Position numbers and translations under genes: made by a program
DNA from: Arabidopsis thaliana
Taxonomy: Eukaryota > Streptophyta > Magnoliopsida > Brassicales > Brassicaceae
Reading direction: 5' to 3'
DNA length: 64,000 nt
NCBI RefSeq assembly: GCF_000001735.4
Contig: NC_003076.8
Location: 21,765,835-21,829,834, forward strand
Shown here: positions 1-64,000 of the stretch, piece by piece
Numbering within the stretch: the first letter of the stretch is position 1
Layout: each line of letters begins with the position of its first letter
The notes under the pieces: model-generated
What the model was told of the DNA's origin: nothing
Database searches by the model: none
What the model saw: only the letters and a program-made list of their open reading frames with translations

Positions 1-1085
1 AGTTTTAAGGTAATCATGAATCTTCACAAGCTGTTGAGGTCCATAGTTACTAACTCCAACGGCTCTAACTAAACCCTGAGAAAGAGGAACGCTTATCATC
101 AACTTTCCAAGTGCTTAAATGGTCATTAAAGAGATTTCATATTTTCAGTAGTTTTCTAAGCAACCTTTTCGTACATTTGCACTAGACCATCCCAAAGAAC
201 AAGCTCTTGTAGAGGCGCGTAGCTTGCAGTTGACCAGTGAAGCTGTCCAATCCCGAGCTGGTCTATCTGAAGCCGGTCTAAAGAAGCTCTAACACAACAA
301 CAGAACATCATCCAATTTATCATCAATCTCCAATAAACCAGAAGTGAAAAAGAGAGACAAAGATCAAAACTTAGAGAGACCTGCAGGCATTCACAAACTG
401 TCCTGAAGTTAACCTCCATGGATAAGCTGCAAACTTTGTAGCTACCACTACTTCATTTTGTTTCCCTTTAAGTCCTGACATTTGCAACCATTAATCACAA
501 CACACAAACCCACCACAGTAACTTATCAAGACAGCTCCAGGATAATACTTTAGAACCAACTAAAGGCAATTTTTTCCCCAAATTTCTGAAACTATCTATT
601 GAATCAGAATCTTTAGACCAGTAACAAAATTGGGAAAGGTTAAAGAGAAACACACCTTGAGATTCTTTAATGAATTTCCCCAAAAGTCTCTCACTTTGGC
701 CATTAAGCCTACCAGTGCCATAAGAATCAGCAGTATCAAACAAATTGATTCCATTTTCCAAAGCCAATTCAAAAGCTTGTTGAAGCTGATCATCCATGGA
801 AGTCTGATAACCCCAAAGAAGCTGATTACCCCAAGCCCATGTCCCAAAACCCATAGGAGAAACACTTAAAGGACCCATTTTGACCTAAAACCATCGATTG
901 TTCATTCAATTGCATTAAAAAGGAGAACACTTTGTTACGTTTGCTTTATATGCGTATTGATGTGTTACCTTTTGCCATGGCCAGAAAAGAGGAAGCTTGA
1001 GAGGCTTAAAGGTGGTTATGTTGGAAGTATTGTTTGAGCAGTTTATGTTAGTGAAGGTCTTTGTGGTTGACAATGTTAAAGCCAT
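1..1085 (-). CDS. PLR1: Pyridoxal reductase, chloroplastic (aldo-keto reductase), 3' end outside window
   Basis: Reduces pyridoxal to pyridoxine with NADPH in the vitamin B6 salvage pathway; the family member in Arabidopsis is plastidial (AT5G53580, from memory). Five exons are visible: 969-1085, 656-884, 381-474, 165-288 and 1-75, each joined by GT/AG and staying in frame. The first exon encodes 39 residues rich in Ser, Thr and Asn (starting MALTLSTTKT), typical of a chloroplast transit peptide. The body begins at about residue 42 with GPLSVSPMGFGTWAWGNQ. The aldo-keto reductase tetrad can be placed: Asp89 and Tyr94 in DTADSYG, Lys129 in VVATKF and His164 in GQLHW. The C-terminal part of the barrel and the NADP-binding end lie beyond position 1. 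A start at the internal Met42 would lose the transit peptide. The upstream region contains a perfect hairpin (separate entry). Confidence 0.95.
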
Positions 1086-1212
1086 TGAAAATAGTGGAGA
1101 AGAAGGCTCTCAAGCCTTTCTTCTGCTGTTTCTCAGTGTGTGGATGTTTTTGAAGATAAAACTGTCAACGCTTTTTCTGGGAAAATTTAATTTAATATTC
1201 AATTACTTTATT

Positions 1213-1280
1213 TCACATAATACACTCTAAAATCAATTTAATGTTAATGAAATAAATTGATTTTAGAGTGTATTATGTGA
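1213..1280. repeat. Perfect 28-bp inverted repeat with 12-base loop upstream of PLR1
   Basis: Arms at 1213-1240 and 1253-1280 are exact reverse complements; the loop is 1241-1252. It lies 128 bp upstream of the PLR1 start codon, so it falls in the promoter or 5' UTR. The arms are too short and too perfect to be an old decayed MITE, and I see no convincing target-site duplication. It could be a recent fold-back insertion or a source of hairpin RNA. I do not recognise a transposon family. Confidence 0.85.
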
Positions 1281-1654
1281 GATGGGCAAAGAAAACAAAA
1301 GTAAGGTTTGCCTCTGTTTATGGGTCCAGTCCAGTCTCATAATAGAATTTTGTGGAAGCCCACCCAAGAAACTACAATTTTTCCCCAAAAATAAAATAAA
1401 TAGTATTTTTGGAATTTTAATCAATTATAAAAATAAAATGATGTTGATTTCGTTTGTTTTTTTTTCAAATAACATTTTACGGTGTTTTACCACCATGCAA
1501 AAAAGTATGGACATTAATAATATTTTAAATCTATTTGTGTTAATTCAAAATTTTCTAATAATATAAAAGTGGTCGACAAAAAAAATATTCCCAAATTTTC
1601 TGTTGTTTGATCAAAATATGGGCAAAATTAACATAATTTTTAACAATTTTATCA

Positions 1655-2015
1655 TGGTGTCATTTTGTAAACAAGCTTTTAAAAATGCTATTTATTGGAT
1701 ATGTCGAAAGGAAAATAGAAAGAAAAAACTATGTTCTTCGAAAAGAAAAAAAGATGAATGTCGTCCAAAGGAGGTCTTACAAGAATCTGATTACATAGCA
1801 AGTAATAAAACATGCGCAAGATGAAAATCCACTATTATACAATTTTGTTACGGTGTCATTTTTTCAACCAAGTTCTAAAGAGATGCTACATAGTATATTA
1901 GATAATATCGTGCACATATATGCGGGGAAAAAAAAGTCGAATAGGAGAAAAGAAGACGAATGTCCAAAGGAGACTTATTACAAGAATCTGATTACATTGC
2001 GAGTAAATATATAGA
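1655..2015. repeat. Imperfect tandem duplication of about 165-195 bp
   Basis: Two copies, about 1655-1808 and 1850-2013, share in order the strings GGTGTCATTTT, AATGTC(G)TCCAAAGGAG and TTACAAGAATCTGATTACAT. They have diverged by substitutions and small indels. No coding potential is shared between them. Origin unknown. Confidence 0.65.
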
Positions 2016-3989
2016 AGTTTGCATGTACGTATGAGACTATGAGTACTATTGAGTTTGTGGGAATTTTATATATGCCCGAAAGAGAATGCAATTACAGAAT
2101 GAACAAAAAACGAAACAATTTTGGGCCACTAAGACTTATCTCCAGCAATTGGCACAATTCGAATATCCAAATACACACAATATGAATAGATAAAATTAGT
2201 ATGACATCCAATATGATACTCTATTAAGAACCAAAACGAATACGAATAGATAAATATTTATTTCGACGTGACTACATTTTTGTTTGACATCAATTTCACC
2301 GACGACGTGTCATTTGCTTTTACTATATATAGTTTAGTATTTTTCGGCAGACTTTAACGTGTAGTCAAAACGACAAAAACACATTTAGTTTAGAAGTTTT
2401 ACATGACGAGCTAATGCGTGTCTTGATAAAGTAGCTCTAATCACATCCACGTAAAAAACGACACCTATATTCAATTAAAGTAAGGTTTCATTTTCACTTG
2501 ATAAAAAGAGAGATTTTAAATTCTTTTGTAGTGACATGTTATCATTGGCGACTCGACGATGATGTAATTAACGAAATAGAAAACGTTTGTTCGTTTTTTC
2601 TCGGAGTAGTTAAAATCTGAAAGCCTAGATTGTGTGGGTGGAGAACCTCAATACATATAATAAAATGATTCATTGACATATATAGTTTATTAAGTCAAAT
2701 AACTTTAAGCAATATATTCAAATGTTTGGTTGAGAGTTTAAGCCACTCGAAACACAAATCTTTTTTTAACATGTGGGATGTGGCCCATAAACACCAAGGA
2801 TGCTTGGTCATTTTCTACGAATATGATTCGACCTTTTGTATCTTTTCCAATTCATCTAAATTTGTTATGATAACAACAAGCACTAGGGTTCGATATTTGC
2901 TTATTACGTTTGGGTTATAAATAGTTTTGATAGAATTAGTACTGAAATTCATCTTGTCTGATTTCATATGGTTTGGTTATTTTGATGTTTCTGGTTAAAA
3001 TCAAAACAATGTACTAATAAATATAGAAATCCATATCCTCATAATACTAGTAATATTCAAATAAGGATTATAGAAAGAAAAAAATTAGTAGGGAAGCAGA
3101 TCAATGTTCATCAGGTTAGATTTTACGAATTTTAATTTGATGTAAGTTTCGTTTGTTTCTGTTAGTATTCAAGAACTGTTTGGTTCATAACTTCATATTG
3201 AATATCGGATTACGTTTAGTGATTTGGGTTTAGATTCTATTCAAACGTCAACTCATGATTAAGAGTAAACTAATCATTATACAATCTTAAACCTAACGAC
3301 ACTTGGTTTTTATAATGCCTTTAATTCTCTGCCTTCTCTGGCGTGTATGGACACTTTGACAAAAAGTCGTCGTTCGCTTTTATATCAAGAAAACTCAAGA
3401 GCAAAGTTATAACAAAGAGCACATGATTCCAACTTTCTTGGTAATCCAACGGCTATTACTCATCCATATGGTCGTCATTGGTCATATCGTGCCGACATGA
3501 TGGTCCGCAAACTTTGGAACCTTCTTATTCTTTTCGTAATTAATTTTAACCGAACAAAACCGAGCTGATGTTAACAAAACCAATCCTGGTCTCATTTTGT
3601 TTCTATTGCTAACACATAATACTGGAATAACGTTTTCTTATTTGATTATGAAAGAATTTAACCAACTAAAAAAAAATCTGCATAATATTTATCAAGACGC
3701 AAAAATGTAGAATTTGTATTTTTGTCTAAAAATATATATATTAAAAAATATTATGCAAATAAGTGAATATACAACTGTGTATTTTAGTATATATTTTTCA
3801 TTTTTCAAATTTTTTTTTGCAATTTATGTCATTATACTGTGTTACTAATCGAAGTATGAGATTGAGGTTATGCTTGTGTTTTCAAACCAGTTCCTAATTG
3901 AACCAAACTTTATCCGAAATTTTCAAAACCAAACCATTATAATAAGATGAACCGGATGAGAACCAAAACCAAAGTGAGGGCAAATAACC

Positions 3990-4170
3990 CACGTGTCATC
4001 TAGTTATTGGACACGTGTTGATCGGCGTCGTCGTATGCACCTGAGGAGCCGCGACATCCGCTTACTCGGCAAAGGATTTGTTTGTCATTTTGCGCTTAGG
4101 TTACGTTACCTGACGTGTTATACTTATACTATAAGACAACAGTTCATGGGTCCACGTTTAATGACGTGTC
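3990..4170. promoter_or_regulatory. Cluster of G-box / ACGT-core elements
   Basis: Two CACGTG palindromes (3990-3995, 4012-4017) and two TGACGTG elements (4111-4117, 4162-4168) plus a CCACGT at 4152 lie within 180 bp of DNA clearly richer in GC than its surroundings. ACGT cores are bound by plant bZIP and bHLH factors (ABRE and G-box classes). The cluster is about 2 kb upstream of the SAUR gene and has no coding gene next to it, so it is a candidate distal enhancer or the promoter of an unannotated transcript. Function is inferred. Confidence 0.45.
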
Positions 4171-5163
4171 AGAGTCTTTGACCATTCGCTTCGAAGAAAA
4201 AATTCATGGAGATGGAATTTGAATTTTTACACGAGCATGTTCCTATGAATAATGCCTTCCACCTTGCCTCTAACCTCAAGCCACATCTTTTCTTTTTTAA
4301 GTTTGGTTAAAAGCAAACTACAAAATTTTCAGAATGTTGGATTGAATATAAATATGTATTCATAAATCAAATTGGTTTAATTAATAGCTAAGAAGGCAAT
4401 TTAAAGTCTTCTAATCTTTATTTTGCTTGGTGGGATTATAGTACAATTATGAATGAAGTTGGTTAAAAGAAAAAAAAAAAACATCAACTTTTTGTGTTTA
4501 ACTTATTTAAAATTTATAAACAAGAACCTACCCCAAGTGATAGAAACATTATAATGGAGTATAACTTAAACCCAAATTCTTGTTTTCAAATATTTAATAG
4601 CCTGTTGAATGATTTCGGACTAATGTGATTATGTGAATAGGCAAATTCTCGAATGGATGCTATATATCTAACACGTTATATATAGTATATATACATATAC
4701 ATTTGATTTTGTTTTTAATACGGTTTTATACCTTAAAGTATGACTTCTTAAATTGATATAAAGTCAAATATATTATAGAAAAACTAAACAAAATGATTAC
4801 GTTCTAAATAATAGAATTTAAAAATATGTGTTTATGGGGGATGTAATTTCACTATCTCTAAGATTAGGTATAGGTTTGACCTTTAAATCTTTAATCGTGT
4901 TTATCCATTTACCTTTAGTCACGGTGGCCAAACATCAAGAATGAAGTAATGAAACACACATTACTTCAATCTCTATTCAGATTCTTTTGGAAAATTTTGA
5001 CAATTTATTGGCCACGCTTCCGATTTTTTTATTATAATGTTAAAGAGAGTCATACACATAATATGTATACTTTTTTATATATGATTAATTATCCATTCAA
5101 TTTACCGAGTCGTTGGCTTTTTGAAATGCCAAAGGGGCCTTGTGCCAGACTTGCCAGCTGATC

Positions 5164-5250
5164 AAAGTAAAACAGCAACCAAATCTGATTTCATATGTTT
5201 TAAGCTTAGCTTAGAAGGTAATAATGTAAAAGTAAAACAGCAACCAAATC
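5164..5250. repeat. Pair of exact 22-bp direct repeats
   Basis: The string starting AAAGTAAAACAGCAACC occurs identically at 5164-5185 and 5229-5250, 43 bp apart. No gene or known element overlaps it. Confidence 0.8.
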
Positions 5251-5939
5251 ACAAAGATCAGTATTCTTTGAGGTTGGACAATTGCTTGTTATCTTAAGAA
5301 AAACGTATGAAAGTTTTTTTGGATTTTTTTTCAATCCTAACATTCTTTTGATAGTTAATTAGATAATTATTTATATTACACATACGAGATCAATATATTT
5401 CTAATTGACCTCTACATTTTTTGTAAGCTATGGCATTAAATATTAAACAACACCAAAATATTTTAATGCAGAAAACACAAGATTTTTTTTTGTCAAGAAC
5501 ATGTTTTTCATATATAATAAAAGATACAGAAAAAGTACAATAGTATTTTCATATATCAATAGTTCTAATATATAAGTTTTTAATACAAGCTAAACAATTA
5601 AATTAGTTTCCAATATACTTAACCAGTTAAAGATAGATACTTAAAATCATATATATACTCTCTTGTTTTTACATCATCATAAATATAGGTGATAAATGTA
5701 ATTATGTATCAACTAATGGATATACACAAAAAAATAAGACATAAAAATAATCAGGTGGTGTAAACAAATCTCCTAAAGTCGGTAAAACCCTACCCTAAAT
5801 ACTCCTCCAAACACGCTCCCAATTTTTACCACGTCAATTCCACCTCATTCATCAATTAACAAAATAGAAGACAAAGCCTTTGGCTCTCTTTGGAAATGTG
5901 CGCGTTAAGCAAAAAAAAACCTACACCAAGTAGAAGTAG

Positions 5940-5948
5940 TATATAAAA
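5940..5948 (+). promoter_or_regulatory. TATA box of the SAUR gene
   Basis: TATATAAAA at 5940-5948 stands alone in a suitable context. Transcription would start near 5975, leaving a roughly 300-base 5' leader that contains both upstream ORFs. This supports the leader-uORF arrangement rather than a separate gene. Confidence 0.7.
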
Positions 5949-6019
5949 GAGACGTATATTTCCTAATTCCGAAACCACCTCCTCTAAAAAACCAAAATAA
6001 AAACCTTTTTTCTCTCTTC

Positions 6020-6037
6020 ATGCTTAGCCTATCATGA
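6020..6037 (+). CDS. Five-codon upstream ORF overlapping the next uORF
   Basis: Reads M-L-S-L-S-stop. Its TGA (6035-6037) overlaps the ATG (6034-6036) of the conserved-type uORF in an ATGA arrangement. Such an overlap could let a terminating ribosome restart at the next AUG. Whether it is translated cannot be told from sequence. Confidence 0.45.
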   Translation: MLSLS

Positions 6038-6138
6038 GCAACATCCCTAGATCTCTCACCGACTCAGATCTTTCTCTATTTACTCTCATAATCTCTTCTG
6101 CTGTTGATCCTTGGCCTTTTTCTATCACCGTTTTTTAG
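6034..6138 (+). CDS. CPuORF50: 34-residue upstream ORF of the SAUR gene (conserved-peptide uORF type)
   Basis: The peptide runs from MSNIPRSLTDSDLS to SSAVDPWPFSITVF and lies wholly within the predicted leader of the SAUR transcript, ending 89 bases before the first in-frame downstream ATG. I remember a conserved peptide uORF annotated at this place in Arabidopsis (AT5G53588); the number in the symbol is from memory and less certain. Peptides of this kind usually repress translation of the main ORF, sometimes in response to a metabolite. The Pro- and aromatic-rich C terminus (DPWPFSITVF) is where ribosome-stalling residues would be expected, but stalling is inferred. The five-codon uORF overlaps its start. 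Confidence 0.75.
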   Translation: MSNIPRSLTDSDLSLFTLIISSAVDPWPFSITVF

Positions 6139-6272
6139 CATCAACAAAACTCACCGGAAAATCTCTAACAACCACCACCGTTTAACACTTCTCTTCCTCC
6201 TCGTCGATCGTTTTTAAACCAATCTTTGTGTTTCTTGTTTGGTTTTTCGGTGAAAAAGATTCCTTCTTCTTA

Positions 6273-6701
6273 ATGGGTTTTGAAGAAAACCAAAAACAGA
6301 GTCCAAAACAGAGTCCGAATCATATCAAGCATATGGTGTTCAAGTTCCACTTCCATGTTCCTCATCTCCACATACTCCCTCATCATCACCACCACCACCA
6401 CCATGATGTTCCTAAAGGCTGTGTAGCGATTATGGTGGGACACGAAGACGATGAAGAAGGTCTACATAGATTTGTTGTTCCGTTGGTGTTCTTGAGCCAT
6501 CCTTTGTTCTTGGATCTCTTGAAAGAAGCTGAAAAAGAGTATGGATTCAAGCATGATGGTCCGATTACGATTCCTTGCGGTGTTGATGAGTTTAAGCATG
6601 TTCAAGAAGTTATCGACGAGGAGACTCATCGCCGTCATAGTCACGGTGGTCACGGCCACAACAACCATAACCATCACAACAACCATTTGCGATGTTTCTA
6701 A
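6273..6701 (+). CDS. SAUR-like auxin-responsive protein
   Basis: A 142-residue intron-less gene, as is usual for SAURs (AT5G53590 from memory). The SAUR core runs from DVPKGCVAIMVGHEDDEEGLHRFVVPLVFLSHPLF to KEYGFKHDGPITIPCGVDEFKHVQ, matching the family pattern of a VPKG strand, a hydrophobic middle and the IPC motif. SAURs act in auxin-driven cell expansion, often by inhibiting PP2C.D phosphatases at the plasma membrane; that role is family knowledge. Unusual here are two His-rich tracts: eight consecutive His before the core and a His/Asn/Gly-rich C-terminal tail. An in-frame ATG at 6228 would add 15 residues; I chose 6273 because the product (MGFEENQ...) then has a normal SAUR N terminus. 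The leader uORFs suggest translational control. Confidence 0.9.
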   Translation: MGFEENQKQSPKQSPNHIKHMVFKFHFHVPHLHILPHHHHHHHHDVPKGCVAIMVGHEDDEEGLHRFVVPLVFLSHPLFLDLLKEAEKEYGFKHDGPITIPCGVDEFKHVQEVIDEETHRRHSHGGHGHNNHNHHNNHLRCF

Positions 6702-7600
6702 AGATCTATAATTCGATTTGTTGGTTTGGTTTGGTTTGAGATGTCATTGGTTTGATTTGACAGATTTCTCTTTTGAGATTGATTAGTTTGCTTAACTTTT
6801 TGCTTTTAGTTAGTTTGATGATGATGATAAATTGATAATGATGAAAAAATCAAAAGAGCAATTGAATGTGATTTTTTTTTTTTTTTTTTAAATGTAATCG
6901 TGAGGAATAAGGGAAGAATCATATTATTTGATTTTTATTTTATGGAAAGGAATGTGAATATTTTTTTCCTTTCTTTATTTTATTTGATTATAACGCGTTA
7001 AATTTGGGCATGGACCATGTTATTTGTTGTTCTTTTCCTTAAGAGGATTGCTTTTCTCGTTAGGATTTGCATTCACGCCAAGTGTTTCGAATATATTAAT
7101 CTCTTCACAAAAATAAAAACTCAAGCACATCTAAGAATTACCAAACAAGCAAATATATTTTGACTTTGATTGAGATCCGTCACCAATTATATCTACCTCA
7201 ATTACGGCAGCTTTTTAGTTTTGTCAACTTAATTACTGCAATTAACACGGCCAATTCAAATATACTATATTTAATTTTTGACCAATAACTTCAACATAGA
7301 ATCGGTTTAGATACTAAACATGATACCGTATCGAAACTGAATTTTGACAAAATATCAATCAGATAAATTGACGTTATGATATATTACCTGAAAATTTCCG
7401 AAATTTTCGCACATCTAATTTATCATATTAGAAACTAAAAGTATGTTCACATTAGGGAGTTATTAATTGGTTTATTTTTGTTACTAGAGTTTAAAGATTA
7501 CTGTAAGCGGTGAGTTCTTCTTTTTCTCCGTGACCCTATCCTGATTAGTCTAAAGGTTTAATTATCTCTCACTTTCTGATTATTCTTCTGCCTCTATCAC
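6702..7600. other. Intergenic, 3' flank of SAUR gene
   Basis: AT-rich sequence with a run of 18 T near 6870-6890 and no coding potential or element that I recognise. Confidence 0.5.
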
Positions 7601-7634
7601 GATGAAACTATGAATGTTTTGAGTCTTTCGGCGA

Positions 7635-8310
7635 AAGATGATGTTACTTTATGTATGGATTGAATCTGTTTTAGACCCTAACAAACTAGATATTGATTTA
7701 GCCTTTAATGGTAAGAGATTATCCACTAATAGCATGAGTTTTGATATCCTCACCGATATTTCGAGTGTCAGGGATCTAGTTATTGGTAGTATTATTTGGA
7801 AGGTAAACATCTCAACGTTTGTGCATATATAGATTATTATTCCACGAGAGTTTCTCACCATAACATTTTTTTTTGTTTACTTCTGCTACAAGGAAATCTG
7901 GCTATACAAACAGGAACCATCGCTTCTCTTTCGTAACCTATCCCATTTGAATGCTACATTTTATATATCTGATCTTGAACTGTTGCCAACTCTTCTTGAT
8001 TGGTAACCAAGTGCTTTATACTCTTTGATATATGCTTATCATTATGTATTCTCTAGTCATCGTCTAATGTTTTTTTTTTCTTTTTCTTTTTCGATTTTGT
8101 TTTTGCAGGAAGTGGCTAAGAACTATTTCTTGAATTTAGCAAAAAAAAAAAAGAACTATTTCTTGATTGATAAGCTGAACAAAGAACAAAAAGTGCCTCA
8201 GTGTTTGGCATCATCGCTCAAGTTTGTGGAATTCAAACGATCAGTCCTAAAGTATGAAGGAGAAACGAAGCTAGTTGAAAGCCACTTTAGATTCCACACG
8301 TACTCTTAAG
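7635..8310 (+). pseudogene. F-box/LRR/FBD gene remnant, C-terminal part only
   Basis: Pieces of the second half of an F-box/RNI/FBD protein survive. 7638-7804 encodes KLDIDLAFN...SFDILTDISSVRDLVIGSIIWK, the LRR segment before the FBD. After a probable intron, 7892-8004 encodes EIWLYKQEPSLLFRNLSHLNATFYISDLELLPTLLD, the start of the FBD region. About 8185-8280 encodes VPQCLASSLKFVEFKRSVLKYEGETKLV, the FBD core, and the frame then ends. No F-box or N-terminal LRRs are present upstream. A broken member of the same family as the genes at 20-25 kb, but on the opposite strand. Confidence 0.7.
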
Positions 8311-8372
8311 AAGAGAAATCAGGTGTCCTGTCTCCTGTGTCCCATAAGCAAAATATTGGTGGTTGCTGCTCA

Positions 8373-8400
8373 TGTATATATATATATATATATATATATA
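8373..8400. repeat. (TA)n microsatellite
   Basis: About fourteen TA units just downstream of the first FBD remnant. Confidence 0.85.
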
Positions 8401-8546
8401 TTCTCACTGATTGTTCAAGCATTATTTAGATATTTATATATGTATAACCCGTTGACTAAAAGAAAAATAATGTTTAAAATAATCAATAAACTATATCTTT
8501 GTGTTTGACTTACCAGTCAGATTAACCGTGGAATAGCGGAATTTCG

Positions 8547-8977
8547 AAAGGGTTGGCAACATTTCTTGAGAGCTGCCCGAATCTGAAAACCCTAGTCGTG
8601 GTAGTAAATCTGCTAAACCCTATGATAATTTTCTCATCTCTATGCAGCTTCTGCCATATCATTTGATTGTATGTTCTCCTCTCCTTTTTCCTCAGCTATT
8701 GGATAGTTATAATTATTACTACCAGGAGCTACATCTCGAGGATATGAATCAACTCAAGTGTTTGCAATCCTCTGTCGAGTTTGTGGATTTCAAACGATTC
8801 AATGGACATGTTGCACAAATGAAGCTATTAAGGTACTTCTTAGAGAATTGTGCTGCCCTCAAGAAACTCACTCTACATTTGGATTATAATTCAACAGAAG
8901 ATGAAACCATTAAGAAACTCTTGAAAATCCCAAGAGCCGCCTCTACGAAATGTGAGGTTGTCATTGTCAAAATGTAG
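8547..8977 (+). pseudogene. FBD-domain fragment (FBD-like gene)
   Basis: A second FBD module follows the first. 8550-8603 reads [17 protein letters not shown], the LxSCPNLK signature at the start of FBD. After an intron with an acceptor just before 8729, 8729-8977 reads ELHLEDMNQLKCLQSSVEFVDFKRF through the normal FBD end (LENCAALKKLTLHL ... IPRAASTKCEVVIVKM) with a stop. An ATG-initiated reading of 111 codons from 8642 is possible; I recall the locus annotated as an FBD-like family protein (AT5G53592). It has no F-box, so it could not serve as an SCF substrate receptor. It may be transcribed but is best seen as the tail of a decayed gene. Confidence 0.65.
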
Positions 8978-9953
8978 AGAGGAACTGTTAGATGTCTGTA
9001 TTTGACTGGTAAAATCGGTTGATCTAACCGTACTCTTCAATATGTTACTTCTCATTTGGGTCTTATGAATAAAAATGAATGAAACTATTTACGTACTTTG
9101 CTTTGCTGGAAACGTCAGTTATTATTCTTCGAATCAACTGGTTTTTTTTTTTTTTTTGGTGATTTTGTGTGAAGAAAGAATAAAGCTGTGTGGGATTAGG
9201 CGTAGTAGTTTCATTATTACCTGGTTTGGTGATATGTTGATAGCGTAATTCTTTTGCTTCATTCGTTTCCATGTTCGTTTCTATCAGTTGAAAAACGTTA
9301 AAAATCTCTTAGCTAGTTTAAGTTGAGCCTACTAACATAAAACTTAAGGTTTCAACAAAAGCAGATTATATTAAAACTATTTAATCCGACTAAACCGTAT
9401 CTGACCAAAAACATAATTTAAAACTAGCTAAGTTGAAAAATAAAATAGATGGAAGTAAAACTTTTGATTGAAAATGTTTGATTAATTTGTCTACTTAGGG
9501 AGAGTCTATTCATTTTTGGAAGTCTTTGCGTATCTATCTTATTGAAAAAAAAAACAAAAAAAATAAATAAATGACTTGTAAATTATAAGGAAAATGTAGA
9601 AATATAAAGGCAATAAGGCAAATATTAAAAAATATAACTATTTATATAACAGAGCATATTTTATATGTGTGTAGAGTTTCCATGTATAACAAGTTAGAAT
9701 GATATAGCCAAAGATCTTACCAAAAGTTCAAAGCTACTAGATAAGATCATATTAGCTAAAATAAAATAAGAAATATAGCATAATTTATTTAATGGAATGA
9801 TTTATAAAGAGTGATGTGTAAGCGTTTGATTGATTTATTACACATCTTATAATTCCATCTCCTTAGATCTCTTCCCAAATAAACAAAAGCATTTAGAGTT
9901 GTGAGAATCTGTGTACTCAGCCTTGTTTGTATAAGTCCTTTTAAATATTCTTA

Positions 9954-11197
9954 CTAGATTTTAACCCGCGGTATACCGCGGAACAATTTATTTTTTAAAG
10001 ATAATATATTAAAATTTGTAAATTTTATTTTTATAAAATATTTATATTTTATAATTTATAATTGTTATTAAGTAACGCTATACGACGAATACATGAGACA
10101 ATTGTTAAAAAACTGAAGTTTTAATCCTTATTAAAACAACATATTAATAATATTTTAAAATTTTATAAATATTGATTCAAATACATCTACCATATAACCC
10201 AATTCCAAAATAAAATCCGTTCTGTAATTTCTTTACCCGTCTCGTGATTTTTTTTAAAGTAGTAATTTTTAAAATTTAAGAATTATTTATTATATATAAA
10301 ATTTTTGCAAATTGTATCATTCTCTATATAGATTTATATTTTATAGTTTAATTTTATATATAGTAACATTATATATACCACATAACATTTTTGGTTTTAT
10401 ATAATCTTTTCTAAATTAGGATGATTTGATATGTTAATAAATTAAAGATTTAACCCGTATTGAAACAATGGATTAATTATATTTTACTGTCCCTCCAAAT
10501 TTGTCTTGCCAAAAAGCCATTTATTTTATTAGTATTAATTTTATTTATGATATGACTTTGATTTATAATCTAAACATTTTAGCTAATAACATAGGAGTGC
10601 ACTATATTTATTTAATAGGGGAATGTACCATATGATCCGAATGCACTTTTACCCAAATCCACCAAAAAAGTCTTGCAAAAATACTATAGAGATAAGAAAC
10701 GATAGTCGGTTTTGATAGGTATAAGATTAACAAATATATTAGTTAGCTTAAATTAGTTAAAAAATACAAATTGAAAAGGTATATTACACTTTATTTGAAT
10801 ATAGTATAAAAACTTATATAACACAGAGATTTGATCATTTTTTTAATGTTGAATGCTTTTTTTTGTGCTAATTTTTATGTGATTAAGATTTAATTGATTT
10901 CGTATATAAAATATTAAATTGTTTTACGAACTTATTTGTTTATAATTTGATAACAAATAGATATTTGAATATTCGGTATATTTTGCTTCAGTTTAAGAAA
11001 TCTTTGATGATCCGTTTTTAGATCCAATAAGCTCTATATTTAAGAAATGAATATTGTAGTTTAATGATTTTGGTAATCTTAATGACGTCATTAAAGGAGT
11101 TTTTTTTTGATTAAATTTTTCTAATGGCATTGTCATGTAATTAATTACAAAAAATAAGGTTACATTTAAAATGTACTTTCCAAATAATATAGTAGGA
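9954..11197 (-). mobile_element. Non-autonomous Helitron, 1244 bp
   Basis: Read on the minus strand the element starts with TC at 11197 and ends with CTAG at 9954, and sits between a host A and T (complement of 9953 and 11198), as Helitrons do. Twelve bases before the 3' terminus lies a GC-rich perfect palindrome, CCGCGGTATACCGCGG (9966-9981), the usual Helitron terminator hairpin. There are no terminal inverted repeats or target-site duplication. It contains no Rep/helicase ORF, so it is non-autonomous, resembling the Arabidopsis ATREP class. The duplicated copy B keeps the uninterrupted site near 13150-13170, which confirms both ends. It separates the X8 gene from its original upstream region. 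Confidence 0.9.
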
Positions 11198-11272
11198 TAT
11201 ATACTTGTCTACTTTCACAAGAAACTACACCAAAAAAAGGTATTGTTGATTGCTATCTAGATTTCATTTATA

Positions 11273-11608
11273 ATGTCTTTAAAACTTTTGACGTTCCTCT
11301 TTCTCCTATCTGCTGCTGTGATCTACCACATTCCCGTCGTGACTTGCAGAAGAACATGGTGCACGGCGATGCCTACTTCCACAACTGAGCAGTTACAATC
11401 CAACATTAACTTTGCTTGCAATCATGTGGATTGTGCACCGATCCAACCCGGTGGATTTTGCTATTACCCTAATACTTTACTAGACCATGCTGCGTTTGCC
11501 ATGACCAGATACTACAGGAGTCAAGGTCACACATATGCTGCTTGTAGCTTCGGCAATACTGGTTACATTATATCTTCCGACCCAAGTGTTGGCACATGTA
11601 TCTTTTAA
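11273..11608 (+). CDS. Secreted X8/CBM43-domain protein, copy A
   Basis: A 111-residue intron-less protein (AT5G53600 from memory). Residues 1-25 (MSLKLLTFLFLLSAAVIYHI...VTC) form a signal peptide. The rest is a single X8 domain with six cysteines in the usual order: WC, FAC, VDC, GGFC, AAC and GTC, plus the conserved YYPNTLLDHAAFAM and YY. X8 (CBM43) domains bind beta-1,3-glucan; callose-binding plasmodesmal proteins and pollen Ole e 10 are relatives. There is no C-terminal hydrophobic GPI-anchor signal, so the product should be freely secreted. About four fifths identical to the copy B protein. A Helitron lies only 75 bp upstream of the ATG, so its promoter differs from that of copy B. Confidence 0.9.
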   Translation: MSLKLLTFLFLLSAAVIYHIPVVTCRRTWCTAMPTSTTEQLQSNINFACNHVDCAPIQPGGFCYYPNTLLDHAAFAMTRYYRSQGHTYAACSFGNTGYIISSDPSVGTCIF

Positions 11609-12649
11609 CTTTAGCTTTAAAAAGAACTCTTCATAGAACTTATAAAATGTTATTTTGCTTTAATAACGGGTTTCTGTTTTCGAACTCTTGTATCCCCAAA
11701 CTAAAATTATTGAAATGGACGTTATTATATAAATTATGCGGAAGTTATAATGTTGACGACTTTTATTTTCTTTTACTATTGTTGATTTGTTGTAGTTCAA
11801 GACTCAAGTTGTCTTTTGACTCGTTATAGAATCTAAAATTGGAGACTTCAATATATATTTGTTACAAATAGTGCCGTATGTAAGTCTTGTCACCAATCCT
11901 AATTACTTACCCAAAGCCTTTGTAGTTAATCGTTACTAAGGTGTATAGAGTATAGTGCTTGTGTTAATATTATTTTCACCTGACTTGTTAATAATTTCAA
12001 AATAAACTTCCAATTGATTCACGAAACTATGGAGAAGAGTTTTCTATATGTCTACACAAATCATCATTTATGTAGTAAATTCAACTCATCACGTTAACTC
12101 TTTTAGATGTAACGTAGGAGATGTTGTCTAATGGTTTGTACTTAGTGGATTCGGGCTCCAAACAAAATTTCTGACAAAGGAAGGTACGCATGCATGAGAA
12201 GTAGGTAAAGAGGAAATTATCAAAAGATAGAAGTGGTGGCTGAAGAAAAAAAATAGTAGAACGAAATGAAACAACTGCCAAGATTACCGCATTCGGATTT
12301 TTTTTGGCCACATACACAAACACTTGTCTTTTTTTTTTTATCAAGAGAAAATCCTTTCTTTAAAAGAGAAAATAATCACCGTTCTTGATTATTCATTAAA
12401 TTCTATTAGATTTTGTGTCAATGGTGATACTATTATTTGAGGAATTGTTATGGAAAAGTTATTGAATTGTTTGTTTTTATCATATCATTTATCAAACGAA
12501 AACTTGAGGAAAACTTAGGAATGTTTGTCACATCATTTAGTTATTAATATTTTTTAAAAAATTCAATGTTGTTATCATTGTTATGTTTTTAGTAAATTAT
12601 GAATACTTTAGTCTATTGTAAATATAATTAAATTTTCATTAGTTTAATT
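11609..12649. other. 3' flank of X8 copy A
   Basis: Non-coding; homologous to 13560-14630 downstream of copy B. Matching blocks include the TAAGTCTTGTCACCAAT string and the Ser/Thr-poor AT-rich runs. No separate gene seen. Confidence 0.6.
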
Positions 12650-14630
12650 TTAAACTAGTTATGTTGAAAATCAAAAAGATTAAGTAGAACCTCTGAGCGT
12701 GTTTATTCATTTTTGGAAGTCTTTAGAGATCTACTGTATGTATCTTATTGAACAAATATCAAAATAAATGACTAGTAAATTATAAGGAAATGTAGAAAAA
12801 TATAGTTAATAGATTTTAAAATATAACTAATTCTATTACAGATAGCATATTATAGATATGTGTAGTGTTTCCATATATAGCAAGTTAGCATGATATAGGA
12901 AAAGATCTTACCAAAATTTCAAAGCTACTAGATAAGATCATATTAGCTAAAATAAAATAAGAAATATAGCATAATTTATTTAATGGAATGATTTATAAAG
13001 AGTGATGTGTAAGTGTTTTATTGATTTATTACATATCTTATAATTCCATCTCCTTAGATCTCTTCCCAAAGAAACAAAAGCATATAGAGTTATGACACTT
13101 GGTCTACTCAGCCTTGTTTTTGGAGAAATCTTTTTGCATATTATATTATATATACTTAAGAAGTTTCATAAGAAACTACACCAAAAAACAAAAGTATTCT
13201 TGATAGCTATCTAGATCTCATATACAATGTCTTTACAATTTTTGACGCTCATCTTTCTCCTTTCTGCTGCTGTGATCTATCACATCCCCGTCGTGACTTG
13301 CGAACCATGGTGCTCGGCGATGCCTTCTTCCACACCTGAGCAGTTACAAGCCAACATTCAGCTTGCTTGCAGTCGTGTGGATTGTACACCGATCCAACCC
13401 GGTGGATTTTGCTATTACCCTAATACTTTACTAGACCATGCTTCGTTTGTCATGAACTCTTACTACAAGAGTCAAGGTCGCACTTATGCTGCTTGTAGCT
13501 TCGGCAATACTGGTTACCTTATTTATTCCGACCCAAGTACTGGCACATGTGAATTTTAAATTTAATCGAAAAAAACATAGAAATCTTCAGCATACTTATA
13601 CATTTTTATTTTGTTTTAATAATGGGTTTCTGTTTCGGACTCTTGTATTTCCAAACTAAAATAAATGAAATAGACGTTATTTAATAATTTATTCTGAAGT
13701 TTCAATGTTCTTAGTGATGACGTCTTTTACTTTCTAGTACTATTGTTGTGGTTCAAGATCAGGTTGTTTTTTGACTCGTTATAGTATTCAAAATTGGAGA
13801 CTTCAAAAACTTAGATTTGTTACAAATAGTGCCTTATATATGTAAGTCTTGTCACCAATTATAATTACTTACAAAAAGCCTTTGGAGTTAATCGTTACTA
13901 AGGTGTAGAGTGCTTGTGTTAATATTATCTTACACCTGACTTGTTAATAATTTCAAAATAAACTTCCAACTGATTCACGAAGCTATATATGGAGATGAGT
14001 TTTTTTTTTTTTCTTATGTATCTACACAAATCATCATTTATCTAGTAAATTCAACTCATCATGTAAACTCTTTTAGATGTAACGTAGGAGATGTTGTTTA
14101 ATGGTTTGTACGTACTTTAGTGGATTCGGGTTACAAACAAATTTTCTGACAAAGGAAAGTACACGCATGAGATGTATTCAAAGAGGGGATGATCAAAAGA
14201 TATATAAGTGATGGTTGAAGAAAAAGATAGTATAACGAAATGAACCAACTGCCTAGATTTGTAACCGCATGCAAAAAAAAAAAGAGTCATTGATTTGTAT
14301 GTTTACATACACAAACATAGAAAATGATCAGAGTTCTTAATTATTCATTAAATTCTATTAGATTTCGTGTCTAAATGGGGATACTTAACTTGAGGAATTG
14401 CTCCCACAAAAAAAACAAAAAAACTTGAGGAATTGTTGAGGAAATCTTAAGATATTATTTTTTGTCATATCATTTACCAAATGAAAACTTCAGAAATATT
14501 AGCCACATCATTTAGTTATTAATATTTTTAATTTTTTTAAATGGTATTATTATTGTTATGTTTTTAGTAAATTACGAATACTTGAATATTGTAAATCAAA
14601 ATTTTCATTAAATTTTTTATTAGTTTGGGA
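12650..14630. repeat. Tandem duplication, copy B (X8 gene 2, no Helitron)
   Basis: Paralogous to 9420-12640. The promoter segment is continuous with the gene, and the sequence around 13150-13170 (TATACTT ... AAGAAACTACACC) joins the two Helitron flanks of copy A. It therefore represents the ancestral arrangement. Confidence 0.85.
13227..13559 (+). CDS. Secreted X8/CBM43-domain protein, copy B
   Basis: A 110-residue intron-less paralogue of the copy A protein (AT5G53610 from memory), with the same signal peptide and the same six-cysteine X8 domain. It keeps the family's usual MNSYY before the fifth Cys where copy A has MTRYY. Role as for copy A: probably binding cell-wall beta-1,3-glucan, inferred from the fold only. 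Its upstream DNA (TATA-like TATATTATATATAC at about 13141-13154) is uninterrupted. Confidence 0.9.
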   Translation: MSLQFLTLIFLLSAAVIYHIPVVTCEPWCSAMPSSTPEQLQANIQLACSRVDCTPIQPGGFCYYPNTLLDHASFVMNSYYKSQGRTYAACSFGNTGYLIYSDPSTGTCEF

Positions 14631-15382
14631 GATATATACTTATAAAACCTTTGGCCTTATCAACATAAACTTTTGACCAAATAAAAGTTTAAAATATTCC
14701 AGTTCAATTAACTTTGCCCAAAAATAAGTTTAAATGATCTAAGAGTTGGAAAAAAATTGGAAGTAAAAAACTTATTAATGGTTTGCTAAAATAGTTTTTA
14801 CCAAAGCGAGATTAAAAGGTTAAACTCGATCTCCTACGTTTGCTAAAACTCAGCCCAATAGGCCCGTACACTAATTCGGTTTGGGTCCAATGATAAAATC
14901 AATATTTCTTAAACCATAAATTGATCTAATTTGGTTTAATTTAGACTTAAACAAATCTTTAACAAATCAAACCGAAACTAAACCCAAACCGAAACTAAAC
15001 CCAAACCGAAACTAAACCCAAACCGGATTAAATGGGTCAAAGAAAACTCAGCCCAATAGGCCCAACAGAACCTGAAACGTCATCTTCACTCTCACGAGTA
15101 AAGAAATTTGCTAAACTGATTGATTCTGTAATTTCAGCGAGTCGTCTCGTCTAGCTCTCACTTTTGTTCGTCTCTTCTGCGTCAAACATTTCCACCATTT
15201 TCGTTTCTTAAACCTTTCTTCAGCTCTTCTCTTCGTCAATCGTGGGTTCTTTCATCATCTCTGTAAATTTTCTGGGTTACAATACTTTAGGGTTTTTTCT
15301 TGACTCACATTTCCGATAAACCCTAGTTTTTTTTTTCAGTGCGATAGTGGAATTGAAGTCTCTTCGGTGAGTTTCTTTACTA
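14631..15382. promoter_or_regulatory. Promoter and 5' leader of the coiled-coil gene, with 17-bp tandem repeat
   Basis: Three exact 17-bp units (CCGAAACTAAACCCAAA) run 14972-15022. The string AAACTCAGCCCAATAGGCCC occurs twice (about 14846 and 15046); its GGCCC cores resemble plant site II elements found in housekeeping genes. CT-rich leader sequence follows from about 15130. Confidence 0.6.
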
Positions 15383-18300
15383 ATGGAGACCGCCGCTTCG
15401 AGCGTAGCTACAACTCGTGGCGGTTCCCTTCAGAATCCGTCGCCGACGGCTCCGTCAAGAAAAGAGTGGCGCGCCGTTTCGGATTCACAAGACACCACAG
15501 ATTATGTGGTAACGTTTATTCTTCTGGGTTATGTTTATGTTCAGAGGAATGTGTAGACTGAATCTGAAAGTTTTGATTTTTCTTGCTACTGTTGCATCTT
15601 TTAGTTTGCATTTCGTAGTGTTCTCGTTATAGCTCTTTTGTTTTTGTAGATTTCACTGTAATTGTTTGGTGTAGAGAGTAAAGTGATTTGCTTTTGGTTG
15701 TTTCCTAGTTCATGTGTTGACTGGCTTAGTCAAATTTGTTGCAGGATTTGGAACAGTTAAAGCTGAACAGGACAGATGAGAGAACGATTTATGAGGTTAA
15801 TTTCTTCTTTCTTGCAATGTTGTTACTTAGTTTTTGTACTTATTGGAGAGTGGGGACGACTTCTTAATGGGGTTTGTTGTTGTGCAGAATGGAAGAGAAC
15901 AGGATGGTTATTCAAATAGTGAGATGTTGCAGCAACAGATTCTTAATGTTTCTAGAAAGAAAGGAGAATTACAGCAGTTGGAGATTGAGCTTCGAGCTCA
16001 GATGATTGCGAGACATGAGATCATGGAGATCCAGAGCAACTATGAATCTCAATTCACAGAGTATGCTAATGCTGCTGCTAGAATGCAGGTTAGGTTTCAT
16101 CCTCCTGGTATATTAGCAGGTTTTTTATTTATTTATTTCATCGAGCATTGTGTTGCGTGGAAGTTAAAGGACTGTTGCTGACTTTTTAGGAGCAACTTCA
16201 TGAGAATGAGAGATCTATTCGGGAGGCAGAGAGGAAGTTAGAAGAGAAAGACAGAGAGCTACATGCGATTAAACTAGATAATGAAGCGGTCTGTTTGTTT
16301 ATTCATTACTACTAGATTTTTTTGTGATATAAATTTGAATGATTTGTTACTCTCCTTGTTCTGCTACTAGGCTTGGGCCAAAGAGGGTATCCTAAGAGAA
16401 CAAAATAAAGAACTTGCCACATTCAGGTGCTGTTAATTCCTTATCTCTTTTCTCTTTGTTTAGTCTGTACGAGTTTACCTATTATACTGCATTAATCTAT
16501 TATTCTTCTATCTTATATTGGGTTCTGCTACTTTCGTTTTTGACAAATATTATATCAGGCCTTTGATTTCTACTTGTATAAGACGTTTCAGGCATGAGGT
16601 TTTAGAAAATATAACAGGATACATTTTCTCTTTCTTTAATATGCAGAAGAGAGCGTGATCACTCTGAAGCTGAGAGGTCCCAGAATATACATAAAATATC
16701 TGAACTTCAGGAGCATATTCAAGAGAAAGAGAGTCAGCTCAGTGAATTGCAGGAACAAGTTAGTTTTCCCTTGTTTTTGTGACACGATCAAATTTTTTTA
16801 AACATCTCATGCTTATGGATCTTTCAGTTATATATCATTGTCATTTTTGAAATTCTAATACACTAAAACAAGAGTCGTTAATTTTAATGGCTTGTAGAAT
16901 AGGATTGCTCAAGAAACTATCCTGTACAAGGATGAGCAACTAAGAGAAGCACAAGGTTGGATTGCTCGTGCCCAAGAGATTGATGCTTTACAATCATCTA
17001 CAAATCATTCGTTGCAGGCTGAATTGCGAGAACGTACTGAGCAGTATAACCAGCTCTGGCATGGTTGTCAGAGGCAGGTCAGTTGCCCTGAGTATCTTCC
17101 GATTCCTAATTGATTTTCCATGAGACGCTTCTACTCTAGTCTTATGTTGTTCCTTGTTATTGAGTTCAGTTTGCAGAGATGGAGAGATTGCATGTGCACA
17201 CAGTGCAACAGCTTCAGCAAGAGCTTGCTAATGTAAGGGAAGCTGGTGGTTCCAAAACAAACTCCGGTGGAGCCTCCCAGACTATTCAGAACAGCGGGAA
17301 CCAATTTGATGCTCATGGAAACAGCGCAGAAAGTGCAAACATTAGTGTCCATTCAAATGGAAAAAGCGCAGATAACATCTCATCTTTTACTTCAACTGAT
17401 GATAAGGCTACCCAGGTACATGTTTGTTTCTGTGGATTCTCTTGAATGATTTCCCTCTAATTGGCGTTTTGTGTTGGATTTACAAGATGATAGCTTATCA
17501 CAATACAATGTTAGCTTGTGGTGAGATGAATCTGTACATTTGCTAATGCAGTTGGCTTATCAGCCGATTTAATTGTTAAACATTAGATATTGAAACTGTC
17601 AAGCAAAAGTGAAATAATTGGATATTCCCAGCACTCCAAAAAGTACTGTGTTGAAAATTAAGAAGGCCAGTATAAAAGTTCTTTGATTTTGTATTTGGAA
17701 GTAGTTGTTTCATCACTTGTCTATTCAATCTAGTGCTGATTGTTCGAAATTCTAGATTTGTCATGCTCCACTTCATATCCTAACTGTAACTACCTTTTTC
17801 CCGTAACTATTTGTAGAACAACCGTGTTGATGGGATATCAGCTTCCAATCTTGCGACACATGGGTTCCTTCAAGCTGGTCAGATGACCCCTCTGCATTCA
17901 TTTGTCATGCATCAACAAGAGATTTCTCAGCTTGTTCAGCCTCAGGTCCCTTCACAACATATTGAACAATCAGTGTTGCTACAGCAAAAGGTGTGAGCTT
18001 AAGAATGCAGCTTGTGTTTCATTTTTTATAGTTAATGACCATTGTCTTTCATTCTCTTTTTGTAGGCTCAGGCTGTACCAGATAGTTCACAGATGCCTAT
18101 GCAGAATCATGTGCATCCATCTCAAGGTGTTCATGGCTTGGTACAATCCTTTGGTCAAGGGTACGGAGATATTCAAACTAGCCAAGTAGCACAATACGGA
18201 ACTACGACAACACCATCCTCTGTGAATGAACAGGTAGGAGGTGTTCTTATTACTTAATGGGGATATACGTGGTCTATACGATACCTTCTTAGAAAATACT

Positions 18301-19227
18301 TCTTAACAGGCAGTGGAATCTGGCAATGGAGATTATAATGGATCTAATCAGTCAGAGAATAACTTTCAAGACATTTCTTCACAGTTCCGTGATGCCCTAA
18401 GGCTTGATTCTCATTCCCAGAATCAGAAACCTGAGGTATGCAGTGCACATATTACCTAGCAATTTTTCTTGGCTTGTAGAGCCTTAGTTAAGTTGGATAT
18501 AGAGAAACTGTTCTGAATGTGTGTGTTTTCAATTTCTATACCCAGGAACTCAATGGTCAGGTTTCACCTGATGAACACAGTGGTGCTAAATCCATTGTCC
18601 CTGAAACTCTAGTCTCATCCGGAAAACCTGAGAGGAACTCAGAGTGCGCTCTGCTCGATGAAAGGTCGCTTTTGACATGCATCCTCCGTACTATACCAGC
18701 TGGTGGGAGAATCAGAATCAGTTCAACGGTGAGCAAACTAATAGAAAACCACAATGAGACTTAACCATTGAATTTGGAAAAAGGGCTTTCGTATAATGTC
18801 TGTTTCATATTGTGCAATACAGCTTCCAAACCGTTTGGGCAAAATGCTAGCCCCTCTACACTGGCATGATTACAGGAAAAAGTACGGGAAGCTGGATGAT
18901 TTTGTTGCTAGCCATCTTGAGGTCTGTCTCATCCCAATTTCCAAACTATTTCATGTGTTTCTCAAAATATTGAAATGCTAAACTGGTTTTGGCTTGCAGT
19001 TATTTTCGATAGAGGATGACTACATTCAAGTTAGAGACGGTGCACAGAAAATGGTAGCAGCATCAGCAGCAGCAGCCAAAGTGGCAGCAGCAGCTGCAGC
19101 TTCGTCATCCCCAAACTCCATCTATGTGGCTATGACTCCTATGGCTCAGTCTCAAGGGTTAAAGAAGAATGACAACAGAGTTAGGCAGAGCTCTGATTTT
19201 ATGGTGAAGCAGCAAAGAAAGCTCTGA
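15383..19227 (+). CDS. Coiled-coil protein, 682 residues (annotated RNA polymerase II degradation factor-like)
   Basis: Fourteen coding exons: 15383-15508, 15745-15795, 15888-16088, 16190-16288, 16371-16426, 16647-16758, 16898-17077, 17170-17415, 17817-17990, 18066-18233, 18310-18435, 18546-18728, 18823-18921 and 19000-19227. They sum to 2049 nt, giving 682 residues, the length I recall for AT5G53620. Residues about 60-270 are rich in Glu, Gln, Arg and Leu heptads and should form a long coiled coil. A Gln/Ser/His-rich low-complexity middle follows. The conserved C-terminal block (LLTCILRTIPAGGRIRIS, LPNRLGKMLAPLHWHDYRKK, KLDDFVASHLELFSIEDDYI) is plant-specific, ending in an Ala-rich helix. 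The annotated name rests on compositional similarity to yeast Def1 and should not be taken as function. No enzymatic motif is visible. Confidence 0.88.
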
Positions 19228-20164
19228 TTTTACAAGTCAAGCTTTTCAAAGTAAAAGCGTATTAGAGTGAGGCTAAACAATCTCCTATCTTGTTTTTCAT
19301 TTTTTGGTGTATCCCCGAAGCTAAGATATACATTCATAATTACTTTTGCCCTTTCAATAGTATCAATGCTTAAAGTCGACAATGTTTATTTTAACATGCT
19401 TAGAGCTGGCCATAAAAATTCAGTAAAGAACCAGCAAAACTCAAGCGCCTGTCATCATTTACACTTACATTTCTTGCCTCCTACGTCACCTAATTTTAAC
19501 TAATCTAAACCCTAATCAAATTTAAGAACAAGTCAATTAAAAATCGAAGGGTGCAGATGAATTGCGAGAAACCCTAGTCAAATTTCTCATATGAACAGAT
19601 ATCGACTAGTAGTGTTTACAGAAACAAACTACAAGATACGGAGACATATAAATTGCGACAAACTCTACACAAAACACATGGGAGGGCTTGTTAGGTTTAG
19701 GGTTTTCAATGTTTCTGGAAGTGACTGGAAGAAATCAAGGAATAGTATACAAATTGAAGAAGAAGAATGGAATATAATTACCTAGGAAGATCAAACCTAT
19801 TCGTCTTGCCTTGAGACCAACTGTGATTAAATATGATTAGGGTTTAGATTTTATAGTTAAACGGAGTAAATATTGGTTTAGGTTTATAAACAGATTTATA
19901 TTTTACAATTAAACGAAGTTAAATATCGGTTTGGGTTTAGAAAATACGATTAGGGTTTAGCCAAACTTATTTAATTCACATATTTAGCACACAAAAAAAA
20001 TGCAATGGTATACCAAAACTGATACATCTCTCTAGGATAAAACAATAGTTTTTATCTCAAGGGAAAAATTGAATTATTTATTTTCTAATTAATTAGACAA
20101 ATACTGAATTGTAGTACTAGAATTGACATATAAGACAACCTTCACACGTTTTCTCTTTTACCAA
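19228..20164. other. Intergenic with many telobox-like AAACCCTA / TTAGGGTTT motifs
   Basis: Between 19500 and 19970 the string AAACCCTA or its complement occurs at least five times, within two degenerate repeats of about 50 bp (around 19845-19950). These may be interstitial telomere-like repeats or telobox promoter motifs. No gene is recognised. Confidence 0.55.
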
Positions 20165-21610
20165 TCAAATGAAGACGACTTGACACTTGGTAGAGCGTCT
20201 TGGTATTGTGAAGAGTTTCTTGAAGATGTCATGATCTAGAGAGAGTTTCTTGAGGATAGCCGAATTCTCTAGAAAGTACCTTACTAGCTTCATTACTTCA
20301 AGATGTCCCCGGAACGGTATTCGAATATCAACAAACTCGAGAGACGATAGCAAACACTCAGGTACCAATGAAGAACCGAATTGAATCATCTCCTCCGAAA
20401 GCATTTCATCATTATCACCAACACATACCTGAAGATTAAAACACAATGAAGAACTTCATATACAGATGGAAAATCTTATTGAGTTTAGTAGATCATTACC
20501 AAGATGAGAGATTTCAAGTTTGGACAGCTCTCAAGAAATGTTGGTAACCATTTCAAATCATATATACAAAGAGTAACATGCAGGCGTGACATGTAACCAA
20601 ACCGAGGCAGCGATTCTAGTTCTGAGTATTTACATATGAGCTGTGGAACCAAAAATACATATATGATGTGGGTCAGAAACAGAAACTTTCATGATAGCAA
20701 TGTCAAATACTAGCTAGAATTGAAATATACATACCTTGAAAGTGTCCACCCAAATTGTCATATCGCTGACTTTCAAAATACCGCGGAGAAAACTGTGGAT
20801 GCTATCTGTCCTCGATGAAACACTTGCTTCATCAAAATCTAGCAAACCAAAGGGGAGAGAAATATCTAATTTGGCATTGGACTCCAAATTGTTTACTATA
20901 TAGCGTTCTGATACGTTATCATTGATTTTCAAATAACTTAGTAGAGGAGCATCAATCACAACTTCTGAATGAAAATCACACATAGATTTAAGAATGTTTA
21001 TACTCAGCTTCTTCAGTGATCTAGAGAGCAACCGTAAGGTTATTGCATTCTCATTCCCACATCCATAAATCTTTAACTCTTCCAAGACAGGACAGCAAGA
21101 TACAAATCTCTCAAGATTTGCCTCATTGGGAAACCAAACATATTCTAAATGGATAGTCTTCAGACAAGGTAAGGAAACAAACTCGGCATCATCCAACATC
21201 ACCCTACAGAGTTTTAAGTAGACTAGTGTCTCACATATGTAAAGGCTTAGGGGCATCTCATAAATATATTTAGCTGGAAGACACTGAACATGTAGATGTT
21301 GGATCTTACACTTAACTGCAGCATCAATCCATGACGTGAGATAAGAGGGGTCATCTACACCAACGTCATAACCATAAATATATAACTTGAACTTGTTTAT
21401 GCATGAAACCCTATTGGAATCGAAAAACTTGTCACCAAAACTCACAAAGGCATTGAAATCTGGGAAGTATAAGGAATTCAGTTCCAAACAAGGAAGCCAA
21501 AGCCAGAGACTCCTCCATCTGGTGGATAACACGCGTGTCGTAACAAGGTCCTTTATGGGAAGATGAGAAAGTATGTGACAGATCAAAGGATCAGGTAATT
21601 GGCTTATCAT
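20165..21610 (-). CDS. F-box/RNI/FBD protein, intact, 426 residues
   Basis: Three exons: 20735-21610, 20500-20640 and 20165-20428, totalling 1281 nt. The N terminus [21 protein letters not shown]...[13 protein letters not shown] is a classical F-box, the surface that binds SKP1 in an SCF ubiquitin ligase. Leucine-rich repeats follow ([30 protein letters not shown]). The C terminus is a full FBD ([16 protein letters not shown] ... [15 protein letters not shown] ... [15 protein letters not shown] ... [13 protein letters not shown]). I take the start at Met21610 because the F-box begins there; the same frame is open for another 46 codons upstream, with hydrophobic sequence that looks like leader. 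It is the only complete member of the local cluster (probably AT5G53635). Substrate unknown. Confidence 0.9.
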
Positions 21611-22179
21611 ATCTGCCTTCGATCCCTGATTCAACTCTCTACCAACCAGTTGTTTTCTTTCCAAGAATCTATTCGGCAAAAGAAAAAAAAACAAACTGAA
21701 AACGCAAGTCTTAAAGAAACAATTTCGAGGCGTAGATATTACGAACACATAGCTTGCGACCTACGTAATCAGCATTATCGACTAAAACCCCAAGAATAAC
21801 GAGACGAACCTAAGTGCGAGCGAAAGCCAATTCGTTAGGTTAAAGATTAAAGATTGAATTGGTAACCTTGTTGCAATCGAGTCGTGTGTGTGAAGACGTG
21901 TGTCTCACCGTAAGATTTGAAACTTCAGACTGATTTCGTAACCCACAAGTACTCGTGACTCGTGAGGGTGGAGAAAGGAGATTTCTGTAGATAAAATTTA
22001 GGATAAATCTATCTGACTTTAAATTTAGTTTGGGATTAGGTTTCGTTTTTCACTTAAGCGTTAACAACGTCGGATCGAGTTTAATCTCGGTAAAAATTTA
22101 TTTTATCAAAACTAAATTTCCTATTAAAATTCTTCTTCGAAAGTAAGTTTTAACTTTTATGTAACTCGATTTGACCTTC
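21611..22179. other. Upstream region of the intact F-box/FBD gene
   Basis: No coding sequence. The first 190 bp probably contains its leader and a possible leader intron. The rest is AT-rich. Confidence 0.45.
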
Positions 22180-22365
22180 CTAAGAGACATCAAACGCACC
22201 ATAAAGATCATCAATTGAGAATTTGTAGGAGACCAAGTCCAATCCAGGAACCGATTGCCAAAGATATCTCCATCTTGTGGACAAAAGGCTTGTTCTTACA
22301 GCATCGTCAGTAGAAAGATGAGAAAGTATTTCAGATACAAAATATTTCATTCGTTTATAGTCCAA
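22180..22365 (-). pseudogene. Isolated F-box fragment
   Basis: A 61-codon frame reads VSEILSHLSTDDAVRTSLLSTRWRYLWQSVPGLDL, an unmistakable F-box, then stops after about 20 more residues. The usual first F-box residues (RISxLPD) are replaced by MDYKRMKYF. No LRR or FBD follows in this position. It is a truncated duplicate from a different F-box/FBD subfamily than its neighbours (TDDAVRTS rather than TKDVVKTS). Confidence 0.8.
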
Positions 22366-22476
22366 GAGGACCCAAAATGATATAACTTAAGAAATGGTTT
22401 ACACTACACCTACTTGCTTCATATATTGATGACTGATCAACTGCTAAGTAAAGAAAGCGTCACAGGGTGTTTCTAG

Positions 22477-23630
22477 CTAGTCAAAGACGATCCCGACTTG
22501 ACATGTTTTAGAGATTCTTGGGAATTTTCGGAGTTTCTTGACGATTTCATCTTTTGCTGAACAATACTGCAAACGTAGAGCTAGACGTAGAGTGAGTTTC
22601 TTCAGGGTTGTGGAATTCTCTAGGAAGTACTTTACTAACTTCATCCTTGCAACATATACTAAGATGCTGCTTTTGATATCGACAAACTCTAGTGACGATA
22701 GCAAACACTTCGGTACAGATGAAAAATTGATATGATAGTTCCCATTCAAAAGCATCCTCTTAGAGTTACTATTAGATTCCTGAGGATAACAAAGAGAGAG
22801 ACATATAATAAACTCAGTAAAAAATGATAAGCAAAACTATATAGCTCGATAGGGTTAACCAAAAGCATTACCATGATGAGTGATTTCAAGTTCGGGCAGC
22901 TCTCGAGAAAGGTTGGTAAAAATTGCAAATCAGATACTCCAAGAGTAACACTCAAGCGGGACATGTAAGAAAATTTAGGCAGGTGAGGGAGCGGTATTAA
23001 CGCCAAGTATCGGTACATGAGCTGGAAACAAACAGAAAAGAATGTGATTAGTGATAGAAACATGTCCAAGATCTCTGCATTGACATATAAGATAGGTGTA
23101 TACCATGAAAGCTGGTGAATGTATTGTCATTTCCATAACACTTAAAATCCCTGGAAGAAATCTGTCGATGCTACTTCTCATTGATGTAACGCTTGTTTCA
23201 TCAAAATGCCATAAACCAAAGAGGATAGAAAGATCTAACTTGTCATTAGAACCCAAATTGTTTACTATGAAGCTTTTCGATACATTATCGTTAATCCTCA
23301 AAGAGCATAGTAGAGGAGCATCAATCACAACTCCCGAAAGAGCAACCTCATGGAGGAAAGAAGAGACTCGTTTTAAACTGAACCTCTTTAGTGACTGAGA
23401 GTGCACCCGAAAGACTTTTCTATCCATCCCATAAATGATAACCGTTAAGTCTTCCAAGACAGGGCAGCAAGAGATAAGTTTCTTGAAAGTGGATTCATTG
23501 GGATACATATTATCTTCTAAATGCATAGTCTTCATACAAGGGAAAGAGACAAACTTGGCATCGTATCTTCCTTCAATCTCCGACTAAACCCTTTGGAACA
23601 ATCCTGTTTCGATTTCTTTCTACCAATCAT
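22477..23630 (-). pseudogene. F-box/FBD gene lacking its F-box (internal deletion)
   Basis: The 5' end (ATG at 23630) encodes about 21 residues ([22 protein letters not shown]) equal to the start of the 24856 gene. The sequence then jumps straight into the LRR region ([18 protein letters not shown]), in another frame. By comparison with the 24856 gene about 138 codons, covering the whole F-box and first LRRs, are missing. Downstream exons are intact: about 23104-23570, 22872-23021 and 22477-22779, ending in a complete FBD ([16 protein letters not shown] ... CQVGIVFD). If translated from an internal Met at 23535 it would give an LRR/FBD protein that cannot join an SCF complex. In TAIR this DNA is, as I recall, part of AT5G53640. 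Confidence 0.75.
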
Positions 23631-24041
23631 GGTGTTGATCATTCTCTACGTAGCGAAATTGAAAAAATAAATTTCAGAGAAACAATCAAATAAACTATCA
23701 AACGAAGACTTGAAGAAGAAGAGATCTCACCGTGATTTTGGTTCATAGAGGTCAATGAAGGTTACTCTTTTTTTTTAGGGGACTATCTCCACAACCACGT
23801 AGTTTTTTCTATGATAGTTAAGGAATTAACGGCGTCGTTTTTGTGTAGCTTCCCTGGTCTCAACTATTGATAGAAAACGATGTCGTTTTAATTTGCAATC
23901 AATTTGAAATTTGTTTTTCTTATCGTATTCATTTATTTCGATAGTCTCTTGGGAATATGTTATTTTACTGTAAACTTTCTAGAGTAAAGATGAGATTGAG
24001 AGATCTAAATAAACTTTTTAAAGGGGTTTTAGATCTTCTGC
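23631..24041. other. Spacer between two damaged F-box genes
   Basis: Non-coding. Contains two GTCGTTTT motifs (about 23829-23842 and 23873-23890) of the same type as those at 25.2-25.35 kb. No gene seen. Confidence 0.45.
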
Positions 24042-24185
24042 TCTTATACCATGACAAGATATGAATATCGAATGAATTGGTTGATTATTGATGGACCCTT
24101 AGGTCTGTATTTATACAAGTTAAGAATCGGTAAACCTAAACCAAAAGGAAATCTAATAAAAGACAATAATACATAGTGGAAAGAA
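24042..24185 (-). mobile_element. Ty1/Copia LTR end with primer-binding site (fossil fragment)
   Basis: Read on the minus strand, a stretch with TTGTATAAATACA and a run of AATAATCAACCAATTCATTC-type sequence ends in CA and is followed by a TGGTATAAGAGC-like sequence at about 24041-24053, matching the Copia primer-binding site complementary to initiator Met-tRNA. No coding part of the element is present; it is broken. It abuts the truncated F-box gene and supplies the last residues of that gene's open frame. Confidence 0.7.
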
Positions 24186-24856
24186 GAAACCCTTACTAAA
24201 GTGAGTCTCTTTAGTGATTGAGAGTGCACCTGAAAGACTTTTCTATCCATCCCATAAATGATAACCGTTAAATCTTCCAAGACAGGGCAGCAAGAGATAA
24301 GTTCCTTAAAAGTGGCTTCATTGGGATACACGTTATCTTCTAAATGCATAGTCTTCATACAAGGGAAAGAGAAGATCCTGCCTTTATCCAAGGACACCTC
24401 AAAGAGTCTTAAGGAAACCAGTGCCTCACATTTATAAAGATTAAAATGAATCTTATGAAACTGAGGCAGAAACTGAACATCTAGATGTTGGATCTTACGC
24501 TTAGCTGCAGCATCAATCCATGACTTGAGATAAAAGCCATCTTCTTCATTTTCACTAATAGTTAACTTGAGCTTGTTTATGCATAGAACCCTATTGGAAT
24601 CGAAATACCTATCACAAAAACTCACAAAGGTATTGAAATCAGAGAAATCTCGGGAATCCAATTCCAAACTAGGAACCAAAAGCCAGAGACTTCTCCATCT
24701 TGTGGATAAAACGCTTGTCTTAACAACATCCTTTGTAGGAAGATAATTAAGTATTTGACATAACAAAGATTCATAGAATTGGCTTATTCTGTCTTCCTTC
24801 AACCTCTGATTCAACCCTTTTGAACAAGCCTGTTTTGATTTCTTTCTCCTCACCAT
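24044..24856 (-). pseudogene. F-box/LRR gene truncated before the FBD
   Basis: The frame starts [26 protein letters not shown] and contains a full F-box ([36 protein letters not shown]) and LRRs up to [14 protein letters not shown], where it matches the 23.1-23.6 kb gene closely. It then diverges into an LTR fragment, so the last third (FBD) is missing. A GTAAGG within the last matching codons (around 24196) could act as a splice donor, which would allow splicing onto exons of the downstream F-box-less gene. Its F-box looks functional, and a truncated F-box/LRR product is possible. Probably the 5' part of the annotated AT5G53640. Confidence 0.75.
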
Positions 24857-25430
24857 GTCTAATTTTTTCTCTAGATAACTTTATCTGCATAACTAAAATT
24901 GGAAAACACAAGTTTCAGAGAGACAGTTTGGTTTTGAATTAGATATTCATTCAAGTTCGACTTAACCTAACGTCCCAATCAAAATTCTCAGTCTAGTAAT
25001 GTAAAAGATTTCAAATCAACTAAGGCTTAAAACATACATGGTGACCAAAAGCTATAAAAAGATTCAGGCTTTTGGACCTGTTTCTGATGGGTAAGAACAA
25101 AACGATATGTAGAAGAAGAAGAAGAAGAAGAACTTACGGTGACTTAGGTAATACGAAAGAGGTCAATGAAGGTTTCTTACATTTTTTTTTAGAGGACCAG
25201 TACAATCATAATGACGCCGTTTCTAGTAAATAAACGCCGTGGTTTCACTGCTCTACGTAATTGGAGTATTGAAAACCACGTCGTTTTGATCAGCGGACTA
25301 GTCTCTCAAGCTATTCTAAGAAACGAGGTCGTTTTGATTCGCGGTTGGTCTTTCTCTCTCTCTAAAGCAGAAAATTCGTAGAATCGGAGAGATTTGAGAA
25401 GAGAACGAAGGAAGAAGAAGAAGAGGAACG
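24857..25430. promoter_or_regulatory. Divergent intergenic region with repeated CGTCGTTTT-type motifs
   Basis: Lies between two genes that point away from each other. Three related motifs occur: GACGCCGTTT (25212-25221), CCACGTCGTTTTGA (25276-25289) and GAGGTCGTTTTGA (about 25325-25337). A GAA microsatellite (about 25110-25131) also lies here. Could act as a shared promoter. Confidence 0.5.
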
Positions 25431-26408
25431 ATGGGGTACGTGTTTAGAGTACGATTGGCTTCTTTCTTCGCCGGAGCTGCGACTGCGTCTTTTATCGGAC
25501 TCTCCGTTCTCTACAAGGATTACAAAGTCGCTCACGAATCGATTTCTCAGCAGGTAATCCATCGATTTCTAATTTTGTTTCTCTTATCGGATCCATTTCT
25601 TTCGATTATCTATTGCGAACAAGCTCTGTCACCGTAGATTTTGTTTTCGAGTAGCTGAATCGATACATTTCGTTAGCAGATGTTGTTAAGAATGGAATTT
25701 TGTTGATCTGTAGACCATTTCTAGGGTTCTCGTTGTCATCTCTGTGATTCTCCGATTGAGATTCATATGCAATCATGGTGGAAGAAAGTTTCACACAATT
25801 TTGATGTTTATAATAGGAATTAGGGTTTCTGGTTTGTGTTTGCCATTTTAGCTACTGGTGAGATTTTGTTCTGGAGTTAGAGTTTCATAAGTTCCACCAA
25901 TACGTTAATGCTTCATTAACATTACTATGAATTAGTTTTATTTTGTGATTCTTGAGATGCCAAAATTGCTAATACGAGAACACCTTCAAACGTTTGGTAT
26001 TGATGAATGAATACTGATAGAGTTGATGCACATAGATGTCATCATTGTGAATATCCATGGTTGCCATTTCTCTGTAGCTTTGATGGTAATGATTATACTA
26101 CAATTGCATGATTAAAAATATGCTTTAGAATTAGTTTTTTTGAGAACCTTGAGATGCCAAAGTTTTAACATGAGAAAACTGCCAAACATTTTGTTGGTTG
26201 AATTGAGTGTTAGCTTTGTGAAGAACCGTAGCAGCATTTTCTATGTAGCTTTAAACGTATAGGATACTGACATTGGCATTGACTGTTAGATTTGATCTCT
26301 CTTTTTCTACAGGCGAAGTCTTTTCATGACTCTCTGGATAGAAGGATCTCTACTCTTGAAAGCTTGAGACAAAGTGAAGCTCCTCAGCTTGCTGAGACAA
26401 CTGAATAG
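25431..26408 (+). CDS. 72-residue membrane-anchored protein of unknown function
   Basis: Two exons, 25431-25553 and 26313-26408, separated by a 759-bp intron, giving 72 residues (AT5G53650 from memory). Residues 4-27 (VFRVRLASFFAGAATASFIGLSVL) form one hydrophobic helix preceded by Arg, suggesting a signal anchor or a mitochondrial inner-membrane anchor. The second half (YKVAHESISQQAKSFHDSLDRRISTLESLRQSE) is an amphipathic helix likely to form a coiled coil. The database label ABC transporter A family cannot be right for so small a protein with no ATPase motif. Small mitochondrial assembly or complex subunits have this architecture, but I cannot name one. Confidence 0.85.
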
Positions 26409-28740
26409 TAATCTGTCTCGACATTGAACACTCTCTGCTTGGCAATGATGTTTTGAGTTGAGATGCTCTTTTTTCGGTTTTATGAATAACTTGGAAGTTC
26501 TTGTATGACTCTACTGTTATAAAACAATGAAGTTTAAGGTAGTCGACAATGGATTGAAACTTGCTGTAACACTTGCCATGAACTTGTGTTCGATCAATTA
26601 TTTTGGATCTAACATTAGTAGAATCTTGTTCTTCAGAAAGATGAACTTTTGTCTAGACCATCTTCAAAGCTAGGGATCTAGATACATCTTTCTGAACAGA
26701 AGATGCAACAGTTATGGTGAAGATAAGCAAATGCCATTGACTGTACCAAGAACAATTTGATATCTCATGATTAGGTCTAGGCCGGCCCAAGGAGCCCAGT
26801 GTCCTAATATGGGCTTCTTGGTGGGTTGGAAGTTCAATATCTCTAAGACTCTCACGGGTCTGGAATTTTATGGTTTTGCATGTAAAATTACAACTTCAAA
26901 AATAATTGCAAAAGATCAAGATATATAGTCATGCTAGTATCTTACTATTGCACCATTTAGATTCAATGTATGTTATTGACAAGAGAAATTGGCAAACAAA
27001 CGAAAAAAACCTAGCTATTGGCAAATGTAACAACAATAACATGTTTTTCTTGCAATGTCATTTCTCAATTGAAAAGATCTTAGAGTTAATATATCTACCA
27101 TTCCCGTTATCACTTTAAGAAGAAAAATAATCTAGTTTCACATAATTAAAGAAACACAATAAATGGGGAAAAGAAAGAAGGAATCATAATGGAAAGACAT
27201 GTCGAGAGCACATGGTGTTTGTATGGGGACAGATTCCAATGTAAGAAAGAAAATTAAATAAAGTGGAAACAATAATATGAAGAAAAAAAGAGAGTGATGC
27301 ATTTGTCTCCTTGGCGGTGGTATGGTGGCTTCACTATCACCCGACACCTCCTCAAATTTGGAATACACCTAATCAATCATGATTATATTACACACACATT
27401 TCGTTATGTAGATACGACACTCAATCACGGATCATTTTGTTGTTCCATCATTTTCCTCTTTATTAGTATAAACATCAAAAAACATTTTCGAAAACGTAAA
27501 TGTTGGATGAGACTTTGTGATCGCATCCAAACCACTTAATTATTTAAAATTGTAACGATTTTTGTTATTTTCTACATATGAGATTTTTTTACTATAGATA
27601 GATAGGTTAGTGTCACAAAGGTAGCAATTGGTTTGATGGATATTTTTACTTCTATAGTTTTTGTCAGACTCCAATGAACTTACTCATATGTCACTTTTAA
27701 TTGGATGTGAAAGAAGATAGAGCATCAATATTGAAATGGCAATAGACTGAGAAGTCAGAATAATTTTTTGAAAATAAAGGACAATAAGAGAGTGTCCACA
27801 TCAACTTTTACCATCTTATTTTGTCTGGTGGCTTCTGCTTCTTTGGATTTAAACCTTGAGACAAATAGAAAGACGTTCTTCACTTGGCTACCTAACAACT
27901 TCACTTTCTGTGCTCTTGTCACAATCTTAACCCATTTTTCCTTACATCTAACGTATATCATTGATTCCTTTTGAGAATTTCCATGTTCAAGACAATGAGA
28001 GAATATATTTACGCAATTTGATCCAAACGGTTTAATTTGTTTATTAGTTTGTTACACTTTGTGTAAACTATGATATTAAGGTAAGGATGTTGGCCTTGGA
28101 TCAGTTCATGATGTTTTTTAGATTACCAAAAACGTTTTAGACTTTTGACCATAACTCTTTTGTAAGACAGACCATCCCTAGTACACTAATCAACCTTGAT
28201 TTGGCCATGGGATCTACGAGTCGGTTTGCGGTTAATATGTCAACAACGACAAAAACAACTGATGGATATGAGATATGACGGTTTGGTCATAGCTAGGCCG
28301 GTCCTTGGAAGGCTCTTTAGGGACTGAGCCATGTCCTGATTTTTACTATTACATAGTAACATTGCCATATTAAACTCTACATCAATCCACAAACTAGATT
28401 CATAGAAAACATCCCCCACCGTTAGATCGTTACATCCCCTAAGTGATATGATATTGATCTACAAGATGGGTCTGTCTTTTAAGGATTGATCCAAATGTCG
28501 GAAGCATGGAAGCATAGTATAGGACAATCTTGGCGGCAACCCATCACTACTCCATATCCTTTGTATCCACCCAAATCTCTCTCCCTCTCTCTCTATATAT
28601 GTTACATTAGTATGATATGAAAGTAAAGGCAAGCAACGTTTTACTCATTATCTTCTCACCAAATTTATAGCCCACAACGGATCTTTTACTTTCTTTCTTT
28701 TGAAATAAGTCACATGTTCTTCAGTCTCTTCTCATGATAA
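26409..28740. other. Intergenic, 2.3 kb, promoter side of GRF7
   Basis: No frame above about 80 codons and no recognisable domain. 26772-26830 and 28295-28330 carry similar short strings (CTAGGCCGGYCC). A CT-rich tract at 28570-28600 lies about 200 bp upstream of the GRF7 start. Confidence 0.5.
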
Positions 28741-28746
28741 TATAAA
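28741..28746 (+). promoter_or_regulatory. Probable TATA box of GRF7
   Basis: TATAAA, 61 bases before the start codon. This would give a leader of roughly 30 bases. Other upstream starts are possible, as GRF leaders are often longer. Confidence 0.4.
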
Positions 28747-28801
28747 GGGCAAAAGAAAAATCTCACAATCTTTACAAGAGTTTTTAAAATCTCTAACCTT
28801 C

Positions 28802-30095
28802 ATGGACTTTCTCAAAGTTTCAGACAAGACAACAATTCCATATAGAAGTGATTCTTTGTTTAGTTTGAATCAGCAACAATACAAAGAGTCTTCTTTTGGA
28901 TTCAGAGACATGGAGATTCATCCGCATCCTACTCCATGTAACAATCTCTCTCTCTGTTCTTCTCTTCTTTTGATTTGTTTCTCAATAACGAAATGTTATT
29001 CTCATTGATTTGTAACAGATGCAGGAAATGGACTTTTGGGTTGTTATTACTATTACCCTTTCACAAACGCACAATTGAAGGAGCTTGAGAGACAAGCAAT
29101 GATCTACAAGTACATGATCGCATCTATTCCTGTTCCTTTCGATCTACTTGTTTCTTCACCATCCTCTGCCTCTCCTTGTAACAATAAAAACATCGCCGGA
29201 GATTTAGAGCCGGGAAGATGCCGGAGAACAGACGGAAAGAAATGGAGATGCGCGAAAGAAGTCGTCTCTAATCACAAATACTGTGAGAAACACTTACACA
29301 GAGGTCGTCCTCGTTCAAGAAAGCATGTGGAACCTCCTTATTCTCGCCCTAACAACAATGGTGGTTCTGTGAAAAACAGAGATCTCAAAAAGCTTCCTCA
29401 AAAGTTATCTAGTAGTTCCATCAAAGACAAAACACTTGAGCCAATGGAGGTTTCATCATCAATCTCAAACTATAGAGACTCCAGGTACTGTTCTTTGATT
29501 AGTCTCAAAACCAAACTCTGTTTTTCTTTTCTCATAACAATACTCTGTTTTTGGTCTCTGTTTTAATCGTGTTTAGTTTTTGTTTCAACTTGAAAACAGA
29601 GGAAGTGAGAAATTTACTGTATTGGCAACAACAGAGCAAGAGAACAAGTATCTGAATTTCATAGATGTATGGTCCGATGGAGTAAGATCATCTGAAAAAC
29701 AGAGTACAACTTCAACACCTGTTTCTTCTTCCAATGGCAATCTCTCTCTTTACTCGCTTGATCTCTCAATGGGAGGAAACAACTTAATGGGCCAAGACGA
29801 AATGGGCCTGATACAAATGGGCTTAGGTGTAATCGGGTCGGGTAGTGAGGATCATCACGGGTATGGTCCTTATGGTGTGACTTCTTCACTAGAGGAGATG
29901 TCAAGCTGGCTTGCTCCGATGTCTACCACACCTGGTGGACCATTAGCGGAGATACTGAGGCCGAGTACGAATTTGGCGATCTCTGGTGATATCGAATCGT
30001 ATAGCTTGATGGAGACTCCCACTCCAAGCTCGTCCCCGTCTAGAGTGATGAAGAAGATGACTAGTTCAGTGTCCGACGAAAGCAGCCAGGTTTAG
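28802..30095 (+). CDS. GRF7: Growth-regulating factor 7 transcription factor
   Basis: Three exons, 28802-28937, 29019-29484 and 29600-30095, sum to 365 residues. The QLQ domain (about residues 59-90, [31 protein letters not shown]) binds GIF co-activators. The WRC domain (about 107-149) carries the C3H zinc ligands Cys113, Cys123, Cys134 and His137 and the basic nuclear signal RGRPRSRK. The C-terminal half is Ser/Gly/Met-rich and probably a transactivation or repression region. In Arabidopsis GRF7 (AT5G53660) represses DREB2A and other osmotic-stress genes; that is established knowledge. The miR396 site overlaps the WRC end. Confidence 0.96.
29312..29332 (+). promoter_or_regulatory. miR396 target site in the WRC-coding sequence
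   Basis: CGTTCAAGAAAGCATGTGGAA pairs with miR396 (5' UUCCACAGCUUUCUUGAACUG) with the usual single-base bulge. Here the bulged base is A where most GRFs have C, which also changes the encoded RSRKPVE to RSRKHVE. Pairing outside the bulge is intact, so cleavage should still occur. Confidence 0.85.
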
Positions 30096-30239
30096 GAGTT
30101 ATGGAGTTTGGTAATAACGACTTTTTGTTTGAGTTTTGGCCTTTCTTCAATCTTGTGCCTGTAAACTAGTACTGTAAACAGTCACTTTGATTAATTATGG
30201 AGTTATATTATCAATGCTTGTTTAGTTTTTATTTAATAA

Positions 30240-30490
30240 GTGCATCTCCTTTTATGAGAAACCCACAAAGTTTTTCAAACAAAAAAAAATTAATATTTTA
30301 TTATAATTTGATTATATGATTAAAATTTTATTTTAATTAAAATATTAAACCAATAGTGAAAAGGGACATGTAATCATGAGTTGTAAAGAGTATCTCAAAG
30401 TTTCTCACTACACTCTCTCTCTTTCATTTTCATTATTTTGTTTTTTTTATTGCGAGAAACTCTTATGAAAAACTCTTAATGGAGATGGTC
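30240..30490. mobile_element. 251-bp MITE with TAA target-site duplication (Tourist/Harbinger-like)
   Basis: Termini GTGCATCTCC and, at the other end, GACCATCTCC read inward form short imperfect inverted repeats that extend weakly (GAGAAAC, TTTTTC) into an AT-rich centre. TAA flanks both sides (30237-30239, 30491-30493), as for PIF/Harbinger MITEs. No coding capacity. It is 144 bp past the GRF7 stop. Confidence 0.65.
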
Positions 30491-30493
30491 TAA

Positions 30494-31236
30494 TTTATCA
30501 AGTTATTTGAAGGAAAAAAAAAAATGATTAATCGAATTAGATAGATAGTTGTATTCCCAGTAAACAATTATAGTTTTTTTTCAAAAAGGGTGAAAATCTT
30601 AAATTCCGTTTAGTTTTTTCTAATTTTGAAAATATGTCTATCTTAAATATTTGTTCTTTCTTTTACGAAGCGTCACTTGTTTTAGTTTATATATATGATA
30701 ATGGAGTGATGAGGGAAATGTATCCAATTTAGACTTTCAGTAAAAAATAAAACGCTGTGGTACACTTCTCAACCATGAATCCAGGTTAAGTAGCTACGTT
30801 CTCGATCTTGCTATTATTAGAGTTTGATGATTTCGTGATGCTTCATCTTCTTCTCTATTTTCAGAAATATGTAGAATTGTAGATCAATATTATTATTTTT
30901 TCTCGGCATCGTGCCTCTACGATATGGTCTTCTTTAGATTTGTGATGAATATGAAAATGCTTGTAATGGAATACTTCGGTTCTGTAATGTAAACCCTAAA
31001 TCCTTATCGTGTGCTCTAAGATTATAGTATATATATAGTTATTTTGATAGATTCTAGTTTTGGTAAGTTCGAATTTGGATTTACGAGTTATGGTCGACTG
31101 CTCAAAATTGTTATGGTACAGTATTTCCTTGTCTCAATATTTAAAACGTTTGATGACCTTTGATGCTCAATGTAAGCGTTGGATACAAAGTTTACTTAAC
31201 TACATATCTGACGCTATCCTTTTCTTTATTTTCAGT
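30494..31236. other. Upstream region of a gag-like ORF; shares blocks with 38.8-39.1 kb
   Basis: Sequence such as TTCTCGGC..CGTGCCTCTA occurs here (about 30900) and near 38932. It suggests that the leader and promoter region of the gag-like unit was duplicated along with the ORF. Confidence 0.5.
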
Positions 31237-31897
31237 ATTGGGATACACATCTAGTCTTTCGAATGTCGATTCTATCCCGATGCTAAGCGGATCAAACTTC
31301 TCGGAATGGAAAGAACATTTGTTACTTGTCCTCGCCCTTATGGATCTTGATCTTTCCCTCATGACAGAGCGTCCAAGCTCTCCTAAGGAACTCAAGCATT
31401 GGGACCGCTCTAATCGCGTGAGTATAATGATAATGAAAATCCGGATTCCACAAGGATTTAGGGGCGTTGTTCCTGATGATGTTACAACTGCAAAAGACTT
31501 CCTTGCCAGTTTGGAGAATTTCTTTGCGAAAAATGAAGAGGCAGAGAGAAGTAGGGTGCAAGCAGAAAGTTCCTCGATGAGTTACATAGAAAATGAGAAT
31601 GTAAGGGAGCTTATTATGAGGATGAAAACCCTCGGTGCGAAGCGAAAGAGACTTGGGATTAATAATATTTTCTCCAATGACATGATGTTAGCGCATTGTG
31701 CAGTCAAAATGCTGCCATTGCAGTATATTAGCCTTAAAAACGTTTACAGTTGTCTCGAAGGGAAATTTGTTAATGAAAACGGTAGATGGCACACTGGGGA
31801 GATATGGTCTACTAAAGAGCTCATTAGTCGTTGTGACATGGAAGAAGAGACTTTAAGGACGGAAATTGCAGATGAAGCAAGAAAAAGGGAACAATGA
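31237..31897 (+). mobile_element. Ty1/Copia gag-like ORF (fossil or solitary gag gene)
   Basis: An open frame of about 220 residues after a probable splice acceptor near 31236. It shows the Copia gag (UBN2 class) features SIPMLSGSNFSEWKEHLLLVLALMDLDLSL, the central helical region NENVRELIMRMKTL, and a charged C terminus. No zinc knuckle, protease, integrase or reverse transcriptase follows and no LTRs are seen, so as an element it is only a part. The gag-like part looks continuous. Related fragments lie at 34.4-34.9 and 39.2-39.35 kb. Could be an inert fossil or a transcribed host-held copy; the sequence alone does not decide. Confidence 0.7.
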
Positions 31898-32437
31898 GAG
31901 TGTTTGGTTCAGGAGTAGCAACAAAAGCAATATATGCTTAGGAATTGGTATTGAAATGGTTTGAAGATAAGAAACAAAGAGGCCTTTCGGAGATTTCTAT
32001 GAAATAAATCTGTGTGTGTTGCATTTTGAAGCATTTCCTTTTTTTGTCATTGTGTGTGTTTTCAGATGAGTTTTATTTCAATTTCTACTTAGGATATGTA
32101 ATATTCCATTATGATCACTTTTCTTATTTTCCCCTGTTTTGCTCTGTTTTAAAAGAATTGCCTATAATTTTTTAGAACTTGTAGACAATTTGTTTCTTAG
32201 TGATATTTTTCCTTAGTTTATTTAAACTCTTTAGGAGTCCTTGTTTGACTCTGTGTCGCCCCTTTTATAATTAGCTACAAAATTTCTAGTATCTTCTCGC
32301 AATTCCTATTTGAGATCAGAATGCAAATATTGTCCTACTACAAAATTTCTAGTATCTTTTAGAAATCCTAATTGAGATCGGAATGCAAATATTTCTCTAT
32401 TCTTTATCTACCCTATGATTGTGTTGGTTTCTTCTTC
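31898..32437. other. Spacer before the first RRM gene
   Basis: Holds a direct repeat of ACAAAATTTCTAGTATCTT at about 32277-32296 and 32339-32357. No coding sequence recognised. Confidence 0.5.
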
Positions 32438-32446
32438 TATATATAA
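32438..32446 (+). promoter_or_regulatory. TATA box of the first RRM gene
   Basis: TATATATAA about 102 bases before the start codon, followed by a CT-rich leader. Confidence 0.6.
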
Positions 32447-32547
32447 CACTTTTTTCACACACCAATTCTCTACATAACACTTTTTTCTTCTAGGGCTCAG
32501 ATTGTTCGACTTTCTTCTTTAACCTTTCTTTTACTTTCCAAAGAGAC

Positions 32548-33275
32548 ATGTCTCACCACCACCAAAACTTCGATACAACATTCACAAAGATATACGTGGG
32601 GGGTTTGCCTTGGACAACAAGAAAGGAAGGCTTGATAAACTTCTTCAAACGTTTTGGTGAAATCATCCATGTGAACGTCGTTTGTGATAGAGAAACAGAT
32701 CGATCACAAGGATATGGCTTCGTAAGTAACCAAGAAACAATATATACGTTTAGGTTATCGATTATTCTTGAATCTTGTATATATCTTTCTTCAGGTCACG
32801 TTTAAAGACGCTGAATCTGCAACAAGAGCTTGCAAGGATCCGAATCCGACTATTGAAGGACGAATAACTAATTGCAAACTCGCTTTCGTTGGTGCTAAAG
32901 TTAAACCTAACCAATCCCAACCTTCAAATTTGCCTCAATTATTACCTAGGTACCCTGGACCTCACTGGAATCTTTCTTTATCTTACTCCAATGCAATTTT
33001 TTGCCGTTAGGATACTTTTCTTGGAATATAATTAGGGTAAAGTTTCTAGCCATGGTTTTGTTTAGTTAATGTAATTTTTTTCTTGGTTTATTAGGTATGA
33101 TCCGCAATATAATCCGCGGTATGATCCGATGTCTTACCAACAAAACCGTATGGCTAACAACACCAACAATGGTATTGGCAGCATCCAACTACAAACGTTG
33201 TTAACGGAGAATCGAGCAGCTCACAGGCTACGGGAACGCAGCCAGAGTTTCTTTCGACACCGGGATCTTCGCTAA
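32548..33275 (+). CDS. Single-RRM RNA-binding protein, 169 residues
   Basis: Exons 32548-32721, 32795-32949 and 33095-33275 total 510 nt, matching the 169 residues I recall for AT5G53680. The RRM has a clear RNP2 (KIYVGGLPW, residues 14-22) and RNP1 (SQGYGFVTF) split by the first intron exactly between GYGF and VTF. The C-terminal part after the RRM is basic and Gln/Asn/Tyr-rich, with repeats of [12 protein letters not shown]. If the second intron is retained, translation ends at 33010 with a different tail, so splicing may give two products. Likely an mRNA-binding protein of the small plant RRM family close to AT5G53720 (40.8 kb). Confidence 0.88.
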
Positions 33276-33540
33276 CTTGTAGTGATTCTTGTGTCTGATG
33301 AAAACAGTCAGAGTTAGACTTGCGGAGTTGAAAACGATGATTCTTATGTCATATTTTTATTTATCAATGTTATGTCTAACTTCTTGAAATAATTTCAGAG
33401 TCATTGTAGAATTTAATTCATCAGTTAACTAAGGGAAGACGCAATCTCTTTGGTGTTTTTAAGTCGTTTTTCTTAAAAACTTTGAATTTTCTTTTGGGTA
33501 TTAAAAATTAAGCTCAATAATCATACATACATATATATAG

Positions 33541-33665
33541 CATGATATCTTTGACTGGATGTTAAAAAGGCAAAGCTTAATAATCATTATCCGTTTTCAT
33601 TTTATATATGAGCTGTATACATGAGATTCCATTGATTAGGTAGACATAAGCATTCTCATTAAAGT
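33541..33665. repeat. Segment duplicated at 36722-36843
   Basis: The strings TGTCTTTGACTGGATG (here TATCTTTGACTGGATG), TTAATAATCA and GATTAGGTAGACATAAGCAT occur in the same order at both places. The block lies just downstream of each of the two RRM-type genes. Confidence 0.75.
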
Positions 33666-34429
33666 TCAAGAAAATCTTTTGGACTCGAGGTTAAACATTT
33701 TTTTTTTTTTTTTTTGGTCTAACGAGGTTAAACATTAACAATCAAAGATATAATATACCTAATACCTGCAACTACAAGAATCATCAAAACGTAACAGAGT
33801 GACAAAAAATCAATGGACCTTTTGGTTGGGGAAGTTGCAGCTTAATTTTTATTTCTCTATTTACTATATAGCTCCTCAAATAGTCAATAAATTGTAAACT
33901 TATTATATCTAACGAATTTTTCACTTCTTCATCCACTATTATAAACGTCCATTATATTGCCCAACCAGATGTTCAGATTATTATAAAGGAAAAGTTCAGA
34001 TGTGGTTGCAACATTGCCAACAGGAAAGAATCAGTTCACATTCGAAAGTCGAAAAAGGTCTTTTCCACTAATGGTCCCTCCAAAGTTTATGAACAGCGAG
34101 GAAAGTTGAGATGTAGTCACTTGCACAAAAATTTGGTCTTCAAACCCCCTGAGAAAGTGTAATAGTGCTTGATGAGCAGAGAAGACAAGTACAAACTTAG
34201 ATGGATTCAAAATTTTATTCATACAAACCTTCAGATTCATCAAAAGAAACTTCCTTCACTAATGAGGCAGAAGCATTGTACTCAAATCTGGGACGAAGCA
34301 TTATCAGCATAAAACACAAACTGCACATATAACCAATAGCTGAATTTTACGATATGGGGGATGTACAGCAAGTTATACAGCGATAAAGGAGGGGGGCAGA
34401 GGTCAGAACGGTGCTAGCCGAGTTTAGCT
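33666..34429. other. Spacer with A/T runs; second block shared with 36.9 kb
   Basis: Contains a run of about 20 T near 33697. 34300-34380 (CAGCATAAAACACAAACTGC, GAATTTTACGATATGGG) matches 36870-36945. No gene. Confidence 0.55.
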
Positions 34430-34883
34430 CAACGAAAAAAGAGAATGAGAGCGTTAGAGAGTTAATTATGATGAAGATGAGCGTTGCAGCCAAGTTGAAC
34501 AAACTCGGGATGCATATTCCTGATTAAATCGTGGCAGCTTTGATTCTCGATAGTCTAATATTTCTGTGTTCACTATATCTTTTTCATATAAAAATCTATA
34601 GGAAACCTATGAGAAGAGAGTCATCGATAGATCATTGGATGAAACCGAAAACATGTTTTTGCCAGTACTCGATAGTCTGCCCTCGGACTATGATCTTCTT
34701 AGGAAGACTTATAGCCGTATGAAACTGGAATGGTCTACTCATGATCTCATCTCTCACTGTGTGCAAGAAGAGGAGAGGTTGACGAATGAAAAGAAGGAAC
34801 ATGATCTTGTTGCAGGTAAAGTCATATGTGATAAGAAAAGAAAGCAATATGACGAGTGTTTAGAGGCAGTTCTTGGAAACTAG
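34430..34883 (+). mobile_element. Copia gag-like fragment (fossil)
   Basis: The segment encodes ENESVRELI-type sequence followed by FLPVLDSLPSDYDLLRKTYSRMKLEWSTHDLISHCVQEEERL, corresponding to the middle and C-terminal part of the gag-like ORF at 31.2-31.9 kb. It is broken in more than one place and has no LTRs. Family: Ty1/Copia, UBN2-type gag. Confidence 0.7.
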
Positions 34884-35386
34884 AAGTAGTAATTAAAGCG
34901 TTTTGGAGTTTTCTTTGTTGTTATTGTGTGTTTCAAACAGATTTTGAGTTACAATTTTTGTTTTGTTTTGAGCATATCATAATATATTTCTTTGATATTC
35001 TATCATATTAAATCTTAAATAAACACATGGAAAAAAGTGTTGGGGAGGAATCATATTAAATCTTTAAAAAACAAACAAGATTACCAGTTGATTCACAAAG
35101 TTCATAATTAAGAATTAAATTTCCATGAACTCTGATTGAGAAAGAAATATAGGATTAGGACAATATGGGCTTAGTCAGGCCTGAACTAAATTCAAGGCCC
35201 AATCACTTGTTTTTAATTTATGTAGTACAAAGACGGTTATGTCCCCAATAAACCTGATAAATAATTATGAAAAATTATAAATACCTTCTCCTTCGTCGTA
35301 AATTGTTCAATTCTAAATCCCTAGATCTAAAAATTACTTTCGAGGCTGGTCGGAAAACCTAGCAGTCGCTTATTGTCAAATTAACC

Positions 35387-36712
35387 ATGGAAGAATCCGC
35401 CGTCAGAGTAATCTTCTTCTCCTTAAATTATGGATTTCTTCTTACGCTCTCTTTGCTTAACCTCTGTTTCTCTATTAATGGTTTCTTGCATCACAAGAAA
35501 GAAGGAAAATATTTGAAGTCGTAGAATTTTTGATATGATCTTTTGTACCGTAGGGTCTGGAATCGAAGGATACGAACAATCGTAAATGGTACTCCTTTTT
35601 TTCTTTTTGGTTTTGGGGGTACTTAGAATTTGTCATTTTGATAATATATTATCTCCTGTAGCTTTAGTAAGATTTCCGTCGAGGGATACGACACTTCGGT
35701 TCATGAGTTTCCTCTCAAGCTCGCGTTGGCAAAGCATTTCGCTTCATGCGGAAAGATTGTAGATATTGATGTTCCCAGAGACTTTAAAAAGCGTATCCTC
35801 AAGAGGTTTTGGGGATTTCAATTTGGTCTCTCTCATTTTTGTTAAAATTCAACACTCTAAAACAAGTTTTTCTCTCTTTTTTCACAGTCCTCTCTTCATT
35901 ATTTTTCATGCGAAAGAAGGAGAAAGTCCCGTAGACAAGGCATTGGAACTTAGTGGGACTGACGTGGGAGGATGGAATGTAGTCGTGAAGTCTCTACCCG
36001 GGCAGCAAATGTACAGAGATCCTGGGGGAGTCGACCGCTTCAAAGGAGAACGCACGTAAGTTGTTTAATCCTGCAAATCAATTTTCTTAGTACCTGTTCT
36101 TGTGATCATTGCCATATAATATTCTCTCATACAATTAATTGATATGTTAGGCTCATAGTTAAGGTATATGATACACCTTCTACGTTGTCTAAGATTGATC
36201 TCCAGATCGGGCTGTGTAAACATTTCTCTTCATGTGGAGAGGTCACCGGTATAAGTGTTTTGGTCCACGGAAACTTGTGCTGTCACGAAAGGTTTGTGGC
36301 TTCGTCCAGTTGTGACTTTTGACCCAGATATTATCTCAAGTTAATAAATTTCTAACAAAAAAAAACTTGTTTCTGTTGAATTTTACAGTAAAGCTCGAGT
36401 TGATATTATGGGAAAAGGATGTGTAGACAAGGCGCTGGAACTAAGTGGACGTACCGCAGATGGATGGAAGATTGTAGTTTATTTTGTTGTGCCGCCAGCA
36501 GGCAGAAAATTAAAGCCTACTGGAAGTGGACATCCAAGTACGTAAATTTGCTCTTGCTTTTTGCCTGCAAAATTATAACCTCTCATTAATTTCCTTGTTT
36601 ATACTTTATATTAGCTATTGGAGTTGAGAGGATGAAGAAGGCTGAACTTAAGAAGAAGGCTAAGATGGAGATGATGGACAAGGGTAAGAAGAAGAGGAAA
36701 ACTACGGAGTAG
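35387..36712 (+). CDS. Protein with two degenerate RRM-like domains and Lys-rich tail, 251 residues
   Basis: Seven exons: 35387-35407, 35554-35588, 35662-35805, 35888-36055, 36151-36291, 36389-36537 and 36615-36712. They total 756 nt in one frame. Two similar modules can be aligned: KISVEGYDTSVHEFPLKLALAKHFASCGKIVDIDV...DKALELSGTDVGGWNVVV and LIVKVYDTPSTLSKIDLQIGLCKHFSSCGEVTGISV...DKALELSGRTADGWKIVV. Each has the RRM topology (beta strand, helix with HFxSCGxV, and ALELSG), but the RNP1 octamer aromatics are missing. The last 35 residues are Lys-rich with a KKKRK nuclear or nucleolar signal. The layout resembles plant nucleolin-like RRM proteins. RNA binding is inferred. Confidence 0.85.
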
Positions 36713-38730
36713 AAGGCCAAGTATGATGTCTTTGACTGGATGTTAAAAAGGGAAGCTTAATAATCAATATCCGTTTTCATTATTACCCAAGAGTATATTT
36801 ACCGTATGCATGCGATTCCATTGATTAGGTAGACATAAGCATGTTTTTGCCAGTTCTTTACGTTAGTTATCAGCATAAAACACAAACTGCACATATAACC
36901 AATAGCTGAATTTTACGATATGGGAGATATACAGCAAGTTATATTTTACAAGAGGTGGTGTTTAATATAATCAGGAAATGAGATGAATGTAAACAAGTCT
37001 CATGGATAAAAATACGCCTTTTCATCTTCCCCGAGCCAGTGAACTTCAAAACTTTATCAGCAAAAAGTATCGACATGTATAACTAATAATCACGTTCTCA
37101 ACATCAAATACAAAACTCAAGGTGAAACCAACCACTAGCAATCCAAACAATCACATAAGAATCAAAATACAATCGATGCCGCAATTTTACTGCTGATTTA
37201 ACTATTCCTCCAAGTTCAACTGACAATGCCACTCAAACTTTTGACAAGATCAATCAAATTCAAGCTCAAATTGCATTACTTCGTCTAGAGAACAAATATA
37301 GATGTATGCAATGTCCCACATTGCTTTAAAAAATAGAAAATGGTTTAAAATCACTATCAAAAGAATTGAAATAGTTTCGAATACGAATGAGAAAAAGTTT
37401 GAATTAATAGTCGTCTAAAATTAAAAGCATTACCCGGTTTACTCCGATTTTTTATTTTAAAGAATTGAAAGTTTTAGAATAATCATAGCAGACGGGAATA
37501 ACTCGTACAAAAAAGTGAAATATTTTTTGGTAAGGTCAAGAGTCAAAGAGGCGTAATTTATTAATGACATAAACGTGACAGGAAGTACAATCTACTTACT
37601 CATGTTATTACACATATTTTTATCAATCTAAATATTGCTAAGAGAAATAATCAAGTCAATAACCCGAGAAAACTATGATAAGAGATCTCAAAGTGTCTCC
37701 AATTTCTGCTCGGGTTCTCCTAACATATAGTTACTACACTATTGACCATGTATGATACAATTTATTTACTTCCTTCTTATGTGTATGCTTTCTAAGTTAA
37801 TACTTTCTAATTTAACTTCTTGTTCTTGTTGCAGGGAGTCTACAACCCATTTACTAATAAGCTTGTTGTTATAATCATGGTCATCTCGTCTTATTGACCG
37901 ACTGTGGGTGGATCTAGTTACAAGTCTCCCTGTCTTTGAAGCATATGTTTGCATCGGTTAGGGTCATGGTCGAGATGGCTACATACTCATAGCTATGATT
38001 GATGTATATCGTTTAGATTTAGAGCCGATGCCGGTTTGAGTTGAATTCCTTGGTTAAACTTGCTGAGATGAATTTTGTTTCTTAACATTCGATTTAGTAT
38101 ATGTTTTCTTAGTATATGTAAAAAGGTTACTAGTATATGTGATAACTTTAGTCTATGTGATATAATTATGAGGTGATTTGACATTTTGGACAGAGTAAGA
38201 CTTGTAGAGTTTAATTCATCAGTTATATACATATATTAATGCTATTTCAACTTCTTGAACCCTCGATAGAATTTATAATTGAAATAATATGATTTGGTTT
38301 GAATATTTATAATCAATTTCGATGATACGATAATCAATATTCAGAAATAATACGATAAATCTCTAAATTTTAAAAGATTTTAGATTACTTTTTACAAATC
38401 TTAAATGAATAATACCAAATTTTTAAAAAATCTTAATTGAATAACAACTTGTACATGACATTTAAGTCTCTAAAACTACTTTTGAAATAATAAACCAAAA
38501 CCCCTCTCTAAATCTTAATCTTGTTCCTATTTTTTTCAAGTGTTTTTTTTATCAAATAAATTATGAGTAAAATCCGATTAAAATATCTCACACTATATCT
38601 CAAATCACAGAAAACAAAAATCTTTTTTTAATATACAATTTAAATCTTTTACTCCGATTTAAATATAACATTTTTGGGACAACTAGCCAAACGTTACAAG
38701 ACGTCAATAAATTCCATTGACGGTTACAAT
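36713..38730. other. Intergenic, 2 kb, with duplicated blocks and a short coding-like relic
   Basis: 36722-36950 repeats blocks found at 33541-33665 and 34300-34380. 37183-37329 is an uninterrupted 48-codon stretch (FTADLTIPPSSTDNATQ, FDKINQIQAQIALLRLENK) that looks protein-coding in composition, without a start codon or family I recognise. The rest is AT-rich and blank. Confidence 0.5.
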
Positions 38731-38799
38731 TTGATGATAGGTTTGCTTTCGTTACCCTGAGTCCCTGAGTATTAGTGTGGATATCCCAAACTTCGCAAT

Positions 38800-39355
38800 C
38801 GCAGTAATTAGGGTTATACGATTTTTGCAGTCATAAATCAAGGTAATCGGCTATGTTTTCGATACTTTTGTAATTAGTGTTTTACGAGTTTTGACTGATT
38901 ACGATATCTCTGTTATGGAGGTTGATGTATTTCTCGGCTACGTGCCTCTATGATCAGTCTATTAACCATGTTCCTCTTCTACATATGTGGTGATTTGGGG
39001 AAAGACATATCAGTTTTATGTAAAAACCTTTCGTTTTTGTAAATTGTAGTGGATCTTCAAACCCTAAGCTTGAACATGAAGTTAAGTAGGTTACTTTGTG
39101 ATTTTTATGCTTTAACGTTTTGTCTGGTCATTAAGCTCTTGATTTTGAATCACTTCCGGGAGATTTGTCTCTAGTTAGATTCCACTTTTGGTTAAGTGTT
39201 GTCTTGATTATGATGAAGAGAAAAAAGAGAATGAGAGCGTTAGAGAGTAAATTATGATGAAGATGAGCGTTGCAGCCAAGTTGAACAAACTCGGGAAACA
39301 TATGAGAAGAGAGTCATCGATAGATCATTGGATTAAACCGAAAACATGTTTTTGC
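38800..39355 (+). mobile_element. Copia gag-like unit, short degenerate copy (fossil)
   Basis: The leader-like part (TTCTCGGCTACGTGCCTCTA near 38932) matches the region upstream of the 31.2-kb gag-like ORF. 39212-39355 is nearly identical to two separated stretches of the 34.4-34.7 kb fragment. Broken; no LTRs. The high identity of the last part suggests a recent duplication between the two places. Confidence 0.65.
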
Positions 39356-39574
39356 CACTTCTTGTTCTGTTTTCCCTGTTTTAGCTCTGTTTCCCCTGTT
39401 TTTGCTCTGTTTCCCATATTCTCTGTAACTTTTTCAGTTAAATAACACTGAAGTTACAAAAAGAGTTTATGATACTTACATTATGTTTTAAAAGCTAGTA
39501 CCAATATACGTTTAAAGACGATATAACAACACCATAAGCTGCAAAATCTGAAGAAACATCTAAAACCCAAAATC

Positions 39575-39919
39575 TTACAATTCAGGTGATTCATGGATAG
39601 ATTCAAGCCTTGGGATCCATTTACTCTCGTCAAAACAACTGAGAGAGGTTCTCTGATTCACAAAAGCCAGCTGCTCCAATGAAACTTGCTTCGCTAACAA
39701 GCGATCCAGCTGTTTCCTAGTTATCACCACTTTGATTCTCCTTCTTCCTTCCATAACCTTCTCTTCAGACACCAATTCATCCTCGGGACATACAGATCCG
39801 TTCTTGATCTCTGTGTTAGAAACTTGAATTTTGTTACTATCAAGATGTTTTACGCACAAACATACACCAAGTTTGGAGAGAGTCACCAAGATTTGCTTCA
39901 AGCTTAGTCTCTTCTTCAT
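39575..39919 (-). CDS. Small uncharacterised plant protein, 114 residues
   Basis: I place the start at Met39919 (MKKRLSLKQILVTLSKLG) rather than at the upstream in-frame Met40006, because a TATA box (39988-39997) lies between them. Probably AT5G53710. The protein has a basic N terminus, an acidic middle (CPEDELVSEEKVMEG) and a conserved-looking segment RRRIKVVITRKQLDRLLAKQVSLEQL. Several plant-specific small proteins of the PADRE/DUF4228 group have a similar RVKVVITKxxLxxLL strand-helix, so a distant relation is possible. No enzymatic motif or signal peptide is seen. Confidence 0.75.
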   Translation of the reverse strand: MKKRLSLKQILVTLSKLGVCLCVKHLDSNKIQVSNTEIKNGSVCPEDELVSEEKVMEGRRRIKVVITRKQLDRLLAKQVSLEQLAFVNQRTSLSCFDESKWIPRLESIHESPEL

Positions 39920-39987
39920 TACTGTTTTCGTTATTGGAAGCCTTAGAACAAGTAAGCTGTGAGATTCATTCACCTTCTTATTACGTG

Positions 39988-39997
39988 TATATATATA
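39988..39997 (-). promoter_or_regulatory. TATA box of the 114-residue protein gene
   Basis: TATATATATA, about 70 bases upstream of the chosen ATG at 39919. It decides the start choice because the longer frame would begin upstream of it. Confidence 0.6.
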
Positions 39998-39999
39998 GA

Positions 40000-40725
40000 C
40001 AAACACAAAGAGGCTTGTTTTGAAATATTTTTAAAAGCTTCCAATTATTAAAATCATCGGTTGTGTTTAATTTGGAGTGGATAGTAAAAATTAAAAAAGT
40101 AGGTGGGAATGTAACAGATTCGGATCAATGGGTATCTTAATGACCAAAAGAAAAATAGAGATGAAAGTCTTGAAGATGTTAACACGTGTGTACAATGGGT
40201 CGGTTCTTGCACATAAAACATTAATTTTGGACCGACTTTTTGATCCAAAACCATATGGCTTGTCAAATACTTTGTGGTATATCATGATGAAACCTACTTG
40301 ATGTATATATGTATGATAATGGTGATCACTAAGACTATTTGCAATTGGAAGTCAATCCAAAATAATAAAAAAAACAGAATTGTGATTGACCTAATTTTTG
40401 TTGTTACACTTTTTAGAAGTTGATAAAGTTTACCAGCTCCATATTTAATGGAAAAAAAATTAGATATAGTCAACTTAAATGTTACTTTAAACGGTTGAAC
40501 GCGGGATTATGAAATGTATTATTTTATCAATAATCTCTTCAAACCTTATCGTAAATATATAAACGGTTAGTTAACTGATTTAAAGAGAAATTTCTAGAAT
40601 TTATCCAACTTAATTTTCGGTGTTTAATGCAAATCCTAATAAAAATTTGAATAACCCATTTTTTTCAAAAGAAAAATGATTTTCTCCATATCCTATTACA
40701 TAAAGGATTGTTGTGTATTTCTTCT
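40000..40725. other. Divergent spacer between the 114-residue gene and the next RRM gene
   Basis: No coding content recognised. AT-rich. Confidence 0.5.
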
Positions 40726-40733
40726 TATATATA
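40726..40733 (+). promoter_or_regulatory. TATA box of the second small RRM gene
   Basis: TATATATA, 55-62 bases before the start codon at 40788. Confidence 0.65.
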
Positions 40734-40787
40734 GAGACCATTGTAAAAAAAACATCATTGCATACCCTTTAACGTAACTTCTTAGCC

Positions 40788-41178
40788 ATGTCTCACCCAA
40801 ACGATAGAGAAACAAAGATATATGTGGCAGGTTTGCCTTGGATTACAAGAACCGAAGGTCTCATAAGTTACTTCGAACGATTTGGAGAAATCGTTTATGC
40901 TAAAGTAGTTTGTGATGGAGCAACACAAAGATCAAAGGGATTTGGTTTTGTAAGCATTTAAACAACATATAATATGTAGAGTAATTATTTGATATAAATT
41001 ATTATTTTTAATCATGACTTTGAGTCAATATTATTAGGTCACGTTTAGAGAAGTTGAATCTGCAACGAGAGCATGCGAGAATCCAAATCACACCATAGAC
41101 GGACGAACAGTCAATTGCAAACTTGCTTATCTTGGTGCTAGGGTTCACAATTACCAACCAAACCAATACGGTTATTAA
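40788..41178 (+). CDS. Single-RRM RNA-binding protein, 100 residues
   Basis: Exons 40788-40949 and 41038-41178 give 100 residues (AT5G53720 from memory). RNP2 is KIYVAGLPW and RNP1 is SKGFGFVTF. The intron splits RNP1 at exactly the same phase-0 point as in the gene at 32.5 kb, so the two are paralogues. Compared with that gene it lacks the long Tyr/Asn-rich tail and is little more than a bare RRM with a short NYQPNQYGY end. GT/AG-flanked short segments downstream (around 41269-41300 and 41395) could be added by alternative splicing within the last exon. Confidence 0.88.
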
Positions 41179-42237
41179 TCTCAATTCTCTTTTTGGTTTC
41201 TTTCCAATTCAATTTTTTTTGCAGTGATAATTATTCATTATAATCTTTAATCTTGTATATATATTCAGGTCAACCGCTATATACATATAGATACTGGTAT
41301 TTTCTCTTTCCTTTCATCTCTCAACTTTTTTTTAGTAATTGTATGATATTAACAAGGAACTAATAAAATTGATTTATTTTCTTTCATATTCAGGAACCCG
41401 TTTGATCAGCAGTATTACCTATGTTACACTATCTATCCGTATTAAAAGCAATCTCAATCTGAGACATGGGATCATCTTGTTCTGTTGGATTCTCATAGTC
41501 AACTAGGTTTTAGTTTGTCTGAATTTTATATCATTGTTTCTGTTGAGGTTTTCGTTTGTCTGACTTTTATATCATTGTTTCTGTTATAGCAGAGTATCTA
41601 TGCTCTACTTTACGTAGGTTCTATCTAATTCGGAAAATTAAAGATTTAAATAAATTGTTTATTGGTTACTATTAAGGTTTCCGCAAAAAAAGGGAAATAA
41701 TTAACGTAATCTACGTTTGCAAGAACATCAACTGTAATATTCTTTATTCGAGTCTTAATGAATCCATGAACCGAACCTTCTTAATTCTCTCTGCATCCTC
41801 GTATTTGTTGAAAAAACATAGAAACTAGGAAAAAGGGCTTTACTTAATTCTTCCCAAAAGTAGAGTGAAGATACAAAAAAAAAAAAAAAGTTAATGGATT
41901 TCAAGAAATACACACAAAACATGGACCACCCAACAGACTCAAATCTTTATGTGTAGAGCTCTAAAAAGATACAAGCACCATGAATTATTTAAGAGAAGAG
42001 GGAAAGTAATCAGGTGAAACATTGCTCCTGTCTATTTTCCTGTTCTTCGCCTTTTTATCCTCTGCTTTTAACTAGGGATATGCTTTGTTATTTTACAACT
42101 ATATCATTCAATATAAACTGTTCAATGTAACTTTACAAGAAGTACTAATTACCAGCCCACAAACGTCGACAGAAAGAACAATTGCGCATAAGTGAAAAAA
42201 ACTATAGTGTATATGTGGTTGATTATTCTATATAGTC
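41179..42237. other. 3' ends of convergent genes; no other gene
   Basis: Contains the 3' UTRs of the RRM gene (plus) and NHL26 (minus). A direct repeat of TTTTATATCATTGTTTCTGTT occurs at about 41524 and 41567. Otherwise unremarkable. Confidence 0.5.
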
Positions 42238-42879
42238 TCATATAGTTGTAGAGCAACGAGTCCCTTGTAATGAAGCTAAGGGAGGAGTGGTCATGTTCAT
42301 TCCAAAAGCCACAATTGCAAGACAATTCACATTAAACCGGTATGCACCCGAGACCCATGTCCCGATCTTCCACCGTAGTTTCCCGTCCATCTTCATACCG
42401 ATGATTATTTTACCAGTTGACCGTTCACGACTGATTTGATAACCAAAGGACTGGGCAACGGGTAGCTCAGTCCCTTGAAGAAACGCTGTCAAGAGATTGA
42501 TTTCTTCATGGGATTGATAAAAAGGCGGTAGAGAGGCCTCTGATGTGATTTGTTGTCCCCTATACGCTGCATATACGAGTAGCTTGTCGTAGTAGATCCC
42601 GACTTTTTTGTTAGGGTTTTTGGAGAAGAGAGTTAGTTGGACTGAAGAGTTGAGGAGATGAGTGGAGGAGGTGGTGAGGTTGAGGCTGTATATATCGGCT
42701 TCTGTGAGGGAGAACTCGGGTCTCTCGGGGTGGAGGATGAGCCAAACGAGGAAGATGATGAGGAGAAGGCCAGAGAAGAAAGTTGAGAATGTGAAAAATA
42801 GTTTCTTGTGGCGATTGTTGATGTTAATCCCTCCTTTCTTGGCGCAATGTTTTGGAGAAGTTATGGAGATTTGAGACAT
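42238..42879 (-). CDS. NHL26: NDR1/HIN1-like protein 26 (LEA_2 family membrane protein)
   Basis: A single exon of 213 residues. A basic N terminus is followed by one transmembrane helix (about residues 27-49, LFFTFSTFFSGLLLIIFLVWLIL). The rest is an LEA_2/WHy beta-sandwich with the family signature NPNKKVGIYYD, three or more N-glycosylation sequons, and the fold's C-terminal CSTTI after RC. The topology is that of NDR1-like proteins with most of the chain outside the plasma membrane. In Arabidopsis NHL26 (AT5G53730) is a phloem plasmodesmal protein that alters sugar export when overexpressed (established knowledge). Length is normal for the family. Confidence 0.93.
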   Translation of the reverse strand: MSQISITSPKHCAKKGGININNRHKKLFFTFSTFFSGLLLIIFLVWLILHPERPEFSLTEADIYSLNLTTSSTHLLNSSVQLTLFSKNPNKKVGIYYDKLLVYAAYRGQQITSEASLPPFYQSHEEINLLTAFLQGTELPVAQSFGYQISRERSTGKIIIGMKMDGKLRWKIGTWVSGAYRFNVNCLAIVAFGMNMTTPPLASLQGTRCSTTI

Positions 42880-45800
42880 TTGGAGAGAGAGATGATGATG
42901 ATGAAGAAGACCAAGAAGAGGGACAGAGAAGAATGAGAGAAGGTGAATGGGTTAATAAAGAGTGGAAGAAGAAAGCTATAAGCACTTAAGCGGCAATTAT
43001 CTTTGTGTCTTTAGTAATGCTTTTTTTACTTAGTTTGTTACTTGGTGAAGGTGTGAAAATATTGGCCGTTGGATTAGTGATAAATGGACTTCTGTTTTCT
43101 TGCGGTCGTTCTTTTGCTTTATGTATATATTTGCGTGAACGTTTTAGTTACTTATATTATTATACATGCTTGATTAGTTAAGGAAAACACCAAATAATCA
43201 ATAAAGTTAACACATCGTGAGACTTTGAAATGTCTTGAAAAGCTTCTTTTTCTTGCACACTTTGCGTTTTTCTTTAACTTCAAATGATTAATGTTTTGTG
43301 AGATCGTGCATGGTAAGTTTTGATATCACCCAAAGTTAAAAGATAACATGTCATGAGAAGAAACCGATATAGATCCATATATAATTAAAGACCTAAGATG
43401 TGTATAGAATAAAGCATAAGTCCATTATATAGTATCGATCATTTTGTTAGTTGAAGACTTAGATGATTAGACCGGTATGAAAATGATAAAGAAGGAAAGT
43501 TGTTGAACAAAATATATATTTTGGTCAAGAAGCTATGTGTGTATATTTGATGTTTCAAGTGCTTGAAATTTTTAGTTTATTTCAAGTACTTTAAAGTAGG
43601 ATTGGTTTTGAATGCCAGCAATTTTTTCCATCTGATGTCCATTGTCTTTTATTTAGATTCTTCATCTATAATATTTAATATATAAGTAAATTGGTCTTCT
43701 TCTTTTTTTCCAAAGTAATTAAACTGGTCTCTTAAAATATACTATGATAATTAAATAAATGGTTTTAGGTCGTCAACCGGTAAAAGCACTTTTAATTTCT
43801 TTAAGAAAATTAATGTCTTGTATTAAGCAATAAAAGATTACTATATAAGAACTTTGTTATCAAATATTCTTATGCATATGAATATAAGAAAGAGCACGAG
43901 TCTTAGGGTCCGAAGATCCTTTTGTCGGAACCTATACTGTTATACGGTCTCTTGCTCGGTTTGTAGTAGTTTCATGGGACAAGCCATATACGTATTACTA
44001 TTATTTTTGAAATATAAAACTATATGCTATAAAATTACTACAAGTATACAAGAATCAACGCCTCCAAATTTCTTTTAAAAGTTTCATATATCCTATGAAA
44101 AGCTTAGATTTTTTCCTCCACAAAAGCAGCTTTTCACATTATTTAATATAATTGGATAATACCTATTTTATCATATGGGATCAATAAGAACATCATATAT
44201 GTTTTTTTAAAAACGTCTTTTTGTTGATAAATTTGTTTTCTTTTCCTAAATCAATATAAATAAAATTATGTGGTTTTATGAATACGGGGTTTTCTAAATT
44301 GCAAAAAAAGAATATAAAATCGGATAATCAGACTATAAAGTTTTCTGAAATGTGTTAATGTCTCGGAAGACATGAGGAATCAATAATTAGCTTTTTCATA
44401 AGGAGAAAATATTAAAAAATAGAGAGGAAAAAACCGTGGAAGCATCTCAATCATTTCATGGGGGCCTTTTTGTGTCTTTATGTAGCCGTTCCTTTTACGC
44501 TAAGGAAAGATAGAGCAACTCGTATATGCATCCAAATTTCTTTAGAATTCAAAGTAACATTTATACTCTGAAAAATATATTACTCTCTCAGATATTTTAT
44601 TCATAGATTGTAATAAGTTGGAAAACTAAGTAGAAGAGATGATTCGTATATTCAAAACGTAGTGGATCTATCCATACTCTATTTTAGGGTTCTCCCTTGT
44701 ACAATGGCCCTAGAAGTTATGTATATATATATATACAAGAAAGCTTACAAAGATAGAAAAGTCATATTAAACTTAAGCCTCTTCGACAATATGTATCGTC
44801 AATTCCCGACGCATATTATTGTGCAATAAAATGGGACCTCTAACTCCAGAAACTGGAAAAAACAAAAAGAAGAGAAACGATAACAATGCAAATGTATGGT
44901 TTTTCTATATTAATTTTTATTATATATATGAAGACTTATTTCATTTTTTAGAATGAATGATTTATCATTGATAAACTACTCCATGGACTTTGGTAGTGTG
45001 CGATTTATAATCTTCTTCACTTCTTTTAAAATACTTTCTGAAAAATTGTTCATCATCATAATGTTCTTGCTTTGAACCTAGCTTTTTTGTGTATTACGGT
45101 TTAATTATTCAGACAATGAAGTGGGAAAAAGAGACTTTGCTTTTCGTTTCCTTGCGTCTTTAAAAGTCACTTTTTGTTGATTTTTTCTCACCTAGTTTCA
45201 AAAGTTTTGTGTGCTAAGTCACTGCTAACGAAAAGTGAGTTATTACCAGAACCAAAATATATGAGACTAATGTTGTTGGCTCTACGGTTGAGTAGGAGAA
45301 TTTAACTCTTGCAACCTACACATCCGCAGTTTAAACTTTAGACATGTATGTTCGATTGGTTAAGGTTGTAGATAACGGTTTTTTGGTGTTGTAGAATTAG
45401 GTTATAGTTTAAGATTTTGTTATATTTTTTGCAAAATTTTCGAAATGATTTGTAAATATATTAGTTTTTTTTTATATTGTAAATAATATTATATAGTTCT
45501 TCTACCTCGTAAATTATTTTTTTTATGGTGTAATTTTTCGTAACTTCTAAATAAATAAATTAATATATTAAGTATAGCATGTAAAATCTATATTAATACG
45601 TACCATATTATATAGATGTCTAAAAGTAAATAAATTTTATGCATAGATAATACCATAAATATAATTATAAATGTATATGTTATTTCTTTGTGTGTGCCAT
45701 ACTGCTATATATAAATTTTTGGATTTGTCTTTTTGGCGGGCCAACCGAATGGGGCAGCATGATGTGAACGGGATTTGTTGTGGAGTTAAGTGAACTTTAT

Positions 45801-45930
45801 GCAACTTGGAATCTCCATTATTCGCTCTGGTAAAAAGATTAACTATAGAAAAGTTATAAGATAATAAGAAGATATCAATACAAAGTACTGAGGCAAGACA
45901 AAAAAATGAACGATGTCGCAAAAAAAATAG
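42880..45930. other. Intergenic, 3 kb, no gene recognised
   Basis: AT-rich, with (TA)n near 44720-44736. Frames up to about 75 codons resemble nothing known. The first 300 bp should be the NHL26 promoter (GAT repeats in the leader at about 42893-42907). Confidence 0.5.
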
Positions 45931-45933
45931 GAA

Positions 45934-46149
45934 CCTGTCAGACCGCCGTGCGACCACCCCGGCTAGGGTAAACCGAGCCGAGTAACGATCCTCTACAGCA
46001 CCGGATGCGTCCGAGGACAATCGTAGCCGTCAATCACGCTCTAGCCGCACGGTCATGGTTCATCAACCAGGGTTTAGGGCCTGTCTCTTGAGAAATCAAG
46101 GAAACAGAGGTACGAGCCTATAGAACAGATCCTGTTCAAGTAAGGTCGT
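45934..46149 (-). ncRNA. U3: U3 snoRNA gene, copy 1
   Basis: Minus-strand sequence begins ACGACCTTACTTGAACAGGA, the hallmark 5' end of plant U3, which base-pairs with the pre-rRNA 5' ETS and 18S region. It has internal GATGAACCATGACCG (box C-like), GAGCGTGATTGACGG (box B-like) and a 3' terminal GTCTGACAGG (box D). Length about 216 nt, as expected. U3 guides cleavage at the A0-A2 sites in the nucleolar SSU processome. In plants U3 is made by RNA polymerase III; here the TATA box starts 30 bases upstream, the USE lies 25-26 bp before it, and an eight-T run (about 45921-45928) follows the 3' end as terminator. Confidence 0.95.
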
Positions 46150-46170
46150 GACCATTGCTGCTCTCTCAAT

Positions 46171-46215
46171 GTTATATATCCGGCAACATTGTTTTTCAAA
46201 ATAGCGATGTGGGAC
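46171..46215 (-). promoter_or_regulatory. U3 copy 1 promoter: USE and TATA with Pol III spacing
   Basis: USE GTCCCACATCG on the minus strand (46205-46215) and TATATAAC (46171-46178). About 26 bp separates the two, the short spacing that in plants specifies RNA polymerase III for snRNA-type genes. Confidence 0.92.
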
Positions 46216-46825
46216 AAAGTTATATAAAGATCACATTAGAAAAGCATGCATGGGTCGTGATATATGGACTAAGGCCCACTTAATTATCATATAAAGCCCC
46301 TCCCTAAATTAGCGTTGAAAATTATCATTAAGTCAATATGATTTGCGAAGTATAGGCGTATAGCTATTAAGTGTGATAAATTCGTTCTCAATTATGTGCG
46401 GGTAACAAAGCTATCTTCATTATATCAGACGATGTTGAAACTTTTTTTTTTGTTTTTCTGCCGATGTGAAGATATAACCTATTAGAACAAGCAAAGCAGT
46501 CATTCATGTCCCAATCATTTTTTTATTTCATGCTATGATCCGAAAATTTTGTTCCTTTCTTGGATTACCAATGATGAAACCTAGAAGAACTACAGATTTG
46601 ACGTCTCTCAGTGACTGCATAGCCGCTCGTTGTGATAGCTTGCTTCTGGGGAAGTCTCACAGTAAACAGATATTAATTACATAATCTGTATAACCTTAAA
46701 CGCCAAACTAAATGTTGTGTTATAATACTCCTCCTTTCTAATGACAAACACTGAGCTTCTATACAACCATTACTAAACCCTAGAGAAAAATATTTCATAT
46801 CATTTTGAAACTGAAGAATTGATGG

Positions 46826-46955
46826 AGGTTTATTATTTAGTAATAAACCTTTCCAAAAATAGGCGTATGCCGTTTAAAAGCAGAGAGAACACGATATTCT
46901 TTAGTAAAAGGCGAAAGAATAGTTCGCTATGCCCTCACTGCACGGCTCCGTGAGT
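46826..46955 (-). ncRNA. U5: U5 spliceosomal snRNA gene
   Basis: Minus-strand sequence contains the invariant U5 loop I, CGCCTTTTACTAAAG, flanked by ATTCTTT/AAAGAAT stem arms. An Sm-binding site (ATTTTTGG) follows, then a perfect 3' hairpin with GGTTTATTA and TAATAAACC arms. U5 holds exon ends in the spliceosome. The 5' end is placed about 30 bases after the TATA box and is uncertain by roughly 10 bases; the 3' end is placed just past the terminal hairpin. The USE-to-TATA spacing is the longer Pol II type, as expected for U5. Confidence 0.9.
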
Positions 46956-46980
46956 CTTACCGAGTTGCTCTCGCTCTCTT

Positions 46981-47029
46981 TATATACTTTGTTTTACTCT
47001 GTTCCTGAGTATCCTGCCCGATGTGGGAT
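46981..47029 (-). promoter_or_regulatory. U5 promoter: USE and TATA with Pol II spacing
   Basis: USE ATCCCACATCG on the minus strand (about 47019-47029) and TATATAAAG (TATATA at 46981-46986). About 32 bp lies between them, one helical turn more than at the two U3 genes. Confidence 0.9.
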
Positions 47030-47551
47030 CTAGCAAATCAATTAGCAAGCTTTTGATAGATTAATAAGGGCTTAAACTGATCCTTATAGCCCATTTCAGT
47101 TAAGCCCAACTATGTTGTTAATGTTCTGCCATGACGGAGCTAGATTGAAAGGAATGAATCCTAGAAATGCTGAAGAAAGAAAGTACAGTATATATGTTTT
47201 GCTGTTATTACATAAAACTGTTACATATTAAAGTCGTTGATTAAGCATGTTTCTAACAAAAATACAATGTAAACAGTCAACGTAGTTTTTTTTTTCTTTC
47301 TTTTATATTCTCTTGAATTTATTGTTTAGAACCTATATACAACTTGAGTGAGTCAATTTGTAACAGTGTAACACTTCCATGTTTTTATTCAAAGATTGTC
47401 AAAACGGATGACTCAAGGGTAACTCTCGGATTTAACTTGAGCTACTCTATAAATTGTTCATTTCTTTTGAATACCAAAACCATCCCAGTCAAGCAATTTC
47501 ACTCTATCTCCTCTGACTCAAAAGAAAAATAAGGAAACAATATATACGTGC
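47030..47551. other. Divergent spacer between U5 and the ECA1-like gene
   Basis: No coding sequence recognised. Confidence 0.5.
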
Positions 47552-48184
47552 AATGGAAGGTAGGATCGAAGCTCTTCTCTCCACTATTCTAGTTGTGACG
47601 ACTCTGTGTGCCAACTACTCTATTGACACCAGGACAAGCCGAGGGACTCGTGACACCGCAATTTCTTTCTATTCCTGGTTCTCCAATTGATCTCACAAAA
47701 TGTTGGTCATCACTCCTCAACATTCAAGGTTGTAAAATCGAGATCTTTAAATCTGTTTTTAAGTGGTAAGTTTGAAAACGTTGGACCAACATGCTGCAAG
47801 GCGTTTACGGAGGTGGATGCAAAGTGTTGGCCAAAAATGTTTCCGTTGAATCCATTATTCCCTCCTCTTCTCAAGGATGGTTGCTCTCGCATCATCTCTG
47901 GCGCACCAACACACACGAAACCTCAATTCCTTGTCATCCCTGGTTCTCCGATCGATCTCACAAAATGTTTGTCATCACTTGTTAACGTTGAAGGTTGCGT
48001 AACTGAAATCTACAAATCAGTTTTCACAGGAAAGTTTGGTAATGTTGGATATATGTGCTGCAAGGCGTTTTCAGCTGTGGATGTAAAATGTTGGCCACAA
48101 ATGTTTCCGCTAAATCCGTTCTTCCCTCCTCTTCTCAAGAAGGAATGTTCTCCTATCAACGCAGCCACTCCTACACACAAATGA
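47552..48184 (+). pseudogene. ECA1-type secreted cysteine-rich protein with two tandem domains, first one damaged
   Basis: From ATG 47552 a signal-peptide-like sequence (MEGRIEALLSTILVVTTLCAN) begins. Two copies of a prolamin-like (ECA1 gametogenesis-related) domain follow: FLSIPGSPIDLTKCWSSLLNIQGC... and FLVIPGSPIDLTKCLSSLVNVEGC...CCKAFSAVDVKCWPQMFPLNPFFPPLL. The first copy is interrupted by at least two frame changes, one after the signal region and one after KSVF; the second (about 47918-48184) is open, with all six cysteines (KC, GC, CC, KC, EC). From 47687 one frame runs 165 codons through the rest of domain 1 and all of domain 2, but without a signal peptide. Family members are usually single-domain, 110-160 residues, secreted by the egg cell or embryo sac. 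Probably AT5G53742. Confidence 0.75.
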
Positions 48185-48198
48185 AAGTAACTACAAAA

Positions 48199-48414
48199 CC
48201 TGTCAGACCGCCGTGCGACCACCCCAGCAAGGTAGAACCGAACCGAGTAACGATCCTCTACAGCACCGAATGCGTCCGAGGACGATCGTAGCCGTCAATC
48301 ACGCTCTAGCCGCACGGTCATGGTTCATCAACCAGGGTAAAGGGCCTGTCTCTTGAGAAATCAAGGAAACAGAGGTACGAGCCTATAGAACAGATCCTGT
48401 TCAAGTAAGGTCGT
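48199..48414 (-). ncRNA. U3: U3 snoRNA gene, copy 2
   Basis: Same 5' end, boxes and 216-nt length as copy 1, with about ten substitutions concentrated in the 3' domain. Its USE (48470-48480) and TATA (about 48436-48445) have the same short spacing. Only a four-T run follows the 3' end (48195-48198), shorter than in copy 1. It converges on the ECA1-like gene, whose stop codon is just 15 bases from the U3 3' end. Flanking sequence upstream of U3 is shared with copy 1 up to about 46660/49770, so a whole segment was duplicated. Confidence 0.93.
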
Positions 48415-48435
48415 GACACATGTTGCTCTCTCAAT

Positions 48436-48480
48436 CTTATATATACAGCAACATTTGTTTTCAAATTAGCGATGTGGGAG
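48436..48480 (-). promoter_or_regulatory. U3 copy 2 promoter: USE and TATA with Pol III spacing
   Basis: USE reads CTCCCACATCG on the minus strand (48470-48480), one base off the RTCCCACATCG consensus. The TATA region is TATATATAAG at 48436-48445. Confidence 0.88.
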
Positions 48481-48815
48481 AAATTAAATATCAAATTAGA
48501 AAAGTATGCATGGGTAGTGGGGAAGGCCCACTTAATTATATAATCTATATAAAAAAAGCCCATCATATAATTTGCGAAGTATAGCAATTGATGTGTGATA
48601 AAATAGGTTCTCAGTCTTGTTTCTGAGTATAATTATGTGCGGGTAACAAAGCTATCTTAACAGCCTTATACGCAGAACCAGAACATGTGAAAACATAACC
48701 TGTTAGAACAAGCAAAGCAGTATCATTCATGTCCCAATAATTGTTTCTTTAAGTGATTTGAAACTTTTCTTCCTTTCTTGGATTACCTTTGATGAAACCT
48801 AGAACAATTACAGAT

Positions 48816-49733
48816 GATAGAGATCATTGTATATAAATACCATAGTTTGTGAATCAATAAAATCAAGTCAGTTCAATACCTTATTCTACATGGTATCAGA
48901 GCAGTCGATCTTTGTGGATCATAATTAAAGCTTCCGCATTATAGTTTTTGTAATCAAGAAAAGATTATGAAGATGGTGATCACTGAAGGAGAAGACGGTG
49001 CCTCCGACGGTGGAAATGAAAACGACGAAGATGTCGGCATGTTAAGGGATGGAGGTTACGTGATTGTTTCTTAATCACATGGGTATTATTTTTCCAAAAC
49101 TTTAAGTCGTTGGTTTTCTATGTTTTTAATAGGATTGGTTTTGGTTTTTCTTTTTCTTTTTATGTTACTGGAATTATTCTTGAGTTAAGAAATTTTCAGA
49201 GTTTTTGTGTTCTTAGTAAGAGAGTTTGGTAATAGTTTTACCGTTACGGGGGAGTTTGGTTATGGTTTAGCCATTAGTAGAGTTTGTGGAACATTCATGT
49301 TTTTAGGTCATGTTTAGTCCCGAGTTATAGACCGTCCAAGATAAAGATGATTGTTTGTGGAGCAGCATAATTTGTGTACACGGGATGTATTCCCTTTTAC
49401 CAAGACCGAAGACATGATGAAGTTCCACCCCAAGAATGAAGTTTATACCCTAAGATGTTTATTTACATGATTTGTCCGTCCTCGACATATTGTCCACGAC
49501 ATACGTGTTCCGCTTTGTGATTGCAAAGTTTGCGTTTTGCGTACCACGTTTGTCGTGCGGGGGAGTATTGGGGATATATGTTATCCGATTAGGATTAGTA
49601 CAATATCTTTGATGATAGAGTTTCTAACCTATATTTTAGGGATTTATGTTTATCTTTTGATAGAAATCATTGTATATAAATACCATAGTTTGTGAATCAA
49701 TAAAATCAAGTCAGTTCAATACCTTATTCTACA
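48816..49733 (+). mobile_element. Broken non-coding Ty1/Copia-type LTR element
   Basis: Terminal repeats sharing TATATAAATACCATAGTTTG and ending TTATTCTACA lie at about 48816-48890 and 49567-49733. A Met-tRNA primer-binding site, TGGTATCAGAGC (48891-48902), follows the first, and a purine tract with GGGGGAG (about 49559-49565) precedes the second. The roughly 660-bp interior has no gag or pol homology. It is broken; the first repeat is shorter than the second. The repeats are very similar, suggesting a young insertion. It sits inside the duplicated U3 upstream segment; the matching DNA at about 46590-46600 has no insertion. Confidence 0.85.
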
Positions 49734-51581
49734 TTTACGTCTCTCAGTGACTACATGGCCACTCGTTAGTAATTAAATGCATATACGTACGATACACATA
49801 AATTTGGCTCTATGTGCAATTTGCAAATTTTAATGTCATAAATAAAGCGTTAGAATAATCATGCATGCTCTAAACATATAGGGATGATGTTACTTACCTA
49901 GAAAATGAAAATAACTTGCAAGTAGCAAACACAACACAAAAAGAAATGTTACAAAACTTGGCCAACTTGTTCCATGACGTACGACGTTTTAAGGTTTTGA
50001 ACAATAAAACGTGTTTTTCCACTTCAAACGACATGAAGAGACAAAAGGTTGGTACCAGTTACGAATTCTACAAAGTACTTATTTTGGAATTACTTAGCCA
50101 AATTAGTTAGGCTTTTTGTCTTGACATCTTTTGGCTTAACATAATAAGATCTAATTGAGAGTTAAGACTAATTATCAGGTTTTACTTACAATTTGGTAGT
50201 TTTTTTAGGATCTCCAGTAACTAATAAAATGTTTCGTATTGGCTCAGAATATTTGGCAAAAGAGCATGAGAAACGTTAAGAACATAAGACAATTAATTAA
50301 GTCCAACCCGGTGACAGCTTGTTGGAGTAAAAGTAAAATTAAATTCAAAAGTGGTGTTAAAAATTTGTTTTCTATCATTAAAAGCGACAAAAGTTTATCA
50401 TTTTAGTAGTTTTCTAACCAAATAGTATCATAATCACATAAGTGTGTTATGTATACATTTCATGGGTCTCGATTCTCGACCAATAGAAATCTTTCGTTAT
50501 CGTACCTATCAAAAAGTGAATATTTTTCATTACTTTTTATAAAAACATAACTATCGAGTATGGACCTTTTTATATGTATGTTCTTACAAGTTGTTAGATC
50601 ACACCTATCCGCAAACAATAGGTCATTATATTTTAACTATAAACATTGGGGTCATATGTCCTCGTATTCATTTAGCTTTTGCCCCTTATCGGATATAGTT
50701 TTAGTTGAGAATCAAAATTTGTTTCCCTGATTCTCTCAATATATATGAGCTAGTTTGGTAAACTTATGAGAGTTTTGTCTTATTATCCATGTTTAAATGT
50801 TGATGTGAAGATTCGTTAATAGAGTTTTTTTTTTTTTCTGAAATTTGACACTGTAAGTACAATGAAATTTGTTCTAAGGATTAAGATCAAGAGATATTCC
50901 TCAGCTATAATATAGAAGAATGAATGGAAATGTAATATTCTTCTATAATTTATATTCATCTTTATCTCTTTATCTTTGGAAAACAAAAGAAATCTCTATC
51001 TCTTTATTCATTCAATTCATACTTACCACTTACCAGTTTAGATATGAGTCATAAGAGAAGGACATGATCAAAATAAAAGATTAGACTGAAGAAATTGTAT
51101 TTAATTTTCGTTTTTTTTTTTTGTAAAAAGAGAAATAAAAGTATAGTAAATCAGTAGTGGAGTAATCTATGATTTCATTGATGAATAAGAGATTACATTA
51201 ATCTTGAATATACAAAATAAAAATAAAAATTAAATCATTTTACTGAAAATTATTTGAATACTCAATTCTAAAATATAAAGATAATTTTTTCTAGCCTATC
51301 ATAGTTTAACAAATAAATCACAAAAGTTTTCTTAGTCAGCATATTAATTAAATTCCTAAACATTATAGTAAAAACAAAAAATCTACCTGTAATAAACACA
51401 AAAAAACAAAAAGGTAAAAAAAATCTATCTGTACACAACCCTAGACCAAGTAGTTTTGTGTTTATGTACTTTAACACCGTACCCATCTCTCTTCTCCTTT
51501 ATAACCACTTCTTCCTCTGTCTTCTCTCTCCATCTTCTCCTTCACATTCTCTGCAAAAAAAAAAAAAAAAATTCTTCTTTT
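49734..51581. other. Intergenic, 1.8 kb, promoter of the CBS gene at its end
   Basis: 49734-49770 continues the U3-flank duplication. The rest is AT-rich without a recognisable gene; TTCTCCTTTATAACC near 51490 may hold the promoter TATA (TTTATAA). Confidence 0.5.
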
Positions 51582-52889
51582 ATGGCATTAACCCTTTTGT
51601 CTCACGAATTATCTGACCTCTGTATCGGTAAGCCACCTTTACGGTGTCTCTCCGTCGCCACAGCCACCGTAGCTGACGCCATCGCCGCTCTCAAATCCTC
51701 TGACGAACCGTTCCTCACCGTATGGAGCTGTAATCACGATGAGAAAACAGATGATAATGATAAGTGTGAGTGTTTGGGTAAGATCTGTATGGCTGATGTA
51801 ATCTGTTACCTATCCAAATTCGACAACAATGTTTTGTCTCTTTCCTCTGCTTTCGACGCATCTGTCTCTGTTCTTCTTCCCAAATCTCGTGCCCTCGTCG
51901 TCCATGTTCAATCTTCTTGCAGGTATGTTACAAATCCAGACATTGGTTCTGTTTCTTAATGCTCTGTTTTTTTGTTCTGTTTCCTAAAGTCCTGTTTTTG
52001 CAGTTTGATTGAAGCTATTGATCTGATAATCAAAGGAGCACAGAATCTGATTGTTCCGATTCATACGAAATCAATCACAAAGAGAAGACAACAACAAAAA
52101 CTTCTGAAACGAAACGTCGTCGTTTCACTCACCAACGCAACTTCAACAACCCACAAAAACAGCCGAGAATTCTGCTGGATCACACAAGAAGACATTATTC
52201 GATTCCTTCTCGATTCCATTAGCGTTTTCTCTCCATTACCGTCGCTTTCTATCTCCGATCTTGGAGTTATCAATAGTACACACACTATCCTCGCCGTTGA
52301 TTACTACTCCTCAGCTGCTTCCGCCGTCTCTGCCATCTCTCGTGCCATCTTGGACAATGTCTCTGTCGCGGTGGTTGGTAAAGGATGTGATCAAGAAGAT
52401 CCATGTATGGTTTTGATAGGCGAGATTTCACCGATGACACTCGCTTGCTGCGATGAAACTGCCGTAGCAGCGGTTGCTACACTCTCTGCCGGAGATTTAA
52501 TGTCCTATATCGACGGTAGTGGTCCGCCGGAGAGTCTAGTTGGAGTAGTTAGGAATCGTTTGGAAGATAAAGGGATGGTTGGATTAATCTCACTCATTGA
52601 TTCTTTGTCGTTGTCGTCGGGGTCTTCCTCGGATGAAGAATCTCCGGCGGGGAAGACGAGAATGACTTCTTCGTATGGGAGGTCGGTGAGTAGCGCGGCG
52701 AGGATGGCTAGGAAATCGGTGGCGATAGTGTGTAATCGGAAGAGTTCTTTAATGGCGGTGATGATACAAGCTATTGCTCATAGAGTGAGTTATGTGTGGG
52801 TGATTGATGAAGATGGTTGTTTGATTGGTATGGTTACTTTTGTTGATATATTGAAACTTTTTAGGGAATTTTTGGATGATGAAAACTAA
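51582..52889 (+). CDS. CBS-domain protein, 408 residues
   Basis: Exons 51582-51922 and 52004-52889 total 1227 nt, giving 408 residues (AT5G53750 from memory). The start follows an A-rich leader; the frame is open further upstream but the MALTLLSHELSDLCIGKPPL start fits the family. CBS-like modules are seen at both ends: VADAIAALKSSDEPFLTVW...ICMADVICYLSKF near the N terminus and SSLMAVMIQAIAHRVSYVWVIDEDGCLIGMVTFVDILKLFREFL at the C terminus. That last segment is a textbook CBS beta-alpha-beta with the closing GMVTFxDIL. CBS pairs bind adenosyl ligands and regulate partner enzymes or channels; the partner here is unknown. No transit peptide or membrane segment. Confidence 0.9.
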
Positions 52890-55800
52890 AATCATATGAT
52901 ATAGTTCAGTTTTATTTTGATTTTTGTTAGAAATTATTGAAATCTAGCAACGAAAATTTGTTGTTTAAGTTGGTTAAATAGGCCATAATACAAAAGTTCT
53001 TGCAATACATTTGGTTTATATATTTTCTTTGGTGACCAGGAAGTTTCTGGTTTATCAACGTTTATTTACATGTGTTCTTAAATTTTGATCTTTGGATCTA
53101 ATGATAGTCTAATGAAGTTCGTTGTTCATGGGTTGCATATAACAAAAATGTAGAATTAAAACGTTAAGAATTTGGATTAATTCAACACCTTTGTGTGAGA
53201 TTATGTGTATTGTAGGTTGTACAATCGGAATCAGTAATTATGTAAATAGGTTAGTTAGACCACGTATTTTGGCTGCAATATGGGTTTCACGTCTAAACCT
53301 AAAGAAAGCAACACTTGATGAGTCTCACGTCTAATTGAATTACTCAAAATCTATTGTTGTTATTTCGTGTCTAAAAGCTTTGTAACAATGACATATTGAT
53401 ATCTCAATGAACAATTATAAACACAAAAGGCGAAACAAGCAATCAATAACACGTAAATGGTGAAGTTGATGGACGAAAATGAAAGATTGATTCTCTTTAG
53501 TTATACACACTTGGTTAGTACAAAATTGAAATATGGCCTATAGAGATTTGGTTATATTTGGGCCAGTCAATGATAAATTGTACAGCTTGCTGGTCAAATG
53601 CCACGTGATATTAAAATCGTCCATTGCGTTTGGTGCATGTTTTTAAATGTGCGTCTCTTGTGTCTTTGTCTCGTTGTGAGTGTGAAAGCTGACTGCTTCA
53701 CACAAAAGAGTGTAAGTTGTTTGAATAATTAAAAGTCTTCTGAAGATTCACATCTTCTGACAGCAATATATACATTGTGATATGCATGTATCTTAGGGTT
53801 AAGACAAACCTAACAAGCATGATATATATTGGCATGGGTTCTTTATTGGCATGTTCGATAAAATTCCGTTGGTGTTCAATATGAGAACAATGCATATATA
53901 GTTAGGCTGATTGACTTTTATTAGTGCAAAATTTGATATTTAGATATGTAAATATCAAATTTTACACGTGATCATTGTTTTTACAATTTGCGTTAAAAAT
54001 GTTTTGTGTCAAATTTAACAGTGAGAATATGCTACCAATGGATGTTAAAGGAAATCTTGCCCTGAAACTAAAATGATTCATCAATGTAAGACAAAAAAAA
54101 TCAACTAAAAAAATGTTACATATGCGTTTGTGGTTTGCATTTCTATATCGTAAAAGGTGTTTGAAGTAAAAAGGAAAAGCTGCACAAACAATGAAATAAA
54201 TGACTCGCTTGTAACAAGAATGGTTAGATTCATACTAACTTCGTAAATGTGAGGGGCAAGTCATGATTTTCGAAAAAGACTCATAACAGAAAAAAGAAAA
54301 GATTCGGTAACTTAGACGAGCATTGGTATAATGATGATGTATAAGTATAACACTATATGGTATATACGAAATGATTCGGAAACTTATGCTTGGAGGACAT
54401 TGTTTCTCTTGCATAGCTTACATAACCTATATGAAGTCGTGGAAACAAAAAATATCACAAAACATCTACTGATCTAGAAATGCTGAATTGTCATATATAT
54501 GTAGTTGCTTCTATTATTCCAATGAATCTATTAGGACATGTGCTGGATTTCCCTAAAGTTGGACCAATAAGGACACGCTTTTGTATTTTAGACCTCATGA
54601 TAACTATAAATTCTGATGCGTAGTAAAACACCAAATTAAAGTGGATAATTGTGTACTTAATTATGCCCTTTTTAGTACCGATATGTGGTCATTGTACCAT
54701 TGTTGATTGATTCAAAGAAGACAAATTATTTGAAGTTCCAAAAAACAAATACCGTCTTTTTTTGTTTGTTGATTTTAAACAGGAAAAGAGAAAAACATGT
54801 TATTTCGATTCATGTTTGTTACATATTGCGTATGTACTTAATTATGCCCTTTTTATAATTTTATTTGGTGGTCCTAAATTTTTGCTTGGACGTTAGTGAT
54901 GGGTCTCTTTCACGAGTCTCCTCAATGATTGATGAGATTTACCTCTTTCACAAATTGTCCATGGACCCTATTTTTTTTAGTTATTCAGAAAAAAAAAACT
55001 GAGAAGGCTAATATTGAGATTATATGTTTAGTTGTAGTTGACGACTCAAACTTTGATGATTCTAAACTATATATTTTTCGATTTCACACGAACACGAAGA
55101 AGGGAATGAATTTTTTGATACAATTCGACGATCTACGTTTTGATGGTGATATATATAAAGCTGTTTCACAAGAATTCACTATTCTCTAAGGAGCATCCAC
55201 ATTGTATAACTAACATATGTGTCTTCCCACACTAATTCAATTATTAAAATGTGAAAGTTGTTTTTAAATAGAGACTCCCTTCCCAAAATGTTTTAATTGA
55301 GACACATTAAGACATTTTGAGAGTGATATCATTTAAAAACATCCAAACATTTTAATAATTATATTTTTAAAGGAAGACACAAACATTCAGATGTGCAATG
55401 TGGATGGTCTAAAGACCTTATAGTGTATTTCGATTTTAATCAGAATCTCAAACTAGTATGTACTTTTTTTTTTTAGTGTGTCAATACTTGATTTCATTCA
55501 TTCAAAGACAAATGAAAAACATAGTACAAGGATTCAAATATCCAAAGTTTTGTAAATGAAAGTGGAAAAACATTCATAAATGCAATATAAAGATTGTAAA
55601 GATAATTCCACTTTTGCTTCACAAGCACTTGAAGGCAATATAGCTTGATAGCTTCTTGGCGCAAGCGGACTCATGGTGAGTCGCGGGCACATCCACGAGT
55701 ACTTGGAGAAGTGAGAGATTATTCACGGTCGAGATCTCAAACTAGTGCTAGATCTCTAGCTAGTTTTACACATGCGACACTCGTGACTTGTGAGTTCATT

Positions 55801-57053
55801 AACCAAAGCTTCCAAGCAACCAAAGTGAATTTACGGGAGCTCAATCTCTTCATCATTTGAAGCCCTCTAACTCTCCCAGTGTGACCAAATTGACCGTTTG
55901 CAAAAAAGCAAATTCTTAATTGGGTTGTTCACGATATTAAAATTGCATCCTCACATGCAAAACAAATAAAATCACGAAATTTCGTTAATTGTTTTCCACA
56001 AAATCACTCTTCACCGTCAACATCTACACAACTAACAAGATCTCTTCCATTATCCAAAGGATCTCTTATATCAACGAGATGATTAGGACAACATATATAG
56101 AGGAACTCCATACACAATTAGGTAAACTTATACAACAACATTTAAAAAATAACTTTTTTTTTTTTTTGTGGGCATGCACACACACACGCACACGTATGAC
56201 TTAAATCTCATGTAACTGTAAAGACTAATGTGGAGCCCTCCTCGAAATCTCTTGCGGATTTTCGCTTTTTTTCATGAGAATTAGGAAAATTCTGACTCAT
56301 ATGAAAGCAATTACGTCATTCTTGTCTTTATAAAATTGATTAACAAAACAAAATATAAAAAATAACGAGAGTTTCAAGACCTCATATTCCAATGCATTTA
56401 GTGCATTTAGGTAGGTTCCAGGTAGACAGCTTATTTAATCGTCATTATTTTGCTAATCAACTTTTTTATACGATACTTTCAAGAAAGAAAATAATAGAAT
56501 AACATTAGATACAAACAAATTAACGAAAGTGAGAGAGTATCAGATGATCATGTGGAGAAGTTTGTTTTCGGTATCTGTCGAATCTTCCTTCTTTCCATTT
56601 TTTCTTGTCAACATTTATTATTTATTTTTGTTTGGTCGGCCATTTGTGTCCAAAAATAAAAATACGAAAAAACAAGTATTTTTCACTTTGCTCAAGACCA
56701 TCTCTGCACATGAAGTTATGAACTAAGTGAGACCAGAAGAACTTCTTTCGATCGATTTCTACAGTGATTCTGTTTGCTCAAGACTACAACTTTGTGTACT
56801 TTCTCTTTCAACGAGCTGTGTATCGTGTACTTCATGGTGTGTTCCTCTGCTTCTGATTGAGATTGAATCTCCTGTGGTTTTTCAGTTGCTCCGGTGATCG
56901 GCTCCGGTGGATTGAAATTTCAAAGCTTTTCCTAATTTCTTGGAGTCTACAGATTTCAAAGTTTCTGGGTTACTACCAAAGTAGAATCTCAGTTTTTGTC
57001 TAAGCTAATCAGATTTCTGCGATTCTGATTGTTAACTAATCCAAGAACGATCG
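52890..57053. other. Intergenic, 4.2 kb, no gene recognised apart from a MITE
   Basis: Frames of 65-90 codons here show no family similarity. A MITE lies at 55190-55409. Low-complexity A and T runs are frequent. From about 56700 the sequence is probably the MLO11 leader. Confidence 0.5.
55190..55409. mobile_element. 220-bp MITE with TAA target-site duplication (Tourist/Harbinger-like)
   Basis: The ends are imperfect inverted repeats of about 38 bp: GAGCATCCACATTG...TGTGTCTTCC at the left and its counterpart GACCATCCACATTG...TGTGTCTTCC at the right. TAA flanks both sides (55187-55189, 55410-55412). No coding capacity. The terminal (G)ANCATCYMC pattern is shared with the element at 30240-30490. 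Confidence 0.75.
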
Positions 57054-57065
57054 ATGGGGGTTTAA
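57054..57065 (+). CDS. Three-residue upstream ORF in the MLO11 leader
   Basis: ATG-GGG-GTT-TAA lies just before a probable leader intron (donor after 57066). It would be present in the transcript if transcription starts near 56700. Minimal uORFs can dampen translation; effect unknown. Confidence 0.3.
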   Translation: MGV

Positions 57066-57220
57066 AGGTTAGTTTTTTAAACTTGTAGAATCAAGGAATG
57101 TGATTTTGTTACTGGGTTTACCAAATTTTAAAACTTTTTTGCATTGTGGATATTACAGTTGAATTTGGGTCTAGAGGAGGAACTTGTTTTGTTTTTGTGA
57201 AGAATCAGACTTTAAAAGAA

Positions 57221-60200
57221 ATGGGAGAAGGAGAAGAAAATGGAAATGAAGCAGATTCAAATGAGAGATCTTTGGCATTGTCACCTACTTGGTCTGTTGC
57301 TATTGTCTTGACTGTTTTCGTTGTTGTTTCTTTGATCGTTGAGCGCTCCATTTATCGTCTCAGCACTGTGAGTAGTCTCCATTGGATGCTCCTCTGTGAT
57401 TTGATCTTCTTGAGAATCATTTCTTACTTCTGTTTTTGTCACAGTGGTTGAGAAAAACAAAGAGGAAACCTATGTTTGCTGCATTAGAGAAGATGAAAGA
57501 AGGTTTTGTTCATAAACAAAAAAACTCATATATGATCCTTCTTTGTGTCTGTGTGTGTGTGGTTACATAAATCTTTGATGTGTTTTGAAATGGTATTTTC
57601 TTACAGAGTTGATGCTGCTTGGCTTCATTTCACTTCTATTAACAGCTACCTCAAGTACAATAGCCAATATATGTGTCCCTTCAAGTTTCTACAATGACAG
57701 ATTTCTTCCGTGTACACGATCTGAGATCCAAGAGGAGCTCGAAAGCGGTTCAACTGTCAAGCGGAATCTTTTAACAAAATCCCTCTTTTTCAACATCTTT
57801 AGGAGAAGGTTGGATGTCATAAAACGAACCACCTGCAGCGAGGTTCAAACTTAAATGACTGAGATCTTTAGCATTGGCTTTAGAATCTTCTGATCATTTC
57901 TAAGGAACTAACTAAATTCAATTTTGCAGGGGCATGAGCCGTTTGTTTCATATGAAGGCCTTGAACAGTTGCATCGCTTCATCTTTATAATGGCAGTTAC
58001 TCATGTAACTTATAGCTGCTTGACCATGCTCCTTGCAATCGTCAAGGTAGTATCTTTCAACAGCTGAAGTTTTCTTTTGAATTTGAATGTTAATAACAGT
58101 GTATTTTGTGTGTTTATAGTGTGCGTTTTTATCTGTTTTGATATGGGAAGAACCTCTGTTACTAACAATTTTGTTTGATCTGCTTCTCTATGCAGATTCA
58201 TAGTTGGAGGATATGGGAAGATGTAGCTCGTCTAGATAGACACGATTGCTTAACTGGTGAGCACTAAATGGTTATCTTGTTCTTCCAAGTATGGCACGAA
58301 AGATTCCATCTGCTCCTCTATTTAACTAAGAGCACAAGTGAAGTGCTGTTACAAGTAGCATTATAGTTTACTTATTTGATGGGTTGTATATCTATCAAGT
58401 GGTAAACGATCGATTATTTGTGTGGCAGCGGTGGCACGTGAAAAAATATTCCGAAGGCAAACAACGTTTGTCCAGTATCATACATCAGCACCTCTGGCCA
58501 AGAATAGAATTCTTATATGGGTGGTAAGATTCTTAGCTCTCTTCTCTAGAAAATATGGAAAACAATTACAAATATTGAATAATGGGTGGTATGTTTTTCA
58601 CCTCCTTGCAGACATGTTTCTTCCGGCAATTCGGACGTTCTGTTGATCGTTCTGACTATCTTACTCTCCGCAAAGGATTCATTGTGGTGGGTGATACTAT
58701 ATGCCGTATGATCATTAGCTTTTTCCACTCTCATTTTCAACTATTTATGAATGACAATAATGATACAACTACTTATAGTTGGTACTGTTTCCTTTTCTTC
58801 TTTAATGAGCAGAATCACCACCTCACATTAAAGTACGATTTTCACAGCTACATGATTCGTTCTATGGAAGAAGAGTTCCAAAGGATCGTTGGTGTGAGGT
58901 GAGATACCTCATCCCATAGAAACATAGTGTGGGATATCCACTTAGCTTATATCTATCAGGTTCTGAGTTCTTAAAATCACTAATCATTTTGGATAAATGG
59001 ATGCATTAGTTATTGACTGAACAACTTTTGCTTCAATGCTCTTCTGCAGTGGGCCGCTTTGGGGTTTCGTAGTTGCTTTCATGCTCTTTAACATAAAAGG
59101 TATGATCAGTTGATCACTAAACCAAAAGACAGATGATCATTCTGTTTTCCTTTAGTTCAATTGTGAAAAATATTCATATTTATAAGATTTTTAGTTTTAA
59201 ATCTGGCCTCTTGTTACTGCAGGATCAAATCTTTACTTCTGGATAGCGATTATTCCTGTAACCGTAAGAACTACATTTTCACAGCATTCTCGCTTTCTTG
59301 TATTGTGTTTGTAAACATCACAACTTAGTAAAACTTTCATTCTCATTTTATCAGCTTGTTCTTCTGGTTGGTGCTAAGTTGCAACACGTAATAGCAACTT
59401 TGGCATTGGAGAATGCCGGGTTAACCGAGTATCCTTCCGGAGTAAAGCTGAGACCTCGAGATGAACTTTTCTGGTTCAATAAACCAGAACTACTCTTGTC
59501 CCTTATCCATTTCATTCTGTTTCAGGTTTGCAAAATCTTAACTAACCACCATTGCACCGAACCAATATTTCTCGGTCTTGGTAAAACTAACAGCTACTTG
59601 ATTTGCATTTCCAACAGAATTCTTTTGAACTGGCTTCGTTCTTCTGGTTCTGGGTATGACAAATGAACCATATATTCTTTTAATCTTTCGCAAACTTTCG
59701 ATTCGGGTTTGGAACTTACAATGCATTTGTTATTACTTTTCTTCAGTGGCAGTTTGGGTACAGCTCTTGCTTCCTTAAGAACCATTACCTTGTTTACTTC
59801 AGACTTCTTTTAGGGTAACTAAACCTTCGTTTTTCGTCTCGATTTAGACTGTTGTGCATCTGCCTCATAGTGTAATGTAATTCATTCCTCTTTGTAGGTT
59901 TGCTGGACAGTTTCTATGCAGCTACAGTACACTGCCACTATATGCACTAGTCACTCAGGTAATTTATCGAGCTTTCGACTTTTGGCAGCTTCCGTAAACT
60001 CCTAGGAGGATAACGAAATATTGTTTTGATTCCAGATGGGAACGAACTATAAAGCGGCTCTTATACCTCAGAGAATAAGAGAGACGATTCGCGGTTGGGG
60101 TAAAGCAACGAGAAGGAAAAGAAGGCACGGGTTATATGGCGATGATTCAACAGTTAGAACAGAAACAAGCACAATTGCATCACTTGAAGAATATGATCAT

Positions 60201-60455
60201 CAAGTGCTTGACGTTACTGAAACTTCTTTCGAACAACAACGGAAACAACAAGAACAAGGTACTACTGAGCTTGAGTTGCAACCAATCCAACCTCGTAATG
60301 ATTGTGTACCCAATGATACTTCAAGTAGAGTCGGAACACCTCTTCTTCGACCTTGGCTCTCCATTTCTTCACCAACAACGACCATAGAGTTGAGATCAGA
60401 ACCTATGGAAACACTCTCGAGATCGTCTTCCTTGCCAAGTGAGAAGAGAGTCTGA
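57221..60455 (+). CDS. MLO11: MLO-family seven-transmembrane protein MLO11
   Basis: Fifteen coding exons: 57221-57367, 57445-57502, 57607-57842, 57930-58046, 58196-58256, 58429-58523, 58612-58686, 58813-58898, 59050-59099, 59223-59263, 59355-59525, 59618-59653, 59747-59814, 59898-59958 and 60036-60455. They sum to 573 residues, the length I recall for AT5G53760. Seven hydrophobic helices start with SPTWSVAIVLTVFVVVSLIV. Four conserved extracellular Cys occur (ICVP, PCTR, RTTC, HDC). A calmodulin-binding helix follows the last membrane span (AALIPQRIRETIRGWGKATRRKRR). The C-terminal tail is Ser/Thr/Gln-rich. MLO proteins are plasma-membrane calcium channels; MLO4 and MLO11 act together in root thigmomorphogenesis (established knowledge). 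Confidence 0.95.
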
Positions 60456-60898
60456 ATATAAATAAGTTCGTAGGAGTAACAGTAGAAAACAAGTATGTCT
60501 CGATGAACATAGATTGAAAACTTACATCAATCAAGTGTTAGCAACACTAATATTTGTATGTGCTCTACAAAAAAATTATATTGCAATATTGAGAAACATT
60601 TAAATTTGTTAGAACCAAAACCAAATCTTACCTTTTGTTTAAGCTAAGATTTATAAATCATCATGGAGATAAAAAGAGGTATAATAAGAAATAAAACTTT
60701 TCTACATTGGTTAAAAATTTGGAAAAAGAATTACTTTAAATTATTTTACTCATAATTTTGTTTTTCCATTTTTCTAAATTAATTAATTAATTATTTTGAC
60801 CTTTGTTTGGGTTCTCTGTTTCCGACATAACTTTTAAGTTTTGTAGCTCCTCCTCGACGGCTTCGAAACCCTAAACCCCAAAGTTTAAGCTGCCGTCA
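60456..60898. promoter_or_regulatory. MLO11 terminator region and TRL promoter
   Basis: AT-rich spacer of 443 bp. CCCTAAACCCC just before the TRL start resembles a telobox, common in plant ribosome-biogenesis genes. Confidence 0.5.
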
Positions 60899-63800
60899 AT
60901 GGAGGACTCCGATGCTAAAACGGAAGCTCCTGCTTTCGTATACGATACTCTTCCTCCACTTTCATTCTCAGATTCGAATCAATCTCCACCACCAACTCAT
61001 GAAGAATCACACCAATACTCTGTTTTCCGCAAAGAGATTTCAGATTTTCCCGACGACACAACGCCGGTGGAATCAGCTACGGTGGATTTCTTCTCACTCG
61101 ATGTAGAAGGTGAGACGACTGAGAACGGCGTCGAACCTGTAACGCCGGTGGTTGTGGCGTCGAAGAAGAAGAGTAAGAAGAGGAAGAAAGATGAAGAACC
61201 TAGATTGGAGAGTAATTGGTTTAGTGAGAATAGTTTCTCTAAGATTCCAATGCTTCAATTGCATAAAGGTAATTAGCTCAAAAATCATTCAAAGTTTTAG
61301 TCTTTAAGCTAGTTTTTGATACATGTGGCTATTAAGTTTAGGTTCTTCATTCAAAGTTTGAGTCTTTGCTAATTCTGGATGAATGTGGGTATTGAATTTA
61401 GGTTCTTTGTTAGTTTGATTATATATGAGAATTCCTTTTGGTGTTGCATCCTCATAAGAAACTTGTTGAGGAGATTTGATCTTGGTTATTGCAGAAATAG
61501 TAGATTTCTGTGATTTTCTGTTACCAACACAAGCCGAGAAAGCTGAGCGTGATGCAGCAGTGGAGAGTGTTTCAAGTGTTATTAAGTATATCTGGCCGAG
61601 TTGCAAGGTACAAACGTTGGAGACTTCAGTATCTCTCTCTGAGTATTGTTCAATTTTGGGAAACTGCAATCTCTAATTCTTGCTTATTCTCTGTTGAAAG
61701 GTTGAGGTTTTTGGGTCATACAAGACAGGGCTTTATCTTCCAACAAGTGATATAGATGTAAGAATACCTTAGAGCTTAACACAAACGATTATCTCCACAT
61801 CCATTTGAGAGACATCTAATTTAGTGTTTGGAGAGATTTTTCATGTCTTAATCTCTTTTTTTTTTTGTTTATGAAGGTGGTCATTCTGGAATCAGGTCTC
61901 ACTAATCCTCAGTTAGGTCTACGCGCACTCTCCAGGGCATTATCACAAAGGGGAATTGCGAAGAATCTTCTGGTATTTGTTACTTTCTTTTACCATATGG
62001 CAGTATCTTAAAGAGATCGTCGCTCATAATTATCTCTCTGATTGTTCAGGTGATTGCTAAGGCTCGTGTACCAATTATCAAGTTTGTTGAGAAGAAAAGC
62101 AACATTGCGTTTGATCTAAGGTTTTTTATTTTCCCATTTGACCTAGTAGCTTCCCTTTTAGATACAGTCTGCTTTTACCATAGATGGATTGTAGGCAACA
62201 TACTAATTAATTACATAGCAATTCTTGAAGGAACTTTGAACTTTGGCTATTATGTATATCCTCAACAAAAGCTTTGTGGTCCAGGCTCGATTAGAAAGCT
62301 CTGTAATTGCAGCAGATATCTATACGAATTATATATGTAGACGCACAAATGACTTTTATTGTGAATGAATTATATGAATTTAGCTAGTATTAAGCATGTC
62401 ACTGGCTTTGCAGTTTTGATATGGAGAATGGACCAAAGGCAGCTGAGTTTATACAGGTTTGTGATAGTACATTTTGCTGCCCCAAGTAGTTCTCATGAAT
62501 TTGTGATTTTTCAGCTGAATAATACTCCTTAGCAACCTATCATGTTGATCTATGTTATCTTACCACAATTCTCGGATTATTTTGCAGGATGCAGTATCAA
62601 AGTTGCCTCCTCTACGACCATTATGTCTAATTCTGAAAGTATTTCTACAGCAGAGAGAACTTAATGAGGTCTGGAAATACTAGTCTGCTTTTCTTTAATA
62701 ATTTCCGTCCTTCTTCACAATGCCAAACGTTCACAAAATTGTCTTTAATGTTTTTGTTCAGGTGTACAGTGGTGGAATTGGTTCATATGCACTTCTTGCA
62801 ATGCTCATTGCATTTCTCAAGGTCCAAGTGGTTTCTTAAATTTCACAATTCCAATTCTTTCACTTTCAAATTTAAAACTCTAAATTGGACTTTTTGTACC
62901 TTTGTTTGTTCTATGAAACAGTACCTGAAGGATGGTCGAAGCGCACCTGAGCATAACTTGGGAGTTCTATTGGTATGTTTTTTTCATTGCTACGTAAAGC
63001 TTTAAATTGCATGGCTTCATTTGTTGGCTAAAATCTATATTTTTCTTTATTGTAGGTTAAATTCTTTGATTTTTACGGGCGAAAATTAAACACCGCAGAT
63101 GTCGGTATATCTTGCAAAATGGGAGGTTCTTTCTTTTCTAAGTACAACAAAGGGTAAGTACTTAAACCAACACTGGAGAGTTTTATTTAATTGTTTCTCA
63201 TCTAAACTCCATGAAACATCGACCTTTACCTTTTGTGTCTCTGTCTTGATTCATATCTGTCTTTTTTTTCGTTTTTGTCTCTCCAGTTTCCTGAACAGAG
63301 CCCGGCCAAGTCTCATCTCTATCGAGGATCCACAGGTCAGCTTCGAGCTCTGGTTTTGTATAAACAAGAAACTTAGAATGCATCTGACAAAAGATTGACT
63401 TGGTTTTATTTGGTTTTGTTGGATGATCAGACACCAGAGAATGACATTGGGAAGAGCTCATTCAACTACTTTCAGGTTCCATTCACTTCTTTAGTTTATC
63501 AACAAAGTATTTACACTTTCAAGATGGATATATAAACTCATTAGAGACGGTTTCTTTATATGCAGATTCGATCAGCCTTTGCAATGGCCTTGTCTACACT
63601 AACAAACACAAAAGCCATCCTATCGTTAGGACCAAACCGGAGCATCCTCGGCACTATCATCAGACCAGACCGGGTCCTATCAGAACGCAAAGGAGGACAA
63701 AATGGAGATGTCACGTTCAACAGCCTTCTTCCCGGAGCAGGAGAGCCATTACCATTGGAGAGTAACGGCAAAACCAACGGTGGGCTTTTCTGCAACTGGG

Positions 63801-64000
63801 AGCTCGAAGAAGAGGAAGAAGAAGGTTCGTTCCCTAGAGGGAATGACATTACTCCAGTAGTTGATACCCCTGGTAAGAAATCAAAAGAGTCTTCTCGAAA
63901 AAAGAAGAAGAAGAGCAAGAAGAATAAGGAGGTAGATGAAGACGACGAGGAAGAAGGAACGAGTACGAAGAAGAAGAAGAAGAAACGACGGAGGAACATT
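60899..64000 (+). CDS. TRL: TRF4/5-like non-canonical poly(A) polymerase, 3' end outside window
   Basis: Thirteen exons are visible: 60899-61268, 61495-61607, 61701-61757, 61877-61972, 62050-62120, 62414-62456, 62588-62668, 62762-62821, 62922-62972, 63056-63153, 63287-63335, 63431-63475 and 63566 onward. The nucleotidyltransferase core has GS (166-167) and the metal-binding DID (Asp178, Asp180) in VFGSYKTGLYLPTSDID, with the third Asp (Asp234) in IAFDLSFD. The PAP-associated domain follows (GGIGSYALLAMLIAFLK, HNLGVLLVKFFDFYG). The N-terminal region holds a basic KKKSKKRKK signal and the tail is Lys/Glu-rich, both fitting a nucleolar protein. In Arabidopsis TRL (AT5G53770) tails pre-rRNA processing by-products for decay by the nuclear exosome. 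Confidence 0.94.

Follow-up and report, generated by a model that had tools for sequence, protein, structure and literature searches.

How can genes that appear to be read by two different RNA polymerases stand side by side behind the same promoter parts, and how did such a grouping come about? This question is raised by a U3-U5-U3 gene group in the window, the 64 kb stretch of Arabidopsis thaliana DNA analyzed here (C5:21765835-21829834). The explanation that we hold to be very probable is that these are three plant small-RNA genes of the standard kind, each with an external promoter, in which the spacing between the promoter parts sets RNA polymerase III for the U3 genes and RNA polymerase II for U5, and that they were brought together by local duplication.

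The three genes and their promoters

Three Rfam matches in the 64 kb reach the gathering score, all of them on the minus strand and each spanning its whole model uncut; two lower-scoring, overlapping matches of the same clan were left out. The matches correspond to an upper U3 snoRNA gene (U3a, 48197..48414, 191.3 bits) and a lower U3 snoRNA gene (U3b, 45932..46149, 195.9 bits), both covering positions 1-221 of the Plant_U3 model RF01847, for which the gathering score is 80, and to a U5 snRNA gene between them (46828..46947) that matches the U5 model RF00020 with 79.1 bits at a gathering score of 40. The original prediction had placed three minus-strand genes of the snRNA type at this site and had named a covariance search as the way to check them. 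This search agrees with it in position as well as in family (Plant_U3 twice and U5 once, all above gathering), and the U5 assignment is also borne out by the presence of loop I and of the Sm-type sequence AUUUUUGG.

The U5 gene is already catalogued. Both atU5-13 (At5g53745) and atU5-11 (At5g54065) appear in a published table as genes on the minus strand of chromosome 5 (PMC545797), and the positions given there, which refer to an older assembly, show an equal offset of about 17,230 bases from U5 matches found here; by position, the window U5 is atU5-13. When the 14 U5 genes of the genome were aligned, GCCTTTTAC of loop I and ATTTTTGG were found to be invariant, and RNAalifold returned 29 pairs, 8 of which show, in one sequence or more, changes on both sides that preserve the pairing. 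In the 5' part of the window copy, 22 of the 23 Rfam pairs are retained, and its six 3'-stem pairs are A-U throughout. Its score is the lowest among the 14 U5 matches, which speaks for an alternative that we consider rather unlikely, namely, that the U5 copy, or one or both of the U3 copies, are silent relics with promoters that look intact merely through recent copying. However, several of the U5 differences are compensatory, all three window genes retain a USE, a TATA box, the spacing of their class, and a full RNA, and the ASRG survey deems all 14 U5 genes active (PMC545797).

Exact copies of TCCCACATCG occur three times in the window, compared to a mean of 0.07 in 100 shuffled versions (largest count, 1), and they stand upstream of U3, U5, and U3, one each. 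All promoter parts lie on the minus strand. The USE of the upper U3 (CTCCCACATCG, 48470..48480) agrees with RTCCCACATCG at 10 of 11 positions, its first base being C instead of R, and the corresponding TATA box is TATATATAA (48437..48445). For the U5 gene, the USE is ATCCCACATCG (47019..47029) and the TATA box TATATAAAG (46978..46986), and for the lower U3, these elements are GTCCCACATCG (46205..46215) and TATATAACA (46170..46178). Measured by one fixed rule, the USE-to-TATA gap amounts to 26 in the lower U3, 32 in U5, and 24 in the upper U3, the last value being counted from the first TATA and changing to 26 when the box is read as TATATAA. Gaps of 25-26 for the U3 genes and of about 32 for U5 had been predicted, and these figures hold, with a small mismatch that is due to the TATA register. 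The USE and the TATA box are hence some three helical turns apart in both U3 genes and some four turns apart in U5.

We infer the polymerase of each gene from this spacing, from the 3' signals described below, and from the literature, and we presume that all three genes are expressed. One kind of USE and TATA box would serve U3, U5, and U3. With about three helical turns between the two elements, the U3 promoters would recruit RNA polymerase III, which would stop at a T-run; with about four turns, the U5 promoter would recruit RNA polymerase II, and the 3' end would be made at a downstream 3' box. The USE has been described as being one helical turn nearer to the TATA box in U6 and U3 genes than in polymerase II genes, in which the distance is four turns (PMC9845283). 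The cluster is an instance of a rule known since 1990, in known genes, and is ordinary overall; its interest is that it presents the polymerase-choice rule, with the same promoter parts, in one place. The studies by Waibel and Filipowicz in 1990 and by Kiss and co-workers in 1991 are said to be the founding papers of the spacing rule.

Promoter spacing and 3' signals across gene families

The genome (119,662,809 bases) was surveyed for matches to U1, U2, U3, U4, U5, and U6, with the gene family serving as the class label. Since the searches score only the best candidates, all match counts are lower bounds. Genes were kept when the USE agreed at 9 or more of 11 positions and the TATA box at 6 or more of 7, a filter that was set after the listing of spacings had been viewed. 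This left 53 genes from a total of at least 75 matches. Of the 22 dropped matches, 12 exceed the cut-off of their own family; the upstream DNA reads N in two dropped U2 matches. All kept genes but one score over their family cut-off, the exception being L070, a U1 match with a gap of 40.

The spacing classes of the kept genes do not overlap. The 17 U3 and U6 genes kept, from at least 31 matches, all have gaps of 23-26, with 24-26 in U3 (8 of 9 best-candidate matches kept) and 23-26 in U6 (9 of 22); these plant polymerase III genes have the same USE, TATA box, and gap as the window U3 genes. The U1, U2, U4, and U5 families, from which 36 genes were kept out of at least 44 matches, have a gap of 31-35 in 35 cases and, like the window U5, combine it with a USE, a TATA box, and a 3' box. 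Counted again among best candidates, their gaps are 31-34 in U5 (14 of 14 matches kept), 33-34 in U4 (8 of 10), 33-35 in U1 apart from L070 (12 of 15), and 34 in U2 (2 of 5), a family with 18 genes in a published survey (PMC545797). The two spacing classes that had been proposed for this locus were right: the gap is typical of the class in 52 of the 53 kept genes, with only L070 at 40 standing outside, and the division of the gene families by spacing is a clean one.

Two other ways of measuring the spacing were tried and abandoned. A register-free measure that uses the center or the end of the A/T run at the TATA box separates the classes as well, yet it has outliers (such as one U6 center at 22 and two U1 centers at 35.5 and 36) because the length of the A/T run varies, and it was set aside for this reason. 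A scan of the genome for USE and TATA together gave 118 forward and 186 reverse matches, compared to 7 and 3 in the controls, but was rejected as a census of spacing, since overlapping TATA registers are counted separately and near-identical repeats contribute to the count; among the matches listed, which are on C1 and C2, many are near-identical repeats with TCCCACATCG. A minor observation concerns L072 (C4:12225774-12225936), a weak U1 match of 35.2 bits, below the cut-off, that is without a USE of its own; its first base coincides with the final base of a strong U1 match in the same orientation.

At the 3' end, a run of at least five T is present in 16 of the 17 kept U3 and U6 genes (7 of 8 and 9 of 9, respectively) and in 6 of the 36 kept U1, U2, U4, and U5 genes. 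The 3' box, described as being needed for plant snRNA processing (PMC5079582), was found in its relaxed form in 30 of these 36 genes and in its strict form in 18, whereas neither form was found in any of the 17 U3 and U6 genes. Among the 14 U5 genes, 5 have the strict form and 12 the strict or the relaxed form. The box of the window U5 (46805..46821, read from 46821 to 46805 on the minus strand) has the relaxed form CA-N7-AGT-N3-AA and is one base longer than the strict consensus CAN3-10AGTNNAA, the strict form being absent; several other U5 genes share the extra base. Like the low score and the all-A-U 3' stem of the window U5, and like the short T-run of the upper U3 described below, this extra base counts to some degree against the reading of the locus as three standard genes, as does the fact that the filter was set after viewing the spacings. 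The lower U3 ends in a T8 run (45920..45927, minus strand) that resembles a polymerase III terminator. Agreement with polymerase III is thus provided by the spacing of both U3 genes and by the T-run of the lower one only.

In the original prediction, the cluster was regarded as a natural paired test of polymerase choice within one neighborhood. Its gene identities and spacing classes stand, but the value of the pairing was overstated, since U3 and U5 genes also differ in the transcribed sequence and in the 3' signal, so that their nearness controls for the neighborhood only. The causal test is a change of the promoter spacing, which, judging by its title, was reportedly the subject of the 1990 study by Waibel and Filipowicz (Nature 346:199). 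A closer natural comparison than that of U3 with U5 is offered, for polymerase III termination, by the two U3 genes, which differ at the terminator.

Neighborhood and probable duplication history

The region C5:21.81-21.99 Mb holds five of the nine U3 matches and two of the 14 U5 matches (best candidates). In addition to the group in the window, a second U3/U5 pair is located about 130 kb away, with U5 at C5:21939739 and U3 at C5:21945390, 5.5 kb apart. U3 and U5 are thus linked at two places on a single chromosome arm. An Rfam scan of 9 kb around this second U5 gave no match besides the U5 itself. We consider it improbable that the nearness of U3 and U5 reflects a chance placement of multi-copy genes, even with 9 U3 and 14 U5 matches in the genome: two of the 14 U5 matches have a U3 at a distance of 6 kb or less, where random placement would give 0.011 (P ~0.0001 in 20,000 draws), and the Prolamin_like units that recur at these genes, described below, point to duplication. 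Chance gains some ground from the fact that the distance cut-offs were picked after the data had been viewed and that P depends on them, with values of 0.0035 at 2 kb (1 of 14), 0.0002 at 10 kb, 0.0026 at 50 kb, and 0.028 at 200 kb.

Another explanation is that the cluster functions as a cluster, for example, in a coordinated supply of U3 and U5 or in joint recruitment to a nuclear body. Linkage of U3 and U5 is known in Euglena gracilis too, where U3 adjoins U5 in multiple copies generated by duplication (PMC2784804), as seems to be the case in the window. However, the Euglena U5 is downstream of U3 and convergent with it, whereas the three window genes share the same direction, and no U3-U5 neighbor is present within 20 kb of 12 of the 14 U5 matches and 6 of the 9 U3 matches (best candidates). 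A function of this kind is therefore highly improbable.

Among the genome matches scored, every U6 is more than 20 kb from any U1, U2, U4, or U5, which leaves U3-U5 as the sole pairing of mixed class in the six families. The snRNA clusters of Arabidopsis in the ASRG survey are likewise adjoining small-RNA genes, which the survey explains by duplication (PMC545797). Its ten clusters consist of polymerase II-class genes only (seven U1-U4, one U2-U5, a tandem U2, and a tandem U5), and the term U3 snoRNA is absent from its text, whereas the window cluster mixes U3 and U5. The literature matches listed, by which subscription journals are mostly uncovered, contain no title on a U3-U5 cluster in Arabidopsis, and the Euglena paper (PMC2784804) is their sole title on U3-U5 linkage.

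Local duplication accompanied by rearrangement is the most likely origin of the U3-U5-U3 grouping, because the U3 genes have flanks in common and because, at three places on this chromosome arm, a Prolamin_like copy adjoins a U3 or a U5. The upstream match between the two window U3 genes is in pieces: 91.5% identity over 330 bases that include the gene is followed by stretches of 28, 136, and 36 bases. This common sequence reaches 46631 at the lower U3, about 480 bp from the gene, and 49767 at the upper U3, where it is interrupted by an LTR-type repeat of 918 bases (48816-49733) that is absent from the matching region of the lower U3. The end repeats of this element, 77 bases long, are 98.7% alike, and the first is followed by TGGTATCAGA, which we take to be primer-binding-site-like; a 99% copy is found at C3:18831006-18831923, preceded there by a longer end repeat.

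The window Prolamin_like sequence (PF05617) is a two-domain gene copy with a broken frame on the plus strand (47553..48184; Pfam 8.8e-25 in two stretches, ORF 47687-48184). Copies of this kind adjoin the upper U3, the U3 at C5:21888292 (L012), and the U5 at C5:21939739, and they are downstream and convergent in all three cases. In the copy at the U5, the frame is open over 217 aa; by comparison with it, the window copy carries a frameshift, and that at C5:21888292 is also broken. In the genome, this family has 121 matches, including a tandem array at C5:14.32-14.45 Mb.

We also asked whether the entire U3 unit had simply been duplicated in tandem. The upstream flanks favor this, but the RNA of the upper U3 is nearer to copies elsewhere than to the lower U3: it departs from its nearest copy, the U3 at C5:21945390 (L010), at 4 positions (C to T at 3 of these) and from L012 at 6, compared to 10 for the lower U3, and the tandem scheme was rejected. 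Given this order of similarity, and since the upper U3 and L012 both adjoin a Prolamin_like copy, the history looks mosaic. Judged from the copies compared, conversion or stepwise copying among the U3 genes is likely.

The upper U3 gene and its 3' end

The upper U3 is the sole member of the 8 kept U3 genes without a run of at least five T, and in this it differs from the other plant U3 and U6 genes of the survey. It has TTTT only (48195..48198, minus strand), and the next run of four or more T is at 48088-48085. The Prolamin_like copy, which is convergent with the upper U3 and divergent from U5, has its stop codon 12 bp from the 3' end of the U3. The copies at C5:21888292 and C5:21939739 have about 43 bases in common beyond the equivalent of position 48193, whereas the window copy stops matching both of them at 48193, 9 bases past the stop codon, and the U3 3' end is at 48197. 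The simplest reading seems to be a deletion that removed the T-run of the upper U3 together with the 3' flank of the Prolamin_like copy and joined the two.

The missing 3' flank and T-run also lend some weight to the view that this gene is a silent relic, as do its differences from L010, mostly C to T changes, and its 3' hairpin, which is the least stable of the 8 (-8.4 compared to -12.1 to -14.3 kcal/mol). Nevertheless, the predicted fold of this hairpin is kept as in L010, with wobble pairs replacing C-G pairs, and the energy of the whole RNA (-77.5) falls between the extremes found in the seven remaining copies (-74.9 and -87.6).

If the upper U3 is instead one of three standard genes, as we prefer to think, a further proposal can be made, which we put forward tentatively and as less probable than not. 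The upper U3 would be a polymerase III gene with a deleted terminator that may read through into the antisense of the convergent Prolamin_like copy, with transcripts of about 330 nt when ending at the next T4 on its strand and of about 582 nt when ending at the next T5, and U3, U5, and Prolamin_like may have been propagated jointly on this chromosome arm, as a unit that was duplicated repeatedly. If this is true, the upper and lower U3 would constitute a much better matched pair for the study of polymerase III termination in a plant. The absence of the T-run and the convergent neighbor do not figure in the original prediction, and no part of the locus lends itself better to testing than the weak terminator of the upper U3. 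A published northern blot in which the main U3.5 band is near 300 nt (PMC7464842) was considered as evidence for read-through and set aside, as the band is assignable to no single copy here.

Two U3 matches elsewhere in the genome depart from the rest. L015 (C4:421983-422194) is a U3 copy with a USE, a TATA box, and a T8 run that has lost 11 bases near its 5' end and differs at 27-36 positions from each of the seven further U3 copies compared. L016 (C3:11313437-11313545), which matches over 109 bases and lacks a USE, is an apparent U3 relic.
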